A stretch of 64,000 nucleotides of DNA from contig CALSVI010000005.1 in NCBI GenBank assembly GCA_943840615.1, positions 1-64,000 on the forward strand. The letters run 5' to 3'. A model generated the notes under the pieces. It made no database searches and had not been told where the DNA came from. It saw nothing but the letters and a program-made list of their open reading frames with translations. This DNA comes from an uncultured Luminiphilus sp. (GTDB taxonomy: Bacteria > Pseudomonadota > Gammaproteobacteria > Pseudomonadales > Halieaceae). A program made the position numbers and the translations under genes. This document shows, one piece after another, positions 1 to 64,000 of the stretch. Each line of letters starts with the position of its first letter. Position 1 is the stretch's first letter.

Positions 1-1304
1 GAAGATCATCGACCTGAGTGGTGGCCGGTCGCACCTCCAACACCGGATCCACCAGGCCGGTGGGGCGCACTACCTGCTCGACCGTCTGTCCCGCGTGATC
101 GTTTTCATAAGGCCCGGGTGTCGCTGAGACATAAATCGCTTGCGGGCACAGCCGCTCCCATTCCTCAAATTTGAGGGGCCGATTATCGAGCGCAGAAGGC
201 AGACGAAATCCATATTCCACCAAGGTTTCTTTGCGGCTACGGTCACCGCGATACATGCCTCCGATTTGCGGAATGGTCGCATGGGACTCATCCACCACCA
301 CCAAGCGCATTGTCGGGGATATACTCGAACAAGGTCGGGGGCGCCTCCCCCGGTGCCCGGCCTGACAGATACCGGGAGTAATTCTCGATGCCCTGGCAGT
401 AGCCCAGCTCACGAATCATTTCAACGTCATATCGCGTGCGCTGCTGAAGCCGCTGGGCCTCCAGCAGTTTTTCGAGCTCCTTGAGCTGCTTGACCCGCGC
501 CTCTAACTCGGCTTCGATAAGATCGACTGCACCCAACATGGTGTCGCGGGACGCAACGTAATGTGTTTTGGGGAATATCGTGACGCGCGGTAATCGCTCC
601 TCAATTGCACCCGTTAGCGGGTCGAAGCTGCAGATATTCTCGATTTCTTCATCAAAAAGCTCGACGCGAATGGCCAGCTCACCCGATTCGGCAGGAAAGA
701 TGTCAATGACATCGCCCCTCACGCGGTAGGTGCCGCGCTTAAAGTCGATGTCGTTGCGCACGTACTGCAACTCTGCGAGCTGCCTCAGAACACCGCGCTG
801 ATCGATGATTTCACCCCGCGAGAGATGCATCACCATTTTAAAATAAGACTCGGGATCACCCAGGCCATAAATTGATGACACGGTGGACACGACTAGACAA
901 TCCTCGCGCTCAATAAGCGCTTTGGTTGCGGACAGTCGCATCTGCTCAATGTGGTCGTTTACCTGCGCGTCTTTCTCGATATACGTGTCAGAAGACGGTA
1001 CGTACGCCTCAGGCTGAAAGTAGTCGTAGTAAGAAACGAAATACTCGACCGCATTGTTAGGGAAGAATTCCTTGAATTCACCATAGAGCTGAGCGGCCAG
1101 CGTTTTGTTATGCGCCATCACAATGGTAGGACGCTGTAAGGCCTGTACGACATTGGCCATGGTGAAGGTTTTGCCAGACCCGGTAACACCCAGCAAAGTT
1201 TGTGAGGCCAAGCCCGACTGCACCCCCGCGATCAACTGCTCAATGGCCGCCGGCTGATCGCCGGCAGGCGCGTAAGAGGATTGCAATTCGAACGGTCGGC
1301 TCAC
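1..1304 (-). CDS. uvrB: UvrABC excinuclease subunit B, partial and frameshifted
   Basis: DNA-damage recognition helicase of nucleotide excision repair; it receives lesions from UvrA and recruits UvrC. The N-terminal 337 residues read cleanly from an ATG at 1304, with Walker A GVTGSGKT at about residues 39-46 and the [12 protein letters not shown] hairpin region. The frame then runs into a stop at 288-290. Shifting by one base near 292-305 restores the family sequence [17 protein letters not shown] and stays open to position 1, ending in PATTQVDDL. The lesion is a single extra base beside a GGT-repeat tract. The C-terminal third lies outside the window. UvrB is rarely lost, so a sequence error is more likely than a true pseudogene. 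Confidence 0.95.
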
Positions 1305-1375
1305 GGCAGTTGGTGTCTGGCAAAAGAGTAAGGATAACGGATCTTGAACTTTGGCGAGATTTACTCGATCCGCGG

Positions 1376-1405
1376 TTGACTGCCCGAAAACGGCCTGTGT
1401 ACACT
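1376..1405 (+). promoter_or_regulatory. Sigma-70-type promoter of tRNA-Asn
   Basis: TTGACT at 1376-1381 and TACACT at 1400-1405 are separated by 18 bases. The predicted start would be about 15 bases before the tRNA 5' end. Assigned by similarity to the consensus and by position only. Confidence 0.55.
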
Positions 1406-1427
1406 TCGCTCCTCTTTGAGAGACCCT

Positions 1428-1503
1428 TCCGTCTTAGCTCAGTTGGTAGAGCAGCTGACTGTTAATCAGCGGGTCGCTGGTTCGAGCCCAGCAGACGGAG
1501 CCA
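1428..1503 (+). tRNA. tRNA-Asn (GTT)
   Basis: A 76-base cloverleaf. The acceptor strand TCCGTCT pairs with AGACGGA, followed by discriminator G and an encoded CCA. The D-arm reads AGCTCAGTTGGTAGAGC, the anticodon loop CTGTTAA carries GTT at 1461-1463, and the T-loop is TTCGAGC. It has its own promoter upstream and a terminator downstream, so it is probably a single-gene transcript. A tRNA-Asn gene next to uvrB fits the backbone synteny described in the summary. Confidence 0.98.
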
Positions 1504-1510
1504 AATACTC

Positions 1511-1537
1511 AAAAGCCGCACCCCGTGCGGCTTTTTT
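1511..1537 (+). terminator. Intrinsic terminator after tRNA-Asn
   Basis: A perfect 7-bp stem, GCCGCAC (1515-1521) with GTGCGGC (1525-1531), has a CCC loop and is followed directly by six T. It lies eight bases after the tRNA CCA end. Confidence 0.93.
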
Positions 1538-1596
1538 ATGGCCGTTAAGTTTATGATCGGTATGGTTGTGTCCGCAGATCTGGATACGTGAGCTGA

Positions 1597-2367
1597 ATGA
1601 GAAGAGAAAGACGTATTGGCCAAATACTGACTCTGTCTGGACTGATGTGCATCAGCCAAGTCAGTCTCACGGCGCCACTTTGGCGTGACTTCAGTGGCAC
1701 TTATGTCGCGGGCAATGGCTTCACGCTTGACCCTGATAAGCAGCAGACCGTTACCCTTGAGCACGCTGCAGGGTATAGCTGGGGAGACACTTTTACGTAC
1801 CTCGATACCACCTTCTTTCGGGGCGATGAACGCGCTTACTCACTGTTTGGGGAGACGGCCGCGCGCTGGTCTCTCACTGATTCCGATCAAGACAGGTCAA
1901 ATCAAGCCGTGACGGATGTGCTCATCTCTGCGAGCCTCGAGTTTGGCTCCGGTACGGTCGAAACCTTCACGCTCGGACCCTCAGTCGATCTCAACGTAGC
2001 TGGCTTTGATTATCTCCACCTGGGCCTGATGCGCAGAGAAAGCGTGAACCGAAGCGGATTTAACAACAGCGACGGTTGGCAATTTGTACCCACCTGGTCG
2101 CTGACCATTCCAACGGGCCGCTCAGAATGGGTGATCGATGGATTCGCGAAATGGATCTTCGCGACAGATCACAGCGACTACCACCCCAACTTTCAGTTCA
2201 ATCCGCAAATCAAATACAACGTCGGCAAGCACCTATCTGGACCGGACACGCGTATTTACTTGGGAATTGAATATTACTACTGGTCGAACAAGTACGGCGT
2301 GAAAAGCTCATCCGCCGTAGACAGTGACCAGCACGCCGTCAGCTTTCTGGCCAAGTACCATTTTTAA
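1597..2367 (+). CDS. Tsx-like outer-membrane nucleoside channel
   Basis: A 256-residue exported protein with a hydrophobic leader (about residues 8-26, cleavage near LTAP). It is followed by alternating amphipathic beta-strand sequence rich in Trp, Tyr and Gly, and ends in YHF, the terminal aromatic signature read by the BAM complex. The sequence resembles the Tsx/OmpK channel family, which takes up nucleosides or related solutes across the outer membrane: an early DTFTYLD motif, later FAKWIFATD and a C-terminal YYYWSNKYG segment. It is monocistronic and convergent with the next gene. The substrate cannot be read from sequence. Confidence 0.8.
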   Translation: MRRERRIGQILTLSGLMCISQVSLTAPLWRDFSGTYVAGNGFTLDPDKQQTVTLEHAAGYSWGDTFTYLDTTFFRGDERAYSLFGETAARWSLTDSDQDRSNQAVTDVLISASLEFGSGTVETFTLGPSVDLNVAGFDYLHLGLMRRESVNRSGFNNSDGWQFVPTWSLTIPTGRSEWVIDGFAKWIFATDHSDYHPNFQFNPQIKYNVGKHLSGPDTRIYLGIEYYYWSNKYGVKSSSAVDSDQHAVSFLAKYHF

Positions 2368-2368
2368 A

Positions 2369-2388
2369 CCTGAGGCTTAGGCCTCAGG
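2369..2388. terminator. Possible bidirectional hairpin between convergent genes
   Basis: CCTGAGGC (2369-2376) and GCCTCAGG (2381-2388) form an 8-bp stem with a 4-base loop, between the ends of the Tsx-like gene and its convergent neighbour. The loop contains the stop codon of the minus-strand gene. There is no strong T tract on either side, so termination efficiency is uncertain. Confidence 0.45.
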
Positions 2389-2886
2389 CTCGTCTGACAA
2401 AGCATCTTCATTGGTTTCCGGGTCTTCAGCGTTTTCGCAAGCGGCGGCGGGCTCAACCTCGATCTCACCCGTGGCCTCCCAGGTGGGGACCTTGTCGTCA
2501 AAGCCGGTGTATCGGAGCGTGGCGTCGCCCTTCAGCACCACCTGCAGCGAGCGTCGGCGAATTTCTTTCTCGCCCCCAGCGGCCGAAATACTGAACGTCT
2601 CCTTCGGCCGGAAAAGGAATACCTGCACCGGCTTACCCACAGCCAGATCCTTATCAGCGCCTTTGTCAGACGCAAAAACACTGCCGAGGTAGGCCTTGGC
2701 GCCGGGAATATCGTTGTAACCCGGGCAGCCTTCACTGGCATCGAAAAATTTAAACTTGCTGTTAAAGGCGCCGCCTTCGATGGAGACTCGCAGCTTAGCG
2801 GTCTCCGCAAAAACAGTCATGCTGGTCATCGCTAAAACGACAATGACGCCTGCACTCAACCCACCAACCATTCTTTTCACTTTCAT
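2377..2886 (-). CDS. Exported protein of unknown function with acidic tail
   Basis: About 169 residues. The chosen ATG at 2886 has GGGAG a few bases upstream, whereas the longer start two codons earlier overlaps that site. A lipophilic leader of about 25 residues ends in VFAE, a typical signal-peptidase I site. The mature part has a pair of cysteines far apart (near EGCPGYND and AAACENAED) that could form a disulfide. The last 20 residues are strongly acidic. I do not recognise the family. It is probably a periplasmic or secreted small domain and its function is not inferable. Confidence 0.6.
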   Translation of the reverse strand: MKVKRMVGGLSAGVIVVLAMTSMTVFAETAKLRVSIEGGAFNSKFKFFDASEGCPGYNDIPGAKAYLGSVFASDKGADKDLAVGKPVQVFLFRPKETFSISAAGGEKEIRRRSLQVVLKGDATLRYTGFDDKVPTWEATGEIEVEPAAACENAEDPETNEDALSDEPEA

Positions 2887-3088
2887 ACCCACTCCCTACC
2901 ATCTCACTCTGCCGATGCAAGTTTACTTAAGCGCGCATAGTTAGAAAATCTGTTTTCAGCGTTCGCCTACTCTCAATAACGCGTGTCACCTTCCCAGCTT
3001 TAGCCCTATTTTTAAGAAGCGCATTTCGCGCCAACACGGCTATCGGTAGACTATTCACCTACTGAAACACTACGGCGAGGAGCGCTTC

Positions 3089-3427
3089 ATGACGACTATT
3101 TCGTGGCAAGAATTTGAGCAGGTAGACCTGCGGGTCGGCTCCATTGTTACCGCAGAAGTCTTTTCTGAGGCCCGCCGACCCGCCTTCATCCTGCACGTGG
3201 ATTTCGGTGCGGACATCGGTGTTTTGAAATCGAGCGCGCAGGTCACCGACCTGTACCAACCTGACGAGTTAGTGGGTCAGCAGGTCATTGCCGTGGTGAA
3301 CTTCCCGCCCAAACAAATTGGCCCAATCCAATCCCAATGTTTGATTACGGGTTTTCCGCAAGCCGATGGGTCTGTGGTGTTGATTCAGCCGGAAAGACCG
3401 GTAGCAAATGGTTTGAAGCTCGCGTAA
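3089..3427 (+). CDS. csaA: CsaA-like tRNA-binding (OB-fold) protein
   Basis: A 112-residue protein that is a single tRNA-binding domain of the EMAP-II/Trbp111 type: WQEFEQVDLRVGSIV near the N-terminus, the SSAQVTDLY segment in the middle and QPERPVANGLKLA at the end. CsaA proteins of this length act as dimeric chaperone-like or tRNA-binding proteins in the cytoplasm. The start is supported by GAGGAG eight bases upstream. It stands alone, convergent with the minus-strand genes that follow. Confidence 0.9.
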   Translation: MTTISWQEFEQVDLRVGSIVTAEVFSEARRPAFILHVDFGADIGVLKSSAQVTDLYQPDELVGQQVIAVVNFPPKQIGPIQSQCLITGFPQADGSVVLIQPERPVANGLKLA

Positions 3428-3458
3428 GTCCGCCTTTTAGCCATTTAGCTCGGCCCGC

Positions 3459-4188
3459 TCAGGCGCCGTATTGGGTCAGAAATTGCTCCACCCGCTGCAC
3501 GGATCCCTCACTGCACGTCAGTGACGTGCAGAGGTTCACCAGCGCCAATGGAGGTCGGTGAGCCTGCTCGTAACACCGTGTCGCTTCACCGGGTTCACCC
3601 ACCCACTCTGCAAGCAGTTCCGGGCTGACCGCGCCTGCCTCTCGCACCAGCGAGAACTGCGCCAAATTGTTAAGGGCCTTCAGCAGCTTGGGACCGACCA
3701 TCTGGGGCGCAATATGTGCGGCATCGGCCCGTTGAATCATCGACTCAGAGAGGTAGGCCAGAAAACCCAGCACCGGAGACGCCTTCGTGAACCCCATAAA
3801 AGCATTGTGAGGTGAAAGATAGGCGCGCCACGCGCCCTCTGTGAGTGGGCTGAACCCAGCACTCCTCACCGAAAAAAGTGTGCTCCGAATCGGGTACGCG
3901 CCAGGTGGGGTCCATTACGAGTGTGTCGGCGTCAATCCACACCACCAGTCCACCCCGCGCAGAGCGCTCCGATTCCATCCAGCGCAGTCGCGCGAGATCA
4001 GCGAGTATCGGCGTGCGATCTTTCAGCTTTAAGCGACACTCGGGTGTCACCCAGTCAAAAAGTTCGTCACCGATGCAGTGATAGGCGTAGTCCTGCTGCT
4101 GCGACCAGTCGGCGACAGACATCATGCACCGACTCACCCAGTCGGGCCTCGCGTCGGCAGCGGATTGCAAAATCGTGATGGGGGTCAT
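3459..4188 (-). CDS. Glycosyltransferase-like protein, frameshifted
   Basis: Two overlapping minus-strand frames read as one protein of about 242 residues. The first carries WIDADTLVMD, a DxD sugar-nucleotide/metal motif typical of GT-A fold glycosyltransferases, then FFGEECWVQP. Removing one base from the GGG at 3847-3849 joins it to LTEGAWRAYLSPHNAFMGF and the remaining C-terminal part. It starts just after soxB in the same direction (16-base gap), so it may be read from the sox transcript, though no role in sulfur oxidation is known to me. Donor and acceptor are unknown. Confidence 0.6.
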
Positions 4189-4203
4189 GTGCCGCTCAGC
4201 GAC

Positions 4204-5907
4204 TCACACAATGCCCTGATTGCCCTGCAGGCCCATGACCTCAGGTTGATTGGGGCGCACACCCTGCACCCGCCCCTGTGCCCGCAACCAGCGCGCCACC
4301 ACATCCCAAATAGGCTCACCTTCGACTTGCTGCACTGACGCCCATCCTGCGACCTTGTAGGTTTTCTTCGCGTCGATTGACTCACCGTTGAGGGTGAGCT
4401 GATCAATTCGCGACCCCGCTTTAGCCAGCGGCGCAATCGAATATTGCAAGCCGCCAACGCGGACCATATCGCCCCCCTGCTGATAATAGGGGTCTGGGTG
4501 AAAGAGATTATCAGCCACGTCTTCGAGCACACGCTTCAGGAATGCGCCGGTCATCTCGGTCATGGTGACCGCCGGGTAAGTGATAGCAACCTGTGCCATC
4601 AGATCCTCCATCGTGATTTGAGCACCCGGCAGCAAGGTGGTGCCCCACCGAAACCCGGGCGAGAGCGCAATGGGGGCGTCGAGCTCATCCATCAGCGCTT
4701 CACAAATCAACTGATCTACGCTGCCATTAAAATTGCCCCGCCGGTACAGGAGGTCATCGGTCATCGCCAGCGGCTCGGCAAGACGAGCAGTAAAAGGCGC
4801 CCGAACACGCTCGATCAGTGCATTCATTGTAGGGTCGGGAGGAAGCAACTCCGCGAATACTGGCAATAGCTGATAAGACCAATTCCGAATGCGCCCATCG
4901 CGCACATCAAAATCCAGCACGCCCAAAAACTTACCGTTTGAGCCCGCATTGGTAACCAATGTCACCCCAGCGGGGTTTTTGATTTCCATCGCGCGCGGCA
5001 TCGCATCGTGGGTATGGCCACCCAAAATGGCATCGATGCCCGTCACCCGTGAGGCTAACTTGATATCGGTGTCGGCGCCGTTATGGGAGAGCAACACCAC
5101 CACCTGAGCGCCGGCGGCGCGCACCTCGTCGACCTTATCCTGAAGCTCACGCTCCTGAATGCCGAAGGTCCAACCAGCGGTGAAGTGCGCGGGATTGGCA
5201 ATCGGTGTATAGGGAAACGCCTGACCAATCATCGCCACCGGTACCCCGTTGATCTCACGCAGCGTATGGCTCGCGAAGACAGGGTCGCCAAAGTCCATAT
5301 CCTTCACGTTGTGTGCAATAAAATCGATATGTCCGTCGAGATCGTTCTGGAGGATCTCGCTCACCCGCTCTGCACCCAGCGTGAACTCCCAGTGACCCGT
5401 CATGACGTCAACACCCAGGAGCTTGCTGGCCTCGACCATGTCCTGACCCTGAGTCCACAGTGCCGTTGCCGACCCCTGCCAGAGGTCGCCGCCATCGAGT
5501 AATACCGCCCCCGGCCGGTCAGCGCGCAGTCGCTTCACCAAGGTCGCAATATGCGCAAAGCCCCCCACCCGACCGAACTGTTCCGCTGCGGCAATATAAT
5601 CGAGGTGGGTCAATGCGTGCGCCGATCGCGAGCCGGGCGCAAGTTCAAACTGATTCACTAACGCCTCACCCACCAGGTGCGGGGGCCGATTCCGGGCATC
5701 GTGCACACCAATATTGACCGAAGGTTCTCGATAATGAATAGGCAGCAGCTGGGCATGGACGTCGGTTAAATGCAGTAGATGCACATTGCCCACACGGGGC
5801 ACGTGGTAGAGGTCGGATGACGCGGCCTGAGCAGTAAGCAGCGAGGGCAACGGCAAACCCGCCGCCGCGCCCAGTGCTAATAGTTTATGAAACTCCCGTC
5901 GCTGCAT
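4204..5907 (-). CDS. soxB: Thiosulfohydrolase SoxB
   Basis: A periplasmic dimanganese enzyme that releases sulfate from the cysteine S-sulfonate on SoxY. The 567 residues match the usual length. The N-terminal MQRREFHKLL with a following hydrophobic stretch is a twin-arginine signal. Metal-site motifs of the 5'-nucleotidase/metallophosphatase fold are visible: LTDVHAQL (47-54), GGDLWQGS (139-146), the SoxB-specific MTGHWEFT (169-176), LLSHNGAD and GGHTHDA. The C-terminal half is the 5'-nucleotidase C domain. It is the intact last core gene of the soxCDYZAXB operon and follows soxX by 13 bases. Confidence 0.97.
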   Translation of the reverse strand: MQRREFHKLLALGAAAGLPLPSLLTAQAASSDLYHVPRVGNVHLLHLTDVHAQLLPIHYREPSVNIGVHDARNRPPHLVGEALVNQFELAPGSRSAHALTHLDYIAAAEQFGRVGGFAHIATLVKRLRADRPGAVLLDGGDLWQGSATALWTQGQDMVEASKLLGVDVMTGHWEFTLGAERVSEILQNDLDGHIDFIAHNVKDMDFGDPVFASHTLREINGVPVAMIGQAFPYTPIANPAHFTAGWTFGIQERELQDKVDEVRAAGAQVVVLLSHNGADTDIKLASRVTGIDAILGGHTHDAMPRAMEIKNPAGVTLVTNAGSNGKFLGVLDFDVRDGRIRNWSYQLLPVFAELLPPDPTMNALIERVRAPFTARLAEPLAMTDDLLYRRGNFNGSVDQLICEALMDELDAPIALSPGFRWGTTLLPGAQITMEDLMAQVAITYPAVTMTEMTGAFLKRVLEDVADNLFHPDPYYQQGGDMVRVGGLQYSIAPLAKAGSRIDQLTLNGESIDAKKTYKVAGWASVQQVEGEPIWDVVARWLRAQGRVQGVRPNQPEVMGLQGNQGIV

Positions 5908-5920
5908 CCTTGTCAGGGAG

Positions 5921-6530
5921 TCACTGTTCGGTTTGATTCACGGGAGACGCCGGATCCAGCAGGTAGGCCATCACGTCTTTCAACTGCTGTTCGCTGAGAA
6001 TGCCCTGCGCACCGAAGCGCGGCATGTGCGAGCACAAGTTATAGGCATGGGTATCCCAAAGCTTGGTCCAGGTGTACCGCAAGCATGGGCTCTGACTGCC
6101 CCCGAGCGCCGTAGCCTGTTAGTGACGGGCCAAGGTTGCCGTAGGCCACCTCGTCGGGTGAAAGTTGATGGCAGGCGTAGCAATTGCCGCCATTGGGTTT
6201 AGTGGGATCATCACTGGATTGCAGACCACGGCCATTACCCGCTACGGCTGCGCCACGCTGCCAATCGCCCAGATAAACGCCATCTGCGGGCAACACCACC
6301 GCGTCCAGACGCTGCTGTCGCAATTCGCTCAGCACTGCCTCATCAACAGGCGCGCCCCGAGGAGCGCTGCAAACCTTCTGCACGGCATCCTGCTGAAGTC
6401 GCGCCATCGTGGCTTGGTTCTTGGCAACAAAAGAGCTCTCGAGGACCGCGGCGATGTCTTGCGAGGCAATCGTCCACGACGCACAAGCCAGGCTCAACCC
6501 AACAATCATTGTCGCGCCCGCGAGCCTCAT
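5921..6530 (-). CDS. soxX: SoxX c-type cytochrome, frameshifted
   Basis: Small subunit of the SoxAX complex that couples thiosulfate oxidatively to SoxY. The ATG at 6530 overlaps the soxA stop (ATGA), with a hydrophobic leader ending near ASQD. A single haem motif CYACH lies in GNCYACHQLSPDE, followed by NLGPSLTGYG. An extra base near 6077-6083 breaks the frame. Shifting once gives WDTHAYNLCSHMPRFG, which supplies the distal methionine region, and the C-terminus LLDPASPVNQTEQ with a stop at 5921-5923. The frame before and after is well conserved, so the protein was functional until very recently or the base is an error. Confidence 0.88.
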
Positions 6531-7347
6531 CGTTTCAGCCCCGGAGCCGTCATCACGCCCTCCTGCGGCATTCACTGCCATGTACGTTTGCAGCGCAATG
6601 CTGGTCGTCGGAGCCCATTTGCAACTCGGGCCAACGCTGCTGCCGGAAGCAGTCGCGCATGCGCCACCCCATCGTTCTCACCAAACCCTGCGAAATCCGA
6701 TACGCAGGCCAACTGCCCCAGGCATCGGCAGCACCGGTATGAGAGGTCAGATCTGGTAAAGACTGCAAGCGAATGCGCATCTCTGACTGCTCGTGACAGG
6801 TCGCGCAGGAAAAGTCATGGGGGCCTGCGCGGTAAAAGAAAATCTCCTCGCCGAGCGCGTACATTTCGCGTTCGGCTGGATGAGTTTGCTCGGGTGCGAT
6901 GGTCGCGCCCTCAGATTCGGCTGCCAGCCAGGTCACCAATGCTTCGATTTCAGTGCCCAGATCTCCCCGCAAGGAGTAAGGCTTCGCAGTGATCGACGTC
7001 GAGATCGCGTCCCTGAATCGTGGTCATACAATGCACAAGCCGTGCCTCGATATCCATGACCTCATCCGTATCGGCAAAGTAACGGGGGAATCGCACGTAG
7101 GTGCCCGCGGTCACGCCCGAGCCGAGCCCCAGATCGCAGGCCTCCAGTGTCGCCGACTTGGGGCCCTGAGCCGTAAACCAAAGCTCTTCACCTTCATCGA
7201 TGACGAACACGGCAGGGTTGTCGTCACCCATAAGGTCCCGGTACTGGTCGAAAACGCCATCAGCCGCACAGCTGCGCTGTGCCAAACGAACAGCGCGAGG
7301 CATCCTGACCACAAAAAAACTGTCTTCACACCACACCCCCCGGGCAT
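6527..7347 (-). CDS. soxA: SoxA c-type cytochrome, several frameshifts
   Basis: Catalytic subunit of SoxAX. Pieces in three frames join in order: a leader starting at 7347 (ATG) or 7329 (GTG) with FLWSGCLALFVWHSAA; DGVFDQYRDLMGDDNP through LEACDLGLGSGV and RFPRYFADTDEV; then LRGDLGTEIEALVTWL with haem motif CATCH in DFSCATCHEQSEMR; then LQTYMAVNAAGG; and finally VMTAPGLKR and stop. Breaks are near 7263-7275 (one base short), 6970-6976, 6598-6606 and 6556-6563 (each one base long). The N-terminal domain has one Cys but no CxxCH, so this is the mono-haem form of SoxA. Four indels in one gene is extreme. Confidence 0.85.
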
Positions 7348-7393
7348 CTGTTTTCAGCGGATGGTCGTTTGCCCTTCTCCGGTACCGCCCTGG

Positions 7394-7667
7394 TTATCTT
7401 GCCCAGATGACTCGCACCGTATCGCCGGGCTCGCCACCCTCGAAACGCACACCCAAAAAGGGGTTGGCCGACACAGCGGCGCCCCAGTGGCCTTGCATTA
7501 CCGCCTGGTCACCATGAAACACGGCGACCTCTGTAATGAAGTGTGCAGGAATAGCTTCGCCCGCCTGATCCTTGCGCATGCCGGTTTCCATTGGGTGGCG
7601 CATCAAGGCTTTCACTTCCGTCATCGTCGCCCTTTTTCTGGGCACGAATTTTGATTCGACCTGCCAT
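7394..7667 (-). CDS. soxZ: Sulfur-carrier complex subunit SoxZ, frameshifted
   Basis: Partner of SoxY in the sulfur-carrier heterodimer. It starts at an ATG (7667) preceded by GAGGAGG: MAGRIKIRAQKK. One extra base in the CCC at 7630-7632 then breaks the frame. After correction it continues with TMTEVKALMRHPMETG, the strongly conserved SoxZ core, and finishes HWGAAVSANPFLGVRF and GDTVRVIW. The corrected length of about 90-100 residues is normal. It follows soxY by ten bases in the operon. Confidence 0.92.
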
Positions 7668-7677
7668 GGTGACCTCC

Positions 7678-8154
7678 TCAGCCGCCGCATCCGCCGAGGG
7701 TGACCTTGGTCTCCCTCGACTGCATAAATAACTGTCCATCGGCCTCAACGACTGCATACAGCGTGCAGGTTTGAGCGACCTTTACCCGGGTTTCGATATA
7801 GACCTCTGTCCCCGGCGGGATATTGAAGGACGCCGCCAGCGGATTAGGGTTCATCTCTACCAGTATCGAGACGTTGGTCACATTCGGCAGCGCCTCCGAA
7901 TCAACCGCGACGCGAATCGGCACCACCGCACCGTTCTCGGCGATATCGGGTGTCACAAATTCAATGCCCTCGTGCACCGAGGGCGCGTCGCCGAGTGCCG
8001 CTAGCGTCTGATCCAGCGCGGTAGCGCCGAAAGCTGCGTCTGGCCGAACCAAGGTCGCCCAAACACGCCCGGGTAATGCCGCGGCGGCGCCCAGCACTAC
8101 GGTCCAGCGCAGCCATTGCCGGCGTGATATGCCTTTTGATTTCATCATTGTCAT
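7678..8154 (-). CDS. soxY: Sulfur-carrier protein SoxY
   Basis: Periplasmic carrier that holds Sox intermediates on a cysteine at the end of a flexible C-terminal arm. The protein ends in TLGGCGG, the diagnostic swinging-arm motif. The N-terminus has SRRQWLRW and a hydrophobic stretch, a Tat signal, as is known for SoxY exported together with SoxZ. A start at 8154 is preferred because GGGGAG lies about ten bases upstream. A start at 8181 would overlap the end of soxD. The reading frame is intact, unlike its neighbours. Confidence 0.95.
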   Translation of the reverse strand: MTMMKSKGISRRQWLRWTVVLGAAAALPGRVWATLVRPDAAFGATALDQTLAALGDAPSVHEGIEFVTPDIAENGAVVPIRVAVDSEALPNVTNVSILVEMNPNPLAASFNIPPGTEVYIETRVKVAQTCTLYAVVEADGQLFMQSRETKVTLGGCGG

Positions 8155-8170
8155 CTTTGCTGTTACTCCC

Positions 8171-9223
8171 CTAACCGTCATCGCCTGACGTTAACCAGGC
8201 GACAATCTGTTGTAACGCGTCGTCATCGACTGCAGGCATTGGAGGCATTGGCACACTCCCCCACACTCCGACGCCGCCATTCACTATCTTGTCACGTAAG
8301 TAGGCGCGGTGCTCTTCCCCTACGTACCGCTTTTTATGGCCTCGAAGCCCGGTCCCACAAGCGGACCCGATATCTGATGACAACCAGAACATCCCCCCGC
8401 ATTTAACGCGGCGTCAGGCGCCGCCGCCACCTCGGTGACAGCATGATCGGTTGCCCTATTGTTTGGCGCAGTCCACAACCCGGGGTAAGGCCCCCAGCCG
8501 CGGGCCTGCTCGGCAAGATTGCCGTGCGCATTCATCGCGTAGTCTGGCAGGGAAGAAATAACAGCCGTCTCCCACATCGCAATCCCTCACACACGATGAC
8601 CCTCTGACATCGGGCTCGCCCTGAACGGACCATAGCCCATGCTCGCGGCTCATGCCGTTTCGGTTGGGCATCAGGGCCTGAGTGGCAGCGATATTGCTGT
8701 CGGATAGCACAAAGTCATCCTCAACCACGTAACCCAGATTCAGTAGATAAGCGACCAACCCATAGACCTCATCATGGGTCAATGATTTCGGCGCGTTCCA
8801 GGGCATAGCGCGAAAGATGTAATCCCACAGCGTAGACAGTGTGGCCACCTTCATCAGCGTTGTGCGCGTAACGGCAGAATCCTGCAAAGCCGCAACCCGT
8901 CCTGTCTCGATATCGTCCTCGGTGATATTGCCCAATACCAGCGGTGCAAAAATTTCATTGGAATCACCAAAGTCACCGTGGCAGGAAGCGCACTGCGCCA
9001 GCCAGGTCTCTTCGCCCTGCCACACATCGCCGCTCCCCGGGGGCAGGCCGAGAAAGTCAGGTCGCACATCGATATCCCAGGCGATCACTTCAGTGTCGGT
9101 CGCGGGCCTACCCAGCGTCTCAACGCCCTCGGGCACGGGTGACGCCAGCGCCGTGGCAGCAGTGCCCCACAGGAGGGCGATGAATACTCCCTTAGCCCAA
9201 CTGCACATTGTGTACCTCGCCAT
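8171..9223 (-). CDS. soxD: SoxD di-haem cytochrome c, frameshifted
   Basis: Electron-accepting subunit of the SoxCD sulfane dehydrogenase, which oxidises the outer sulfur on SoxY. The start is ATG 9223 or 9208, both inside the end of soxC. A leader ends near ALAS. The first haem motif CASCH lies in WLAQCASCHGDFGDSNE, and the second, CSGCH, in GGCSGCHQISGP after the middle segment NAHGNLAEQ. Two indels must be corrected: one extra base near 8565-8568 and one missing base at the T5 run 8331-8335. The corrected end is VPMPPMPAV and LQQIVAWLTSGDDG. Confidence 0.88.
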
Positions 9224-10529
9224 CACTGCCAACACGCCACGTTTGGATCGCGTTGTTGTGGTAGATCGATCGCGTGCCGCGAACGCCAATCAGCTCTGCA
9301 CGGCTCGGCTGGGCATACCCCGTGCTGTCGGTCACTCGAGACTGCAGCAGCGTCTCCTCACCCTGCCACACCCAGTCATACTGGAATCGAGTGAGCGCCT
9401 TGGGTAACACCGGGCCCTCCACTCTTGCCGGGCGCCAGTTACGCCCGCCGTCTACCGAAACCTCAACCTTCTCGACCGTTCCGCGCCCACTCCAGGCGAG
9501 ACCGGTGACGGAGTAATACCCGTGCTTCAGCAACTTCTGCCCACCCGATGGCGCAGTAATGACCGACTTGGCTTCTTGTATCGACGTGTACTGTCGGTGG
9601 GTACCGTCAGGCATCATATCGACGTAATGCGCGGCCTCATCCTTTGTTGCCCACGGCTCATCGCCCACCTCCAGCCGCCTCAACCATTTGACCCAGGAGA
9701 CGCCCTGAACGCCGGGGACCACTAACCGCAAGGGGTAGCCGTTTTCTGGACGCAACATCTCGCCATTCTGGCCATACGCCACCAACGCGTCGTCCAATGC
9801 GTTCTCGAGGTTAATCGTGCGGGTCATACTCGAGCCATCGGCTCCCTCGGCTAGCAACACCTTGGCGCGTTGGCGATCAATACCGGCGCGCTCCAACAAC
9901 AGGGACACCGGCACACCGGTGAATTCGGAAGCGGACAGCATGCCGTGGGTGTATTGCACCGTCGGGACCGCCACATTTCCCCACTCCAAACCCGTGTTCG
10001 CGCCACATTCGAGAAAATGGATGCGCGACACACTGGGCATGCGCAACAACTCTTCCATCGTGAATACCAGCGGTGTTTTAACCAGCCCGTTGATCATGAG
10101 TCGGTGGCGTCGCGGATCGATGTCGACCCACCCTTGATGATGCCGTTCAAAATGGAGGCCGCTCGGTGTGATCATGCCGAACAGATTCTGCAGGGGCGTA
10201 AAGGACACACTGGATTGGTCAGTGCGGGTCAGCCCGGGGCTTTGTCGCCTGACGATGTTGGCTTCGAAGGGAGAAGGCTGGCCGTAGGGATTGGCAACTA
10301 CCGGTTTACCCAGGCTGCGGGTCCAGCTGGGCAGATTCACAATATCGGGATCATCTGCGGCCCGAACAGAAGGCACTGCAATAGCCGCTGTAGCTGCCGC
10401 GATCGCGCCGCGTATTAATGTGCGGCGCCCTGAGTCAATCCCTTCGCGCTGGATTTCATTGATCAGATCAGTCGACAGGAAGGATTCAGGGGCAAGCTGA
10501 AGGTGCCCTTGGTCGGCTTCCGTTCCCAT
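9192..10529 (-). CDS. soxC: Sulfane dehydrogenase molybdenum subunit SoxC
   Basis: Molybdopterin enzyme of the sulfite-oxidase family; with SoxD it oxidises SoxY-bound sulfane sulfur in the periplasm. The intact 445 residues are of normal length. A Tat signal SGRRTLIRG lies at about 33-41. The molybdenum-ligand cysteine is in FLECGANTG (C175). The C-terminal dimerisation domain includes VEKVEVSVDGGRNW. The ATG at 10529 has GGGGGAG nine bases upstream, making it the first gene of soxCDYZAXB. The presence of soxCD predicts complete oxidation of thiosulfate to sulfate without sulfur globules. Confidence 0.96.
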   Translation of the reverse strand: MGTEADQGHLQLAPESFLSTDLINEIQREGIDSGRRTLIRGAIAAATAAIAVPSVRAADDPDIVNLPSWTRSLGKPVVANPYGQPSPFEANIVRRQSPGLTRTDQSSVSFTPLQNLFGMITPSGLHFERHHQGWVDIDPRRHRLMINGLVKTPLVFTMEELLRMPSVSRIHFLECGANTGLEWGNVAVPTVQYTHGMLSASEFTGVPVSLLLERAGIDRQRAKVLLAEGADGSSMTRTINLENALDDALVAYGQNGEMLRPENGYPLRLVVPGVQGVSWVKWLRRLEVGDEPWATKDEAAHYVDMMPDGTHRQYTSIQEAKSVITAPSGGQKLLKHGYYSVTGLAWSGRGTVEKVEVSVDGGRNWRPARVEGPVLPKALTRFQYDWVWQGEETLLQSRVTDSTGYAQPSRAELIGVRGTRSIYHNNAIQTWRVGSDGEVHNVQLG

Positions 10530-10818
10530 CAGTACGCTCCCCCATCACCTTGATTCACTGACGCTACATCACCGCTTTGTCCCTGAACCGCAGCGTTATT
10601 CTTTTTTTTTATATCCATATAACTATATGCTAACCTGCAGCCTGCTGCCTGGCAACGCCTCTACCGAGATTTTTGCCACAGCGCGCACAAGCTCGTAAGG
10701 TTCGAGTGAACCAATGTTAGCGCACATGAGCCTCCTCAAGCCTACCGATTCTATCGAGCGAACTGGGGCGATGTCACTGACGATCATGAGGCAAATAGCT
10801 GCGATGCTGGAGGAAGCG

Positions 10819-11244
10819 ATGTCACGATGGTTAGCGATCACCGGTCTTGTTGGATTGATATTGTCATCGACCATTCAGAGTGCAGATTTGGAGATGCCGG
10901 GAGTGGTATTTCATCTGGACTCCGAAACTCGAATGAACCGCATGTTGCGACAAGTGGCACGGCACCACTCTTTTAACCCGGATATCCCCACGCGAGTCAT
11001 TTTGATCGCCGAGGGCGTCAAACCCGCGATCGATGGCGCCGTCGATGCCAACGGCGGCAAATACAGCGCACAGATGGAACAATTGCTGGCCTCGGGCATT
11101 CGCATCTTTGCCTGCGAGGCCACACTCAATTTTTATAATCTGACAGAAGACGATCTTGCCTTTGGCGTGGAAACCGTCCCCTCGGGTGTCGCGGCGCTGG
11201 GGCGGCTGCAGGCGCAAGACAGATGGGGTTATATCAAGCTCTGA
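10819..11244 (+). CDS. Exported DsrE/DsrF-like protein
   Basis: About 141 residues with an N-terminal signal peptide (SRWLAITGLVGLILSS, cut near QSAD). The remainder resembles the DsrE/DsrF sulfur-relay fold: VVFHLDSETRMNRMLRQV, then a single Cys in GIRIFACEATLNF, the position of the persulfide-carrying cysteine in the family. The start at 10819 is chosen because GGAGG lies five bases upstream; upstream in-frame ATGs lack a leader. It is divergent from soxC and coupled by TGATG overlap to a SoxS-like thioredoxin. It may handle sulfane sulfur in the periplasm; that role is inference. Confidence 0.75.
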   Translation: MSRWLAITGLVGLILSSTIQSADLEMPGVVFHLDSETRMNRMLRQVARHHSFNPDIPTRVILIAEGVKPAIDGAVDANGGKYSAQMEQLLASGIRIFACEATLNFYNLTEDDLAFGVETVPSGVAALGRLQAQDRWGYIKL

Positions 11245-11648
11245 TGGCGCTGAAGGTATTCGTTATTTGCTGGGCGCTGCTGGCACTTTGTGCGGGAATA
11301 CCGCATGCCGCCGCTTCGTCCGCTCCCGCATCGGATACTGGCAAGACCTTACTGATTTACGTGTATAGCCCAGATTGCGGTGCCTGTCGGCAGTTCGACA
11401 GTGAGATCGGCCCCATCTATCCAAAAACCACGGAAGCAGCTCGCCTCCCGCTGCACAAAGTCTTGCTGGATGACTGGCAAATGGGCGCGACCGCATTCGC
11501 GGAATGCGCCGCAGACGCCGTTATCGGCACGCCGACTTTTATACAAGTTCGAGATTGCCGGGAACTGGACCGCATCACGGGGTATTCCGATGCAGAACTC
11601 TTCTGGCTTTCACTCCGGCGAATGATTAATCGCCTTGACCCAAGCTAG
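11244..11648 (+). CDS. SoxS/SoxW-like periplasmic thioredoxin
   Basis: About 134 residues with a signal peptide (VFVICWALLALCAGIPHAAA) and a thioredoxin CxxC in YSPDCGACRQFD. It is followed by EIGPIYPKT, a segment characteristic of Sox-associated thioredoxins, and a cis-proline region GTPTF. In Paracoccus, SoxS reduces inactive SoxYZ, and the same job is likely here. The ATG overlaps the stop of the DsrE-like gene (TGATG), so the two are translationally coupled. An in-frame ATG at 11223 is possible but less well placed. Confidence 0.75.
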   Translation: MALKVFVICWALLALCAGIPHAAASSAPASDTGKTLLIYVYSPDCGACRQFDSEIGPIYPKTTEAARLPLHKVLLDDWQMGATAFAECAADAVIGTPTFIQVRDCRELDRITGYSDAELFWLSLRRMINRLDPS

Positions 11649-11661
11649 GGCGCGTCGTCGA

Positions 11662-12461
11662 TCAGACAGACGATTTGACGCGACGCTCACCCGGTGCGGG
11701 GGGCGTGGCAGCCGCCCCAGCAAAACACTGCGCGTTGGCCATCCACAGCTCGGCTGTGTCGCCTTCGCAGCTCAATTGTGTGTCGGCGATATTGCGAGTT
11801 TGGGTGACCACCTGTGCAAATTCATGCGCCATGCCGGTAATACGCTGAGCGCTGTCGGGCGAGCCATACTGCCAAGTGTCGCCCGATGGTGAGGTCAATA
11901 TCAGTGCGGGCTGCTCTTCGGGAACAGGCATGCCGCGCACTGTGAAGCACCAGCCAAACGTGTTGACGCCGAGCACCACGATGTTGCGGATCCGGTCGTC
12001 CTCCGAACGATCAATGCCCAAGTCATCAGCGATGGCTTGCCCATGCGCCCACGTCTCCATTTGCCGCGCAGTGATCGAGGACCTAGCACTCATGCTAGGC
12101 CCACCCAGGCCACTCGATCGGAAGGATCAGCCTGCTGATAAGCCGAAGCCACCTCTCGAAAACCTGCTTGCCACTGAGATACCAGCTCAAGATCAGTCTG
12201 GGGGAACGCAACGATTTCGATCTCCGGCAGGGTTTTACCGGCCATCATCGCCTCGACCGCGGGCTTAAGTGCGGCCTGGAAATCGTCGGGGGCCGTCAAG
12301 GCGAGGTTCGCCATGTGATTCCAAAAATGCAAATGTCGCAGAATCTTCTCAAAGGTCCAGGATTTGAACCCAGTGGGCCTTGCAAAGTCTGACGCCTGTA
12401 AGGGCTGAATGAGCTGCTCTAATGCTTCCGACTCGGCTAAAAAATCGCTTGCCTGCTGCAT
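11662..12461 (-). CDS. TIGR03084-type metal-binding DinB-like protein, frameshifted
   Basis: About 266 residues after correction. The N-terminal part (LKPAVEAMMAG, DFARPTGFKSWTFEKILRHL) is a four-helix DinB/maleylpyruvate-isomerase-like bundle. After restoring one missing base in a short G run near 12096-12102 it continues as GPSMSARSSITARQMETWAHGQ, the hallmark of this family with its metal-ligand histidine. Members are often found in short-chain acyl or terpene catabolic clusters, but no reaction is established that I know of. It is convergent with the SoxS-like gene and lies downstream of atuF, probably in the same transcript. Confidence 0.72.
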
Positions 12462-12518
12462 GATGCCTCCTGAATTCGTTTACATACTGCCTTGAGGAAG
12501 GGCTCGCCCGCGCTGCAC

Positions 12519-14517
12519 TCAGTCGCTCGCCGCCTCTTCTATCACCATGATGATATCGCCCGCCGCCATCTGCTGACCAACCTGCCCATTCAATTGCTGC
12601 ACCACACCGGCCACCGGTGCGAGAATTTCGTGTTGCATCTTCATGGCTTCGAACACGGCGAGCCGCTGGTCTTTTTCCACCGACTGGTCTGGTTCGACTA
12701 ATAGCGATACTAACTGCCCATGCATCGGTGCCTGCACCTTACCGCCCTGGGCATCTTCTGCCGCCTCCGGCGGAATCAGGTCAGTGTTCGCCAAGGTCAC
12801 TTCGGACTGGTTGGTCGTCAGCACTCAGGGTAGCGGGGTTCTCAGCGTAGATAACCCAGTACCGACGCGCTGGCCATCAATCAGCAGGATGGCGCGGTCT
12901 TCACTGAGCGTTTCCAATACCACAGCGTGTGTCGAATCCATCAACGCGACATCGTAGCGATCGGCGCGCGCTGAGGTGATCTCTGCGGTAAAGGTCGTGT
13001 CGTCCACCTCATAGTGATGGCATCTTGTCACCGCCCCGGTAGACACCCAACCCCGCAACTCCTCGCTGACCGACAGCGCGCTGGCAAAATGGCGCTCGGC
13101 GGCCAATGTTTGTTGCAACGCGATTCCTGCGGCTAGCACGCTGCTGGTCGCTTGAGCCGGCGCGAAACCCTCAGGATAGTGCTGGTCGATGTAATCTGTT
13201 GTCGCTCCGCCGCTGACAAAAACCGATTGATCCAGCAGCGCCAATAAAAAGGCGCGGTTATGCGTCACCCCAGTAAGGGTTGTGGCCTGCAGAGCAGCGC
13301 GCAATCGCAGCCTCGCCGTCTCGCGCGTCTCACCCCAGGCGATCACCTTAGCGACCATCGAGTCATAAAAGGGCGATATCGCGTCCCCCGTCTCGATCCC
13401 TGAATCCACCCGGACGCCTTCTCCTGCGGGAACACTGAACAGCGACACCGGACCCGCACTGGGCAAAAACGCCGCTGCCGGATCCTCCGCGCAGAGTCTC
13501 ACCTCAATCGCATGGCCAAAGAGATCAACATCTTCCTGCGTGGCGGGCAACGGCTCCCCCTGAGCCACTCGGATCTGCCATTGCACGAGGTCAAAGCCCG
13601 TGACGCACTCGGTCACCGGGTGCTCAACCTGCAGCCGGGTATTCATCTCCAAAAAATAAAACTCGCCGCTGGCATCGAGTAGAAACTCCACCGTGCCAGC
13701 GCCCACGTAATTCACCGCGCGCGCCGCCTCTACTGCAGCGGTACCCATCGCTTCGCGCAGCTCCGGCGTCATGATAGGGCACGGGGATTCCTCTACGACC
13801 TTCTGGTGCCGCCGCTGCAGCGAGCAGTCACGCTCACCCAGATGAATCACATTGCCATGAGTATCGGCAAAGACCTGCACCTCGACGTGCCGCGCACCCT
13901 CGATTGCCCGTTCGAGGATGAGGTCACCGTTGCCAAAGGCACTTTCAGCCTCGGCGCGAGCAAGACCAATGGATTGCAGCAATTGACCCGGGTCTCCCAC
14001 ACGCCGCATGCCACGACCGCCGCCCCCCGCCGCGGCCTTGATCATAACGGGCATCCCCATTGCTTCCGCCTCGCGACAGAGCGTTTCTTCGGACTGATCC
14101 TCACCCTGATAACCCGGGATGCAAGGTACCTTGGCCTCCAGCATCGCGCGTTTGGCGAGCGCCTTGTCGCCCATAATCTTCACGGCCGGGGCGGGTGGGC
14201 CGATAAAGATGACCCCCGCTTCGGCACAGGCCGCAGCAAAATCGGTGTTCTCGACTTAAGAAGCCATAGCCAGGGTGAATCGCATCAGCGCCTGTTGTGC
14301 GGGCCGCCTCCAGAATCGCTTCTCCTACTAGGTAAGACTCAGCTGCGGTGTTACCACCGAGAGGAACCGCTAAATCCGCGGTTCGCACATGCAGGGCATC
14401 GGCATCGGCGTCTGAGTAGACGGCGACGGTTTTCAGCCCCATGGCCTTGGCGGTGCGCATCACGCGGACCGCGATCTCGCCGCGGTTGGCCACCAGCACT
14501 GTCTGGATCGTTTTCAT
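12519..14517 (-). CDS. atuF: Geranyl-CoA carboxylase biotin-containing subunit AtuF, frameshifted
   Basis: Biotin carboxylase plus biotin carrier subunit, about 666 residues. It starts at ATG 14517 overlapping the atuE stop (ATGA). The BC domain begins [17 protein letters not shown]; after removing one base near 14252-14255 it runs [20 protein letters not shown], then [11 protein letters not shown] and the [13 protein letters not shown] motif. The BCCP domain at the C-terminus has VQAPMHGQL and the biotin-lysine motif EAMKM; the APMHGQ...[13 protein letters not shown] pattern fits geranyl- rather than methylcrotonyl-CoA carboxylase. An in-frame TGA at 12825-12827 separates the two, but a second frame reads [20 protein letters not shown] through it, so two compensating indels are more likely than a real stop. 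Confidence 0.85.
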
Positions 14518-15324
14518 TCCTGGCCCTCCTGATGCCAACTTGGCTTGCGCTTTTCAAGAAAAGACGCAACGCCCTCAACGCCTTCCTCACCCTTAAGGCA
14601 ATCAGTGAAATTCTCCGCCGCAAACCGCATCTTTTCCTCATCGGGCAGTGCGGGTAGCGTGCGGATCAGTGTTTTTGTCGCCGCCACCGCGCCGGGGGCA
14701 CAGGCCAACACATCGGCGCTGAATCCGCGCTTCGGCAGCCTCAAGGCCGTCTGCGTCGGGCACCACGACATCCAAAATACCCAGATCCGCCGCCTCCGCA
14801 CCTGCAAAGCGGGCTGCGCTCAGCATGAGTCGCCGACCCGTGGACTCGCCGCACTTCTGCATGACGTAACGGGCAATTTGCGCCGGCGAGATGCCGATCC
14901 GTGTTTCAGAGAACGCAAACTTGGCATCAGCGGTGCCGATCGTGACATCACAGCAACAGGCAACACCCAACCCCCCCGCCATTGCAGCGCCCTCGATGAC
15001 GGCAATGGTGACCATGGGCAAACGGTCGAGCGTGTACAGCAGGCGCCCGATGGTCTCGCTCATGGCGATAACCTCGTCATTAGACGCCGTCGCCATGGTT
15101 TTGAATCCTTTGAGGTCGCCGCCTGCACAAAAAAAGCCGCCACGGCCTCGGAGCGTCATGCCTCTGATCGACCGATCGTCCTGCAGCGCATCGCAAATAC
15201 GCTGCAGATCGGCGACCACCTCGTCAGTCAGCGGGTTGCGGCGCTCAGGTTGACTGAACCAAACGGTCAACCAGCCCTGATGTAATTCACATTCGACAGA
15301 GTCGGTGCGGGGTAACGTTGTCAT
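14514..15324 (-). CDS. atuE: Isohexenylglutaconyl-CoA hydratase AtuE, frameshifted
   Basis: A crotonase-family protein of about 269 residues. The start at 15324 follows the atuC stop by two bases. The oxyanion-hole segments are CAGGDLKGF and [16 protein letters not shown], followed by [17 protein letters not shown]. One extra base near 14719-14726 breaks the frame. After correction it continues [19 protein letters not shown] and ends [15 protein letters not shown]. In the atu pathway the enzyme hydrates the product of geranyl-CoA carboxylase. The assignment rests on position between atuC and atuF; a generic methylglutaconyl-CoA hydratase would look similar. Confidence 0.8.
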
Positions 15325-15326
15325 GA

Positions 15327-16949
15327 TCACATCCTCGCCACGCCAAAACTGTTGGGCGTGAGCGTCCGTCCGCGGCCCTCCAGAACCGTTTCGAGACAAA
15401 ACGCGAGCACCTTGCGGGTATCGCGCGGATCGATCACGCCGTGATCCAGTACGCGACCCGAGGTATAGAACGCGTCTTCCTGCGCATCGAAGTGGGCGAT
15501 GATCGCGGCTTCCTGCTCGGCCAGCTGCTCCTCGGGAATCTCGATACCCTTACGCGCAGCACCCGCTCTCGCGACCTCGCTCATCGTCTTAGCCGCACTC
15601 TGCCCCGCCATCACACCCGTGCGCGCACTGGGCCAGGCAAACAGAAAGTCAGGCTCGTAGGCCCAGCCGCACATACCGTAATTACCCGCGCCAAAACTGG
15701 CACCAATGTACAGAGTGATTTTTGGCACCCGCGCGGTACTGACCGCCTGAACCATTTTTGAGCCGTGTTTGATCATGCCGGCCTGCTCGTACTCGGTCCC
15801 CACCATGTAGCCCGTAGTGTTCTGGAGGAAAATAATCGGCAAATCGGACTGATCGCATAGCTGAACAAACTGCGCGACCTTGGTCGCACCGTTCGGGTCG
15901 ATCGGGCCATTGTTGCCAATCACCGCGCAGGCAATGCCGGTGATACTCACGTGAGCGCAAAACGTGGAGGCACCGTAGCGCGGCTTGAATTCCTCGATTT
16001 CCGAGCCGTCCACTACCCGCGCGAGCACCTCACGGCAGTCATAGGGCACTTTGGGGTCCGTGGGTACAGCACCCGCCAACTGCTCAGCCGGGTATTGGGG
16101 GGGCTGATAGGCACGACGAGGGACAGGCATGGTGCGCCGGTTCCAGTCCAAGCGCTCAAACACCTCGCGCGCTTTTAGCAACCCGTGGGCGTCATCCTCT
16201 ACTAAATACTCAACGACTCCCGAAACGCTGGCGTGCATCTCAGTGCCACCGAGCTCACGGTCATTGGCGACCTCTCCGGTGGCCGCTTTCACCAGCGCCG
16301 CACCACCCAGCGCCGCCATGCCATTTTCTTTCACACCGATGACGTAATCCGACATGCCCGGCATATAGGCGCCACCCGCCGTCGAACCACCGTGCAGCAC
16401 AACCATCGTCGGCAGACCCATCGCTGACATCTGAGCAAGATTTCTAAACACACCGCCAAAAACGGACCACAGCTCTGTCTGGTACTGCAAAAGATTCGCG
16501 CCCGCACTCTCGACGCAGTGAATTAAAGGCAACTTCTGGCGCTTACAAATCGCTTGCAGAGAAAGATGAACCTCGCCCGTCTTGGCTGTCGCAGACCCCG
16601 CAGCAATACCCGAGTCATCGACCCAAATCATGCAGCGCACGCCGCCCACAAAACCAATGCCCACCAACACCGAGGCACCAGGGATACTCGCTTCTCTATC
16701 CGGGTTGTCGACCGCGAAATTGGCCAGCGTATGCAGCCGGAGAAAAGGCATACCGGGGTCGAGTAGCCGGTGCAGCCGATCGGCCGGTAATAACTGTCCA
16801 CGTTTCTCAAAAGTTGCTCGACGCTTGGCCGACGCTTCCGACGCCCGCGCCTCCAGCGAACGCAGTCGCTCGATAAAGGTCATCATGCTGGCCCGATTGG
16901 CCGCGAAGGCCTCGGAATTTGCGTCTATCTGGGATGTCACCGCAACCAT
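15327..16949 (-). CDS. atuC: Geranyl-CoA carboxylase carboxyltransferase subunit AtuC
   Basis: Biotin-dependent carboxyltransferase (beta) subunit, about 540 residues from the ATG at 16949, which has GGAGG nine bases upstream and lies one base after the atuA stop. The two crotonase-like halves are present: GGSTAGGAYMPGMSD in the N-terminal half; FLQNTTGYMVGTEYEQAG, ASFGAGNYGMCG and PSARTGVMAGQSAA in the C-terminal half. It transfers CO2 from AtuF biotin to the substrate. Methylcrotonyl-CoA carboxylase beta is the alternative, but the atuA and atuR neighbours favour the terpene pathway. The frame is intact. Confidence 0.88.
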   Translation of the reverse strand: MVAVTSQIDANSEAFAANRASMMTFIERLRSLEARASEASAKRRATFEKRGQLLPADRLHRLLDPGMPFLRLHTLANFAVDNPDREASIPGASVLVGIGFVGGVRCMIWVDDSGIAAGSATAKTGEVHLSLQAICKRQKLPLIHCVESAGANLLQYQTELWSVFGGVFRNLAQMSAMGLPTMVVLHGGSTAGGAYMPGMSDYVIGVKENGMAALGGAALVKAATGEVANDRELGGTEMHASVSGVVEYLVEDDAHGLLKAREVFERLDWNRRTMPVPRRAYQPPQYPAEQLAGAVPTDPKVPYDCREVLARVVDGSEIEEFKPRYGASTFCAHVSITGIACAVIGNNGPIDPNGATKVAQFVQLCDQSDLPIIFLQNTTGYMVGTEYEQAGMIKHGSKMVQAVSTARVPKITLYIGASFGAGNYGMCGWAYEPDFLFAWPSARTGVMAGQSAAKTMSEVARAGAARKGIEIPEEQLAEQEAAIIAHFDAQEDAFYTSGRVLDHGVIDPRDTRKVLAFCLETVLEGRGRTLTPNSFGVARM

Positions 16950-16950
16950 C

Positions 16951-18775
16951 TCAGTCCTCCAACAGTGAGGCCGGCAAGGTGACCGGCGTGTCCAACAAAA
17001 TTTGAGCATACCCTTTTGCTTGGGGGTCATTGCGCAGACTCGCTACGCCACCGCCACCCAAGGCATGATGCAACACGAAGTTAAGTGCTGACAGACCGGG
17101 CAGAACGTATCGATCGATCTCAGGGCTGGCCATAAAATGGGCGAAACGACTTGCCACATACGGCGCGGTCAGCGCCGCTGCAATGAAGGGTAAGTATTCG
17201 GGTTTGCGCGCCATCACACCAATATTGGCTTTGTCGCCCTTGTCTCCCGAACGGCCCCATGCCAAGCGCTCCAGCGGTACTTCAATCTGCTCTGCGCCCG
17301 CTTCCCGAGACCTCTCAGACAGCGTTGTGATCGCATTGGCCAGTTCGTCTTCTGCAAGCGATGAATCTGACTCTTGGGCAAGCATCACTACCTGCACCAC
17401 CGGCTCTTCGAAAACCGTTGATTGATCGGCAGTATGGATCTGGATATCGGTGACTTCGCGGTCGATCAATATCGAGAACAAGCGGATCACTGGAGATGAT
17501 TTGGGTCGCGTGCCAGCGAAGGCGCAGAACCCCGCGGGAGCGCCCAACCCGACTCCCGCCAACTCTCTCATCAGCAGGTCGGTCGCCCTGCGGTCCGCGT
17601 GTCGGCAGCCCACTTTTACCGCCACCTCCCGGCTCCTCACATAACGCGCTGCCTCGCCCCAGTGACTCTCGTCTCCCACGACTTCAACGCTGACATCAAC
17701 ATAGTCGGGCGCACCCATGGCTTCTAAGCTTCCGCCGGGCACGCTGCACCGCCTCATCAGCAAAGATGCGTGCCTTTTCGGCTGCCCGCGCGCCTACATA
17801 AAAACCAATCATTCCCGCGCGCCAGCCGTCGGCCCAGGTCATCGAGGTTTTATATTGAGCCGGTATTCCGCGGCCCTTGGCACCCAACGCCTTGACACGA
17901 TCTGTATCGAGTAGCTCCAGCGTGACTTGCGTAAAGTCGCAGATTACGTCGGGTAAGTGGTAGGACGCCGGATCACCAATTTCATAAAGCAACTGCTCCC
18001 CCACGGTGCCAATCGTGACGCATCCGCCCGTGCCTTTTGGCTTGGTAATCAAGATGCCGCCATCCGCATCAATTTCCGCAATCGGATAGCCCACCTCGTG
18101 CAGAGTATCGGCGACCTCATGCCAGTCCGTGTAATTACCGCCTGTCACCTGAGGTCCGCACTCAATGAGATGCCCAGCAAGCGACCCTGCCGCCAGCAGA
18201 TCCAGATCATCCCGTTGCCAGCCAAAACGATGGATGCAGGCACCCAGTGTGACTGCGCTATCTACACAGCGCCCGGTAATCACGATATCGGCGCCCTGAT
18301 TGAGTGCTTCGGCTATAGGGAACGCGCCCAGGTAGGCATTGGCGCTGGCGATTGCCTCTCGCGGTGGTGGCGCCTCCCCCGTGAACATCTCTAGGGGGTC
18401 CGCGGCCATTACTTCACCTAATTTCGGCATAAGGTCATCACCGGTGATCACCGCCACGTTAAGCGACAATCCCGCGTCACTAACCCATTTTCGGATTGCA
18501 TTGCCGCAGGCCTCTGGATTCACACCGCCGGCATTACTGATCAGCTTGACTCCTGATTCAGCAATCGCGTCTAGGTTGGGCCCCACGATGCTGGTGACAA
18601 AGTCAGTGGCATAACCCTTCTCAGGATCTGCCGCTTTGGCTCGCGCCATAATCGACATTGTGATCTCAGCGAGGTAATCAAACACAATGAAATCGAGGTC
18701 GCCCTCAGCCAAAAACTGGGGGAGTGCGAGGTCCGCCTCGCCCCAATAGCCCGTGGCACCGCCTATACGAATCAT
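16951..18775 (-). CDS. atuA: AtuA-family protein (DUF1446), frameshifted
   Basis: About 608 residues, first gene of the atu operon. The N-terminal DUF1446 part has MIRIGGATGYWGEAD, SNAGGVNPEACGNA and ITGRCVDSAVTLGA. An extra base at about 17725 breaks the frame after RRKL. Correction yields EAMGAPDYVDVSVEVVGDE and then the C-terminal AtuA-like ferredoxin-fold domain with RLAWGRSGDKGDKANIGV. AtuA is essential for citronellol/geraniol growth in Pseudomonas, but its reaction is not firmly established. It overlaps nothing upstream and is preceded by a palindromic operator shared with the divergent atuR. Confidence 0.88.
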
Positions 18776-18830
18776 ACTGACCGCCCTTGATTGCGCTGAA
18801 TAATGTCCAAACCGCTACTAAAATGATTTT

Positions 18831-18849
18831 AACTCATTTAAAATGAGTT
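18831..18849. promoter_or_regulatory. Palindromic operator between atuA and atuR
   Basis: A perfect 9-bp inverted repeat, AACTCATTT / AAATGAGTT, with a one-base centre. Further half-site-like copies flank it (AAAATGATTTT at about 18820-18830, ACTCATT at 18852-18858). It lies 26 bases before the atuR start and 56 bases before the atuA start, so a bound repressor would block both genes. The TetR protein encoded next to it is the obvious ligand, as with AtuR of Pseudomonas. Confidence 0.75.
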
Positions 18850-18874
18850 CGACTCATTATACGGACACTCTGCA

Positions 18875-19576
18875 ATGCCGGCAACACCCCGCCACACCTC
18901 AAGAGCTCGCGTTGAAGCCAAAGAATCGAGCATTCTCGACGCGGCCGAGAGGATTTTTGCTCAGGCCGGATTCGATGGCGCCAAGGTATCGGACATTGCG
19001 CGCGCAGCCTCGGTCGCCGAGGGCACGGTTTACCTCTATTACAAAAACAAGCAGGACCTGTTGGCCGGGGTGGTGGGCCGGTTCTGGACCCAGCTAACGC
19101 TGGGCGCCGAAGCGGCCATTGAACCCAAGGGGACAACTACAGAACAACTGGAACAGCTTGGTCGCTACCACCTGCAATCTCTACTAAATCAGTTTGAGGT
19201 GGTCTCGCTGACCTATCGGGCACGCCCGCAGCAGGAACAGGACCTCGACCAGGTTCGCGAATATGTCCGAGTGTTTGATCGCATCATGCAGCGCGGCGTG
19301 GACCGGGGTGAACTCCCCAAGGACACGCCTATTGGTCAGTTGCGCGACGTTTTCTTTGGCACACTGGAATTTTCAGCGCGCACGCTGAAGCTGCGGGAGC
19401 GCTCCTACGACCACTCCGTTGTGACGAATCTATTGTCGATTATGGTGGGCTCAACTGACGCTGCCGCAGGCAAACCCAAAGGCAAAGAGCCCAGCAATCA
19501 GGATCTGATGAATACACTGAAATCGATTCAGAAACAGCTGAAAACGCTCTGGCGACTCATAATCGATTGGTCGTAG
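18875..19576 (+). CDS. atuR: TetR-family repressor AtuR
   Basis: A 233-residue regulator. The N-terminal helix-turn-helix is canonical: ILDAAERIFAQAGFDGAKVSDIA then SVAEGTVYLYYKNKQDLL at about residues 40-65. The remainder is an all-helical ligand domain ending in a charged tail. In Pseudomonas, AtuR represses the atu operon until a pathway acyl-CoA such as geranyloyl-CoA binds. The gene is divergent from atuA with a palindrome between them. Unusually, the last residues and stop codon (RLIIDWS and TAG) are encoded inside a tRNA-derived repeat, so the native C-terminus was probably replaced when foreign DNA entered here. Confidence 0.87.
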   Translation: MPATPRHTSRARVEAKESSILDAAERIFAQAGFDGAKVSDIARAASVAEGTVYLYYKNKQDLLAGVVGRFWTQLTLGAEAAIEPKGTTTEQLEQLGRYHLQSLLNQFEVVSLTYRARPQQEQDLDQVREYVRVFDRIMQRGVDRGELPKDTPIGQLRDVFFGTLEFSARTLKLRERSYDHSVVTNLLSIMVGSTDAAAGKPKGKEPSNQDLMNTLKSIQKQLKTLWRLIIDWS

Positions 19577-19600
19577 ATTCAAGTCCTACTGGGCCCAACA
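19552..19600 (+). repeat. tRNA-Ile(CAU)-like 3'-half repeat, copy A
   Basis: GCGACTCATAATCG is an anticodon arm with a CTCATAA loop. It is followed by TTGGTCG, a T-arm GTAGATTCAAGTCCTAC and an acceptor strand TGGGCCCAACA. This matches the 3' half of tRNA-Ile2/Met-type CAU tRNAs, with the CCA end altered. No 5' half precedes it; the upstream DNA is atuR coding sequence. Direct copies lie at 23851, 25335 and 34417. Probably an attachment-site remnant at the left edge of the island. Confidence 0.75.
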
Positions 19601-19874
19601 TCTCACAAGTAAAACGACTCACCGGCGGAGTTCAATGAGACAAGGTACCCCCTGCCCTGCCCCTCACGGCGCCACCGGCGTGTCTCTTTTCGCAGTAAGC
19701 AAATCCACAACCTTAAATCAGCATAGGCGTTACTATAAAAACCCGCGGCAGGAACTGTTGCATGCTCTCGAGCAAGATCTGACATACTTACATTGCGGCC
19801 TACCAAAGACTCATAGCATCGAACGATAGATCTAATACTGAGAACCGGCTCACTCTGATTCTTTCACTGGAGGA
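19601..19874. other. Gap after repeat A, no gene seen
   Basis: About 270 bases between repeat A and the next gene. Only short chance frames occur on both strands. A GGAGG at 19869-19873 lies just before a TTG in frame with the next gene, but too close to serve it well. No hairpin with a T tract was recognised. Confidence 0.5.
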
Positions 19875-19901
19875 TTGCTCATCTTCTTATGGTCTAGAAA
19901 A

Positions 19902-22262
19902 ATGTTGCGGGTGCTAAGCGATTTATATTCTCTGAAAAAGGCTAACGCCTTTGATGAGAAATTTTATGCTGAGCTATACCCCGACCTAGAGAACTATAAA
20001 CTTCCCTTACTTTTTCATTATGTGATGCATGGATCAAACGAGGGTAGAAGTCCTTGTCGGGGTTTTGATGCTGCTGAATACCTCAAACTTAGAAAGGATG
20101 TAGCTGAGCGAGGTTTAAACCCCTTAGTCCACTATTTGAAATTTGGAATTAATGAACAACCTTTATCTCAACGGTATGCCGAGGAGATGGGGCGAAAAAA
20201 TCGAGCGCTAGAGGAAAAGAGCTCCATTATCTCTGCCTTGGAAGCTCGAGAAGGGGCATTGAGTGCCTCCCTAGAAAAAAAGAACTCCATTATCTCTGCC
20301 TTGGAAGCTCGAGAAGGGGCATTGAGTGCCTCCCTAGAAAAAAAGAACTCCATTATCTCTGCCTTGGAAGCGCGACGGGAAAAGCCCGAAAATTTCCCAG
20401 TTGCAAACGTGCAGGTGTTAATGGAGGAAGAGCGATATCAAGATGCGCTTGTTCTCTTGAGAAGCATCTCCTACGAAAAGGAAAACATCTGTCATGTTGA
20501 TCTCTTGCGTGCAATTTTAGAGAGCAGGGTAAATGGCTGGGCCGAGAGTGTTTACTACTGGAATGAGCTCGAGAGGCGAAAAAAGGAAGGGGCCTATGAT
20601 GGAGAGATCAGCCGATATGTAAACTTGTTGGGCAGAGACAGTGCTGAGGGTTTATTTGAGTCAATTGAACCAGTGTTGGGTGTGAACGAACGACAAGACG
20701 ACGGCACCTATTGTGTATATACCACTCTGTTCGGTGAGTCCGATGCGCTGGCACCTATCCCAGATACCTTTTCAAGAGATATTCGTTACATTTGTTTTAC
20801 TGATGAAACTAGGGATGCTGCCGGCTGGGAGTATGTCGTTTGTAAGCCCACGCAAAAGTCGGATAACTTGAGTGCTAAGTTATACAAGGTTTTACCTTTC
20901 AGTTTCTTGAAGAATTTCGACGGTTCACTTTTCGTCGATGCTAATACTGAATTTTTGAATGATCCGGCAGACCTGATTTACAAATACCTTAGCCACGAAC
21001 CGTGGGTGATGTTTGAACACCCCGACAGGTGCGGCCTATATCAAGAAGCTGCGGCTATTATCACCAGCGCAAAATGCGATGCAGAAGGTGTAGTTAGGCA
21101 GACCTCGGCATACGAGGAGAAGGGTTACTTCGAAAGACAGGGCTTGTGTGAAGCTTCTTTTCTTTGGCGCAGGCACGATTCCCCTGAGTTGCGAGACTTT
21201 ATGGAAATCTGGTGGGAGCACATACTAAATTACACTCATCGTGATCAATTAAGCTTGGCATTTCTGTTTTTCGAAATAGGACTTAGACCGAAGGTCCTGT
21301 CCAAAAAATTTGGTACATCTCGCAGAAATCACTATTTCTATAAAACACCACACATCACAACAAATCATAACGACCTATTGGCAGAAATAGCTAAAAAGTC
21401 ATCAAATAACATCGCCTTTTTATATTCTGATCGATACATTGACACGGCTAGCACTCAGATGAGGGCGAAAAATTTTCTAAATGTGCTCGAGAATTTCGAT
21501 GCTCGTGGTTTAAATTACAGCTACACCAGTTCGCTGGACCAAACGGGGCGCGGACTTTTTCTTACTAAAGGTGTACTCAAAGACATAAGCCCAGAGCAGC
21601 TAGCAAAGCTACAGGCTAAAAATTGGTTTATTGCGGCGGATTATGTTGATGCACTGCCCAGAGAGGATTTAGCTCCCTTCATAGATGTTTACATCGCTTC
21701 TTCAATCGCGGGCTATATCCGCTACCGGACTCATTTTCCGAACAAGTTGGCTTTTCGCCTCGATCATCTAGTAGACCACAGACTAAAGGCGGCTACGCAA
21801 CAGGAATATTGTAGAGTCGGTTACTTTGGTGAGCTGGCCAACGCAAAGTATAAGGAAGACTTGGCGGGCCAAATTGACTTCCATAGTGTTAACACCAACT
21901 CACCAAACGATGATTGGCTAGGCGCATTGCCAAAATACAATGTGCACTACTGCATTAGAAGCGCTCGTTCGTTTGATGGCGATAAACCGTTTTTAAAGGG
22001 CTTCACTGCAGCACACTGTAATTCTTTGCTTCTAGTGAATAGAGATGAGGGTGACGTTCTATATATGCTCTCACCAGAATATCCTTACTTTTGCGAACCT
22101 ACACTAGAGTCGATTGAAGAGACTCTGAGCAGTATCGCCGCTCAATGGGGAAAGGAGGAATTTACTGAAGCGCATAAATTGGTGGCAAAATTAAGAATAC
22201 CTTCTTCAAACGAGTCGGTCGTTAAGCAATGGTATTGCTTACTCGAAAAATTAGCGGACTAG
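19902..22262 (+). CDS. Large glycosyltransferase-like protein (FYxxxYPD and DUF616-type domains)
   Basis: About 786 residues from the ATG at 19902; the frame is open from a TTG at 19875, and neither start has a well-spaced ribosome site. The N-terminus has two FYAELYPDL / FDAAEYLKLRKDV-type modules, each with an LxHYxxxGxxE ending, as found at the ends of bacterial polysaccharide glycosyltransferases. A 21-residue coiled-coil unit is then repeated nearly three times. The middle, from YCVYTTLFGESDALAPIPD through YICFTDE and SAKLYKVLPF to SLFVDANTEFLNDP, matches the DUF616 (TOD1/MUCI70-like) GT-A fold. The C-terminal 250 residues are unassigned. A cytoplasmic surface-glycan role is likely. Low GC points to transfer. 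Confidence 0.7.
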   Translation: MLRVLSDLYSLKKANAFDEKFYAELYPDLENYKLPLLFHYVMHGSNEGRSPCRGFDAAEYLKLRKDVAERGLNPLVHYLKFGINEQPLSQRYAEEMGRKNRALEEKSSIISALEAREGALSASLEKKNSIISALEAREGALSASLEKKNSIISALEARREKPENFPVANVQVLMEEERYQDALVLLRSISYEKENICHVDLLRAILESRVNGWAESVYYWNELERRKKEGAYDGEISRYVNLLGRDSAEGLFESIEPVLGVNERQDDGTYCVYTTLFGESDALAPIPDTFSRDIRYICFTDETRDAAGWEYVVCKPTQKSDNLSAKLYKVLPFSFLKNFDGSLFVDANTEFLNDPADLIYKYLSHEPWVMFEHPDRCGLYQEAAAIITSAKCDAEGVVRQTSAYEEKGYFERQGLCEASFLWRRHDSPELRDFMEIWWEHILNYTHRDQLSLAFLFFEIGLRPKVLSKKFGTSRRNHYFYKTPHITTNHNDLLAEIAKKSSNNIAFLYSDRYIDTASTQMRAKNFLNVLENFDARGLNYSYTSSLDQTGRGLFLTKGVLKDISPEQLAKLQAKNWFIAADYVDALPREDLAPFIDVYIASSIAGYIRYRTHFPNKLAFRLDHLVDHRLKAATQQEYCRVGYFGELANAKYKEDLAGQIDFHSVNTNSPNDDWLGALPKYNVHYCIRSARSFDGDKPFLKGFTAAHCNSLLLVNRDEGDVLYMLSPEYPYFCEPTLESIEETLSSIAAQWGKEEFTEAHKLVAKLRIPSSNESVVKQWYCLLEKLAD
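20211..20377 (+). repeat. 63-bp in-frame tandem repeat
   Basis: Units start with CTCCATTAT at 20222, 20285 and 20348, exactly 63 bases apart. Two copies are nearly identical and the third is truncated. Each encodes 21 residues containing SIISALEAREGALSASLE, a predicted coiled coil. Near-identity at DNA level suggests recent duplication or active copy-number change. Confidence 0.9.
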
Positions 22263-22323
22263 AACTATTGGTTTCCATCGAGGTAGGATTTACATCTCCA
22301 TTTAAATTATGGAGCTCAACTTC

Positions 22324-23292
22324 ATGAAATTTTGTGCTGTGTGTGGGTCAGAAGTTTATCTGCACTCTAAGATGGCGGACAGAGTATTTTACCTTTGCCC
22401 CGAGTGTTTTTTTCTGCAAGACCATACTACCTATGAGAATATCCAAGAGGTTCAATCAAAGCAGGCATCACAGGGCGGCCATTTAGATTTTTACCTTTCC
22501 AAAAGCAAAGAAGAGACAATTGAAAAAATTGAAAAACAGAAAAGATTGTTTTTCTCAGTCTTAGAGCGACTTAATTTGTCTCTTGATGAAGCGGATCAAA
22601 TAACGGAAGAAAAATGGTCTGATCTGAATTTGTGTGACTTTGGTGGTGCTGGTGGCCTTTCTATACTAGCGCTCAGAGATTTTTTTAAATCGATAATTGT
22701 CATTGATCTCGATACATTTTTTTTCGAGAAGCATCTAGATGGGCTTGGTTATCATGATGCGCGTCGTGATGTTCTGTTGCAGAGTTTTAGGACCGTTTCT
22801 GCAGGAAGAAGCGTAGATATTGAAAACACATTTGACATTGTTTTTTCTTGGCACGTACTTGAGCATTTTCCCAACCAGCTTGGATTTATTCATGAAGTAA
22901 AAAGCTTGCTGAAGAAAGATGGCCTTTTGCTCATGCAAGTGCCAATGCTCTCTGAGCATGGAGTTAGAAATGAAACACATTACACTTACCACAATGGGGT
23001 CTCCCTAAAGAAACTACTCACGGATAACGGTTTTTCAGTACTGGATATACGGTTTGATGAAGAACGCCAGTATTTAACCTGTTTTGCCAAGTTGATGCCG
23101 AGCACTAACCAAGATTCTCTGGTTAAGTACCTGCGCAGTAGGACCGCCGAGAAAGACGAGCTATCTACACTGAGAGAAGAGATACTTATCTGTAGGAACG
23201 CATTACATGAGGAGCGAGCGAAAAGTTCAAAATATAAGCTAGAGGCTGAAAGCAGGAAGCTGGAATTGAGTCGATTAAAAAAATTTTCTTAG
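22324..23292 (+). CDS. SAM-dependent methyltransferase with N-terminal zinc finger
   Basis: About 322 residues. The ATG at 22324 is chosen because GGAG lies nine bases upstream; an earlier ATG at 22309 is possible. The N-terminus has CAVCG and CPEC pairs, a zinc-binding knuckle usual in sugar C-methyltransferase relatives. The Rossmann core includes LCDFGGAGGLSILALRDF as motif I, DIVFSWHVLEHF as motif II/III and LLKKDGLLLMQVPM. The end is a charged coiled coil (ELSTLREEILICRNALHEE). It lies 61 bases after the glycosyltransferase and is probably cotranscribed. It likely methylates a sugar or nucleotide-sugar; the substrate is unknown. Confidence 0.75.
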   Translation: MKFCAVCGSEVYLHSKMADRVFYLCPECFFLQDHTTYENIQEVQSKQASQGGHLDFYLSKSKEETIEKIEKQKRLFFSVLERLNLSLDEADQITEEKWSDLNLCDFGGAGGLSILALRDFFKSIIVIDLDTFFFEKHLDGLGYHDARRDVLLQSFRTVSAGRSVDIENTFDIVFSWHVLEHFPNQLGFIHEVKSLLKKDGLLLMQVPMLSEHGVRNETHYTYHNGVSLKKLLTDNGFSVLDIRFDEERQYLTCFAKLMPSTNQDSLVKYLRSRTAEKDELSTLREEILICRNALHEERAKSSKYKLEAESRKLELSRLKKFS

Positions 23293-23850
23293 TGGGTGTT
23301 GATAAGGTAACGAGCCGATATTGCTAAACTTGGCGCATCAATATTTATAAACGCCACCCACGCCCTCTTGGCTAGGCAATATTGTATTGGACTCGGAAGT
23401 TCAACGAAAAATACGTTTCCGTCTTTAGGATCAGCGGTGAACGGCAGCAAGATCCTTGCGCACGTAGCACAGGTAATTGCCTAGAGGTAAAAACGGAGTG
23501 AGGCTCCCATCGCGGCTGCAGGCCGCAAACACTCCTATGCACTTCTCACAGTTATATCTCACCCAGTTGACCTGCCGGGAAAAATTTGGGGGGGTTTATC
23601 TGCACTTTAAGACTTCCGACCGCCGTTGAGCCGACATACCCACGACCTCAGTGGGCGATCAGGTTTCGGTGCGGGTTCGGATTCCAGTTGAGAAAATTAC
23701 CCATAACTCTTAAAGTTGATCCGCCCTAGGCGGTCTAATAGGGCAGGACAGTTCGGAATAGGTTCGGATCTCTTCAAATCGAAAATCAGCATTCTTAAAA
23801 GCTCTTACGAGTCTTCCACTTGCGGGAGATTAGCTAGGCTCTCCCCCATC
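23293..23850. other. 558-base stretch without a recognisable gene
   Basis: The stretch lies between the methyltransferase stop and repeat B. Frames are short and unconvincing on both strands; one plus-strand frame of about 90 codons (23716-23991) runs straight through repeat B and shows no family features. A G7 run lies at about 23588. It shares a CTCCCC(C/G)ATC segment just before the repeat with the DNA preceding copy D. It may be a decayed module end. Confidence 0.5.
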
Positions 23851-23895
23851 CTCATAATCGATTGGTCATCGATTCAAGTCCTACTGGGCCCAACA
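23851..23895 (+). repeat. tRNA-Ile(CAU)-like 3'-half repeat, copy B
   Basis: CTCATAATCGATTGGTC, then TTCAAGTCCTACTGGGCCCAACA. It has the same orientation as copy A, 4295 bases downstream. The variable region reads ATCGA instead of GTAGA, so the T-stem is broken. There is no 5' tRNA half. It marks the boundary between the glycosyltransferase module and the enoyl-CoA hydratase module. Confidence 0.75.
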
Positions 23896-24050
23896 TTTCG
23901 CCGCTCTCATGGCGGCCCTCCGTGGACTATTCTAGCCCTGCGAGACACACAGCATTTAACGTGCTGCACCTTGCTACTCCTTCGCATCTGAAATAGTCCC
24001 CTGCTGACGGATTGTAGTACCGTTGCCGCAACCGCTAGGAGGACACCGAT

Positions 24051-24907
24051 ATGCCCGATTTCGACACTCTGATCTACGAAAAACCTGAGGCGGGCATCGC
24101 TCGTATCTGGCTCAACCGTCCCGAGGCACGAAATGCCCAAGACACCCACCTCCTCTACGAATTGAACGACGCTTTCGACATCGCCATGGGCGATAGCGAG
24201 GTGAAGGTGGTGATCTGGCCGCTAAGGGACCCCACTTTTCAGCCGGCCATGACCTGCGGGATATCAACAGCCGCGGCAGCGAACACAAACGGGTTGGCAC
24301 CTGGAGTGACGATAAATGGGAAGGCTCGGAAGCTTATTACTGCCGAGAAAAGGAAATCTATGAAGGTTTCTGCCGCCGCTGGCGGGATTTGGCCAAACCC
24401 ACCATCGCATCTGTGCACGGTAAATCCATTGCCGGCGGGTTAATGCTGATCTGGCCCTGTGACTTTGTCATTGCCAGCGACGATGCCACCTTTCAGGACA
24501 ACACCATGTACATGGGTATACCCGGCGTGGAGTACTTTGCCCACGTTTGGGAACTGGGCATCCGCAAGGCCAAGGAGTTCCTGCTCACCGGTCAGCCCAT
24601 TACTGCCGAGGAGGCACAGGCTGCGGGCATGGTGAACCGGGTTGTCCCACGAGACGAGCTAGAGGAGGCAACCTTAGCCTTTGCTCGCACGCTGTCCGAC
24701 AAACCGTCGTTTGCCTTAAAACTCGGCAAAGACGCGATCAACGCGGCTTTTCACGCCCAAGGCTTTGAGAACGTGCAGCGGAGCGCATTTAACGCACATC
24801 ATCTGGCCCACACACATTATCGCTTACACCAAGACGGCTCGTTCATAGACAGGGAATTCATGCGCAATTTTCAATCGAAGAAGAAATCAGAGCTGAGTCC
24901 GACCTGA
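24051..24907 (+). CDS. Enoyl-CoA hydratase family protein, frameshifted
   Basis: A crotonase-family protein of about 285 residues. It starts MPDFDTLIYEKPEAGIARIW and LNRPEARNAQ. One base is missing near 24212-24216 (expected CC, one C present). After correction it reads LAAKGPHFSAGHDLRDINSR (first oxyanion loop) then SVHGKSIAGGLMLIWPCD (second) and MGIPGVEYFAHVWELG. The C-terminus is intact. It is convergent with a truncated acyl-CoA dehydrogenase, so the pair once formed a beta-oxidation or terpenoid-degradation unit. It sits between repeats B and C. Confidence 0.85.
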
Positions 24908-24951
24908 TGGTGAGCAGCATCCAGACATGCCCTGACTGGAGTCGCGCTCCT

Positions 24952-25334
24952 TCACTGACCGGTAAACCAACTCGCTTGGGCTTCCAGCACTGATCGATCC
25001 TGAGACGCCACGTAGCGAAGCTTCTCCGCCGCTTGTGGCAAGTGATAGCGGAAGAAAAACTGGCACGCCGCGACCTTGCCCTCATAGAAATCGATGTCCG
25101 CCTGAGCGCCTTTTTGCAGCGCCTCCTGAGCAATCAACGCCTGACGCAGCCACAGCCAGGCGATGACGATATGCCCGAAGGCGTCCAGAAACGGCGTGGC
25201 ACTGGAAAGGCGCGTGACCGTATCGGCTTCCTGATTCACGGTCTCGACGGTCTGCTTGGCCAGTTGCCAGATAGCGTTGAGTGCCTCCCCCATCGCTGAG
25301 AGCGACTCACTAGAGAACCAGCTTAAATCGGCTA
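24952..25334 (-). pseudogene. C-terminal fragment of a large acyl-CoA dehydrogenase
   Basis: About 111 residues, from near SSESLSAMGEAL to the end QASWFTGQ, align without gaps to the C-terminus of the full acyl-CoA dehydrogenase at 35474-37281, with roughly 16 differences. Upstream homology stops within about 20 bases of repeat C, whose reverse strand then supplies a chance ATG and leader. The catalytic and FAD domains are gone, so the product cannot be an active dehydrogenase. It looks like one end of a recombination product between related alleles at the repeat. Confidence 0.88.
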
Positions 25335-25374
25335 GCGACTCATAATCGATTGGTCGTAGGTTCAAGTCCTGCTG
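25335..25374 (+). repeat. tRNA-Ile(CAU)-like 3'-half repeat, copy C
   Basis: GCGACTCATAATCGATTGGTCGTAGGTTCAAGTCCTGCTG. It is the best-preserved anticodon arm plus 5' T-stem (GTAGG), but the sequence leaves the tRNA pattern after CCTGCTG and lacks the GGGCCCACCA end. It directly truncates the acyl-CoA dehydrogenase fragment. It lies 1488 bases after copy B in the same orientation. Confidence 0.75.
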
Positions 25375-25559
25375 TCACAGCAAGAGGGCAACTTTTTCCT
25401 AGTCAAAACCTCCCCGCAGCATGTAACAGCGGATACTTAGACAACTTGGGGACCGTTTGACAAATCTTCTACCATCTTTCGCGGACCATCAGCAGGCAAG
25501 TTGGTCTCGAGTCTCCTCGTTCAAAATTGCTAAGCCTAGATCGAGGAAGCGGGATGTCA

Positions 25560-26480
25560 TCAGCCCCGCTTCTTTACAGCTAGCTGTTGATTTGTGCAGG
25601 CAATGATGTCCAGGTTGTCCCTATAAAAATTCAGGAACGCAACGATTCCGGGTGCGGGGTTATTGAAATAATCCGAGCTTTGCCTCCAAGTCAAATCGTC
25701 AAAAACGAGGATCCCGTGTTGCTCGAGCGACAAAAAAGAATTCACAGCATCTTTCAGCACATTCTGAGATTTATGTGAGCCGTCTATATAGATAAAATCA
25801 AAGCGGCCACGATTGATTTGACTCGCAAAATATTCGTCTGATGTGCCTTGAAACTCTTCGACCTTTTCTTTTTGCTTAGCCAGATTCTCCTGAAAAGTCT
25901 GGCGGCCGCTTAGCGCTAAGTCTTCGCGATGTCCGTTTTCAGGTGAGCCTTTTGTTTCCCACGTGTCGATACACGTCAAGCTCGCATTCGGGAGCTCCGT
26001 CAACAGGAACAGAGCGGAGAGGCCTTGCCAGCTTCCGATCTCGAGGCAATTCAGTCGTGGCCTGAGATATAGGCCCTCAGAATGAAAGATCATCACCCAC
26101 AGCGGAATTTTTTTTGTGAACCAATCGGTGTCAAATCTCCCTTGCCGCATTCGCTTCATGAAGGCTTTGCGGATGGGAGTCGATCGTTGAAGGGCGGCCG
26201 ATTCATTAAGTAATCGTGTCGTCTCAATGTGGCGCTTCAAGATATGAATAGTTAGTGCGGCTCCGCATCCGCATGTTGACAACCATTGGCTTGTTCTAAT
26301 TGCAGATATAAGGTCTGGCCTGCTGATAGAGAAGCCCCTCGCTATCAATGATTGCGAAGTAGCCCGTAGCTTGCTGCGACTGCTCCGGAGCTTATCTTGA
26401 GCCCACGTGCCAAACCTCGCCACCGATGAGTTTGCTACCGCCTCTAATCCGCCTTCCCCCAGGCTTTGTCGACGCTCCAC
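25560..26480 (-). CDS. Class I SAM-dependent methyltransferase (Methyltransf_24 type)
   Basis: 306 residues. The N-terminal 90 residues are poorly ordered, and the true start may be further in. The Rossmann core is clear: LNCLEIGSWQGLSALFLL (motif I), SLTCIDTWE, FDFIYIDGSHKSQNVLKDA and GILVFDDLTWR, the pattern of the cephalosporin-hydroxylase/Methyltransf_24 group common in glycan clusters. It lies downstream of the GT92-like gene on the same strand (94-base gap) and is probably cotranscribed. Substrate unknown. Confidence 0.75.
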   Translation of the reverse strand: MERRQSLGEGGLEAVANSSVARFGTWAQDKLRSSRSKLRATSQSLIARGFSISRPDLISAIRTSQWLSTCGCGAALTIHILKRHIETTRLLNESAALQRSTPIRKAFMKRMRQGRFDTDWFTKKIPLWVMIFHSEGLYLRPRLNCLEIGSWQGLSALFLLTELPNASLTCIDTWETKGSPENGHREDLALSGRQTFQENLAKQKEKVEEFQGTSDEYFASQINRGRFDFIYIDGSHKSQNVLKDAVNSFLSLEQHGILVFDDLTWRQSSDYFNNPAPGIVAFLNFYRDNLDIIACTNQQLAVKKRG

Positions 26481-26574
26481 TTTTTGTTGCAGTGTCTTGT
26501 CTACGATCTCTGAGTGATCTGACGCTAAGAATTCAGAAAGGGAAACATTTCGATAGAAGGCGTTGGAACGGATT

Positions 26575-27299
26575 TTATATTTTGCCGCCGCAACTGAGGT
26601 CAGCCTGTAATGGTGACAAATTAAGATACTGCGGCGTTATGTTGTGTTCTCTTAGATCATGGAAATATGCGTCGAGGTCGGCGGTTTCTCCTGTCACGCT
26701 GTCGACCACTTTGAGCGGATTCACGAGGGGTCTCATGGGTCTATGGTCGTTAAAAAGCACAAAGAATCTAGGCTGGAAGATGCACTTAACTTCTATCCTA
26801 TCCAACCTACATCGGAACTTGGTATTGGGATGGGGGGTGAGCGATGTTGTGGTTCCAGCGCGTGACGAGCTCTTTTCTGACGCTCTCAGGATTTTCTGCG
26901 CGACCGTCCGCAAGACATCATAATCCAAGGAACCTTTACACAATGGACATTGTGAAAAGTATTGGTAAGTTCCCAGCGTATCGTTTTGTCTGGGCGCAAC
27001 CTAGAAGTAATAAACTCGTCAACATCACAGAATAGCAGCCACTTAGTTTGCTGTCTCAAGTCTTGGTAAATTCGATCGATTTCCTCTGAATAGAATTTAT
27101 TGGGCCCGAGGCCGCCGAGCGGGTACAACACAGAAACATGTTTCGGCATTCCCCGGTAAACGGCGGTATCCTCGCTCGCGTCGTCGATGATAACAATCCG
27201 ATCAGCGCCCTCTTCGGTGTAATGATTTACCCATTCCCGCACAAACGGTTCATCTTTACTTCGTGCAAGCACTGTGAGAAAAAATTGGGGCTCTGTCAT
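26575..27299 (-). CDS. Glycosyltransferase family 92-like protein, two frameshifts
   Basis: About 240 residues. It begins FFLTVLARSKDEPFVREWV, the typical start of DUF23/GT92-type glycosyltransferases, then DRIVIIDDASED and the DxD-like segment WLLFCDVDEFI. An extra base near 26903-26909 and another in the G6 run 26832-26837 break the frame. Corrected, it continues GRAENPESVRKELVTRWNHN, then HPNTKFRCRLDRIEVK and a C-terminal domain with HDLREHNITPQYLNL. Probably a cytoplasmic surface-glycan enzyme; the sugar is unknown. Confidence 0.75.
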
Positions 27300-27603
27300 T
27301 GCTTTTGGGCCTCAAACATAACGGGCGCGACGTCGCCTTCTTGAATCGGAGCGTTCTCTGGCTTTTACAAGTCCGCCATTTGATTCACAGGCGCACAGCG
27401 GTTGTCAACATTGTGTGGCAGTTTTCATTTCGCCGGCATATCAACACTCGCGGAAGCCTCTAATGCGCTCGCATCTGAGGTCTATATAGATCGTGAGCAC
27501 ACGTTACTGAGGTAACAGGGGCGTTGGCAGTGAATCGCCCTAGTCAGGGTATATTAAACCTCCACAATCCGATATTTTGTTTCTTTCACAAAAGACACAG
27601 ACC
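27300..27603. other. Divergent gap, no gene seen
   Basis: About 300 bases between the start of the GT92-like gene (minus) and the sulfotransferase-GT4 gene (plus). It should hold both promoters, but no convincing -35/-10 pair was recognised. No stable hairpin or repeat was noticed. Confidence 0.4.
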
Positions 27604-29655
27604 ATGTTCATTTCAGAGAAACATAGATTCGTTTTTTTCGAGGTGCCGAGAACGGGCAGCCGCTCAATCAGTGATGTGCTGGCGCGATTTGATCCCGACT
27701 CGTCGACAGCGGTCAGACGCGAGAGTGATGGTTCCCATATTGACTATCACAACTTCTCTCTCGGCGAATTGAAAGACTCAAACTATAAAGTAATTGCAAC
27801 GCATCGAAACCCTTACGAGCGGCTTTGGTCCTTCTGGAAGCACCGTCATAATAGAGGGTAACCCCGAAATTTTCAAAATGATAAGTTGGCCGACCTATGT
27901 GGATTGGGTCTGTAGCCCTGAGGTAGTGCCAGAATTGCAGGGCGCATTTGCAAGGACATCCCGATTACTGAAATGCTCGACGCAGATCGAACCGACTTCT
28001 GGTTGGACTTCGCACGTTTAGATCAAAGTTGGCTGGATCTCTCCGCGTTTCTTAGGGTCACCCTGCCTGCATTGCCAAAGCTAAATGCATCTTCCGCTAC
28101 GCTTTCACCTCCGGCGGCTTACACGGAGACGATAGCAGCACGGATAAGCGAGCGATTTGACAAAGATTTCGAGTTCTTTGGTTATGATCGTGATAGTTGG
28201 AAGGCTGTCGGCCCAACTACTCAGATCAGCAAAAACAAAGCCGCTGGCCAGATGCCGCACGTGATCGCGGGGAAGAAAAAAGTGGCTGTTTTGACTCATT
28301 TTGTTCGATACAGCCCCGCTTACTCCCTTCAGAGAGTGGTTCTAGATCAGTTGGCAATGCTTTCGAAAAATGGGTACGAGCCAACGTTGCTGGTAATGGC
28401 CTCTGAAGACTGGGAGCAACCGGCAGATTTCTTTGCAGATCCAAGAGTACAGGTGGTGCAATATCCGAAAATAAAATGGATTAATGCAGAGGACGAAGAG
28501 GACGCTTTTTTTTCAGATGTTGATCAAGTTGCTATCGCTTTAGAGGCAGCGCTTGAGAATATCGATGTGGTCTTGACCCACGATCTCATATACGTGCCGA
28601 GGCTAATGAAGTTGTGCCTTGCTGCCAGGAGGGTTGCCGATAGAAATCCGAAACTAAAATGGCTTCATTGGATTCATTCAGCTACTAGCCCCACTCAACT
28701 TAAGAGAGAGGGGATAGCCAAGTTGCTCTTTAAAGATTTGCTGGCAAAGCAATGGCCGGGTAGTTATCCCGTGTTTTTTAATAGCATGTCCAGGTCGCGG
28801 ATAGCACAGAATTTCTCATATGATGAGTCGGCGGTGAAAGTTATCCCGCACCCTACAAACATCAGTGACTTTTTCTCATTGTCCCCGCTGGCAACGCGGT
28901 TATACGAGGAAAAGCACTTGTACCAAGCAGATTTCGTGACCACAGTGCCAGCGAGGTTAGATCGTGGGAAGCAAGTTGAGTGGGTCATTCGGATATTAGC
29001 TTGCCTTAAATCGCTGGGAAATAGCGTTCGTGTTTTGGTGATGGACTTTCACTCTCAGAGCGCGGAAAAAAATGGTTATCGACAGGATTTGAAGGCGCTC
29101 GCCATAGAGTGGGGGTTGGTGGATTCTGACATCACATTCCTGTCTGAATTTGATGATAACGTTAGAAGCGAAGCCCCCCATTCTTTAGTGCGAGAGCTGC
29201 TCTTACTTTCAACTGTGTATATTCAACCCAGCCGGTCAGAAAGCTATTCGCTGAGTGCGCAAGAGGCGGCAATATGCGGAAACCTGCTGGTCCTGAATGA
29301 TGATTTTCCGCCGTTGAGGGAGATCTTTGGTGAGCAGGCGCTTTACTGCCAGTTCTCCTCAAATATCGACAGAATCCAATTGTTAGACGGTGTTACTGAG
29401 TTGACTATACAAGCGGTGGAGTTTCAGCAACGGCCCACCGGCTATCCCGACAACACGATATCTTATATCGATGGGAGCTGGTGGGTAGATGGATTTGCCT
29501 GCCATGCCTTCTCGATCGCACAACGAATCACACATCAATTCTCAACAAACATAGTGCTGAAACAGCGCCAAGAGCGGTTACGGGACCGTAATATTTTCAG
29601 TGTATTTTCGCAGCATTTAGAGCCTCTGATCGAGGCCGTCAGTACCGATCCGTAG
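27604..29655 (+). CDS. Sulfotransferase-like / GT4 glycosyltransferase fusion, two frameshifts
   Basis: About 684 residues from the ATG at 27604 (a TTG at 27577 is in frame). The N-terminal 190 residues are a sulfotransferase-like domain with a PAPS 5'-phosphate loop FFEVPRTGSRSISDV and a 3'-phosphate segment ATHRNPYERLWSFW. An extra base in GGG 27856-27858 and a missing A near 27952 shift the frame out and back. Between them it reads GNPEIFKMISWPTYVDWV. The rest is a GT-B fold GT4 glycosyltransferase with VVLTHDLIYVPRL, ATVPARLDRGKQVEWVIRIL-like donor-domain sequence and IQPSRSESYSLSAQEA. One protein could transfer and sulfate a sugar. Confidence 0.75.
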
Positions 29656-29663
29656 TTCTAGCC

Positions 29664-30080
29664 TTAGATAATAATTGTGGGGGCTGTTGTCGTGCTGGTG
29701 CTAAATGTAGACGTGCTGAGCCCAAATGTAGAGGTGCTGAGGCCAGACGTAGAGGTGCTGAGCCCAGACGTAGAGGTGCTGAAGCCAGACGTAGTGGTGC
29801 TGGAGCCAGACGTAGTGGTGCTGGAGCCAGACGTAGTGGTGCTGGAGCCAGACGCAGTGGTGGTTGTCGTAGGTGAGAGAGGGCCACTGGCCTGCGCGTG
29901 AGCGGGCAACACAACAGTGTTCACTACAGGGCGGACCCACAGGGGAGAGCTCGCTACCAAACCAGTGCCCAACGCAGCACGCTCGAGCAGTTTCCGTCGG
30001 GCTCTCTCTTTTTTGTCTAGTGAGCCAGAAGGCTCTTCAGCACTTGGTTCATTCCCAAGGGCATCGTTATCGTCGCTCAT
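29664..30080 (-). CDS. Ser/Thr heptad-repeat protein, candidate substrate of the PqqD/HPr-kinase set
   Basis: 138 residues. The N-terminal 60 are ordered and charged (EEPSGSLDKKERARRKLLE), then AALGTGLVASSPLWVRPVV and NTVVLPAHAQ. From memory, a short 'P-V-V/I-T-x-x-x-LPAHA' block recurs in small proteins beside PqqD-like genes. The C-terminal half is low-complexity heptads SGSSTTT, changing to SGLSTST, with over half Ser plus Thr, ending TIII. It is the last gene of the operon (66 bases after the HPr-kinase-like gene) and convergent with the fusion glycosyltransferase. Not a known family. The frame was chosen over others open in the repeat because only it has a sensible N-terminus. Confidence 0.65.
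   Translation of the reverse strand: MSDDNDALGNEPSAEEPSGSLDKKERARRKLLERAALGTGLVASSPLWVRPVVNTVVLPAHAQASGPLSPTTTTTASGSSTTTSGSSTTTSGSSTTTSGFSTSTSGLSTSTSGLSTSTFGLSTSTFSTSTTTAPTIII
29707..29862. repeat. 21-bp tandem repeat array
   Basis: Seven full 21-base units start at 29707, 29728, 29749, 29770, 29791, 29812 and 29833, with a partial eighth. The last three full units are identical (GTAGTGGTGCTGGAGCCAGAC) apart from their edges. On the minus strand they encode Ser/Thr heptads. The 21-base period keeps all frames open on both strands, so copy number can change without a frameshift. Confidence 0.92.
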
Positions 30081-30146
30081 CGTTTACTCTTCGCGATGTT
30101 CAGGCGCCTTACGATACGAGGCTATGCGAAATGAGTCAACGGTAGT

Positions 30147-31001
30147 TTAACGCACTGCGTCGGCGCTTACGGTCAGCAGTCCTTTAAGGCGTTCTGCAAG
30201 CTGCTTGGGTAGCATCTCGCAGCCGCCAAACGTCAGTGCATAGCTCTGCGATGTTCGCGCGAGCCTCATCAGTGCGGGAAAGCCGTGATCCTCCATGTTG
30301 CGTGCATTGATATGGTTTTTTATCAGGGTGAGGCCAGCGTCGGTTGAACTGATAGGTGCTAGCTGCAATGGCTCCCCTTGCTTAAAATGAGGGAACAGAA
30401 GAATGCCGTGGTCATGTCTTGCCGACGGACTGACTTGGCCACCAATCGACTTAATTGGGACCACGTTGCACTGAACTCCGTCGAATACATCAGCATCGGC
30501 TTCAAGTAAGCTCTCTATAGCACCCCAACCGCGAGTTTTGATGTGGATCGGTCGCGAAATCCCATCAACCTGCTGTTGCTTGTCTATCAGGACCATCTCA
30601 TCCGTGATGTAATCGAATCCGTGTGCTACGAGCCAAGTCGTCAAGGAGCTTTTCCCAGAGCCGCTGACTGCCGGCATGACAATGGCTCTTCCTTTGAAGC
30701 TCACTGCCGCGGCATGCAAACAATGTTGGGTTTCAATAAGGCCGGCAAGCCGTGACATTAAGCGGTCAGTGAGTTGATAAATGAGTCCGCCTGCTGTTTT
30801 GATCTTCCACGTTCTGTCCGCATCGTGATCATATAATTCCCATTGATCGTGTGATCCGCTCACAAATAATGCGCCGTCGACTTTGTGTGCATTCGCTTGC
30901 GTGCGGAGGTTTTTCATTGCGACGTCGACCAAAAACTGTGCCGAGGTGGTAGTGGCATGAACTGCGATAGTCTTGTTAGCGCGCTCGATAAACCGGACCA
31001 C
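30147..31001 (-). CDS. HPr-kinase/phosphorylase-like ATPase
   Basis: 284 residues. The C-terminal two thirds resemble the HPr kinase catalytic core: LHAAAVSFKGRAIVMPA leads into the P-loop SGSGKSSL, then FDYITDEMVLID, where the Asp/Glu pair follows the kinase pattern. The N-terminal region is the extra domain seen in 'HprK-related kinase A' proteins. In lasso-peptide clusters such as paeninodin a homologue phosphorylates a Ser of the precursor. It begins four bases after the PqqD-like gene. The natural target here is probably the adjacent Ser/Thr-rich protein; this is inference. Confidence 0.85.
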   Translation of the reverse strand: MVRFIERANKTIAVHATTTSAQFLVDVAMKNLRTQANAHKVDGALFVSGSHDQWELYDHDADRTWKIKTAGGLIYQLTDRLMSRLAGLIETQHCLHAAAVSFKGRAIVMPAVSGSGKSSLTTWLVAHGFDYITDEMVLIDKQQQVDGISRPIHIKTRGWGAIESLLEADADVFDGVQCNVVPIKSIGGQVSPSARHDHGILLFPHFKQGEPLQLAPISSTDAGLTLIKNHINARNMEDHGFPALMRLARTSQSYALTFGGCEMLPKQLAERLKGLLTVSADAVR

Positions 31002-31005
31002 GAGT

Positions 31006-31281
31006 TCAGTGGGTCTTTAGTAGAGCATTATTGGAGAGTAATTCCTGGATGACAGTCTCTACATCGCGCTGAATTACCTCATCTGGCGCTTCGTAAAGCT
31101 CTGTTAACAGCGCGATGATATCGCCAACATCAAGTGATCCATCAAGGAGTTCCCAAATGGCTAGTGAAGATGTGTTCAACTCAAAAGCGCGAGTTGTGAG
31201 CGGGTTATAGACTATTGCACCGTCATCCATATATTCACAAAGGCATTCTGGAGCTCTTGTAAAAGTCTCACTCAAATTCAA
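31006..31281 (-). CDS. PqqD-like RiPP recognition element protein
   Basis: 91 residues, a stand-alone PqqD-type winged-helix domain: DGAIVYNPLTTRAFELNT, then SSLAIWELLDGSLDVGDII and a final helix pair ending NNALLKTH. Such domains bind leader peptides and present them to modifying enzymes. It lies between a nucleotidyltransferase gene (one base upstream) and an HPr-kinase-like gene (four bases downstream), an arrangement that implies one enzyme complex. Confidence 0.85.
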   Translation of the reverse strand: MNLSETFTRAPECLCEYMDDGAIVYNPLTTRAFELNTSSLAIWELLDGSLDVGDIIALLTELYEAPDEVIQRDVETVIQELLSNNALLKTH

Positions 31282-31282
31282 C

Positions 31283-32392
31283 TTAGCCGCCCTGTATTCG
31301 CGATCGTATTCGCCTTATAACCATGACCAGAAGTGTAGCGGGATGCCTGAGGTATTTCACGCCAGTCAGGCTATCCCCGGGTGCAACCTCATAAAAGAGG
31401 TGCAGCCACCAGTCAGAAGGGCAGAGGACTGATCGGATTTTCATCAAGATGGAATCGTGACTGTTAACAATGTCGTAGAAGCTCATAGCGATCTCTCCAA
31501 CACCACTAATCTCTGTGTCATTGAGTTCTCCCAGTAGGTTTTTCAGTGGAAGTGGTAGCGCGACGAGCAGATGCAGGCATCTGAGAGTATTAAGAACATG
31601 TGGGTACTTGCCTGTAATAATTTTCCAATCGATCTCATTAACAAATTTCTGGCTATAGCGGATCACATCAACAACGTTTATGAGCTTCAAAAAAGATCCG
31701 GGATGCCAGCCCTCTAAATGTCGGCACAACTGATGTAGCATCATTTCGTGGCTCAATATGGGTATTTTCAGTTCCCGCCAAGTGACTTCGCTCAGGCCAA
31801 TGTATTCGTCGTAGTAGAGGTTCCCCCTAGTATCTCTAGCAATAGCGTCGTGGTGAATTTCAAGGCTTATATTAAAGCCGTCTGCGAGCACTGTTGCGTT
31901 CGGTAATTGATGAGAGTCGCGGCTATACTTATCAGGATGATCTTTTGGTTGGTTAAAACCTATATTCTGCACGCTCTTCACAATCTCGCTGCGCTGCTCT
32001 TTGCGAACAAGGATGTCGATGTCACGCATAGGTCGGGAAGCATCGTGACAATAAATCATGGGTGTAAGTGCAGTTCCTTTTAACGCCACGAACTGTAGAT
32101 TCCTGTCCCTCAGATCGTCGAAGAGTGTTTGCGCTACTTTATAACGCGCATTTGCGGATGCTTTATGGCGAAGAACCAAAGCATTGAGTTTGGAGATGGC
32201 AGACTTGGGAAGCGAAAAGGAGTGTTGCTTCGATATTCTCAGAACTATCTCAGCGAGGCCGTGGCGCTCCACTGTTCTGATGAAAGGTTTCCAGCTTTTC
32301 ATGGCTGTGATCGAGGATCGGGTATCGTCGAGAACGCTATTACCCAATTCAAGAGATACGAAGAGACGCGCTAAGGCGTACGAATCCGTCAT
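31283..32392 (-). CDS. Nucleotidyltransferase family protein (NTP_transf_5 type)
   Basis: 369 residues. The core motif is FVALKGTALTPMIY followed by RPMRDIDILVRKEQ, the GS/DxD-like nucleotidyltransferase signature of this group, then LEIHHDAIARD and HEMMLHQLCRHLEGWHPGS. Homologues accompany HPr-kinase-like and PqqD-like proteins in lasso-peptide and other peptide-modification loci, where they are thought to add nucleotides or process phosphorylated residues. It is 51 bases downstream of the DUF5672 gene, with TAA almost touching the PqqD-like ATG. Confidence 0.82.
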   Translation of the reverse strand: MTDSYALARLFVSLELGNSVLDDTRSSITAMKSWKPFIRTVERHGLAEIVLRISKQHSFSLPKSAISKLNALVLRHKASANARYKVAQTLFDDLRDRNLQFVALKGTALTPMIYCHDASRPMRDIDILVRKEQRSEIVKSVQNIGFNQPKDHPDKYSRDSHQLPNATVLADGFNISLEIHHDAIARDTRGNLYYDEYIGLSEVTWRELKIPILSHEMMLHQLCRHLEGWHPGSFLKLINVVDVIRYSQKFVNEIDWKIITGKYPHVLNTLRCLHLLVALPLPLKNLLGELNDTEISGVGEIAMSFYDIVNSHDSILMKIRSVLCPSDWWLHLFYEVAPGDSLTGVKYLRHPATLLVMVIRRIRSRIQGG

Positions 32393-32443
32393 AGGGCTCC
32401 GAATCTAATCACCGTCAGGGCTGAGCAAAACCCTCTGCGAAAA

Positions 32444-33370
32444 CTACGCATGCGGTACTCGGCGTGAGAGGTAAGGGAAGATATTTAGTGCCTCAGGACA
32501 GTAAGTAATAAATCGCTTCAGATCGAGATCGTTCAGACGACCAACTTGATGTGCTCCGAAGCTTAAATCGGTAAATCGGCCTTGGGTTGCAAACTTAGCC
32601 CCTTGCTCCATAGAGGCAACCGATGCACCCATCAGATCTAGATGAAAGGCGAAAAACCCGTCTTCACCGCCAGGCCATGAAGCGGCTGAAAAGCGTTCTA
32701 GGCTCTCACGACACTTGGCCCAATCCCGAAGGCTAAAGCCCCCATTTCCCCCGTCTATCACGAGTCCTACGGGACGTTTTCGCGGCCAGGGGGCGCCGAT
32801 ATAGTCGAAATCCATGAAGTCAGTGGCAGCATAGGGAGATTGATTGCAGCAGAGTGAGTCGTGCTGAAAAATCAGCACTTTTTGTCTGCCGATAAGTGCG
32901 TCCCAGAAAAGAGGCGACAGTAAAAGTGCGTTGTATCCGGCGCTTGGCATGCGTTCAGGTAAATCCATAGGTGTTAGTGTCACTGCCCCCGAGGCGACTA
33001 GAGCTTCCAAGCGGCCCTCCATGATGTAACGATGATTCTCTAAACCATGGAATAGTTGGATAGGAATATGGCAGCGGTTGATTATGCTCAATACTGCCTC
33101 CTCTAAGCCGGGAATAGCACGGGTCTCTACAATGACGCCCCACAAAGGTTCTGAATCAGTCCTTTTAAATGACTTGCAAATACTGAGCGCCTCCTCCGCG
33201 AATTGAGCGCGGAACGCTCGCTTCTCTTGGGTTAGTTCGCGTATTTCTAGAGTCAGATGCTCCGCCCGAATTTGGTGTCTGCGAATGTTCAGAGAGCGCG
33301 TTATTTCAGCGGCCCTCAGGGAGGCCGTTGATGGTGAGCTTTCGCTTTGACTCATGCCAAGTAGCTCCAT
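32444..33370 (-). CDS. DUF5672 glycosyltransferase-like protein
   Basis: 308 residues. The N-terminal 80 residues are helical and charged, likely a coiled coil. The remainder fits DUF5672: LFHGLENHRYIMEG, ALIGRQKVLIFQHDSL (with QHD in the DxD place), MDFDYIGAPWP, IDGGNGGFSLRD and GGEDGFFAFHL. It is the first gene of the minus-strand operon leading into the nucleotidyltransferase, PqqD-like and HPr-kinase-like genes, so it may glycosylate the same product. Divergent from a sulfotransferase with a gap of 57 bases. Confidence 0.75.
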   Translation of the reverse strand: MELLGMSQSESSPSTASLRAAEITRSLNIRRHQIRAEHLTLEIRELTQEKRAFRAQFAEEALSICKSFKRTDSEPLWGVIVETRAIPGLEEAVLSIINRCHIPIQLFHGLENHRYIMEGRLEALVASGAVTLTPMDLPERMPSAGYNALLLSPLFWDALIGRQKVLIFQHDSLCCNQSPYAATDFMDFDYIGAPWPRKRPVGLVIDGGNGGFSLRDWAKCRESLERFSAASWPGGEDGFFAFHLDLMGASVASMEQGAKFATQGRFTDLSFGAHQVGRLNDLDLKRFITYCPEALNIFPYLSRRVPHA

Positions 33371-33427
33371 GTCGATGATCCGTATGGTGATAACCTACTC
33401 TCAGGAATCAGCGAAGAGATCAAAAAG

Positions 33428-34051
33428 TTGCCTATCTGCCATGAAAAGAAGTTTATCTTTTTGCACATACCAAAATGTGCGGGGACATCTGTAGAGCGAT
33501 TTTTTAACCTTCAGCGAAGCGAATGTGTCTTCGGATTCGAGCGACAGGGTAACAAGTTATTAACATTGCACCACCTTACAGGACCTGAGCTTTCGAGGTT
33601 TGGGTTAGTGGAACCCAAGAGTGTGCGAGATTACTTTAAGTTCACCATCATTCGAGACCCGTTTGACAGAATGGCATCTGACTATCTTTGGCAGCAGCGC
33701 CATGATCGGCATGGTATCTTTCGTGATCTGGATTTTCCGTCTTATTTGTCATTCGCTAAGCGGATCATTGAGGAACAGGGCTTCCACCAAAAGCCCCATT
33801 TCGATCACTTTAGGCCGATGAGTGATTATTGTGTCCACCAAAATCAGTTATGGGTAGATGACATTTTATTGCTGGATCGCCTCGATGCTGAACTGGCACG
33901 CTTAGCGCCGCGCCTTGGTCAGGTCAATTTAGATCGCGCTAATCGCGGTCCAGATTTCGAATTTTTGCGCACAAGCGCTAATGTCCGGCAAGTATATGAG
34001 CTGTACGAAGCGGACAAGCGCCTATACGACGCCATATCCTCGATTAGCTAG
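33428..34051 (+). CDS. Sulfotransferase family 2-like protein
   Basis: 207 residues. The N-terminal P-loop for PAPS is IFLHIPKCAGTSVERFF, and the 3'-phosphate site segment is FTIIRDPFDRMASDYLW. Later, HFDHFRPMSDYCVH resembles Golgi-type carbohydrate sulfotransferases. The protein is small but complete for the bacterial family. It stands alone on the plus strand inside the island. It probably sulfates a surface glycan. Confidence 0.82.
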   Translation: MPICHEKKFIFLHIPKCAGTSVERFFNLQRSECVFGFERQGNKLLTLHHLTGPELSRFGLVEPKSVRDYFKFTIIRDPFDRMASDYLWQQRHDRHGIFRDLDFPSYLSFAKRIIEEQGFHQKPHFDHFRPMSDYCVHQNQLWVDDILLLDRLDAELARLAPRLGQVNLDRANRGPDFEFLRTSANVRQVYELYEADKRLYDAISSIS

Positions 34052-34416
34052 ATAGAAGACTTAAACTTTTTCATGAGGATCTTGGTCTGAGAATAGTGTG
34101 TCAGCCGATCAACTATTAAGACAGATGGTCTCTAAGTTTGTTAAGCCATGACGACGACCCGAGTCATCCTCAGGCCTGTTTCGATCTCTCGCGCTTCACA
34201 TCTATGGCGGTCCGAGGGTCGATCTCACCCGCTCCCTCGGCATCCTGACTCCGAATCACCCCTGGCGAGGCATGATCACGCCAGCCAAACGTGGCAAAGG
34301 AGTGAAACGAATCGGCAATACTGAAGTTCCCTCACCCACCGAACGGCATGTCGCCCTGTCCTGGGCCCGACTATTCAAGCGCATACTATAAAAGGCTTAC
34401 TGAGGTCTCCCCGATC
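34052..34416. other. Gap holding a transposase remnant, no intact gene
   Basis: Between the sulfotransferase stop and repeat D. The first ~125 bases show nothing recognisable. The rest (34179-34391) is a transposase-like reading frame described separately. Confidence 0.6.
34179..34391 (+). mobile_element. IS91-type transposase C-terminal remnant
   Basis: An open frame of 70 codons without a start reads LGILTPNHPWRGMITPAKRG, then PSPTERHVALSWARLFKRIL and TAA. This resembles the C-terminal part of IS91-like (Y2) transposases, which end in a similar 'TPTERRASMTWAQRLKRVF' pattern before a zinc knuckle. The catalytic part and the zinc knuckle are missing. It ends 26 bases before repeat D. The assignment is from memory of the motif. 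Confidence 0.55.
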
Positions 34417-34461
34417 CTCATAATCCACTGGTCCCAAGTCCAAGTCCTACTGGGCCCACCA
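34417..34461 (+). repeat. tRNA-Ile(CAU)-like 3'-half repeat, copy D
   Basis: CTCATAATCCACTGGTCCCAAG, then TCCAAGTCCTACTGGGCCCACCA. This is the only copy with a complete acceptor strand and CCA, but its variable region and T-stem 5' strand are degenerate. It lies 9078 bases after copy C in the same orientation. The stop and last codons (KWWAQ) of the following minus-strand sulfotransferase are read from its complement. Confidence 0.75.
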
Positions 34462-35307
34462 TTTCAAGCCAAACTCTGGCCGATCAGTGAGCAGTCCCGA
34501 CGGTGTAAAGCACCATACTCCGAATAATTGGCTACCAATATTTGCGGCTAAAGAAATTCGCCCAACACGGCTGGCGATTCCAAGCTCCGGTTCAGAGAGT
34601 TCTCGCATGCCTCTATCTACGCTACTGGTATGGATCGTCTTTGATAAAGTTACTTTTGGGTCTTCTATCCCGTTGCCCCGCTCTACCGAGTTGAATTTCA
34701 TAAGCATTTCAGGTTCGTAACGTTCGCCAACGAACTCTGCAAGCTGGCGAACGAGGCTTTCAGGTTCAGAGACTAATTTCTCGTAAGCTATTTCAATGCT
34801 GAGCTCTGGATTATTTCGACAGTACTCTGCGCCTGCATGTCGAAACTCTTTGTACAGCGAAACTCGATCTGTAAAACCTGTGGGGACGGCTTTCTCAAAC
34901 CCAATTTCAGAGAGCGATGCCAGTGCATCAAGTGGATTGCGCACGATGTGAATAAAAATGAAATTCCCTGGAAGTAGCTGGTGCCACTGCTCTAAGTAGA
35001 GGACGTTTTCCGGGTTTTTATCAGCCCATCGCTTTTTACCAGCTGCTTCAGCAGCCTTCACATGGAATTCCACGAAGGCTCTTCCATATATATCTAGTAA
35101 TGCTTTTTCATTCAGATGATAGGTCTTTGCTGTGCTAAAGAACCGGACATGCTTCAGCGGATCTCGCAAATAGTCACCATAAAAATCCTTAAAAAACTTC
35201 ACTTCCGGCCCGCAATGAATTTGTGTGTGGCTATCAAGTATTCTCCGCACCAAAGAAGTGCCTGACCGGTAAAACCCGCCAACGACGATGGGTAATTTAT
35301 CTTTCAT
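34447..35307 (-). CDS. Sulfotransferase family 3-like protein
   Basis: 286 residues. The PAPS P-loop is GGFYRSGTSLVRRILDSH at the N-terminus, followed by KRWADKNPENVLYL. The 3'-phosphate binding segment is FIHIVRNPLDALASL, and the later SIEIAYEKLVSEPE is typical of Sulfotransfer_1/3 proteins. Its last residues are encoded by repeat D, which suggests its tail was fixed when the repeat arrived. Downstream of the acyl-CoA dehydrogenase on the same strand but 166 bases away, so cotranscription is uncertain. Confidence 0.82.
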   Translation of the reverse strand: MKDKLPIVVGGFYRSGTSLVRRILDSHTQIHCGPEVKFFKDFYGDYLRDPLKHVRFFSTAKTYHLNEKALLDIYGRAFVEFHVKAAEAAGKKRWADKNPENVLYLEQWHQLLPGNFIFIHIVRNPLDALASLSEIGFEKAVPTGFTDRVSLYKEFRHAGAEYCRNNPELSIEIAYEKLVSEPESLVRQLAEFVGERYEPEMLMKFNSVERGNGIEDPKVTLSKTIHTSSVDRGMRELSEPELGIASRVGRISLAANIGSQLFGVWCFTPSGLLTDRPEFGLKWWAQ

Positions 35308-35473
35308 GCGAACTCACCATTATCTGAAGCTATCTTTTTGTTTGAAATGAGAACACGAGGAGATCCACCATGGCGGGATTTCGTAATCAATAAAATCGTT
35401 ACGGCATTAGCACTTTTGTTATCCATTATGGCCATGGTGCAGCCCAATAAGGATTGGTGGGTATGCCATTCCG

Positions 35474-37281
35474 TTAGGCGCCTGTGAACCAACTCGCCTG
35501 CGTATCGAGCACCGACCGGTCCTGAGACGCCACATAGCGAAGCTTCTCCGCTGCCTGCGGCAAGTGATAGCGGTAGAAAAAATGACATGCGGCGACCTTG
35601 CCCTCATAGAAATCGGCGTCCGCCTGCGCGCCATTTTGTAGCGCCTCGTGAGCAATCAATGCCTGACGCAGCCACAGCCACGCGATGACCACATGCCCAA
35701 ACGCGTCCAAAAATGGCGTGGCACTGGAAAGGCGCGTCACTGTGTCGGGCTCCTGATTTACGGTCTCGGTCGTGCGCTTGGCCATTTGCCAAATGTTAGA
35801 AAGCGACTCACCCATTTCGGCAAGCGTCTCGTTACCTGATGCCGCTTCAAGCGCCGGCTGCATTTCCTCTTCGAAGATGGCAAGGGTGGCGCCTCCAGCC
35901 AGATTCACCTTGCGGCCCAAGAGATCTAGGCCGTGAATGCCGTGGCTACCCTCGTGAATTGGGTTCAAGCGGTTGTCTCGATACAGACGCTCCACCGGGT
36001 ACTCCCGGGTGTAACCGTAGCCACCCAGAATCTGGATGGCGTGCTTATTGGCCTCTAGGGTGTATTCCGAGGGCCAGGATTTGGCGATTGGGGTCAATAA
36101 CTCGAGCAATAATGAGAGACGCTGCGAAGTCTCTGAATGTTCTGAGGTCAGTTGCTGGTCAACCAACTGGGAACAGTAAGTCAGCAGCGCGAGACTCCCC
36201 TCCACTGCCACCTTTTGCTCCATTAGCAGCCTGCGAATATCGGCGTGTTCGATAATGGGAAGCATGGGACTGTTCGGGTCTTTATGGCCCGGATGTCGGC
36301 CCTGCGGACGATTGCGCGCGTAATCCAGCGAATACAGGTAGCCCGCCAAACCCGACATTGTGGCCCCCATGCCGACTCCAATCCGCGCTTCATTCATCAT
36401 GTGGAACATATTTTTGAGGCCTTCGTTTTCCTCCCCCACGAGGTAACCCAAACAATCACCCCCTCACCAAAATTGAGCAGCGTGTTGGTGGTACCCCGCT
36501 GCCCCATTTTGTGGTTTAGACCTGCAAGCGCGATGTTGTTGGGCTCACCCAGCGAGCCATCCTCCTCGACCCGGATTTTGGGCACGAGAAAAAGCGAGAT
36601 GCCCTTCACGCCCGGGGGCGCATCCGGTGTCCGGGCCAGCACCATGTGCACGATGTTCTCGGAAATATCCTGCTCTCCGCCGGAAATCCACATCTTGGTG
36701 CCGGTCAGCTTGTGGCTGCCGTCGCCAACAGGCTCAGCCATACACCGGATATCGGACAGTGAGGACCCTGCATGAGGCTCGGACAGACACATGGTGCCAA
36801 ACCAACGGCCCTCAACGAGGGGTGGAAGGTAGCGTTCGCGCAACGCCTCGCTGCCGCAGGCCTGCAGCATATGAGCATTGGAAGATGTCAGGAACACGTA
36901 GCCAACAGCCGGGGCATTGGCTGCCTGAAAAATACCCTGCATGAAATTAGCCACCATCACCGGTAGCTGCATGCCACCCAGATCATGATCAAACGTTGCC
37001 GCGGGTAGGCCGGCCTCCACAAAGGCTTTGAGGCAAGCCTTTAATGAATCGGGTGTGATGGCCTGTCCGTCCTGAAAGACGGGTTCGTTCTCATCGTGCT
37101 CCGCCGCGCAGGGCAGGAACTCTTCTTCCGCCATGCTTTGGCACAGATCGAGTATGGCGGAAATACTCTCGCGATCGTGCTCGCTGTAGCGATCACTGGC
37201 GAGTAGCGACCCCAGGTCAAACATTTCATCGAGGTAAAAGTCGACGTCGCGTCGATTGACGATCGTGGACATAGAATGCAC
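35474..37281 (-). CDS. Large acyl-CoA dehydrogenase (DmdC/FadE-like), frameshifted
   Basis: About 602 residues, the length of DmdC-type dehydrogenases rather than the ~390 of short-chain or citronellyl-CoA enzymes. The start is ATG 37281 or 37272. FAD/substrate motifs are GTMCLSEPHAGSSLSDI and LTGTKMWISGGE. One base is missing in the C5 run 36459-36463. Corrected, it reads NFGEGGDCLGYLVGEENEG, then LKNMFHMMNEARIGVG, QILGGYGYTREYPVERLYRD and a C-terminal extension ending QASWFTGA. It may serve branched or thio-acyl-CoA oxidation. A second, truncated relative lies at 24952-25334. Confidence 0.88.
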
Positions 37282-37453
37282 CGGAACGGATGTATTAAGA
37301 ACTGAGACGCGACCCTACAAGAGGCTGCATCATGGATGCAATCATTTAGGGTGATAACGAATATGCTACCGCACAATCACACTGCTTTGAGGCAGCTTGT
37401 TTGAGACACTTTGGCAACGCAGGGGCAACGTTCAGCCGCCACGCTATCGGCGA

Positions 37454-39520
37454 TCAGTCGGATTGTCTTCCGGTATATTGACGGGGCCCTACCAACTCGG
37501 GGCGAATCGGCGTCACATTCTCTGTTTCAAGTGTCTTGCGAACCCGCTTACCAACGCGTCCCTGCTTGATCCAGACATAGTCATGTCGAGGCTCATGCCC
37601 TGAAAATCCCATCACGTGCTCGGTCAAAATCGTCGTGACGTCGTTCAGATCCATTTCCGCACAGGCACGCAGTAAGCGATGCGCCGCATCCTCGATGAGA
37701 TCGAAGTCAAAGGACTCCTCCTCCGCACGCATAATCATGGGGTGCCCAGTGCCTGTCACAGATGTGCCCAGCAGCAGCTCTTCGTGAAGCTTCTCCCCCG
37801 GACGCAAACCGATGTACTCGAGGTCGATATGCTCACCAAATATATTGTCGCGCTCGATATCGTAACCACTGAGTCGAATCATGCGTTCGGCTAGCTCGAC
37901 AATACGGACGGGTTCACCCATGTCCAAAACAAATACGTCACCACCGGTACCCAGGGCCCCCGACTGCAGCACCAACTGAGCGGCCTCGCGAATACTCATA
38001 AAGTAGCGGGACACCTCGGGATGGGTGACCGTCACCGGCCCACCGCTACTGATCTGCTCACGGAACAGCGGCACCACCGAGCCCGAAGAACCCAAGACAT
38101 TGCCGAAGCGCACGATGCAAAAACGGGTTGGCGTCTCAATCTGAGATAAACCCTGCAAAATCAATTCTGCGAAGCGCTTCGAGGCGCCCATCACATTAGT
38201 CGGTCGAACCGCCTTGTCTGTTGATACCAGCACAAAGGTGTCAACCCCTGCCCGGTGAGCGGCCCAGGCCGCGCTCCAAGTGCCATGCACGTTGTTCGCG
38301 ACGCCCTCGGCAACGTTGTACTCCACCATTGGCACATGTTTATAGGCTGCTGCGTGATAAACGGTATCCACAGAGAAAGTGCGGAAGATAGATTCCAGCC
38401 GTTGCTCATCGCGAACACTGCCAAGCAAGGTCACGACAGGAAAGCGGAGCCCCTGCCTTTGGCACACGCTCTTGATGTCGCGATCAATGCTGTAGAGCGC
38501 AAATTCCGAGATATCCAAAAGGATTAATTCTTTTGGCGACGAAGCCAAAATCTGCCGGCAAAGCTCTGAGCCGATACTGCCACCCGCTCCCGTCACCATC
38601 ACGACCTTATCAGTGATGCAGCGATCTATAAGCTCAGGGTGTGGGGGGACCGGTTCACGACCTAATAAGTCATCCAGGTCAACGTCCTGAATCTGATTGA
38701 CGATCGCATTGCCCGTAATCAGCTCACTAATCTTCGGGATCGTTCTTACCCGGACAGGCAAGCCCACCAGAGAATTAATAATGGCCCGACGACGCTCCTG
38801 AGAAGCGGAGGGTATCGCCAGCAGTACCTGCCGCACGACATGCTCATTCACCAAGCTGGGTAGTTCGTCGGCTCCCAGCACAGGCCGTCCATTGATGACG
38901 GTCTCATGCAAGCTCGGGTTGTCATCGATAAACGCCACTACCCGGTAGTCGGTGCCGTGGTTTAGGGCGTTCAGCAGTTGGCGCCCGGACTCCCCGGCAC
39001 CGTAAATAATGACCCTACGGGCATCTGCACGCGTGGTGACTTGATGCCAGGCGCGGGAAATCAATCGCAAGCCCCCTATACCCACAAACAACAGCAACCA
39101 ATACACCAGCGGAGCAGTAGCAGGCAGGTTGGCCTTGGTAACGAAGATGGCAGCACTCAGCGCCAATGTGGAGAAGCTGACCGCTTTCACCAAGTCCCAT
39201 ACCGCCTGCTGACCCATGTAGCGGATCACAGAAAGATATAAGCCTTGCACGATGAAAATGACAGCAGTGCCCAACAATAGGAGCCCCGTCATTAACGGCG
39301 ACAGTGCGCCGAGGGCTGCGGCGCCGGCCTCACCACCAATGGCGGCTGACCCGTATAGAGCACCCAGTACGACGATGAGGTCGAGCACCAACCATCCCGA
39401 GACCCGGAAGGTTGAAGGCAGTGAGCGTCGGGCAAATATCCAGATGACCGCGGCAACCGAATGAGCACTCATCGCGCGGAAACGCGACGCCATCTTCTTG
39501 ACCATACGCACCTGTATCAC
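37454..39520 (-). CDS. wbpM: Nucleotide-sugar 4,6-dehydratase WbpM/CapD family
   Basis: 688 residues. Four predicted membrane segments lie in the first 150 residues. A CoA-binding-like Rossmann part follows with VIIYGAGESGRQLLNAL, then the SDR dehydratase with VMVTGAGGSIGSELCRQI and YHAAAYKHVPMVE. The segment STDKAVRPTNVMGASKR has Met in place of the usual catalytic Tyr, as in WbpM. It makes UDP-4-keto-6-deoxy-GlcNAc for O-antigen or exopolysaccharide. Last of the epimerase-wbpL-wbpM run, and conserved at this chromosomal position in Pseudomonas. Confidence 0.93.
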   Translation of the reverse strand: MIQVRMVKKMASRFRAMSAHSVAAVIWIFARRSLPSTFRVSGWLVLDLIVVLGALYGSAAIGGEAGAAALGALSPLMTGLLLLGTAVIFIVQGLYLSVIRYMGQQAVWDLVKAVSFSTLALSAAIFVTKANLPATAPLVYWLLLFVGIGGLRLISRAWHQVTTRADARRVIIYGAGESGRQLLNALNHGTDYRVVAFIDDNPSLHETVINGRPVLGADELPSLVNEHVVRQVLLAIPSASQERRRAIINSLVGLPVRVRTIPKISELITGNAIVNQIQDVDLDDLLGREPVPPHPELIDRCITDKVVMVTGAGGSIGSELCRQILASSPKELILLDISEFALYSIDRDIKSVCQRQGLRFPVVTLLGSVRDEQRLESIFRTFSVDTVYHAAAYKHVPMVEYNVAEGVANNVHGTWSAAWAAHRAGVDTFVLVSTDKAVRPTNVMGASKRFAELILQGLSQIETPTRFCIVRFGNVLGSSGSVVPLFREQISSGGPVTVTHPEVSRYFMSIREAAQLVLQSGALGTGGDVFVLDMGEPVRIVELAERMIRLSGYDIERDNIFGEHIDLEYIGLRPGEKLHEELLLGTSVTGTGHPMIMRAEEESFDFDLIEDAAHRLLRACAEMDLNDVTTILTEHVMGFSGHEPRHDYVWIKQGRVGKRVRKTLETENVTPIRPELVGPRQYTGRQSD

Positions 39521-39569
39521 GCAACCGAATCACCAATAGATTCAGTTGGTTACTTGGAAAGGCGACAGT

Positions 39570-40529
39570 TTACGCTCTGAACCGCGCGTACACCACTGCC
39601 ATCACGGCCGGAATGGCTGATAAAAGTACCAGAAGCGGCGGGAATACCTCGCTGCTGACAGCCGTCACGGCCAGCGGAAATTGCCAGGCCACCTGCATTC
39701 CCAGCAGCCCCAGGGTAATGGGTAAAGGACTTCCCGCGACGAGGCTGAGGCGCTGATACGCATGGTCACAATGAGCCACATGCGGCGGTCTGCCCGCTAC
39801 GCTTCGAATAAACAGCGTCATGCCGGTATCCACTAAAAAAGGCATCATCAGTATCAACCAGGCCAAGCCAACTGCACTATCTGTCGCAAAGGCCAAAAGC
39901 CCCAGGACGGCGAGGAAAAAACCTAATGGAACAGCCCCTGCATCGCCCATAAACAGCTTGGCAGGCGGCCAATTAAAGCCCAGAAGCGGTGCGCAGCAAG
40001 CCAATAATAACGCGCACAACCAAGCCAGGATCGCATTAGGTGCCGCCCCAAAAGTGGCAATCAGACCCAGCCCCATTGCGACACAAAGCGCCTGCACAGT
40101 CGCCAGACCATCAGCACCGTCCATGAAGTTAACGAGGTTAATGCACCACGCAACGGCTATTCCGGTCAGCAATAAAGTCGTCGTACCCAGGGGGAGATCT
40201 GAAGACAGCAACCAGGGCAGCGCTATCCCCGCACCGAGATAACACAGTAGGCGGATACCACTGGGAATACCCCATTTGTCGTCCAACAAGCCGACTGCCG
40301 TGAGCCCCGCGATTAGGAGCGCAATACCCGTGGCACCGGGCAGCGTAGTGAATGATCCGACGCCTGCGGCTAGCAGCGTCATCGGCACCAACCCGCCACC
40401 GACGACGGTCGGCCGTGAATGCAAGCTTCGCGCGTTCGGTTGATCCACCAGATCCAACGAGGGTGCGACCCGCAGAAATAGCCAGAGCCCGGCGGTAGAA
40501 CTCAACAATATCGCGAGCAGGATCAGCAT
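39570..40529 (-). CDS. wbpL: Undecaprenyl-phosphate sugar-1-P transferase WbpL/WecA family
   Basis: About 319 residues from the ATG at 40529, which overlaps the upstream gene by seven bases; a longer frame to 40613 lies inside that gene. Around ten membrane segments. The MraY/WecA-family signatures are SLHSRPTVVGGGLVP, VGLLDDKWGIPSG, LVNFMDGADGLATVQ and KLFMGDAGAVPLGFF, which give the catalytic aspartates. It starts lipid-linked O-antigen or exopolysaccharide synthesis at the inner membrane. It sits between the epimerase and wbpM genes, as in Pseudomonas. Confidence 0.93.
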   Translation of the reverse strand: MLILLAILLSSTAGLWLFLRVAPSLDLVDQPNARSLHSRPTVVGGGLVPMTLLAAGVGSFTTLPGATGIALLIAGLTAVGLLDDKWGIPSGIRLLCYLGAGIALPWLLSSDLPLGTTTLLLTGIAVAWCINLVNFMDGADGLATVQALCVAMGLGLIATFGAAPNAILAWLCALLLACCAPLLGFNWPPAKLFMGDAGAVPLGFFLAVLGLLAFATDSAVGLAWLILMMPFLVDTGMTLFIRSVAGRPPHVAHCDHAYQRLSLVAGSPLPITLGLLGMQVAWQFPLAVTAVSSEVFPPLLVLLSAIPAVMAVVYARFRA

Positions 40530-41443
40530 GAGCCAAGGGTTTTTCGCGCGCAACAGGAAGCCAGAGTAAGACGCGCCTGCCACCCTTCTATCTCGGGCGG
40601 TGTTCCACACCAATGATTGCTGGACAGACCTCGCCAGGTAGTGCCTGCCACATTACCCTCGCGCCAATCGAGCAACCGGCCACCCAACTTGCAAAGCCAC
40701 TGTGGCGTAACACCCAGCTTGGTCCGCGCAGACAGCGCCCGTGAAATTTTCTCTGCGTCGTAACACTCACCGTCTATCGCCGCCAGTGTTGTCCGACCGA
40801 CCGGTGCACCCGAACTCCCTTGCGCACAGCTGATGATGAGCTCCACCAGATCGGGCCGCGCTACCATGGACCGCCGGCCAATGGCGGGGAGCAAAGCGGG
40901 CCAGCAACGCATGACAAGATCGACCAACCTGAGATTTGCGGTAAGCGTCTCGTCATAAATGAGCCCGGGACGCACCACCGTTAGCGCGCTGTCTGAAGCA
41001 TCAAAGACTTGCTGCAGTCCCTGCTCGGCGCGCCACTTGGAGGCTGTGTAAAGCTCTTGAGGCGCTCTGTATGCCTGTGCTTCGGCATCGGGAGTGCCCG
41101 CATCGGCTGGCACCACATTTAACGAACTCAGATAAATGAAGTGGGCCACTCCGGCTGCGGCTGCGGCCGCTGCGAGCCGGCTCGTCCCGTCAACATTGAC
41201 GCACTGATAATCAGCTTCACGGGCTCGCCGGTGCGCCAAACCCGCGCTGTGGATCACACAAGATACGCCGGCAAATAGGTCCTCGGAAGGGTCATGGGGA
41301 GCCGCCATATCGTAGTGCATCCAATCCACGCCCACCTCCGCGGGCGCGGAGCGGCCGGCCAGGCGAACCGGTATGCCGCGGTCTTTTATTGCTGCGCATA
41401 GCGCAGCACCAAAATAGCCGGTGGCGCCTGTTAGCAGCAACAA
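40523..41443 (-). CDS. NAD-dependent sugar epimerase/dehydratase (WbpV-like)
   Basis: 306 residues of the extended SDR family. The nucleotide motif GATGYFGAAL starts at residue 6 and the catalytic-type segment YTASKWRAE (YxxxK) lies in the middle, preceded by IYLSSLNVV. Proteins of this kind beside wbpL act as UDP-sugar 4-epimerases or related enzymes; the substrate is not certain. Translationally coupled to wbpL by a seven-base overlap. Confidence 0.85.
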   Translation of the reverse strand: MLLLTGATGYFGAALCAAIKDRGIPVRLAGRSAPAEVGVDWMHYDMAAPHDPSEDLFAGVSCVIHSAGLAHRRAREADYQCVNVDGTSRLAAAAAAAGVAHFIYLSSLNVVPADAGTPDAEAQAYRAPQELYTASKWRAEQGLQQVFDASDSALTVVRPGLIYDETLTANLRLVDLVMRCWPALLPAIGRRSMVARPDLVELIISCAQGSSGAPVGRTTLAAIDGECYDAEKISRALSARTKLGVTPQWLCKLGGRLLDWREGNVAGTTWRGLSSNHWCGTPPEIEGWQARLTLASCCARKTLGSC

Positions 41444-41464
41444 GGCGCCTGACTCCGAATGATC

Positions 41465-41809
41465 TTACTGCAGGCGGATAGCACTGCGGTTTTTCTCGAC
41501 AGTCGCTAGACCAATACCCTGAACTGCCGCTAACTCATCAATGTGCTCAAACGGGCCATGGGCCTCCCGATACTCAATAATGCGGTGCGCTTTGGCGATG
41601 CCAACACCTTGTAGCGACTCGGCCAGCACCTCTGCGCTCGCGAGGTTGATATTCACCGGCTCAGTCGCAAAGCCGGTCAGGGGGCTCAAACCCAAAAGCA
41701 GCGCCACGAGCGCCAGCGCCTGTGCTGCCATTGCGAAGGGCGTGCGCGCCGAGCGGGCAGGCTTGCGACAAACTGTCGCCGGGTCATGTTTTGTGAACTG
41801 TGACGTCAT
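41465..41809 (-). CDS. ComEA-like helix-hairpin-helix protein
   Basis: About 114 residues from the ATG at 41809, chosen because GGAG lies seven bases upstream. A short basic N-terminus is followed by a hydrophobic stretch (AAQALALVALLLGLSPLTG) as signal or anchor. The mature part is a double HhH motif: VNINLASAEVLAESLQGVG and then AAVQGIGLATVEKNRSAI. Such proteins bind DNA in the periplasm during uptake. ComEA-like genes follow the O-antigen locus in Pseudomonas too. Confidence 0.88.
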   Translation of the reverse strand: MTSQFTKHDPATVCRKPARSARTPFAMAAQALALVALLLGLSPLTGFATEPVNINLASAEVLAESLQGVGIAKAHRIIEYREAHGPFEHIDELAAVQGIGLATVEKNRSAIRLQ

Positions 41810-41972
41810 TTTTTTCTCCATCAGTCTGGTTGAAATACCCACCCATGTGGGCTCAACCAAACTATGGGCCGGTACTCACTCACAAAGCAGATCCCGAAGC
41901 GCTTTACATCTTAAATGGCTGCAATTCATGCCGCTTTAAGCCGCAGCGAGACGGGACTGCGTCATGACTAAC

Positions 41973-42686
41973 CTAACCATGCAACTGCTGGTCCAGTGCG
42001 GTCCGAATCTGGGCCGCGGTGCCAGCAGGGTCGCTGGAAGCCGTTATGGAGCGCCCAATGACCAAATGCGTTGCACCAGCAGACACCGCACTTTCCGGCG
42101 TAACAATCCTGCGCTGATCGCCTGCGGCGTCTCCGGCCTGCCGAATACCCGGCGTCACAAGCAAAAACCCCGGTCGCTGCCGCGCGGCCAGCACGGCAGC
42201 CTCTGCGGCTGAGCAAACCACACCATCGAGGCCTGCAGATTCGGTGAGTGCAGCCAGCTTGCAAACACGATCTATCGGCTCTCCATCCCAATCCAGCTCG
42301 GCTAGATCCTCGCGCGCCATGCTGGTCAACACGGTTACCGCCACTAACAGAGGCGGGTGCGCGGCGGCGGACAGCGCTTCTTTTGCTGCGCACATCATTC
42401 TCGACCCACCCCCTGCGTGCACATTGACCATCCACACTCCCAGATCGGCAGCCGCTTTAACTGCATGTGCGACCGTACTGGGAATGTCATGGAATTTCAG
42501 GTCGAGAAAAATATCGAATCCGAGATCGCGCAGAGCACGGACCACATCAGGTCCGGCAATCGTAAATAATTGTTTGCCCACCTTAAGACGCACGGTGCTG
42601 GGGTCCAGCTGCCTTGCCAGCGCAATCGCCGCCTCAGCAGTGTCGAAGTCCAGCGCGACGATCAGATTGCTACCACTGTCAGCCAT
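41973..42686 (-). CDS. pyrF: Orotidine 5'-phosphate decarboxylase
   Basis: Last step of UMP synthesis. About 237 residues. The catalytic DxKxxD motif is in [24 protein letters not shown] opens the barrel, HAGGGSRMM and [11 protein letters not shown] provide the phosphate-binding region. The start at 42686 (MADSGSN) fits GGAG nine bases upstream; a longer start would lie deeper inside lapB. It overlaps the lapB stop by eight bases. Confidence 0.96.
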
Positions 42687-43872
42687 GGGATTGCTCCAAT
42701 GCGTCACCGCGGTAATGAATAGAATCCCAATGGCGGCAGCCAGGGCAACGCCAATGACGGGCCTTGCCGGTGAATCCGCAATGATCGCAGCGATAGTCTT
42801 GCTCGGGGTTAGTGAGTCGGTCGAACACCTGGCGCTCCGGCAATGATGCCTCGGATTGCAGACCCTTGAGCACTAGGGAAGCCGCCACGGAGACCGAAGG
42901 CTGATCCACCAAAGTCTTGCGAAGGAACGCCTCAGCGGCCTCCTTACCCTGCCGGGCCTCCAGTTCTCTCGCCAGCGATAAGGCCAGCAGCGGCGAGGTT
43001 TGCGCCTCGTAGTAACGCTGCAGCGACAAAAGGTGAAGAGCCTCATCCTCGTGCGCAGAGCAAATATCAAGCAACAGCATCAGAAACTCGGGCGTGCAGG
43101 TACGATCGCTTCCCATAATAATGTGAAAGTGCTCAAGCGCCGCCGCCGAATCACCCTCAGACAACCGCAGCCTGGCCAATCCCATGCGGGCACGCAAATC
43201 GGCAGGTTGATCCCGAAGTGCGTCCTCATACAAGTCGCCGGCCACCCGCATATCACCCCTCTCCAACGCAGCCTCGGCCTGCTCACACAGATACTGCCCG
43301 CGTAACTGCTGCGCCGGCTGGCCTTGCCCGGCTGACGGATGTCCTGCCGTGTCGGCCGCAATCAGCTGCTCGGCAATAGCGACAGCGGCTACCCAATCTC
43401 GCTGCGCTTCGTAAACGTCAAGTAAATGCCGCTGGGCGGTCGCACTGAAGTCGGTAGATTGTCCCGCCAAATCTACCAGCAGCTGCTCGGCGCGGTCATA
43501 GAGTCCCGCGGCGATAAAATCCCGGGCCAGCTCCAGATGAGATTGATGCAGCTGAACAGCGGTTAGCTGCGGTCGCTTCAGTAAATTTTGATGAATTCTG
43601 ATCGCCCGATCGACCTCACCCCTTTTACGCAACACGCTGCCAAGCGCAATGTGGGTATCGAGGGTATCCTCATTCACTGCCAAGGCCTCGGTAAACGCAT
43701 CAACGGCATCCTCTTCCTCACCATCGAGCAGGAAGTTAAAGCCTCGGTAATATTGAGACGGGAGCTGGGCACGCTCCGCGCCACCCATGCGCAGCCCCCC
43801 CCGTCCAAGGGTCCAACCCGCTGCCACCGCAAGCACGAGCAGTATCAGCAAAAGCCCGTTATTCAGTATCAC
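42679..43872 (-). CDS. lapB: Lipopolysaccharide assembly protein B
   Basis: About 397 residues from a GTG at 43872, overlapping lapA by 14 bases. An N-terminal membrane anchor ([14 protein letters not shown]) is followed by about nine TPR units and a C-terminal rubredoxin-like metal knuckle [18 protein letters not shown]. LapB guides FtsH to degrade LpxC and balances LPS with phospholipid synthesis. Encoded with lapA behind rpsA and ihfB, the usual gammaproteobacterial order. Confidence 0.95.
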
Positions 43873-44155
43873 GCCCGGTCCCTTTCTCAGCAGCCGCCAG
43901 CAGGCGATCTCGTTGCTTGCGAAGCCGACGGATAGTGGCGGCGCGCCTGAGGGCCAGCAAAGCGCCCGCTGCAAGGCCTATGGCAACACCTAGGGCGAGC
44001 GCGAGCAGAATCCAAATTGCGACAGGTTGCGACGGCAGTTGAATCAACACGAGATCCAGAGGAACGGCCTGCGTGTTTTGCAGCGCGAAAAGGCCGCCCG
44101 CCGCTATGGCGCCCACTGCGAGCAGTAGCGTCAGCCCCTGTCTCAACCAGTGCAT
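43859..44155 (-). CDS. lapA: Lipopolysaccharide assembly protein A domain protein
   Basis: 98 residues with two membrane segments (LLLAVGAIAAGGLFALQN and IWILLALALGVAIGLAAG) joined by a short loop, then a basic tail. The layout and size fit LapA. It starts two bases after the ihfB stop and overlaps lapB. Confidence 0.9.
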   Translation of the reverse strand: MHWLRQGLTLLLAVGAIAAGGLFALQNTQAVPLDLVLIQLPSQPVAIWILLALALGVAIGLAAGALLALRRAATIRRLRKQRDRLLAAAEKGTGRDTE

Positions 44156-44157
44156 GG

Positions 44158-44454
44158 TCAGAATCCGGACTTGACGGCTCGATTCACCCTGTCCCGCAGC
44201 TCTTTGCCAGGCTTGAAGTGCGGCACGTGTTTGCCCCGAAGCGCCACGGTGTCGCCCGTTCTGGGATTTCGTCCCTGCCGGGGTTCGCGGTAGTGAAGAG
44301 AGAAGCTGCCGAAACCCCGAATCTCTATCCGCTGTCCGGAAGAAAGGGTTTCTGTCATGTGGTCGATCAGCAGTTTGACCGCCAATTCGACGTCTTTTGC
44401 GCTCAACTGGCTTTGACCGTCGGCCATCAAGTCAATCAGTTCGCTTCGCGTCAT
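44158..44454 (-). CDS. ihfB: Integration host factor subunit beta
   Basis: 98 residues of the HU/IHF family. [18 protein letters not shown] and [12 protein letters not shown] form the DNA-bending arm, which ends [27 protein letters not shown] at the N-terminus is typical of the beta subunit. It bends DNA with IhfA at replication, transcription and recombination sites. Lies 153 bases after rpsA, beyond a terminator, so it may have its own promoter. Confidence 0.97.
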
Positions 44455-44561
44455 GCTTCTACTCCACTGAGCTCCTCAGCCATTCTGGCCGACACCTTCC
44501 GTGTTGGCAAGTCACTCATTTTAATCAGGTTTATAGATTTACCTTCGCTGCTTCTGCGCGC

Positions 44562-44588
44562 AAAAAAAAAGGCCGGCAAAAGCCGGCC
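44562..44588 (-). terminator. Intrinsic terminator after rpsA
   Basis: On the minus strand GGCCGGC pairs with GCCGGCC around a TTTT loop, followed by nine T (44570-44562). It lies about 20 bases past the rpsA stop. Confidence 0.93.
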
Positions 44589-44607
44589 CGATCGTCTTCA
44601 ATCCGAC

Positions 44608-46281
44608 TCACTGATCTTCCATTTTCGCCTTGATCAGATCCCCGATCGTACCGGGAGAAGAGACTTCATCCTGCTCTTTCAAGGACGCAACCGCTTCTTT
44701 TTCGTCATCAATATCCTTGGCTTTAATCGACAGTCCAAGTGCGCGGCTCTTGCGATCAACGTTCACGATCTTCGCCTCTACGCTGTCACCCACGCTCATC
44801 GCAGAACGGGCATCGTCAACCCGATCGAAGCTGATGTCGGCGGCCTTCAGGTAACCCTCTACTTCATCAGACAGTTTTATCGTCGCACCCTTGGCATCGA
44901 CTTCAGTCACAGTGCCGGTCACAAGGCTGCCGCGATCATTGTCGCTGACATAGAGTGAGAACGCGTCGTCTTCAAGCTGTTTGATGCCCAGCGAGATACG
45001 CTCCCGTTCCGGATCAATGGACAGAATAACTGTCTCGATCTCGTCCCCTTTCTTGTAATTGCGAACCGCTTCCTCGCCGGTTTCGTTCCAGCTGATATCA
45101 CTCAGATGAACAAGGCCATCGATAGCGCCCTCTAGACCGATGAAGATACCGAAATCGGTAATCGATTTGATGCTGCCTGAAATCTTGTCGCCTTTGGCAT
45201 GATCCCCAGCAAACGCATCCCAGGGGTTCTGGGTGCACTGTTTAATGCCCAGCGAAATACGGCGGCGCTCCTCATCGATATCGAGCACCATGACCTCGAC
45301 CTCATCACCCAACTGAACAATCTTGGACGGGTGGACGTTCTTATTGGTCCAGTCCATCTCGGAGACGTGCACCAGGCCTTCAACACCCTCCTCGATCTCG
45401 GCGAAGCAGCCGTAGTCGGTGAGATTGGTGACTTTAGCCACCACACGGCTGCCCTCGGGGTATCGACCCGTGATCTGCACCCAGGGATCTTCGCCCAGTT
45501 GCTTGAGACCCAGCGAAACACGGTTGCGCTCGCGATCGAATTTCAGGATCTTGACGTCCATCTCCTGCCCAACTTCTACGATCTCGCTGGGATGCTTGAT
45601 GCGTTTCCAAGCCATATCGGTGATGTGCAACAAACCGTCGACGCCACCCAGATCCACAAACGCGCCGTAATCGGTCAGGTTCTTCACCACACCCTTCACG
45701 GATTGGCCTTCCTGCAGATTCTGAAGTAACTCTTCGCGCTCTGCGCTGTTCGCTGACTCCATTACCGCGCGACGTGATACCACGACGTTATTGCGCTTCT
45801 GATCAAGCTTAATCACCTTGAATTCAAGTTCTTTCCCTTCAAGATGCGTTGTCTCGCGGATGGGGCGAACATCAATGAGTGATCCCGGAAGGAATGCGCG
45901 AATGGAATCGATATCGACCGTGAAGCCACCCTTCACCTTGCCATTAATCACGCCCATAACCACTTCTTCTGCCACGTGCGCTGCTTCCAGACCCTTCCAG
46001 GCCTCGGCTCGCTTCGCTTTCTCGCGGGAGAGTTTGGTTTCTCCGAAACCGTCTTCAACGGTCTCGAGTGCCACCTGCACTTCGTCGCCAACGCTGAGAC
46101 TACACTCACCATTAGCATTCATAAATTGATCGAGGGGAATTACCCCTTCTGACTTCAAACCGGCGTGGACGGTGACCCATTCGTTATCAATGTCGATGAC
46201 GACACCCGTGACGATCGATCCGGGTTCCATATCAACGGTTTGGAGGCTTTCTTCAAAGAGTTCAGCGAAGGATTCGCTCAT
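44608..46281 (-). CDS. rpsA: 30S ribosomal protein S1
   Basis: 557 residues with six S1 RNA-binding domains. The four RNA-binding repeats are easily seen by units such as [39 protein letters not shown] and [21 protein letters not shown]1 unfolds mRNA on the small subunit. The end KAKMEDQ and length are typical. Downstream of cmk by 93 bases and followed by a strong terminator. Confidence 0.98.
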
Positions 46282-46374
46282 GGTGATGTTCCTGAATTGC
46301 GGAGTGAGACCACTCCTGCCGACTTCCAGACCCAGTCGGGTTTATTGTCCTGACGCGGCGGCGGGGTCTAGCCG

Positions 46375-47070
46375 TTACTCCGACGCGTCACTCAGTAAGT
46401 TGCGGCCGTCCGCTAGTTCGCGAACTGCCTGTGCCACCTCGTCAGCAGACAACGTTGTGCTGTCAATGACGATGGCGTCTTCCGCTGGTACCAGTGGCGA
46501 CACCGCCCGGGCTTCGTCCCGCGCGTCTCGCTCCTGTATGTCAGCCAGAAGGCGCGGGAGACTAACACTCTCCCCCATACCCTGCAACTGATGTCGGCGG
46601 CGCTCAGCGCGCGCCTGTGCACTCGCGGTAAGAAAGATTTTCAGTGAAGCGTCGGGAAACACGACGGTCCCCATATCCCGGCCATCAGCAATCAAACCCG
46701 GCGTTCTGGCCAGCTCTTGCTGCCTGAGCAGGAGTGCGGCACGGACCCGCGGCAACGCCGCAACCCGCGATGCATCGAGACCACCCTCCTCCGAGCGAAT
46801 GGAGGCTGTGACATCCTGGGCAGATAGCCACACGGTGACGCCCTTTTCACCCGGCTGGAAATCGACATCCAGGGCGCGTGCCATCTGAGCGACCGCCGTC
46901 TCGTCATCGAGCCGCACATTCGCTTGCCGACAGGCATAGCCCACCACTCGATACAACGCGCCACTGTCTAATAAATGCCAGCTAAAGGCATTCGCTAAGT
47001 GCTGACTCAACGTACCCTTACCCGCACCACTGGGCCCGTCTACACAGATTACCGGCACGGCGGAGGTCAT
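46375..47070 (-). CDS. cmk: Cytidylate kinase
   Basis: 231 residues. The Walker A motif is DGPSGAGKGTLSQHL at residues 11-25; LLDSGALYRVVGYA and LIADGRDMGTVVFPDA are family signatures, with RAERRRHQLQ in the lid. It phosphorylates CMP and dCMP. The start overlaps the aroA stop (ATGA), part of the gyrA-to-rpsA run. Confidence 0.98.
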   Translation of the reverse strand: MTSAVPVICVDGPSGAGKGTLSQHLANAFSWHLLDSGALYRVVGYACRQANVRLDDETAVAQMARALDVDFQPGEKGVTVWLSAQDVTASIRSEEGGLDASRVAALPRVRAALLLRQQELARTPGLIADGRDMGTVVFPDASLKIFLTASAQARAERRRHQLQGMGESVSLPRLLADIQERDARDEARAVSPLVPAEDAIVIDSTTLSADEVAQAVRELADGRNLLSDASE

Positions 47071-48368
47071 TCCTCGGCGGCTTCCAGACGCAAGCCGGTT
47101 TGCACCGCAAGCTCTGCAAATCCCGGAAACGATGTCGCCACGTGGGCGCAGTCGCTGACCTTGATTCGATCAGAAGCCCTCAGGGCAGCGATCGCAAAAC
47201 TCATGGCAATGCGATGATCGTGATGCGTCGTAATCACGCCGCCCGTCATCTCACCGCCCACCACTTCGATACCATCAGGTTGAACCCTGTTCTCAATACC
47301 GAGCTGCGAGAGCCCCTCGGCCATGCTGGCTATCCGGTCACTTTCTTTTACCCGCAACTCCTCGGCACCACGCAAAACCGTCACGCCTTGCGCGCACGCC
47401 GCTGCGATGAGCACCGCAGGGAGCTCATCGATGGCGAGCGGCACCGCCTCAATCGGAATATCAATGCCCTTAAGCGGGGCGTACCGAATACGGAGATCTG
47501 CAACCGGTTCGCCACCGACCTCACGTTCATTATGGATCTGAATATCTGCTCCCATGGCTCGCAAGATCGTGATGACGCCGTCCCGGGTGGGATTGATCCC
47601 CACGTGCTCGAGGGTGAGATCAGAACCCGGGGCGATTGAAGCCCCGACCATAAAAAAGGCCGCTGAGGAAATATCGGCAGGGATGTCGATATCGGCACCG
47701 GTCAGCTTTCCGCCGCCCTCAAGGCTAATCACACCGTTGTCGCTGGCCACCGCGTAACCGAATCCAGTCAACATGCGCTCGGTGTGGTCACGGGTAGGGG
47801 CGGGCTCAGTCACGCTAGTGCGCCCTGATGCAAAGAGTCCCGCCAACAGCACGCTGGATTTCACCTGTGCGCTGGCGACGGGCAAATCATAGTGGATGCC
47901 TGTCAACGCGCGCCCACCCTGAATCTCCAGAGGCGGACACCCCTCGTGGGAACTGATCAATGCGCCCATCTGCGACAGGGGGGTAATCACCCGTGCCATG
48001 GGGCGACGCAGAAGGGACTGATCGCCGGTCAGCACGCTGTCAAACGACTGGCCGGCCAGCAGGCCCATCATCAGCCGGATACTGGTGCCCGAATTGCCGA
48101 CATCCATGACCTGCTTCGGGGGCTCTAGCCCTCGCAGACCAACCCCCTCGATCGTGAGCTCACCTGCATCGGGGTCCGTGATCTGCACGCCCATCTCCCG
48201 AAACGAGGCCAGGGTTGCCAAGGCGTCCTCTCCCTCAAGAAACCCACTGACTGTCGTCCGACCTTCCGCAATGGAGCCCAACATAATCGAGCGATGTGAC
48301 ATCGATTTATCCCCCGGCACGCGAATGCGTCCGGTGAGCTTGCCGCCCGGCTCAAGATAAAAATGCAT
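47067..48368 (-). CDS. aroA: 3-phosphoshikimate 1-carboxyvinyltransferase (EPSP synthase)
   Basis: 433 residues. The PEP and shikimate-3-phosphate site motifs are GDKSMSHRSIMLG near the N-terminus, DVGNSGTSIRLMMGLLAG, and RVKESDRIASMAEGL plus DHRIAMSFAIA near the end. In Pseudomonas this domain is fused to TyrA; here it is a separate gene whose ATG overlaps the tyrA stop. Confidence 0.98.
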   Translation of the reverse strand: MHFYLEPGGKLTGRIRVPGDKSMSHRSIMLGSIAEGRTTVSGFLEGEDALATLASFREMGVQITDPDAGELTIEGVGLRGLEPPKQVMDVGNSGTSIRLMMGLLAGQSFDSVLTGDQSLLRRPMARVITPLSQMGALISSHEGCPPLEIQGGRALTGIHYDLPVASAQVKSSVLLAGLFASGRTSVTEPAPTRDHTERMLTGFGYAVASDNGVISLEGGGKLTGADIDIPADISSAAFFMVGASIAPGSDLTLEHVGINPTRDGVITILRAMGADIQIHNEREVGGEPVADLRIRYAPLKGIDIPIEAVPLAIDELPAVLIAAACAQGVTVLRGAEELRVKESDRIASMAEGLSQLGIENRVQPDGIEVVGGEMTGGVITTHHDHRIAMSFAIAALRASDRIKVSDCAHVATSFPGFAELAVQTGLRLEAAEE

Positions 48369-49270
48369 CAGTCTGTCTGCTCCGACGGACGGGGCAGTGG
48401 ATTAAGAATGTCATCGTGGGCGCGACGCCTGTCCCGACACCGGGCAAAAAAGGCCTCCAGGGCATCACCTTTGGCATCTGCGATGAGTGCCCGCAATTGC
48501 TGATGCTCCTCTGCCATCGCATCCATGGCACCGAGGAGCGCGTCCCGGTTCGTCAAAGCAATATCTCGCCACATCAGCGGGTCCGAGGCCGCGATACGTG
48601 TCATATCCCGCAGTGCGCCTCCCCCATGCTTCATCGGGGCCAAGTGGTGATCGCTCAGCATCGCTGTCAGGGCGTAGGCAACCATGTGTGGCATATGACT
48701 GCTCGCCGCTAACGCCGCGTCGTGATCCTCTACGGACATCAACGTCAGTCGGGCACCCGCTGCTTCCCATAGCCGCTCTACAGTGCGCACTGCCGCGACA
48801 TCGGTATCAGCGGTCGGCGTCAAAATCACCTCCCTCCCCTGAAAGAGCTCCGGTATCGCCGCCTGAACACCACTATGCTCGCTGCCGGCGATGGGATGAC
48901 CCGGAACGAACCGGGAGTAAGCCGGCACAGCGGACTCAACAATCAATCCCTTGATGCTGGCCATATCTGTCACCACTGGCTCGCCCGAGCGTCGCGCCCA
49001 ATCCAGCACCGAAGGCAGCAGCTTAGCGGTGGCTTCCGGGGGGGCCCCAATGACCACCACATCCGCTTCAGCCACTACCGACTCGAGGTCCAGACTGAAG
49101 CGATCGATCAGTCCCAGTGCGAGACCCCGCTCCAGAGAGGGCGCACGAGGTCCCCAGGCAATCAGGTCGCCACCCCAGTGCGCGGCTTTCAGGGCACCCG
49201 CGAGTGAACCCGAGATAAGCCCCAGGCCAAGGAAAGCAACGACGGGGTCCTTGTCAGCGTTCACAGTCAA
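48368..49270 (-). CDS. tyrA: Prephenate/arogenate dehydrogenase
   Basis: 300 residues. An N-terminal Rossmann fold has VAFLGLGLISGSLAGAL, and MASIKGLIVES and FVPGHPIAGSEHSGV form the substrate region. The catalytic His lies in PGHPIAGSE, followed by SSHMPHMVAYAL. It makes the tyrosine precursor. It overlaps pheA upstream (ATGA); the hisC gene found at this point in Pseudomonas is absent. Confidence 0.96.
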   Translation of the reverse strand: MTVNADKDPVVAFLGLGLISGSLAGALKAAHWGGDLIAWGPRAPSLERGLALGLIDRFSLDLESVVAEADVVVIGAPPEATAKLLPSVLDWARRSGEPVVTDMASIKGLIVESAVPAYSRFVPGHPIAGSEHSGVQAAIPELFQGREVILTPTADTDVAAVRTVERLWEAAGARLTLMSVEDHDAALAASSHMPHMVAYALTAMLSDHHLAPMKHGGGALRDMTRIAASDPLMWRDIALTNRDALLGAMDAMAEEHQQLRALIADAKGDALEAFFARCRDRRRAHDDILNPLPRPSEQTD

Positions 49271-50367
49271 ATCGGAGCTCGGGGATAGGAGCCTAACCGT
49301 TTCAGCATAATCGAGTGCTCCTCGATCTGGCCCATAACCTCGCCCATCACCTCATCGGTAAGGTGACCCTCGCACTCGATATAGAAGACGTAAGTCCACT
49401 TTTCCGTTTTAGACGGGCGGGAATCAATGCGGGTCAAGCTGATCCCGTTTTCCTCAAAGGGCCGCAACAGCCCCAACAGGGCTCCCGGCCGATTCCGAGC
49501 AGACACCAGTAAGGAGGTCTTGTCATGCCCGCTAGCCGGAACACTCTCCTTGCCCAGCACCAGAAATCGGGTCGTATTGGTGGAACTGTCCTGAATGGCA
49601 CTCGCAAGTGGCTCGAGTTGATGGAGCGTCGCCGCGAGCTCGCCGGCGATCGCTGCCACACCCGATTCGATGCCGGCTCTCCTGGCCGCCTCACCATTAC
49701 TGGCAACCGCCTCTCGGGGAACGTCGGGCAACTGACTGTCCAGCCAGTGCCGGCACTGCCCCAGCGCCTGTTCATGCCCAAGGATCAACTTAATCGACGA
49801 AAGCTCGGTCCCCCGAGCAGCGAGCAGATGATGCACCACGGGCAACTCAATCTCGCCCGTAATCTGCAGTGGAGACTCCAGAAAACAATCGAGTGTCTGA
49901 CCCACCATGCCTTCTGTCGAATTTTCAACCGGGACCACGCCGTAATCACACAGCCTTTCCTCGACTTGTCGAAATACCTTATGAATGCTGGCCTGCCCCA
50001 CCGGAACCGCCGATTGACCAAAGTGTTTCAGTGCGGCCGCCTGAGAGTAAGTGCCGTCGGGCCCCAAAAAAGCGACCGACAGCGGCTGCTCGAGCGCCAG
50101 ACAAGTCGACATGATTTCCCGAAAAATAGACGCAACATGCTCAGACGCCAGTGGCCCGGGGTTGCGCTCCTGAATAGCCCTTAAGACCTGCGCCTCGCGC
50201 TCAGGGCGATAAAATACGGGGGGGCCGTCTTCAGACTGCGCCGCCTCTAGCTTGACCTGAGCGACTTCCCGAGCGCATCGCGCCCGTTCACTGATCAGAT
50301 CGAGCAGTTGGCTGTCGATCGCATCAATACGTTCTCGGATTTTGTTGAGCTGTTCATCAGGGTCCAT
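49267..50367 (-). CDS. pheA: Bifunctional chorismate mutase / prephenate dehydratase
   Basis: About 366 residues from the ATG at 50367 (MDPDEQL). Residues 1-90 are the AroQ-type mutase: RIDAIDSQLLDLISERARCA. The dehydratase domain follows with VAFLGPDGTYSQAAA, CDYGVVPVENSTEGMVGQTL and NTTRFLVLGKE. The C-terminal ACT domain has RPGALLGLLRPFEENGI and IDSRPSKTEKW, where the usual ESRPS is IDSRPS. It provides phenylpyruvate. Between serC and tyrA in one run. Confidence 0.97.
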   Translation of the reverse strand: MDPDEQLNKIRERIDAIDSQLLDLISERARCAREVAQVKLEAAQSEDGPPVFYRPEREAQVLRAIQERNPGPLASEHVASIFREIMSTCLALEQPLSVAFLGPDGTYSQAAALKHFGQSAVPVGQASIHKVFRQVEERLCDYGVVPVENSTEGMVGQTLDCFLESPLQITGEIELPVVHHLLAARGTELSSIKLILGHEQALGQCRHWLDSQLPDVPREAVASNGEAARRAGIESGVAAIAGELAATLHQLEPLASAIQDSSTNTTRFLVLGKESVPASGHDKTSLLVSARNRPGALLGLLRPFEENGISLTRIDSRPSKTEKWTYVFYIECEGHLTDEVMGEVMGQIEEHSIMLKRLGSYPRAPI

Positions 50368-50390
50368 TGGGTATCCCCTCGCCACGCCCG

Positions 50391-51470
50391 TTACCCGTGG
50401 CGTTGTTCAAAATCCTGCATGAAGTCACACAGGGCGTCTACCGATGATTCCTCTACCGCATTGTATAGACTCGCGCGCATACCGCCGACCGACCGATGAC
50501 CCTTCAAGTTGAGCAGCTTTGCCGCCTCCGCTTCCTGCAAAAACACGGTGTCCAGTGCCGCGTCTGCGAGCGTAAAGGGCACATTCATCAGCGATCGGCT
50601 GATAGGCTCCACGGGGTTTCCATAAAAATCGCTGTCGTCAATGACATGATACAGCTTGCCGGCTTTCCGACGGTTGATCGCCGCCATTTCTTCCAGCCCG
50701 CCCAGATTTTCGAGCCACTCAAAAACCAGACCCGCCAGGTACAGGGCGAAAGTGGGCGGGGTGTTGTACATCGAGTCGTTGTCAGCGGCGATCTGCCAAT
50801 TCAGCATGGCCGGTGTCTCGGGGCGGGCGCGTCCCAATAACTCGCGATCCACGATCACAAGGCAGAGGCCTGCAGGGCCAATATTTTTTTGTGCGCCCGC
50901 GTAGATCACGCCGAACCGGTTCACGTCAACGGGGCGCGACAAGATGGTCGACGACATATCTGCCACAAGCGGCACCTGCACTTGCGGCACAAACCCAAAT
51001 TCCAACCCGCCAATGGTCTCGTTGGGGCAATAGTGCAGATACGCCGCTGACGGGTCCGATTGCCACGCTTCTTGTGGAGGTACCGTGGTAAACCCGGTGT
51101 CTTCGGAGGTGGCTGCCACGTTGACCGCGCCAAAGCGCTGCCCTTCTGCGAAGGCTTTTTTAGACCATTGCCCTGTGACCACCTGATCTATCGTTTGGCC
51201 CGCATCGCTCAAATTGAGTGGTACAGCGGCGAACTGCAGGGAGGCCCCGCCTTGAAGGAAGAGAACAGCGTAGTCATCTGAAATCGACAGTAAGCGCCGC
51301 AGCGAGGCCTCGGCCTGTTCTGCAAGCGACACGAATGCGGGGCTACGGTGGCTGACTTCCATCACCGAACATCCGCTGTCGGACCAGTCGAGGAGCTCTG
51401 CTTTCGCACGCTCCAATACGGCCCTCGGCAGGGTAGCGGGACCTGCGCAGAAATTATGCGCGCGAGTCAC
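50391..51470 (-). CDS. serC: Phosphoserine aminotransferase
   Basis: 359 residues, PLP fold type [19 protein letters not shown] opens the protein, [14 protein letters not shown] binds the cofactor phosphate, and the Schiff-base lysine is in [37 protein letters not shown] is the C-terminal signature. It acts in serine and pyridoxal phosphate synthesis. Overlaps gyrA by four bases (ATGA). Confidence 0.98.
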
Positions 51471-54142
51471 TCGCTGGTGTCCTCGTCTCCCTCCGCCGCC
51501 GCGTCCTCTGAAATTGCCACCCCCTCTGCCGCCGAATCGACCACCGCGTCGTCACCGGCAGCGCCTTCAGACGCCAGGGTGTCGGGGTCCGAGGTATCAA
51601 TGTCGTCCTCGGCAATACGGCTGACGCTGACGAGCGCCTCACCCTCGCGGGTACGAATCACCCTCACACCTTGGGTGTTACGGCCTTGCACACCGACCTC
51701 TTCAACCCGGGTTCGCACCGCCGTACCCTGGCTCGAAATCAGCATCATTTCGTCGCCATCCCAGACCTGTTCGGCACCGACCAGCGAGCCATTACGCTCT
51801 GAGGTCGTCATGCCAATCACGCCTTTGGTACCGCGACCTTTAACCGGGAATTCACTGGTCTCTGATCGCTTACCGTAGCCGTTCTCGCTCACAGTGAGGA
51901 TCTTGCTGCCTTCCTGGGGCACCACCAGCGAAATCAGGCAATGCCCCTCTGCAAGCCGGATGCCGCGCACGCCGCGAGCGGTCCGACCCATGGCACGCAC
52001 CGCAGACTCGGCGAAGCGTACGACCTTGCCTTCACTGGAAAACAACATGATGTCTTGGCTGCCATCGGTCACAGCGGTACCCACCAGGACGTCATCCTCG
52101 TCGAGCTCAATGGCGCGTAGACCCACGCTCCGCTGGCGCGAGAAAAGACTCATATCAGTTTTCTTGACCGTACCGTTGGCGGTAGCCATGAAAATAAAAT
52201 GGTCGGTCTCGTAACCCTCAATCGGCAAAATAGAGGTAATCCGCTCGCCCTCATCCAGGGGAAGCAGATTCACCATGGGCCGACCCCGGGCATTGCGGCT
52301 GGCAAGCGGGATATGAAACACCTTCAACCAGTACACCTTTCCCAGATTAGAAAAGCACAGGATCGTCGCGTGAGTGCTGGCGATGAGCAGATGCTCGACG
52401 AAATCCTCATCCTTGACCGCGGTCGCACTGCGGCCGGTCCCGCCACGGCGTTGGGCTTGATAATCCGTCAAAGATTGGGTCTTTGCGTAACCGCCGTGGG
52501 AGATGGTGACAACGCGATCTTCTTCAGTAATCAGGTCCTCAACCGTCAGATCGTGCGCCGAATCCGAAATCTGGGTTTTGCGATCGTCCCCGAATTCTTC
52601 TACCAGTTCCTCCAGCTCCTCGCGGATGACTAATTTTAGCCGGTCTGGATCGCCCAGTATCTCGAGATAATCTGCAATCTCAGCAATCTTATCGGCATAT
52701 TCCTGCAGCAACTTCTCGTGCTCCAGTCCGGTCAGTCGATGCAGCCGCAGGTCAAGAATCGCCTGAGCCTGAGCGGGCGAGAGATGATACTGGCCGTCGT
52801 GGATACCGCACTCTTCCGGAAGATCGTCAGGTCGGCAGGCGTCGGCACCCGCGCGCTCAAGCATCACCATGACATCGCCCGGGGTCCATGGCCGCGCCAT
52901 CAATCCCTCTCGGGCATCCGCCGCGGTGGGTGAGGCCTTGATCAGCTCAATCACCTCGTCGATGTTGGCCAGCGCAATCGCCAGACCCTCGAGTACATGC
53001 CCTCGCTCTCGCGCTTTACGGAGCAGGTACAAGGTGCGCCGGGTGACAATCTCACGCCGATGACGCACAAAGGCCTCAATCATTTGCTTGAGGTTGAGCA
53101 CCTTGGGTTCACCGTCAACTAACGCCACCATATTGATGCCGACAACCGACTGAAGCTGAGTCTGGGCATAGAGGTTATTCAGCACCACATCGCCCACTTC
53201 GCCCCGACGTAGCTCGATGACCACACGCAGGCCGTCCTTATCGGACTCGTCGCGCAGCTCGGTAATGCCCTCGAGCTTTTTCTCCTTCACCAGCTCTGCG
53301 ATGCGCTCTATCAGGCGCGACTTATTTAACTGATACGGAATCTCATGGATGATGATGGTGTCTTTACCCTTCGACTCATCCGTTATCACTTCGGCCTTGG
53401 CCCGCACGTAGATACGGCCTCGGCCCGTGCGATAGGCCTGCACAATCCCTGCGCGCCCATTAATCTGTGCGCCAGTGGGAAAGTCTGGGCCGGGTATAAA
53501 TTGCATCAGCGCTTCGATGCTGATGTCGGGGTCTTGCAGAGCGGCCAAACACCCAGCAACCACCTCGCGGAGATTATGGGGCGGAATATTCGTCGCCATC
53601 CCCACAGCAATACCCGAAGAGCCGTTAACCAGGAGGTTGGGTACTCGGGTAGGCAAAACGGCCGGAATTCGCTCGGTCCCGTCGTAATTGTCGACAAAGT
53701 CGACCGTTTCCTTGTCGAGATCGGCAAGCAAAGCGTGGGCAATCTTCGCCATGCGGATTTCGGTGTACCGCATGGCAGCCGCCGAGTCACCGTCGATTGA
53801 CCCAAAGTTTCCCTGGCCGTCCACCAGTGGGTAGCGCAGGGAAAAATCCTGTGCCATTCGAACGATGGTGTCGTAGACCGCAGAGTCGCCGTGGGGGTGG
53901 TATTTACCAATGACGTCACCCACGACCCGCGCCGACTTTTTATACGACTTGTTCCAATCGTTATTGAGCTCGTTCATCGCAAACAGCACCCTGCGATGCA
54001 CGGGCTTCAGCCCGTCGCGGACGTCAGGCAAAGCCCGGCCGACAATCACGCTCATGGCGTAATCCATGTACGACTGCTTCAGCTCATCTTCGATATTGAC
54101 GGGGACGACTTCCCGCGCCATTTCCTGCGGATTTTCTGCCAT
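51467..54142 (-). CDS. gyrA: DNA gyrase subunit A
   Basis: 891 residues. The catalytic tyrosine is Y126 in [15 protein letters not shown]. The quinolone-determining region [11 protein letters not shown] carries Ser87 and Asp91, the residues usually seen in quinolone-sensitive enzymes. The C-terminal pinwheel has the GyrA box QRRGGTG ([14 protein letters not shown]). The acidic tail rich in Glu, Asp and Ala is long but not unusual. First gene of the minus-strand run gyrA-serC-pheA-tyrA-aroA-cmk; divergent from mtaD. Confidence 0.98.
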
Positions 54143-54305
54143 GCGGGCTACTTAACTCGGCCTCGTGGTTGGGCCGATACAGGCCCAGATACGTAATGTG
54201 AGAGTGTATCAAATCTCGCCGCCCCAAGCGAGTTTTTGCGGCGCAATTTGAGCGCTTTACTGGCGCCGCCCACTGTATACTGGACGATCTGCTCGAGGAC
54301 TCTGC

Positions 54306-55637
54306 ATGCCGGATTTTGACACGGTGCTTCACCCCGACTTTCTGGTGCCGATGGTACCAAAGCGCGAGGTCATCACCGGCCACAGTGTGGCAGTGAAGGC
54401 GGGGCAGATCGCCGCCATTTTGCCGCGGGCGCAAGCCCAGAGTGTTGTCGGAGTGGAGCATGTCGAACTGCCGCACTGCGCGTTAATGCCCGGGCTGATC
54501 AATCTGCATTGTCATGCCGCCATGTCCTTACTCAGAGGCTACGCCGACGATCTGTCCCTGATGACTTGGCTGCAGCAGTATATCTGGCCGACAGAGCGTC
54601 ACTTCATCAGCCGGGAATTTGTCCGCGACGGGTCGGAACTCGCCATCGCCGACCTGCTGATGGGCGGCACTACCACCGTCGCCGATCAGTATTTTTTCCC
54701 CGAGGTGACGGCCGAGGCGGTGGACCAGAGCGGTCTGAGAGCATTACTGACTTTTCCTGTGATCGACGTTGAAACAGCGTGGGCGCGCGACGCAGAAGCG
54801 TGCATTAATCGTGGCCTTGCGCTGCGCGATCAGTATCGCGACCACGATCGAATTGAGGTCGGTTTTGGCCCTCATTCAACCTATATGGTGAGTGAGCAAA
54901 CGCTCTCGCGAGTCGCGATGCTGGCGGAAGAGCTCGACGCTCCGGTACAAATTCATTTGCACGAGACCCGTGAGGAAGTGCTGGCTTCAGTCGAGCGCTC
55001 CGGGATGCGGCCGATCGATTTTCTGGAGCAAAGGGGCCTATTAGGTCCCCGCACCCAATGTGTGCACATGACGGCACTCGGGGAGCAAGATATCGAGACG
55101 ATCGCTACCCATGGTGCCCATGTGGTGCACTGCCCGCGCTCTAATCTGAAATTAGGTGCCGGCATCTGTCCGGTCCAAAAACTTATCGACCGCGGCGTAA
55201 ATGTTGCGATCGGCACCGACGGTGCGGCGAGCAACAACCGGCTGAATATGCTGGGTGAATTACAGACCGCGTCGCTGATTGGCAAGACACAGCACGGCGA
55301 CCCCAAGGCGGTGGACGCCTGGACGGCGCTGGAAATGGCCACGTTGCATGGTGCCCGCGCGTTGGGACAAGCCGATCGCCTAGGCAGTATTGAGGTGGGC
55401 AAAGCCGCTGATATGATCGCAGTAGATCTGGCAGGGATACAACACCTGCCGCGTTATGATCTCGCCTCAAGCCTTGTTTATGCGACGAGTGGCAGCGAAG
55501 TGCGCTGGAGCTGGGTAGCGGGGAAGCCCCTCGTCAGCGAAGGCAAATTGCAAACACTCGACTACACTGACCTGACGGCACGAGCCGGCCGCTGGTCCGA
55601 GCAACTCGGCGCCTTCCGACAAACACTGGAGCTCTGA
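54306..55637 (+). CDS. mtaD: 5-methylthioadenosine / S-adenosylhomocysteine deaminase
   Basis: 443 residues of the amidohydrolase (TRZ/ATZ) family. Metal ligands are visible in INLHCHAAMSLLRGYADD, IQIHLHETREEV and CVHMTALG, plus the aspartate in VAIGTDGAASNNRLNM. It deaminates MTA or SAH in methionine-cycle salvage. Divergent from gyrA, first of the plus-strand run mtaD-ubiG-mupP-yciK, the Pseudomonas order. The start MPDFDTVLHPDFLVP is preceded by a purine-rich GAGGA. Confidence 0.95.
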   Translation: MPDFDTVLHPDFLVPMVPKREVITGHSVAVKAGQIAAILPRAQAQSVVGVEHVELPHCALMPGLINLHCHAAMSLLRGYADDLSLMTWLQQYIWPTERHFISREFVRDGSELAIADLLMGGTTTVADQYFFPEVTAEAVDQSGLRALLTFPVIDVETAWARDAEACINRGLALRDQYRDHDRIEVGFGPHSTYMVSEQTLSRVAMLAEELDAPVQIHLHETREEVLASVERSGMRPIDFLEQRGLLGPRTQCVHMTALGEQDIETIATHGAHVVHCPRSNLKLGAGICPVQKLIDRGVNVAIGTDGAASNNRLNMLGELQTASLIGKTQHGDPKAVDAWTALEMATLHGARALGQADRLGSIEVGKAADMIAVDLAGIQHLPRYDLASSLVYATSGSEVRWSWVAGKPLVSEGKLQTLDYTDLTARAGRWSEQLGAFRQTLEL

Positions 55638-55641
55638 GACG

Positions 55642-56349
55642 ATGCTGACCGATGACAACGTGGATCAAGACGAAATTGCCAAGTTCGAGAAGCTGGCTTC
55701 CCGCTGGTGGGACCCGAACAGCGAGTTCAAACCGCTGCATGACATTAATCCACTCCGCGCAGGCTGGATTGATCAGCACGCCTCTGTCAGCGGTAAATCC
55801 GTTCTAGACGTCGGCTGCGGGGGAGGCTTGCTCTGCGAGGCACTGGCGCACCGGGGGGCTACCGTCACCGGAATCGACATGGGCGAGGCACCACTATCCG
55901 TCGCACGCCTGCACCAGCTGGAGAGCGGCGTCGAGGTGAACTATCTTCACAGCACCGCGGAGGCATTGGCGGCGCAGAGAACAGGCGAATTTGCCGTCGT
56001 GACCTGCCTTGAAATGCTGGAGCATGTGCCCGACCCCTCCGCTGTCATCCAAGCCTGCGCTGATTTATGTCAACCCGGCGGCGACCTGTTTTTTTCCACG
56101 ATCAACCGCAACCCCAAATCATTTCTGTTTGCGATTGTCGGCGCCGAATACATCCTCAACCTGCTCCCGCGAGGCACTCACGAATACGACAAGCTCATTA
56201 AGCCGTCGGAACTGGCCCGATGGATTCGCGCTGCTGGCTTAGAAATGCAGGAGATGATGGGCATGACCTATAACCCGCTCACCAAACGCTACCGACTGAC
56301 GTCAAGCGATGTCTCGGTAAATTATCTGATCCGGGCAAAAAAACCGTGA
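55642..56349 (+). CDS. ubiG: Ubiquinone biosynthesis O-methyltransferase
   Basis: 235 residues. N-terminal EIAKFEKLASRWWDPNSEFK is the UbiG signature. SAM motif I is VLDVGCGGGLLCEALAHRG; VTCLEMLEHVPDP and YILNLLPRGTHEYDKLIKP follow. It catalyses both O-methylations of ubiquinone synthesis. Four bases after mtaD and overlapping mupP (stop TGA inside its GTG start region). Confidence 0.98.
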   Translation: MLTDDNVDQDEIAKFEKLASRWWDPNSEFKPLHDINPLRAGWIDQHASVSGKSVLDVGCGGGLLCEALAHRGATVTGIDMGEAPLSVARLHQLESGVEVNYLHSTAEALAAQRTGEFAVVTCLEMLEHVPDPSAVIQACADLCQPGGDLFFSTINRNPKSFLFAIVGAEYILNLLPRGTHEYDKLIKPSELARWIRAAGLEMQEMMGMTYNPLTKRYRLTSSDVSVNYLIRAKKP

Positions 56350-57026
56350 CACCCTCCGGCTCAGGGGCCCGCACCGTGTTGTTTGATCTGGATGGCACAT
56401 TGATCAATACCGCTCCTGAGTTCATCCATATTGGGCTGCAACTGAGAACAGAGGCGGGTTTGCCGTCGATGCCAGATGACGAGATCTGGCGCAGCGTCTC
56501 GGACGGCGCCCTAGGCATGGTGCAGGCAGCCCTGGAGATCTCTTCCACCGACCCCGCATTTGAAATGTGGCGGCAGCGATTCCTCACACTCTATGAGGCC
56601 GGTCTGGGGCAGCTGAGCGATCCCTATCCCGGGCTGACCGCATTGATCGCTCGCCTTCACCAGATGGATGTCCGCTGGGGTGTAGTGACCAACAAGCTGG
56701 AGCGCTTCGCTCGCCCTCTAATGGCACAGATGCCTTTCAGCCCTCCCGCCCATGCGCTCATTACTCCAGACCATGTCACCTTGCCGAAACCCGACCCTGA
56801 ATCTGTGCTACTCGCCTGCCAACAGCTGGATTGCGCGCCATCGGAGACGCTCTTTATTGGTGATCATCTGCGAGATATCGAGGCCGGCCGCGCGGCAGGC
56901 TGCCGAACCATCGCAGCCGCCTATGGCTACCTGGCAAAAGACGAATCAGCAACGCAATGGCGCGCCGATAAGGTGGTGTACAGCAGCACGGAATTGGCCG
57001 AGGTGATTGAGGATATGCTGTCTTGA
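56346..57026 (+). CDS. mupP: HAD phosphatase MupP (N-acetylmuramic acid 6-phosphate phosphatase)
   Basis: 226 residues, HAD family. Motif I is VLFDLDGTLINTAPE, motif II VVTNKLERFARPL, and motifs III/IV are LPKPDPESVLLAC and FIGDHLRDIEAGRAAG. By its position after ubiG it is the MupP of the cell-wall recycling route of pseudomonads; Gph (phosphoglycolate phosphatase) is the near alternative. Start overlaps the ubiG stop and its end overlaps yciK. Confidence 0.92.
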   Translation: MTPSGSGARTVLFDLDGTLINTAPEFIHIGLQLRTEAGLPSMPDDEIWRSVSDGALGMVQAALEISSTDPAFEMWRQRFLTLYEAGLGQLSDPYPGLTALIARLHQMDVRWGVVTNKLERFARPLMAQMPFSPPAHALITPDHVTLPKPDPESVLLACQQLDCAPSETLFIGDHLRDIEAGRAAGCRTIAAAYGYLAKDESATQWRADKVVYSSTELAEVIEDMLS

Positions 57027-57778
57027 GCTTTATCCCGCAAGACTGGCAGCCCGCAGTAGCCGAACTGTCTGGCAAGACAATTCTCGTTACCGGAGCCAGC
57101 CGCGGCATTGGACGGGCCGTGGCATTGGCCTGCGCGCAACGAGGCGCCGAGGTATTACTGCTGGGTCGCGACGAGCCTGCGCTGGAGAACGTCTATGACG
57201 AGATCACCGCGGCGAAACTCAAAACTCCCGGGCTGATTCCCCTCGATCTCAACAGCGGCGACCCCGCCCTCTACGAGACGCTGGCCGGCGAACTCACTGC
57301 GGCAGGAGTGGAATTGAACGGTCTGGTCCACAACGCAAGCGTTTTAGGGGAACGACGCGCGCTTGCACAAACCTCGCCACAGAGTTGGCAGGAAGTGCTG
57401 CAAGTGAATATGACTTCGGTATTTCTATTGACCCGCGCGCTGATGCCGCTGCTGGAGGCTGCACCATCCGCTTCGGTGATACTCACCAGCTCCGGAGTCG
57501 GCCGGCGAGGCAAAGCCTACTGGGGGGCCTACGCCGTCTCGAAATTTGCCACCGAGGGTTACATGCAGGTGCTCGCCGACGAACTCGGTTCCACCAGCTC
57601 TGTGCGCGTGAACAGCCTGAATCCGGGCGCGGTGAACACCCGCATGCGACGGTTGGCTTACCCCGCTGAGCCTCCCAGCACTAACCCGGAACCCTCAGAA
57701 CTGACCGACCGCTGGATTTATTTACTGAGCGATGCAAGCTGTGCACTGAATGGCGAAACCCTAAACGCACAGGGCTGA
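57023..57778 (+). CDS. yciK: YciK-family SDR oxidoreductase
   Basis: 251 residues, classical SDR. NADP site ILVTGASRGIGRAVALA; NGLVHNASVLGERR; catalytic Ser in VILTSSGVGRRG and the YxxxK in WGAYAVSKFATEG. The reaction is unknown in the family. Its stop at 57776-57778 abuts that of the convergent rluB with no spacer. Confidence 0.93.
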   Translation: MSFIPQDWQPAVAELSGKTILVTGASRGIGRAVALACAQRGAEVLLLGRDEPALENVYDEITAAKLKTPGLIPLDLNSGDPALYETLAGELTAAGVELNGLVHNASVLGERRALAQTSPQSWQEVLQVNMTSVFLLTRALMPLLEAAPSASVILTSSGVGRRGKAYWGAYAVSKFATEGYMQVLADELGSTSSVRVNSLNPGAVNTRMRRLAYPAEPPSTNPEPSELTDRWIYLLSDASCALNGETLNAQG

Positions 57779-58663
57779 TCAGGCGTTGCGGCGTTTGCCG
57801 CGACCTGACGATCGCTGACCTTTATTCGCCAGACGCTCGCGGCGCTCAAGCTCTTTTTTGGAGAGTACGGCGGCCTTTTTCCCTGGCAGGCCTGCCATCT
57901 GATAGACGACATCGACATCCCGCTGGGGCAATTCCATCCATTGCCCCTTTTTCAGCTTGGAGGGCATAAAGACTTCACCGTAACGAACGCGCTTCAGGCG
58001 CGAGACCGTGCATCCCTGAGACTCCCAGAGTCGCCGGACCTCGCGATTGCGCCCGCCCATTAGCACGACATAAAAAAAGCGATTGATGCCGTCACCGCCA
58101 CCTTCTCTAATATCGGTGAAGCGGGCAGGACCATCATCCAATTCGACACCCTGCTTTAAACGCTCTAGCAAAGGTTCATCGACTCTGCCCATCACGCGGA
58201 CCAGATACTCTCGCTCGATGGCGCTCGACGGATGCATCAGGGCATTGGCCAGCGCACCATCGGTCGTAAACAGCAACACGCCAGAGGTATTGAAATCGAG
58301 ACGCCCCACCGAAATCCAGCGACCGCTCTTCAGAGCGGGTAACCGCTCGAACACCGTTTTTCGGCCTTCGGGGTCATTACGGGAGCACACTTCCCGCTCG
58401 GGCTTGTGGTAAAGCAGCACGCGAACCCGAGTGCTCTCTTCAAGCTCCACGGGTTTACCATCGAGTTTCACAGACTGCCCCGGTCGAACACGATCTCCGA
58501 GCCGAGCTAGGGTACCGTCTAGTGTGAGTCGCCCTTCCTCGATCCAGCGCTCCATTTTGCGCCGTGAGCCCAGGCCGAGGTTAGCCAATACCTTATGAAG
58601 CTTTTCACCCTTATCCTCATCGGCAGCAGGTTCGTCAGGGCGACGGGGTTTCTTGTTCGCCAT
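57779..58663 (-). CDS. rluB: 23S rRNA pseudouridine(2605) synthase
   Basis: 294 residues. An N-terminal S4 domain (EKLHKVLANLGLGSRRKME) precedes the RsuA-type catalytic domain with the Asp in GRLDFNTSGVLLFTTDG and then RNREVRRLWESQG. The basic tail ends GRGKRRNA. It overlaps the end of scpB by 29 bases. Confidence 0.96.
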   Translation of the reverse strand: MANKKPRRPDEPAADEDKGEKLHKVLANLGLGSRRKMERWIEEGRLTLDGTLARLGDRVRPGQSVKLDGKPVELEESTRVRVLLYHKPEREVCSRNDPEGRKTVFERLPALKSGRWISVGRLDFNTSGVLLFTTDGALANALMHPSSAIEREYLVRVMGRVDEPLLERLKQGVELDDGPARFTDIREGGGDGINRFFYVVLMGGRNREVRRLWESQGCTVSRLKRVRYGEVFMPSKLKKGQWMELPQRDVDVVYQMAGLPGKKAAVLSKKELERRERLANKGQRSSGRGKRRNA

Positions 58664-59349
58664 TATCGGCTCTCTCTACTTCCTGTGTCGTGGCTTCAGC
58701 CGCATCAGCGTCACTTTCCATCGACTCAAGTTCGGCGTCGACCCCTTCGGCAACAGATTCGTCGCTGCCCAGGGCCTCCGCTGCAGCCTCGGGCAACTCC
58801 AGCGCCAATTCACCCGAGAGATTATCGAGCTCTTTGATCTCCGCCAGCGGCGGCAGCTGATCAAGCGATTTTAAATTGAAGTAATCGAGAAACTGTCTGG
58901 TGGTCGCGTACATTGCGGGCCGACCCGGCACGTCACGGTGCCCCACTACTCGCACCCACTCACGCTCCAGGAGAGTTTTTACGATATTGGTGCTAACCGC
59001 CACACCGCGAATCTCCTCGATCTCCCCGCGGGTGATGGGCTGCCGATAGGCGATCAGTGAAAGCGTCTCCATCAGCGCACGTGAATACCGCGCGGGGCGC
59101 TCCTGCCATAGGCGACCCACCCAGGCCGCAAGGTTCTGCCGCACCTGAAACCGATATCCCGAGGCCACCTGCACGAGTTCATAGCCTCGATCCTCACAAC
59201 GCTCCTCCACGCATCTTGATGGCGGCGCGAATGTCTTCTTTGGCAGGACGCTCGTCCTCCTCGAACAGCAGTATCATTCTCTGCACGGACAGCGGCTCGC
59301 CTGCCGCCAGCAGCGCACCTTCCAAGATCTGCACCAATCCCGCTTCCAT
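58635..59349 (-). CDS. scpB: Segregation and condensation protein B, frameshifted
   Basis: About 238 residues. A start at 59349 gives MEAGLVQILEGALLAAGEPL and RMILLFEEDERPAKEDIRAA, the normal ScpB N-terminus. A single extra base near 59209-59212 then sends the frame to a stop. Corrected, it reads KMLEERCEDRGYELVQVA and the second winged helix with LSLIAYRQPITRGEIEEIRG. A long acidic tail follows. It acts with ScpA and SMC/MksB in chromosome condensation. Two bases downstream of scpA. This is the only frameshift seen after 37 kb. Confidence 0.93.
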
Positions 59350-59351
59350 GT

Positions 59352-60227
59352 TTACTCCGACTTCGCCTTTATGTGGATGGGACCAAAACCCTCTGTTTGG
59401 ACCAGCTCGATCAGGGACTCCTTCATGAGCTCCATGAGCGCCAGGAAGGTGACGACCACCCCCAGACGCCCCTCCTCCGGCTTGAACAGTGACACGAACG
59501 GTACGAAGCCGCCCTGATTCAAAGTCTCCAGCACCTGCGACATCCGCTCACGAGTGGAAAGTGACTCCATCTGGATCTGATGGCTGGCGTACATCTCTGC
59601 GCGCCGCAGCACCTCGCCCAACGCCAGAAATACTTCGCGCATGTCCACCTCGGGCAATGGCCGCTCTATATGCAGATCGGGGGGAGCCGCTGACGCCTGC
59701 CACAACTCCCGCTCCAATCGCGGCATCGCCTCGAGATCCTCGGCCGCCTTTTTGAAACGCTCATACTCCTGCAGTCGACGCACAAGATTGGCTCGAGGGT
59801 CTTCCTCTTCATCCTCGGCTTCACCCGCTCGTGGCAGCAACATGCGCGATTTGATTTCCGCCAGCATGGCCGCCATCAGAAGATACTCGGCGGCAAGCTC
59901 GAACTGCATCGCATCCATCAGTTCGACGTAGCGCATGTACTGCTCGGTGATCTGTGCGACATCAATATCCAGAATATCCAGATTTTGACGACGGATCAGA
60001 TACAGCAGCAGGTCGAGAGGCCCCTCAAAGGCATCGAGAAACACCTCGAGTGCCTGGGGCGGAATGTAAAGGTCTTTTGGGAGCTCAGTGACCGCCTCGC
60101 CGCGAACCATCGCAAAGGGCATCTCTCCCTGCTCGGGTCGCACAGACGCCTGCTCGGCCTCGGTAACAGTGTCACCGGGAGCGGCTTGAGCACCTTCCTG
60201 CGCGGTTTTTTCAACGGAACTGATCAC
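59352..60227 (-). CDS. scpA: Segregation and condensation protein A
   Basis: 291 residues. Kleisin N-terminal motif LDAFEGPLDLLLYLIRRQN and LDIDVAQITEQYMRYVELM, followed by EYLLMAAMLAEIKSRMLLP. The C-terminal winged helix ends GFGPIHIKAKSE. An N-terminal extension of about 60 residues may be partly untranslated; an internal start at MPFAMVRGE is possible. Coupled to scpB. Confidence 0.95.
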   Translation of the reverse strand: MISSVEKTAQEGAQAAPGDTVTEAEQASVRPEQGEMPFAMVRGEAVTELPKDLYIPPQALEVFLDAFEGPLDLLLYLIRRQNLDILDIDVAQITEQYMRYVELMDAMQFELAAEYLLMAAMLAEIKSRMLLPRAGEAEDEEEDPRANLVRRLQEYERFKKAAEDLEAMPRLERELWQASAAPPDLHIERPLPEVDMREVFLALGEVLRRAEMYASHQIQMESLSTRERMSQVLETLNQGGFVPFVSLFKPEEGRLGVVVTFLALMELMKESLIELVQTEGFGPIHIKAKSE

Positions 60228-60242
60228 AGAGAAATTATACCC

Positions 60243-60869
60243 TCAGGCAACCTCAAAGTCGCTGACGTCTCCAACACCGCGCCTCAAAATCAGCGGCGCC
60301 GACCCGGTCAGATCAATGACGCTGCTGGGCTCGAGACCACAGAAGCCGCCATCGATCACCAAATCCACCTCATGCTCAAGCTGGTCGCGAATATCGTGGG
60401 GGTCCGTCATCGGATAATCATTGCCCGGCAATGCGAGTGTGGCGCTCATGAGGGGCTCATCGAGCGTCCGCAACAATGACTGCGGAATCGGATGGTCCGG
60501 TACGCGCAAGCCGATGGTCTTTCGCTTCGGCTGCACCAGTCTCTTTGGCACATCTCGGGTCGCTTCCAGAATAAAAGTATAGGGGCCCGGTGTGGCATGG
60601 CGCAGCAGTCGATACGCCGTATTGTCGACCCGGGCATAGGTGCCCAGCTCAGATAAATCGCGACAAACCAGCGTGAAGTTGTGGTCTTCCCGCAGCGCTC
60701 GAATGCGTCGAATTCGCTCCATTGCTTTTTTATTGCCCAACTGGCAACCCAGGGCATAGGCAGAATCCGTCGGGTATACCGCCACACCGCCACTTTGAAT
60801 GATATCGACCGCCTGCTGAATCAGTCGGGGCTGCGGCGTTTCGGGGTGAATGGCAAAAAATTGGCTCAC
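60243..60869 (-). CDS. yciO: YciO/Sua5-family threonylcarbamoyl-AMP synthase-like protein
   Basis: About 208 residues from a GTG at 60869, which overlaps the stop of the PHP gene (GTGA); a longer frame lies inside that gene. GGVAVYPTDSAYALGCQLGN is the YrdC-fold nucleotide-site signature, with KRLVQPKRKTIGLRVPDH and SATLALPGNDYP. YciO is a paralogue of TsaC/Sua5 and its exact role is debated. Confidence 0.9.
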   Translation of the reverse strand: MSQFFAIHPETPQPRLIQQAVDIIQSGGVAVYPTDSAYALGCQLGNKKAMERIRRIRALREDHNFTLVCRDLSELGTYARVDNTAYRLLRHATPGPYTFILEATRDVPKRLVQPKRKTIGLRVPDHPIPQSLLRTLDEPLMSATLALPGNDYPMTDPHDIRDQLEHEVDLVIDGGFCGLEPSSVIDLTGSAPLILRRGVGDVSDFEVA

Positions 60870-61759
60870 AGCCGCTCCCACACCCCGAAGCCTGCTGGGA
60901 TATGGGCGATGTCGATACCCAATCCCGCACCATAAGTCGTGTCGCGATGAAAATCGGAGCCCACCGAGACGCATAAGTCGTGCTCTTTCACCAAGCGCCA
61001 GAGCGTGTCGGTATCGCCGGGTCTGGGGCGACCGTTAATGACCTCAATGGCTTCACCACCTGCGTCTGCGAACGCGCGTGTCAACGCCCGCAGCCGTGTC
61101 GCGGTCATTTTATAATCGAGCGGATGGGCCAGTACCGCTATTCCTCCCGCGCCGCGGAGGGTGACCACCGTCTCTTCGAGGGTCGGCCACAGCATCGATA
61201 TGTCTCCCGGTTTGCCGCGCCCCAGAAACCGTTTGAATGCCACAGCCTCGCTCTCGACATGCCCCGCTAGCACCATCCAGCGCGCGAAGTGCGGCCGCCC
61301 TATCTGACCCCCCTCCGCCACCGCCATCGCGCCGGCCAATGCGCCGGGCATATCGGCACGTTCCAGTTTGTGGGCGATCTTCTCCGCCCGATCTGCACGG
61401 GCTTGATTGAGCCTTTCCAGATGTGCCGTCAAAGCGGGCGCGCGAGGATCAAAACCGAGTCCCACCACGTGAATACCCACGCGGCCCCATTGGCATGAGA
61501 GCTCGACACCACTGACCAATTCGAGATGGTCAGGCACCGCAGCTGCGATGCTCAAATACCCGGCAATCGTGTCGTGATCCGTGAGTGAAAGGCGCTTAAC
61601 GCCCTCTCGCACCGCACGGTCCACCAATTCGCGTGGACTCAGGGCGCCATCAGAAGCGGCACTATGTGTGTGGAAGTCAATCAAGGCAATCTCTACACTG
61701 CGCCCCGAGTCAGGTAAATCACCGCCCAGGCTGAGAAGAATCGGCGGATTGTCTACCAT
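60866..61759 (-). CDS. trpH: PHP-domain phosphoesterase (RnaAM/TrpH type)
   Basis: 297 residues. PHP metal motifs are LIDFHTHSAASDGALSP, LSLTDHDTIAGYL, VSGVELSC, GIAVLAHPLDYK and SVGSDFHRDTTYG. The E. coli homologue removes nucleotides from 5' ends of small RNAs and hydrolyses 3',5'-bisphosphates. Translationally coupled to yciO. Divergent from yciB with a 45-base gap. Confidence 0.93.
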   Translation of the reverse strand: MVDNPPILLSLGGDLPDSGRSVEIALIDFHTHSAASDGALSPRELVDRAVREGVKRLSLTDHDTIAGYLSIAAAVPDHLELVSGVELSCQWGRVGIHVVGLGFDPRAPALTAHLERLNQARADRAEKIAHKLERADMPGALAGAMAVAEGGQIGRPHFARWMVLAGHVESEAVAFKRFLGRGKPGDISMLWPTLEETVVTLRGAGGIAVLAHPLDYKMTATRLRALTRAFADAGGEAIEVINGRPRPGDTDTLWRLVKEHDLCVSVGSDFHRDTTYGAGLGIDIAHIPAGFGVWERL

Positions 61760-61804
61760 AGTAGAGACGATAGCGAGCGCCGCGGCGCGGGATCAGGCCA
61801 ATCC

Positions 61805-62419
61805 ATGAGACAACTGTTGGAATTTCTGCCTCTGGTGCTTTTTTTCGGCGCCTATCAGATGGACGGCGACACCGTGGCCGTCAGTGACTGGTCCTATACC
61901 TTTGATGGCATTTTCAGTGCCACAGCAGTGCTGATGGTCAGCACCGTTGTGGTGTGGCTGCTCTGCTCTGCACTGGCGAAAAAAAATGACCGACGCATGA
62001 TGTGGATGGCCGTTGCCGTGGTGATTTTCGGGGCCGCAACGCTGATTCTGAGAGACCAGCGTTTTATCCAATGGAAGCCAACGGTGTTCAACTGGGTGCT
62101 GGCGGCGATCTTTCTGGGGTCACAGTATGTGGGCGAACGCAATCTCCTTCAGCGACTGCTGGGTGGTCAGCTCTCACTGACGCGTAAGGTATGGTCTCGA
62201 CTGAATGTACTGTGGATCGGCAACTTTACTGTGGTTGGTGCACTGAATCTTTTCGTCGCCTACCGATATGAGGAGGCCTTCTGGGTGTCTTACAAGCTTT
62301 ACTCCAGCATTGGCTTCACGGTCGTATTGATGCTTTTGACAATAGTGATTGTCGCTCCTCATTTAAAAGATCAGGATACCGCCGACGGAGATCACGAGCA
62401 CGCGGGAGGGTCACAATGA
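61805..62419 (+). CDS. yciB: Inner-membrane protein YciB (septation protein A family)
   Basis: 204 residues with five membrane segments. The family opening is LLEFLPLVLFFGAYQM; FIQWKPTVFNWVLAAIFL and the final cytoplasmic tail DHEHAGGSQ are also seen. YciB interacts with cell-elongation and division proteins and with envelope maintenance. Overlaps the next gene by four bases. Confidence 0.94.
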   Translation: MRQLLEFLPLVLFFGAYQMDGDTVAVSDWSYTFDGIFSATAVLMVSTVVVWLLCSALAKKNDRRMMWMAVAVVIFGAATLILRDQRFIQWKPTVFNWVLAAIFLGSQYVGERNLLQRLLGGQLSLTRKVWSRLNVLWIGNFTVVGALNLFVAYRYEEAFWVSYKLYSSIGFTVVLMLLTIVIVAPHLKDQDTADGDHEHAGGSQ

Positions 62420-63117
62420 GATTCCGCTTCGCAAATACGGTGTGCTCCTTGCGGGTCTTACTCCTGCCCGTTGTGCTGATGGCTCACTCGATAGGAATGG
62501 CTCAAGAGACCCAGTACGTCAGCGATAAGGTGCTCGTGCCCGTCCGCAGTGGCGCCGGTGCCGACTATCGTATTGTGAACCGTGGGCTGCCGTCGGGTAC
62601 GGCACTGCTGGTGTTTGCCGAGAGTGATGATGGCGAGTGGGCAGAGATCGAAACCCGTGGCGGAACCCGCGGCTGGATCCCCTCACAGTACCTCCAGCAG
62701 GAGCCTCCGGCAGCCCTATTGATCAACGACCTGCGAGTCGAACTGGAGCAGGCGAGAGCTGAACGCGATCGCGTGGTCAGTCAGCTCAACCAGAGTTCTA
62801 CCGAAGTGGATGAAGCCGACGAGACGATCATTGGCTTGACGACCACCATAGAGCGGACTCAGGCGGAGCTGACCGAGATCAAGCGCGTCTCGGCGGCCGC
62901 GCTGGATCTTGACCTCATGAATCAGCAGCTGGTTGCGGAGCTTGAGTCCGGACGCTCGAGCGCGGATCTGCTGAGATTGGAGAATGTGCGCCTTAGGGAG
63001 CGGATCGCCAACAATCAGATGATGGATGGGGCGTTGGCGGTCCTGCTGGGTGTGATTCTGGCAGTTGTCGCTCCACGACTGTGGCCGAGGAAGAAGCGAC
63101 CGGATGGATGGTCATAA
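62416..63117 (+). CDS. SH3-domain protein, TIGR04211 type
   Basis: 233 residues. A signal peptide (LLLPVVLMAHSIGMAQ) is followed by a bacterial SH3 domain (VLVPVRSGAGADYRIVNRGL to RGWIPSQYL), a long coiled coil (residues about 105-200) and one membrane segment (ALAVLLGVILAVVAPRLW) with a basic cytosolic end. This is the YgiM/TIGR04211 layout: a periplasmic domain tethered to the inner membrane. Function unknown. Confidence 0.9.
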   Translation: MRFRFANTVCSLRVLLLPVVLMAHSIGMAQETQYVSDKVLVPVRSGAGADYRIVNRGLPSGTALLVFAESDDGEWAEIETRGGTRGWIPSQYLQQEPPAALLINDLRVELEQARAERDRVVSQLNQSSTEVDEADETIIGLTTTIERTQAELTEIKRVSAAALDLDLMNQQLVAELESGRSSADLLRLENVRLRERIANNQMMDGALAVLLGVILAVVAPRLWPRKKRPDGWS

Positions 63118-63131
63118 AAAAGGAGAGCAGC

Positions 63132-63758
63132 ATGACGAGCTATACGATTTTATTGCGGCAACTAGGGGTTGCTTCGGCAGTCGCTGCGTTGGCTGTGTCT
63201 TTGTGCTTGCCGGGCGCGTGGGCAGATGACCAGATCGACAATCCGACGGTTTTGATGGAGACCACCGACGGCGAGATCACGATTGAGTTATTTGCAGACA
63301 AATCTCCCATCACGGTTGAGAATTTTCTGCGATACGTTGAAGACGGCCATTATGATGGCACCGTATTTCACCGGGTGATATCCAACTTTATGATTCAGGG
63401 TGGCGGTTTTACTACCGAACTCGAGGAGAAGCCGACTCGCGGGCCAATCGTCAATGAGTCCATCAACAAGCTCCATAACACTCGCGGCACCTTAGCCATG
63501 GCGCGCACCAGCGATCCTGACTCAGCCTCTGCCCAGTTTTTCATTAACCAACGGAGTAACCTGAGATTAGATTGGTCCGGGGGCAAGGATGGCTATACCG
63601 TATTTGGCGAAGTCATCGATGGCATGCAGGTGGTCGATATTATTTCGCTATCGGATACCGGCACGGCGCAAGCAAAGACGACGCGCGGGCCAACCAGCTT
63701 TCAGGATGTGCCGATCAAACCCGTCGTGATTCTCTCTATCAGCCGATTGAAGCCGTGA
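63132..63758 (+). CDS. Periplasmic cyclophilin-type peptidyl-prolyl isomerase
   Basis: About 208 residues from the ATG at 63132 (AGGAGAG before it). The leader [17 protein letters not shown] gives export. Cyclophilin active-site segments are [18 protein letters not shown] and [19 protein letters not shown], then [16 protein letters not shown]. Catalyses proline isomerisation during envelope protein folding (PpiA-like). An earlier start at 63081 overlaps the SH3 gene and is not preferred. Confidence 0.92.
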
Positions 63759-64000
63759 TCCAGCTCAGCATTAATCTCAACAAGATTGCGCTAATCCGAA
63801 ATTCACGGGATACCCAGCAACCCGACCCCTGCGAATTCGCCGCAGCCTTGCTGAACGCGGGGGCTCACGGTGTCACGGTTCACCCTCGACCGGATCAACG
63901 GCATATCCGGGCTGACGACTGTGTCCGCCTGGGAGAGACAGGCCTTGGCCTCTTAACAGATGGCCGCAGTGGGCAGGTTAAGCCAGCCGATATCGAATTC
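63755..64000 (+). CDS. pdxJ: Pyridoxine 5'-phosphate synthase, N-terminal part
   Basis: 82 codons from a GTG at 63755 that overlaps the cyclophilin stop (GTGA), running off the window end. [20 protein letters not shown] opens the barrel, and [18 protein letters not shown] is the characteristic PdxJ phosphate/substrate segment. Makes pyridoxine phosphate from 1-deoxyxylulose 5-phosphate and 3-amino-2-oxopropyl phosphate. Confidence 0.88.

Follow-up and report, generated by a model that had tools for sequence, protein, structure and literature searches.

What could a kinase, a nucleotidyltransferase and a PqqD-like protein of the kinds known from lasso-peptide tailoring modify in a locus that has no lasso cyclase? 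The question is posed by positions 29664-33370 of the window (the whole 64,000-nucleotide stretch analysed), where the five co-directional, closely spaced genes of the initial annotation are all present as minus-strand ORFs, with gaps of 51, 1, 4 and 66 bases. The domains proposed there (DUF5672, NTP_transf_5, PqqD and an HprK-like kinase) were each recovered by Pfam/NCBIfam profiles. The lasso cyclase and protease had been reported as absent, and indeed neither an asparagine-synthetase-like cyclase nor a B2 protease was identified by Pfam and NCBIfam among the nine window ORFs at 25560-35307. Our search of the open-access literature found no report on the targets of HprK-like/PqqD/nucleotidyltransferase trios outside lasso peptides.

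Enzymes of the triad

The HprK-like kinase (30147..31001, minus strand) matches the TIGR04352 family (HprK_rel_A) with an E-value of 1.3e-24 and 86.8 bits, under the family cut-off of 200, and the HPr kinase family PF07475 with 2.6e-4 and 21 bits, under the gathering score of 33.3; its predicted fold is that of the PEPCK/HprK superfamily. The P-loop and the Asp-Glu pair are intact, with Gly116, Lys117, Asp134 and Glu135 invariant in an alignment of 39 sequences. The PqqD-like protein (31006..31281, minus strand), a putative leader-binding (RRE) domain, scores 57.8 bits against PF05402, above the gathering score of 23.4 (1.4e-15), and resembles TfuB1 (6jx3, E 0.007). The nucleotidyltransferase (31283..32392, minus strand) scores 105.5 bits against PF14907 (NTP_transf_5, hereafter NTP5), above the gathering score of 31.2 (4.3e-30), and retains the catalytic carboxylates Asp124, Asp126 and Glu178, invariant in 31 sequences. 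Its predicted model corresponds to a minimal NTase fold like that of LnuA, ANT(2'') and MenT, and appears weakly similar to FKRP (E 0.025), an enzyme of ribitol phosphate transfer; matches of NTP5 to 3C proteases were taken as chance. Searches of plasmids returned no NTP5 match and eight kinase matches, all weak, and the search for anti-phage defence genes returned no PADLOC match.

The LPAHA leader and its linkage to the triad

The gene next to the kinase (29664..30080, minus strand) encodes a protein of 138 aa, for which Pfam, NCBIfam, PHROGs and PADLOC yielded no match at the thresholds applied. Profile searches of its relatives revealed that its LPAHA block is a genuine conserved domain and not a chance resemblance (A3 profile match 1.1e-17), and relatives adjoin the triad in several phyla. 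The conserved leader, present in 60/60 proteins, comprises a twin arginine (Arg28-Arg29 in the window protein, 29994..29999, the second Arg being invariant in A3 and A6), a W-x-x-P motif (Trp48 to Pro51, 29928..29939), the sequence PAHA and, three residues on, a Ser or Thr (Ser65, 29886..29888). While the W and P, conserved in all 60, were partly selected by the search itself, the hydroxyl residue at AHA+3, likewise found in 60/60, was recovered in 32/32 proteins by a position-blind model that ends at AHA, in loci fetched by NTP5 alone. Position AHA+2 is also often S/T (51/60, Thr being common), and thus the exact target residue is uncertain. As judged from sequence, the WxxP of the LPAHA leaders equals the known recognition sequence of PqqD-type (RRE) domains, published as W/Y/LxxP (PMC12710340 section 7), and is a candidate docking site for the PqqD-like protein. 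Three loci (L191, L206 and L214) encode fusions of a PqqD-like domain with a twin-arginine leader protein. The mature parts of the LPAHA proteins are very diverse and include fasciclin domains.

An LPAHA protein is encoded at most 10 kb from NTP_transf_5 in 31/78 loci, and within 2.1 kb in 28 of these 31, against about 0.7 (0.69) loci expected from the LPAHA density in 44 genomes; in the remaining 47/78 loci, no LPAHA protein was detected within the stretch of DNA searched. The linked loci come from Gamma- and Alphaproteobacteria, Desulfobulbaceae, Chloroflexi, Lentisphaerae and Verrucomicrobia; an LPAHA protein with its triad is found, e.g., in L187 of Flexilinea flocculi and L200 of Desulfogranum marinum. 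Among 369 class genomes, 6 have both LPAHA and NTP5, 1 has LPAHA only, 1 has NTP5 only and 361 have neither (Fisher 1.5e-11, kinship ignored). LPAHA proteins are present in 30/44 genomes searched, in 1-15 copies per genome, and in 0/6 of the genomes in this set that possess only a distant NTP_transf_5. There are exceptions in both directions: G223 has LPAHA with neither kinase nor NTP5 detected, and no LPAHA was detected beside the NTP5 and strong kinase encoded by each of the genomes G441, G523, G526 and G530. Because the linkage crosses phyla and recurs as co-occurrence at the genome level, the triad belongs with the LPAHA protein, and the association with the neighbouring protein claimed in the initial annotation, which a lack of conservation in related genomes would have overturned, is upheld, albeit for a different part of that protein than had been supposed: the LPAHA block is the conserved neighbour, while the Ser/Thr tail is not. 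Within the genus of the window, the LPAHA protein (1/57) and the kinase were each detected in this genome alone, as though the two had been acquired jointly.

Could LPAHA be merely a lineage-typical twin-arginine signal peptide, with the triad making something else and the linkage due to hitch-hiking? Many LPAHA genes are distant from the triad (G399 holds 10 LPAHA genes), and the TAT_signal_seq model (TIGR01409) scores above its cut-off in 2/10 relatives scanned (L055 and L182). The window protein possesses the RR, and neither Pfam nor NCBIfam yielded a Tat match for it. We regard the signal-peptide explanation as very improbable, since the linkage repeats in distant phyla, LPAHA was not found in 361/362 class genomes without a strong NTP5, some leader proteins occur fused to a PqqD-like domain, and a mere signal peptide offers no account of the invariant Ser/Thr at +3.

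Ser/Thr tails and glycan enzymes

The C-terminal half of the window protein is rich in Ser and Thr, as had been noted initially: they make up 50/73 of residues 66-138 (29667..29885, minus strand), and in the tail DNA a 21-bp unit is repeated 8.1 times in tandem (29692-29862). This repeat array had been proposed as the substrate. However, a 30-residue stretch with at least 50% Ser/Thr occurs in only 10/83 LPAHA proteins, and the invariant hydroxyl sits at AHA+3 instead; the tail, a lineage-variable element, was therefore rejected as a general, defining feature of the substrate. It may still be argued that the tail is the real substrate, on which the kinase, the nucleotidyltransferase and DUF5672 or glycosyltransferases build a mucin-like glycosylated or phosphorylated structure. 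Apart from the composition of the tail itself, this is favored by the tendency of Ser/Thr-rich LPAHA proteins to accompany glycan-enzyme fusions (4/6 in loci with such a fusion versus 1/31 in others; Fisher 0.001 for a post hoc, hand-tallied comparison) and by fusions of HprK to GT2, GT25, sulfotransferase and fucose pyrophosphorylase domains. We consider it unlikely, as the triad is retained in the many relatives that have no such stretch, and DUF5672 and the neighbouring transferases are not conserved with it by blastp (1e-4, 125 relative loci).

The DUF5672 protein (32444..33370, minus strand; PF18922, 3.6e-25) had been suggested as a glycosylating partner. It is a co-directional neighbour and not a conserved part of the system: in the 125 relative loci compared, blastp with a threshold of 1e-4 retrieved no counterpart of DUF5672 or of the other transferases of the window, and all of them were rejected as conserved partners. 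A more general link of the triad to glycans has some support. All HprK ORFs longer than 450 residues (5/5) carry a glycan-enzyme fusion, the kinase ORF of L223 contains a sulfotransferase domain, and PqqD is fused to GT2 in, e.g., L052 and L055, ORFs that are like the fusions of RRE and glycosyltransferase domains to which PMC7470986 and PMC12710340 draw attention. The main texts of these two papers nowhere mention a kinase, a nucleotidyltransferase or twin-arginine. A glycosyltransferase neighbourhood as a core part of the system is not supported, as Glycos_transf_2 is found in 4/113 ORFs near triads (hand-picked from 177) versus 3/113 far ORFs (from a random sample of 188), a comparison biased against long transferases because both sets omit most ORFs over about 720 residues, and 3/7 long near ORFs scanned apart are glycan enzymes (L188, L200 and L218).

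Proposed modification and related systems

The initial annotation pointed to homology with the kinase and nucleotidyltransferase of paeninodin-type loci, and the paeninodin/pseudomycoidin pair indeed provides the closest biochemical precedent. This tailoring system employs the same three kinds of enzymes as the window triad (PadeK/PsmK, PsmN and the PqqD-like B1) and shares with the LPAHA leaders a Y/WxxP-type leader recognition (WxxP in 60/60). According to PMC9266682, PsmK phosphorylates Ser and PsmN is required for hexoses on the phosphorylated Ser. The kinase target of the lasso peptides is a C-terminal Ser, while the candidate Ser/Thr of the LPAHA proteins adjoins the leader, and unlike in lasso tailoring, the enzymes would act on an exported protein that bears a twin-arginine leader.

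The trio beside proteins with a shared leader suggests an undescribed chemical tagging of exported proteins, and a leader-guided modification cassette for such proteins is in our opinion the best explanation and a probable one. The PqqD-like protein would dock on the WxxP of the leader in the cytoplasm and offer it to the HprK-like kinase, which would phosphorylate the Ser/Thr at AHA+3 (Ser65 in the window protein). The NTP_transf_5 protein could then, in the manner proposed for PsmN in the case of pseudomycoidin, cap or extend the phosphate by adding a nucleotidyl or a hexosyl group, whereupon the LPAHA protein would leave by the twin-arginine route with a probable cut after AHA, which would make the modified residue the third of the mature protein. 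One triad may act in trans on many LPAHA proteins, and in some lineages the glycan enzymes fused to the kinase or PqqD may serve a substrate with a mucin-like Ser/Thr tail. Counting against this explanation are the 47 loci and the individual genomes in which one partner was not detected, the missing Tat match of the window protein, the frequent Thr at AHA+2 and the lack of a general enrichment of glycosyltransferases near the triads.

Relatives of HprK can act as reversible kinases. Perhaps, then, secretion is what the kinase and the nucleotidyltransferase control, or they reversibly attach a carrier (quality control, phosphodiester anchoring), with no glycan involved? Such reversibility, the minimal NTase fold and weak FKRP similarity predicted for NTP_transf_5, and mature parts as diverse as expected behind a sorting tag are in line with this idea, which we find rather doubtful, given that no gene for an anchoring partner was found and that the pseudomycoidin precedent indicates hexoses.

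In PEP-CTERM/exosortase sorting, a short conserved signal is carried by many otherwise unrelated exported proteins. The LPAHA system shares this feature, with the differences that its signal is N-terminal and its enzymes are a kinase and a nucleotidyltransferase, with no exosortase. LPAHA as a motif returned nothing relevant by title among the matches listed in the open-access literature. For a leader-guided cassette, the present analysis specifies which protein family may be the substrate, which motif may serve for docking and which one residue is the candidate target; if true, bacterial protein modifications would gain a new kind that is coupled to export and occurs in environmental members of several phyla.

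The gene trio is the same as in the HPr-rel-A system of NCBIfam (TIGR04352 kinase, TIGR04353 PqqD), for which no substrate is named in the entry lines returned. The window falls below the cut-offs of this system (kinase 86.8 vs 200 bits, PqqD 21.7 vs 35), as do the kinases of L068 and L187 for TIGR04352 (104.8 and 90 bits). Inspection by eye of 8 loci with TIGR04352 kinases above the cut-off (339-427 bits) revealed a twin-arginine leader protein adjoining the kinase in 8/8; unlike the window protein, these partners have leaders without LPAHA. It is tempting to speculate, as a possibility that we advance tentatively, that an RRE-directed system shared across phyla phosphorylates a single invariant Ser/Thr at the N-terminus of mature exported proteins and subsequently caps it, perhaps by glycosylation. 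Natural-product tailoring enzymes would here have been recast as a general protein-sorting or surface-tagging machine, the orphan HPr-rel-A systems being a second branch that acts on other twin-arginine leader proteins. The best match of the window PqqD is TIGR04248, the PqqD-like ScmD of the SynChlorMet cassette (37.8 bits, far under the cut-off of 100), which also includes the kinase-like ScmC.

The window cassette and its linkage to a leader protein

The cassette at 29664-33370 on the minus strand comprises, as the initial annotation had described, five genes with gaps of 51, 1, 4 and 66 bases, and Pfam and NCBIfam assigned its domains to DUF5672, NTP_transf_5 (NTP5), PqqD and the HprK-like kinase, the last three forming the triad. 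The 138-residue protein, the candidate substrate, matched no family of Pfam, NCBIfam, PHROGs or PADLOC with the thresholds applied; it carries an exported-type leader with twin Arg, WxxP and then PAHA (hence LPAHA protein), followed by a tail (residues 66-138) with Ser/Thr at 50 of 73 positions, which is encoded by a 21-bp tandem repeat. The genome of the window (G000) is assembled to 2.09 Mb in 19 contigs with 82% completeness.

A search of 369 genomes of the class with the first 65 residues of this protein gave strong matches in six genomes besides G000, several of them with many paralogues. Profile A3, built from 21 leaders and applied at E <= 0.001 to at most 18 candidates per genome, so that misses are possible, matched ten genomes among the candidates scored: seven clearly, with 10 copies in G399, 6 in G494, 5 in G287, 3 in G337, 2 in G267 and one each in G000 and G223, and three (G212, G294, G405) by weak partial matches. 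Full-length relatives of the window NTP5 (>300 bits) occur, among the matches listed, in G000, G267, G287, G337, G399, G441 and G494. Six of the 369 genomes thus have both genes, one has LPAHA only, one NTP5 only and 361 neither (Fisher test, 1.5e-11, a value that overstates independence because three of the six share one genus). Within the genus of the window, LPAHA was found in one of 57 genomes (17 with completeness of at least 90% and contamination of at most 5%), namely G000, and no other member was matched by the kinase query in the search for relatives; here LPAHA and the kinase appear to have arrived, or been retained, together. The four members of the family examined possess true TIGR04352 kinases instead.

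Comparison of seven NTP5 sequences with a one-genome-per-species collection (84,980 species) revealed 206 relatives, the best 80 of which gave 78 loci from Arenicella and other Gammaproteobacteria, Chloroflexi, Desulfobulbaceae, Lentisphaerae, Verrucomicrobia, Hyphomicrobiales and others. According to the profiles, kinase and PqqD lie within 6 kb of NTP5 in 51 of these 78 loci, an LPAHA protein is present in 31 (at most 2.1 kb away in 28 of them), and all four kinds occur together in 26. Some redundancy is included: L195 and L055 share a contig, and the L055 leader was used to train the profile, while two pairs of NTP5 loci (L228 and L230; L203 and L211) each come from the same organism. The proposed association of the LPAHA protein with the triad therefore holds in related genomes, with the six genomes carrying both and 31 loci observed against 0.69 expected from a density of 107 matches per 176 Mb (44 genomes, rounded sizes), which is only a guide because the selection of most of these genomes rested on the lack of an LPAHA close to the triad. 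The gene order is NTP5-PqqD-HprK in Gammaproteobacteria and PqqD-HprK-NTP5 in Desulfobulbaceae; since it varies among groups, the linkage is not a single inherited block.

The whole-genome search, which took in the 44 genomes of 45 of the 78 loci (at 40 of these, no LPAHA lies in the locus itself; at five, one does), identified LPAHA proteins in 30 genomes, 1 to 15 apiece, and none in 14. Six of the latter (L231, L233, L235, L236, L237 and L239) have NTP5 below 120 bits and serve as a negative control, two (L191 and L214) encode instead a fusion of a PqqD-like domain with a twin-arginine leader protein, and six (L175, L177, L180, L184, L192 and L194) are exceptions, among them G441, G523, G526 and G530, with a strong kinase and LPAHA not detected. 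G223 is the reverse exception, with LPAHA present and the kinase not detected.

The leader and its invariant Ser/Thr

In the alignment of 60 distinct proteins at PxHA (the anchor, hence excluded as evidence), with positions counted from AHA, Trp at -14, Pro at -11 and Ser/Thr at +3 (54 Ser, 6 Thr; Ser65 in the window) are present in 60/60, while Ser/Thr occurs at +1 in 5, at +2 in 51 and at +4 in 5. The conservation of Trp and Pro is partly selected, because the starting set was picked by a pattern containing W..P. Position +3 was absent from that pattern and present in the search profile, and for the latter reason a blind test was carried out with a model cut at AHA. This model, made from the 21 A3 leaders and run on the 77 loci fetched with NTP5 only (L195 excluded), identified 32 distinct proteins in 30 loci, all with Ser/Thr at +3 (29 Ser, 3 Thr); the values for +1, +2 and +4 were 5/32, 26/32 and 1/32. 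In an earlier test, 30 additional loci were used. They had been fetched with profile A6, which includes +3, so that the re-detection alone was blind; 23 of 23 new proteins have Ser at +3, and one extra protein, missed by the parsing pattern, has Thr there and Ala in place of the Pro at -11.

The mature parts vary greatly: the scan of ten revealed fasciclin domains in two (L262, L268), a glycine-rich domain in one (L072) and no family except a signal in the remaining seven. The Ser/Thr repeat tail of the protein that the initial annotation proposed as the natural substrate turned out to be rare, with a Ser/Thr-rich stretch in just 10 of 83 LPAHA proteins (median Ser+Thr fraction 0.21); it is the Ser/Thr at +3 that is invariant instead. 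As a conserved leader, diverse mature parts and a residue limited to Ser or Thr make up the pattern of a modification site, the +3 position looks like one at the sequence level.

A second motif, approximately [LI]L[DNG]x[LFM][VI]xxAxA, begins 19-31 residues past LPAHA in the proteins of L068, L166, L052, L059, L065, L069, L070 and L266, with extra copies 168 and 190 beyond in two proteins (10 matches, spread over 8 of the 83 proteins, against a mean of 0.02 after shuffling, for a pattern picked after being seen). It is possibly a second processing site.

Putative docking, phosphorylation and capping

The RREs of lasso peptides, PqqD and others are described as binding a W/Y/LxxP/L/I sequence (PMC12710340), which the WxxP of the leader fits. 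A PqqD-like domain was also found at the N-terminus of twin-arginine leader proteins (L191:7798-8718, L214:6340-7080 and L206:11069-12217, Chloroflexi), with modest profile scores (19, 16 and 31 bits, respectively); the genome of L206 carries LPAHA too. These fusions speak for an association of PqqD with leaders of this type. The kinase retains Gly116, Lys117, Asp134 and Glu135 across 39 sequences, and ATP-dependent PEPCK is the best match to its predicted structure (pLDDT 95.8), followed by HprK/P. NTP5 retains Asp124, Asp126 and Glu178 across 31 sequences, and its model (pLDDT 89.6) matches the minimal nucleotidyltransferases LnuA, MenT and ANT(2'') and, weakly, FKRP. For the lasso peptide pseudomycoidin, phosphorylation of the C-terminal Ser by the kinase PsmK is described, and attachment of one or two hexoses to this phosphorylated residue is reported to require PsmN; the authors left undecided whether that enzyme acts as a glycosyltransferase or as a nucleotidyltransferase (PMC9266682). 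Taken together, the RRE recognition sequence, the fusions, the intact active sites, the folds and the pseudomycoidin precedent suggest that PqqD would dock the WxxP of the leader, the HprK-like kinase would phosphorylate the protein, NTP5 would cap the phosphate, and the modified protein would be exported.

Related systems and a possible glycan link

Lasso-peptide clusters share the enzyme trio with the window cassette, but no cyclase is present among the window genes scanned, and the gene set falls under the curated cut-offs of HPr-rel-A, the NCBIfam system with the TIGR04352 kinase; thus the window set is a member of neither, and the cassette would work like lasso-peptide tailoring without belonging to it. 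No report of an LPAHA/triad system was found in the portion of the open-access literature covered, and we know of no description of a lasso-type enzyme trio acting on exported proteins with an LPAHA leader.

Eight loci of the order of the window (up to 17 kb each; 8 of the 19 other kinase-query matches) all encode TIGR04352 HprK_rel_A kinases above the cut-off (339-427 bits), and in all eight a twin-arginine leader protein adjoins the kinase or PqqD gene, as judged by pattern and eye with no chance control. YxxP- or FxxP-like twin-arginine miniproteins are found in L127, L129 and L093. Orphan HPr-rel-A may thus represent a sister system that has a leader of its own. Between a kinase and a PqqD gene at L127:9656-10942 (G427) lie the genes of three small twin-arginine proteins, in which YxxP is present and a GS follows the leader.

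When each locus with NTP5 at 140 bits or more was represented by a single kinase ORF, five of the 54 ORFs were longer than 450 residues, and all five carry glycan enzymes: GT2 in L171; GT2, with GT9 and FkbM below cut-off, in L185; fucose pyrophosphorylase and GHMP kinase in L189; GT2 and GT25 in L195 (scanned as L055); and GT2, GT25 and a sulfotransferase in L223. PqqD-GT fusions occur in L052 and L055. Ser/Thr-rich substrates were counted in 4/6 cases in fused loci versus 1/31 elsewhere, the one being the window (Fisher test, 0.001, for a post hoc tally made by hand). Glycos_transf_2 is not enriched near triads, in a comparison from which long ORFs were mostly excluded, and this counts against a general glycan role. 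The window cassette is flanked, according to Pfam, by DUF5672, one glycosyltransferase and two sulfotransferases, for none of which blastp at 1e-4 gave a match among the 125 relative loci; the suggestion that DUF5672 is a glycosylating partner is not borne out there.

Several further ORFs deserve mention. In the window, two overlapping ORFs in different frames (26575-27299, minus strand) resemble, by eye, one broken glycosyltransferase-like gene, and at 27577-29655 on the plus strand a sequence that starts like a sulfotransferase continues, in a different frame, as a glycosyltransferase ORF and may be a fusion gene that has been broken, judging by eye. Upstream of two Thr-rich LPAHA genes, L055:1071-3127 contains both a GT2-PqqD fusion and an ORF of 314 aa that resembles ATP-grasp proteins by eye and is unmatched in Pfam. 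A fucose kinase/pyrophosphorylase-like enzyme adjoins the kinase in L188 (Lentisphaerae) and lies within the kinase ORF in L189 (Verrucomicrobia).
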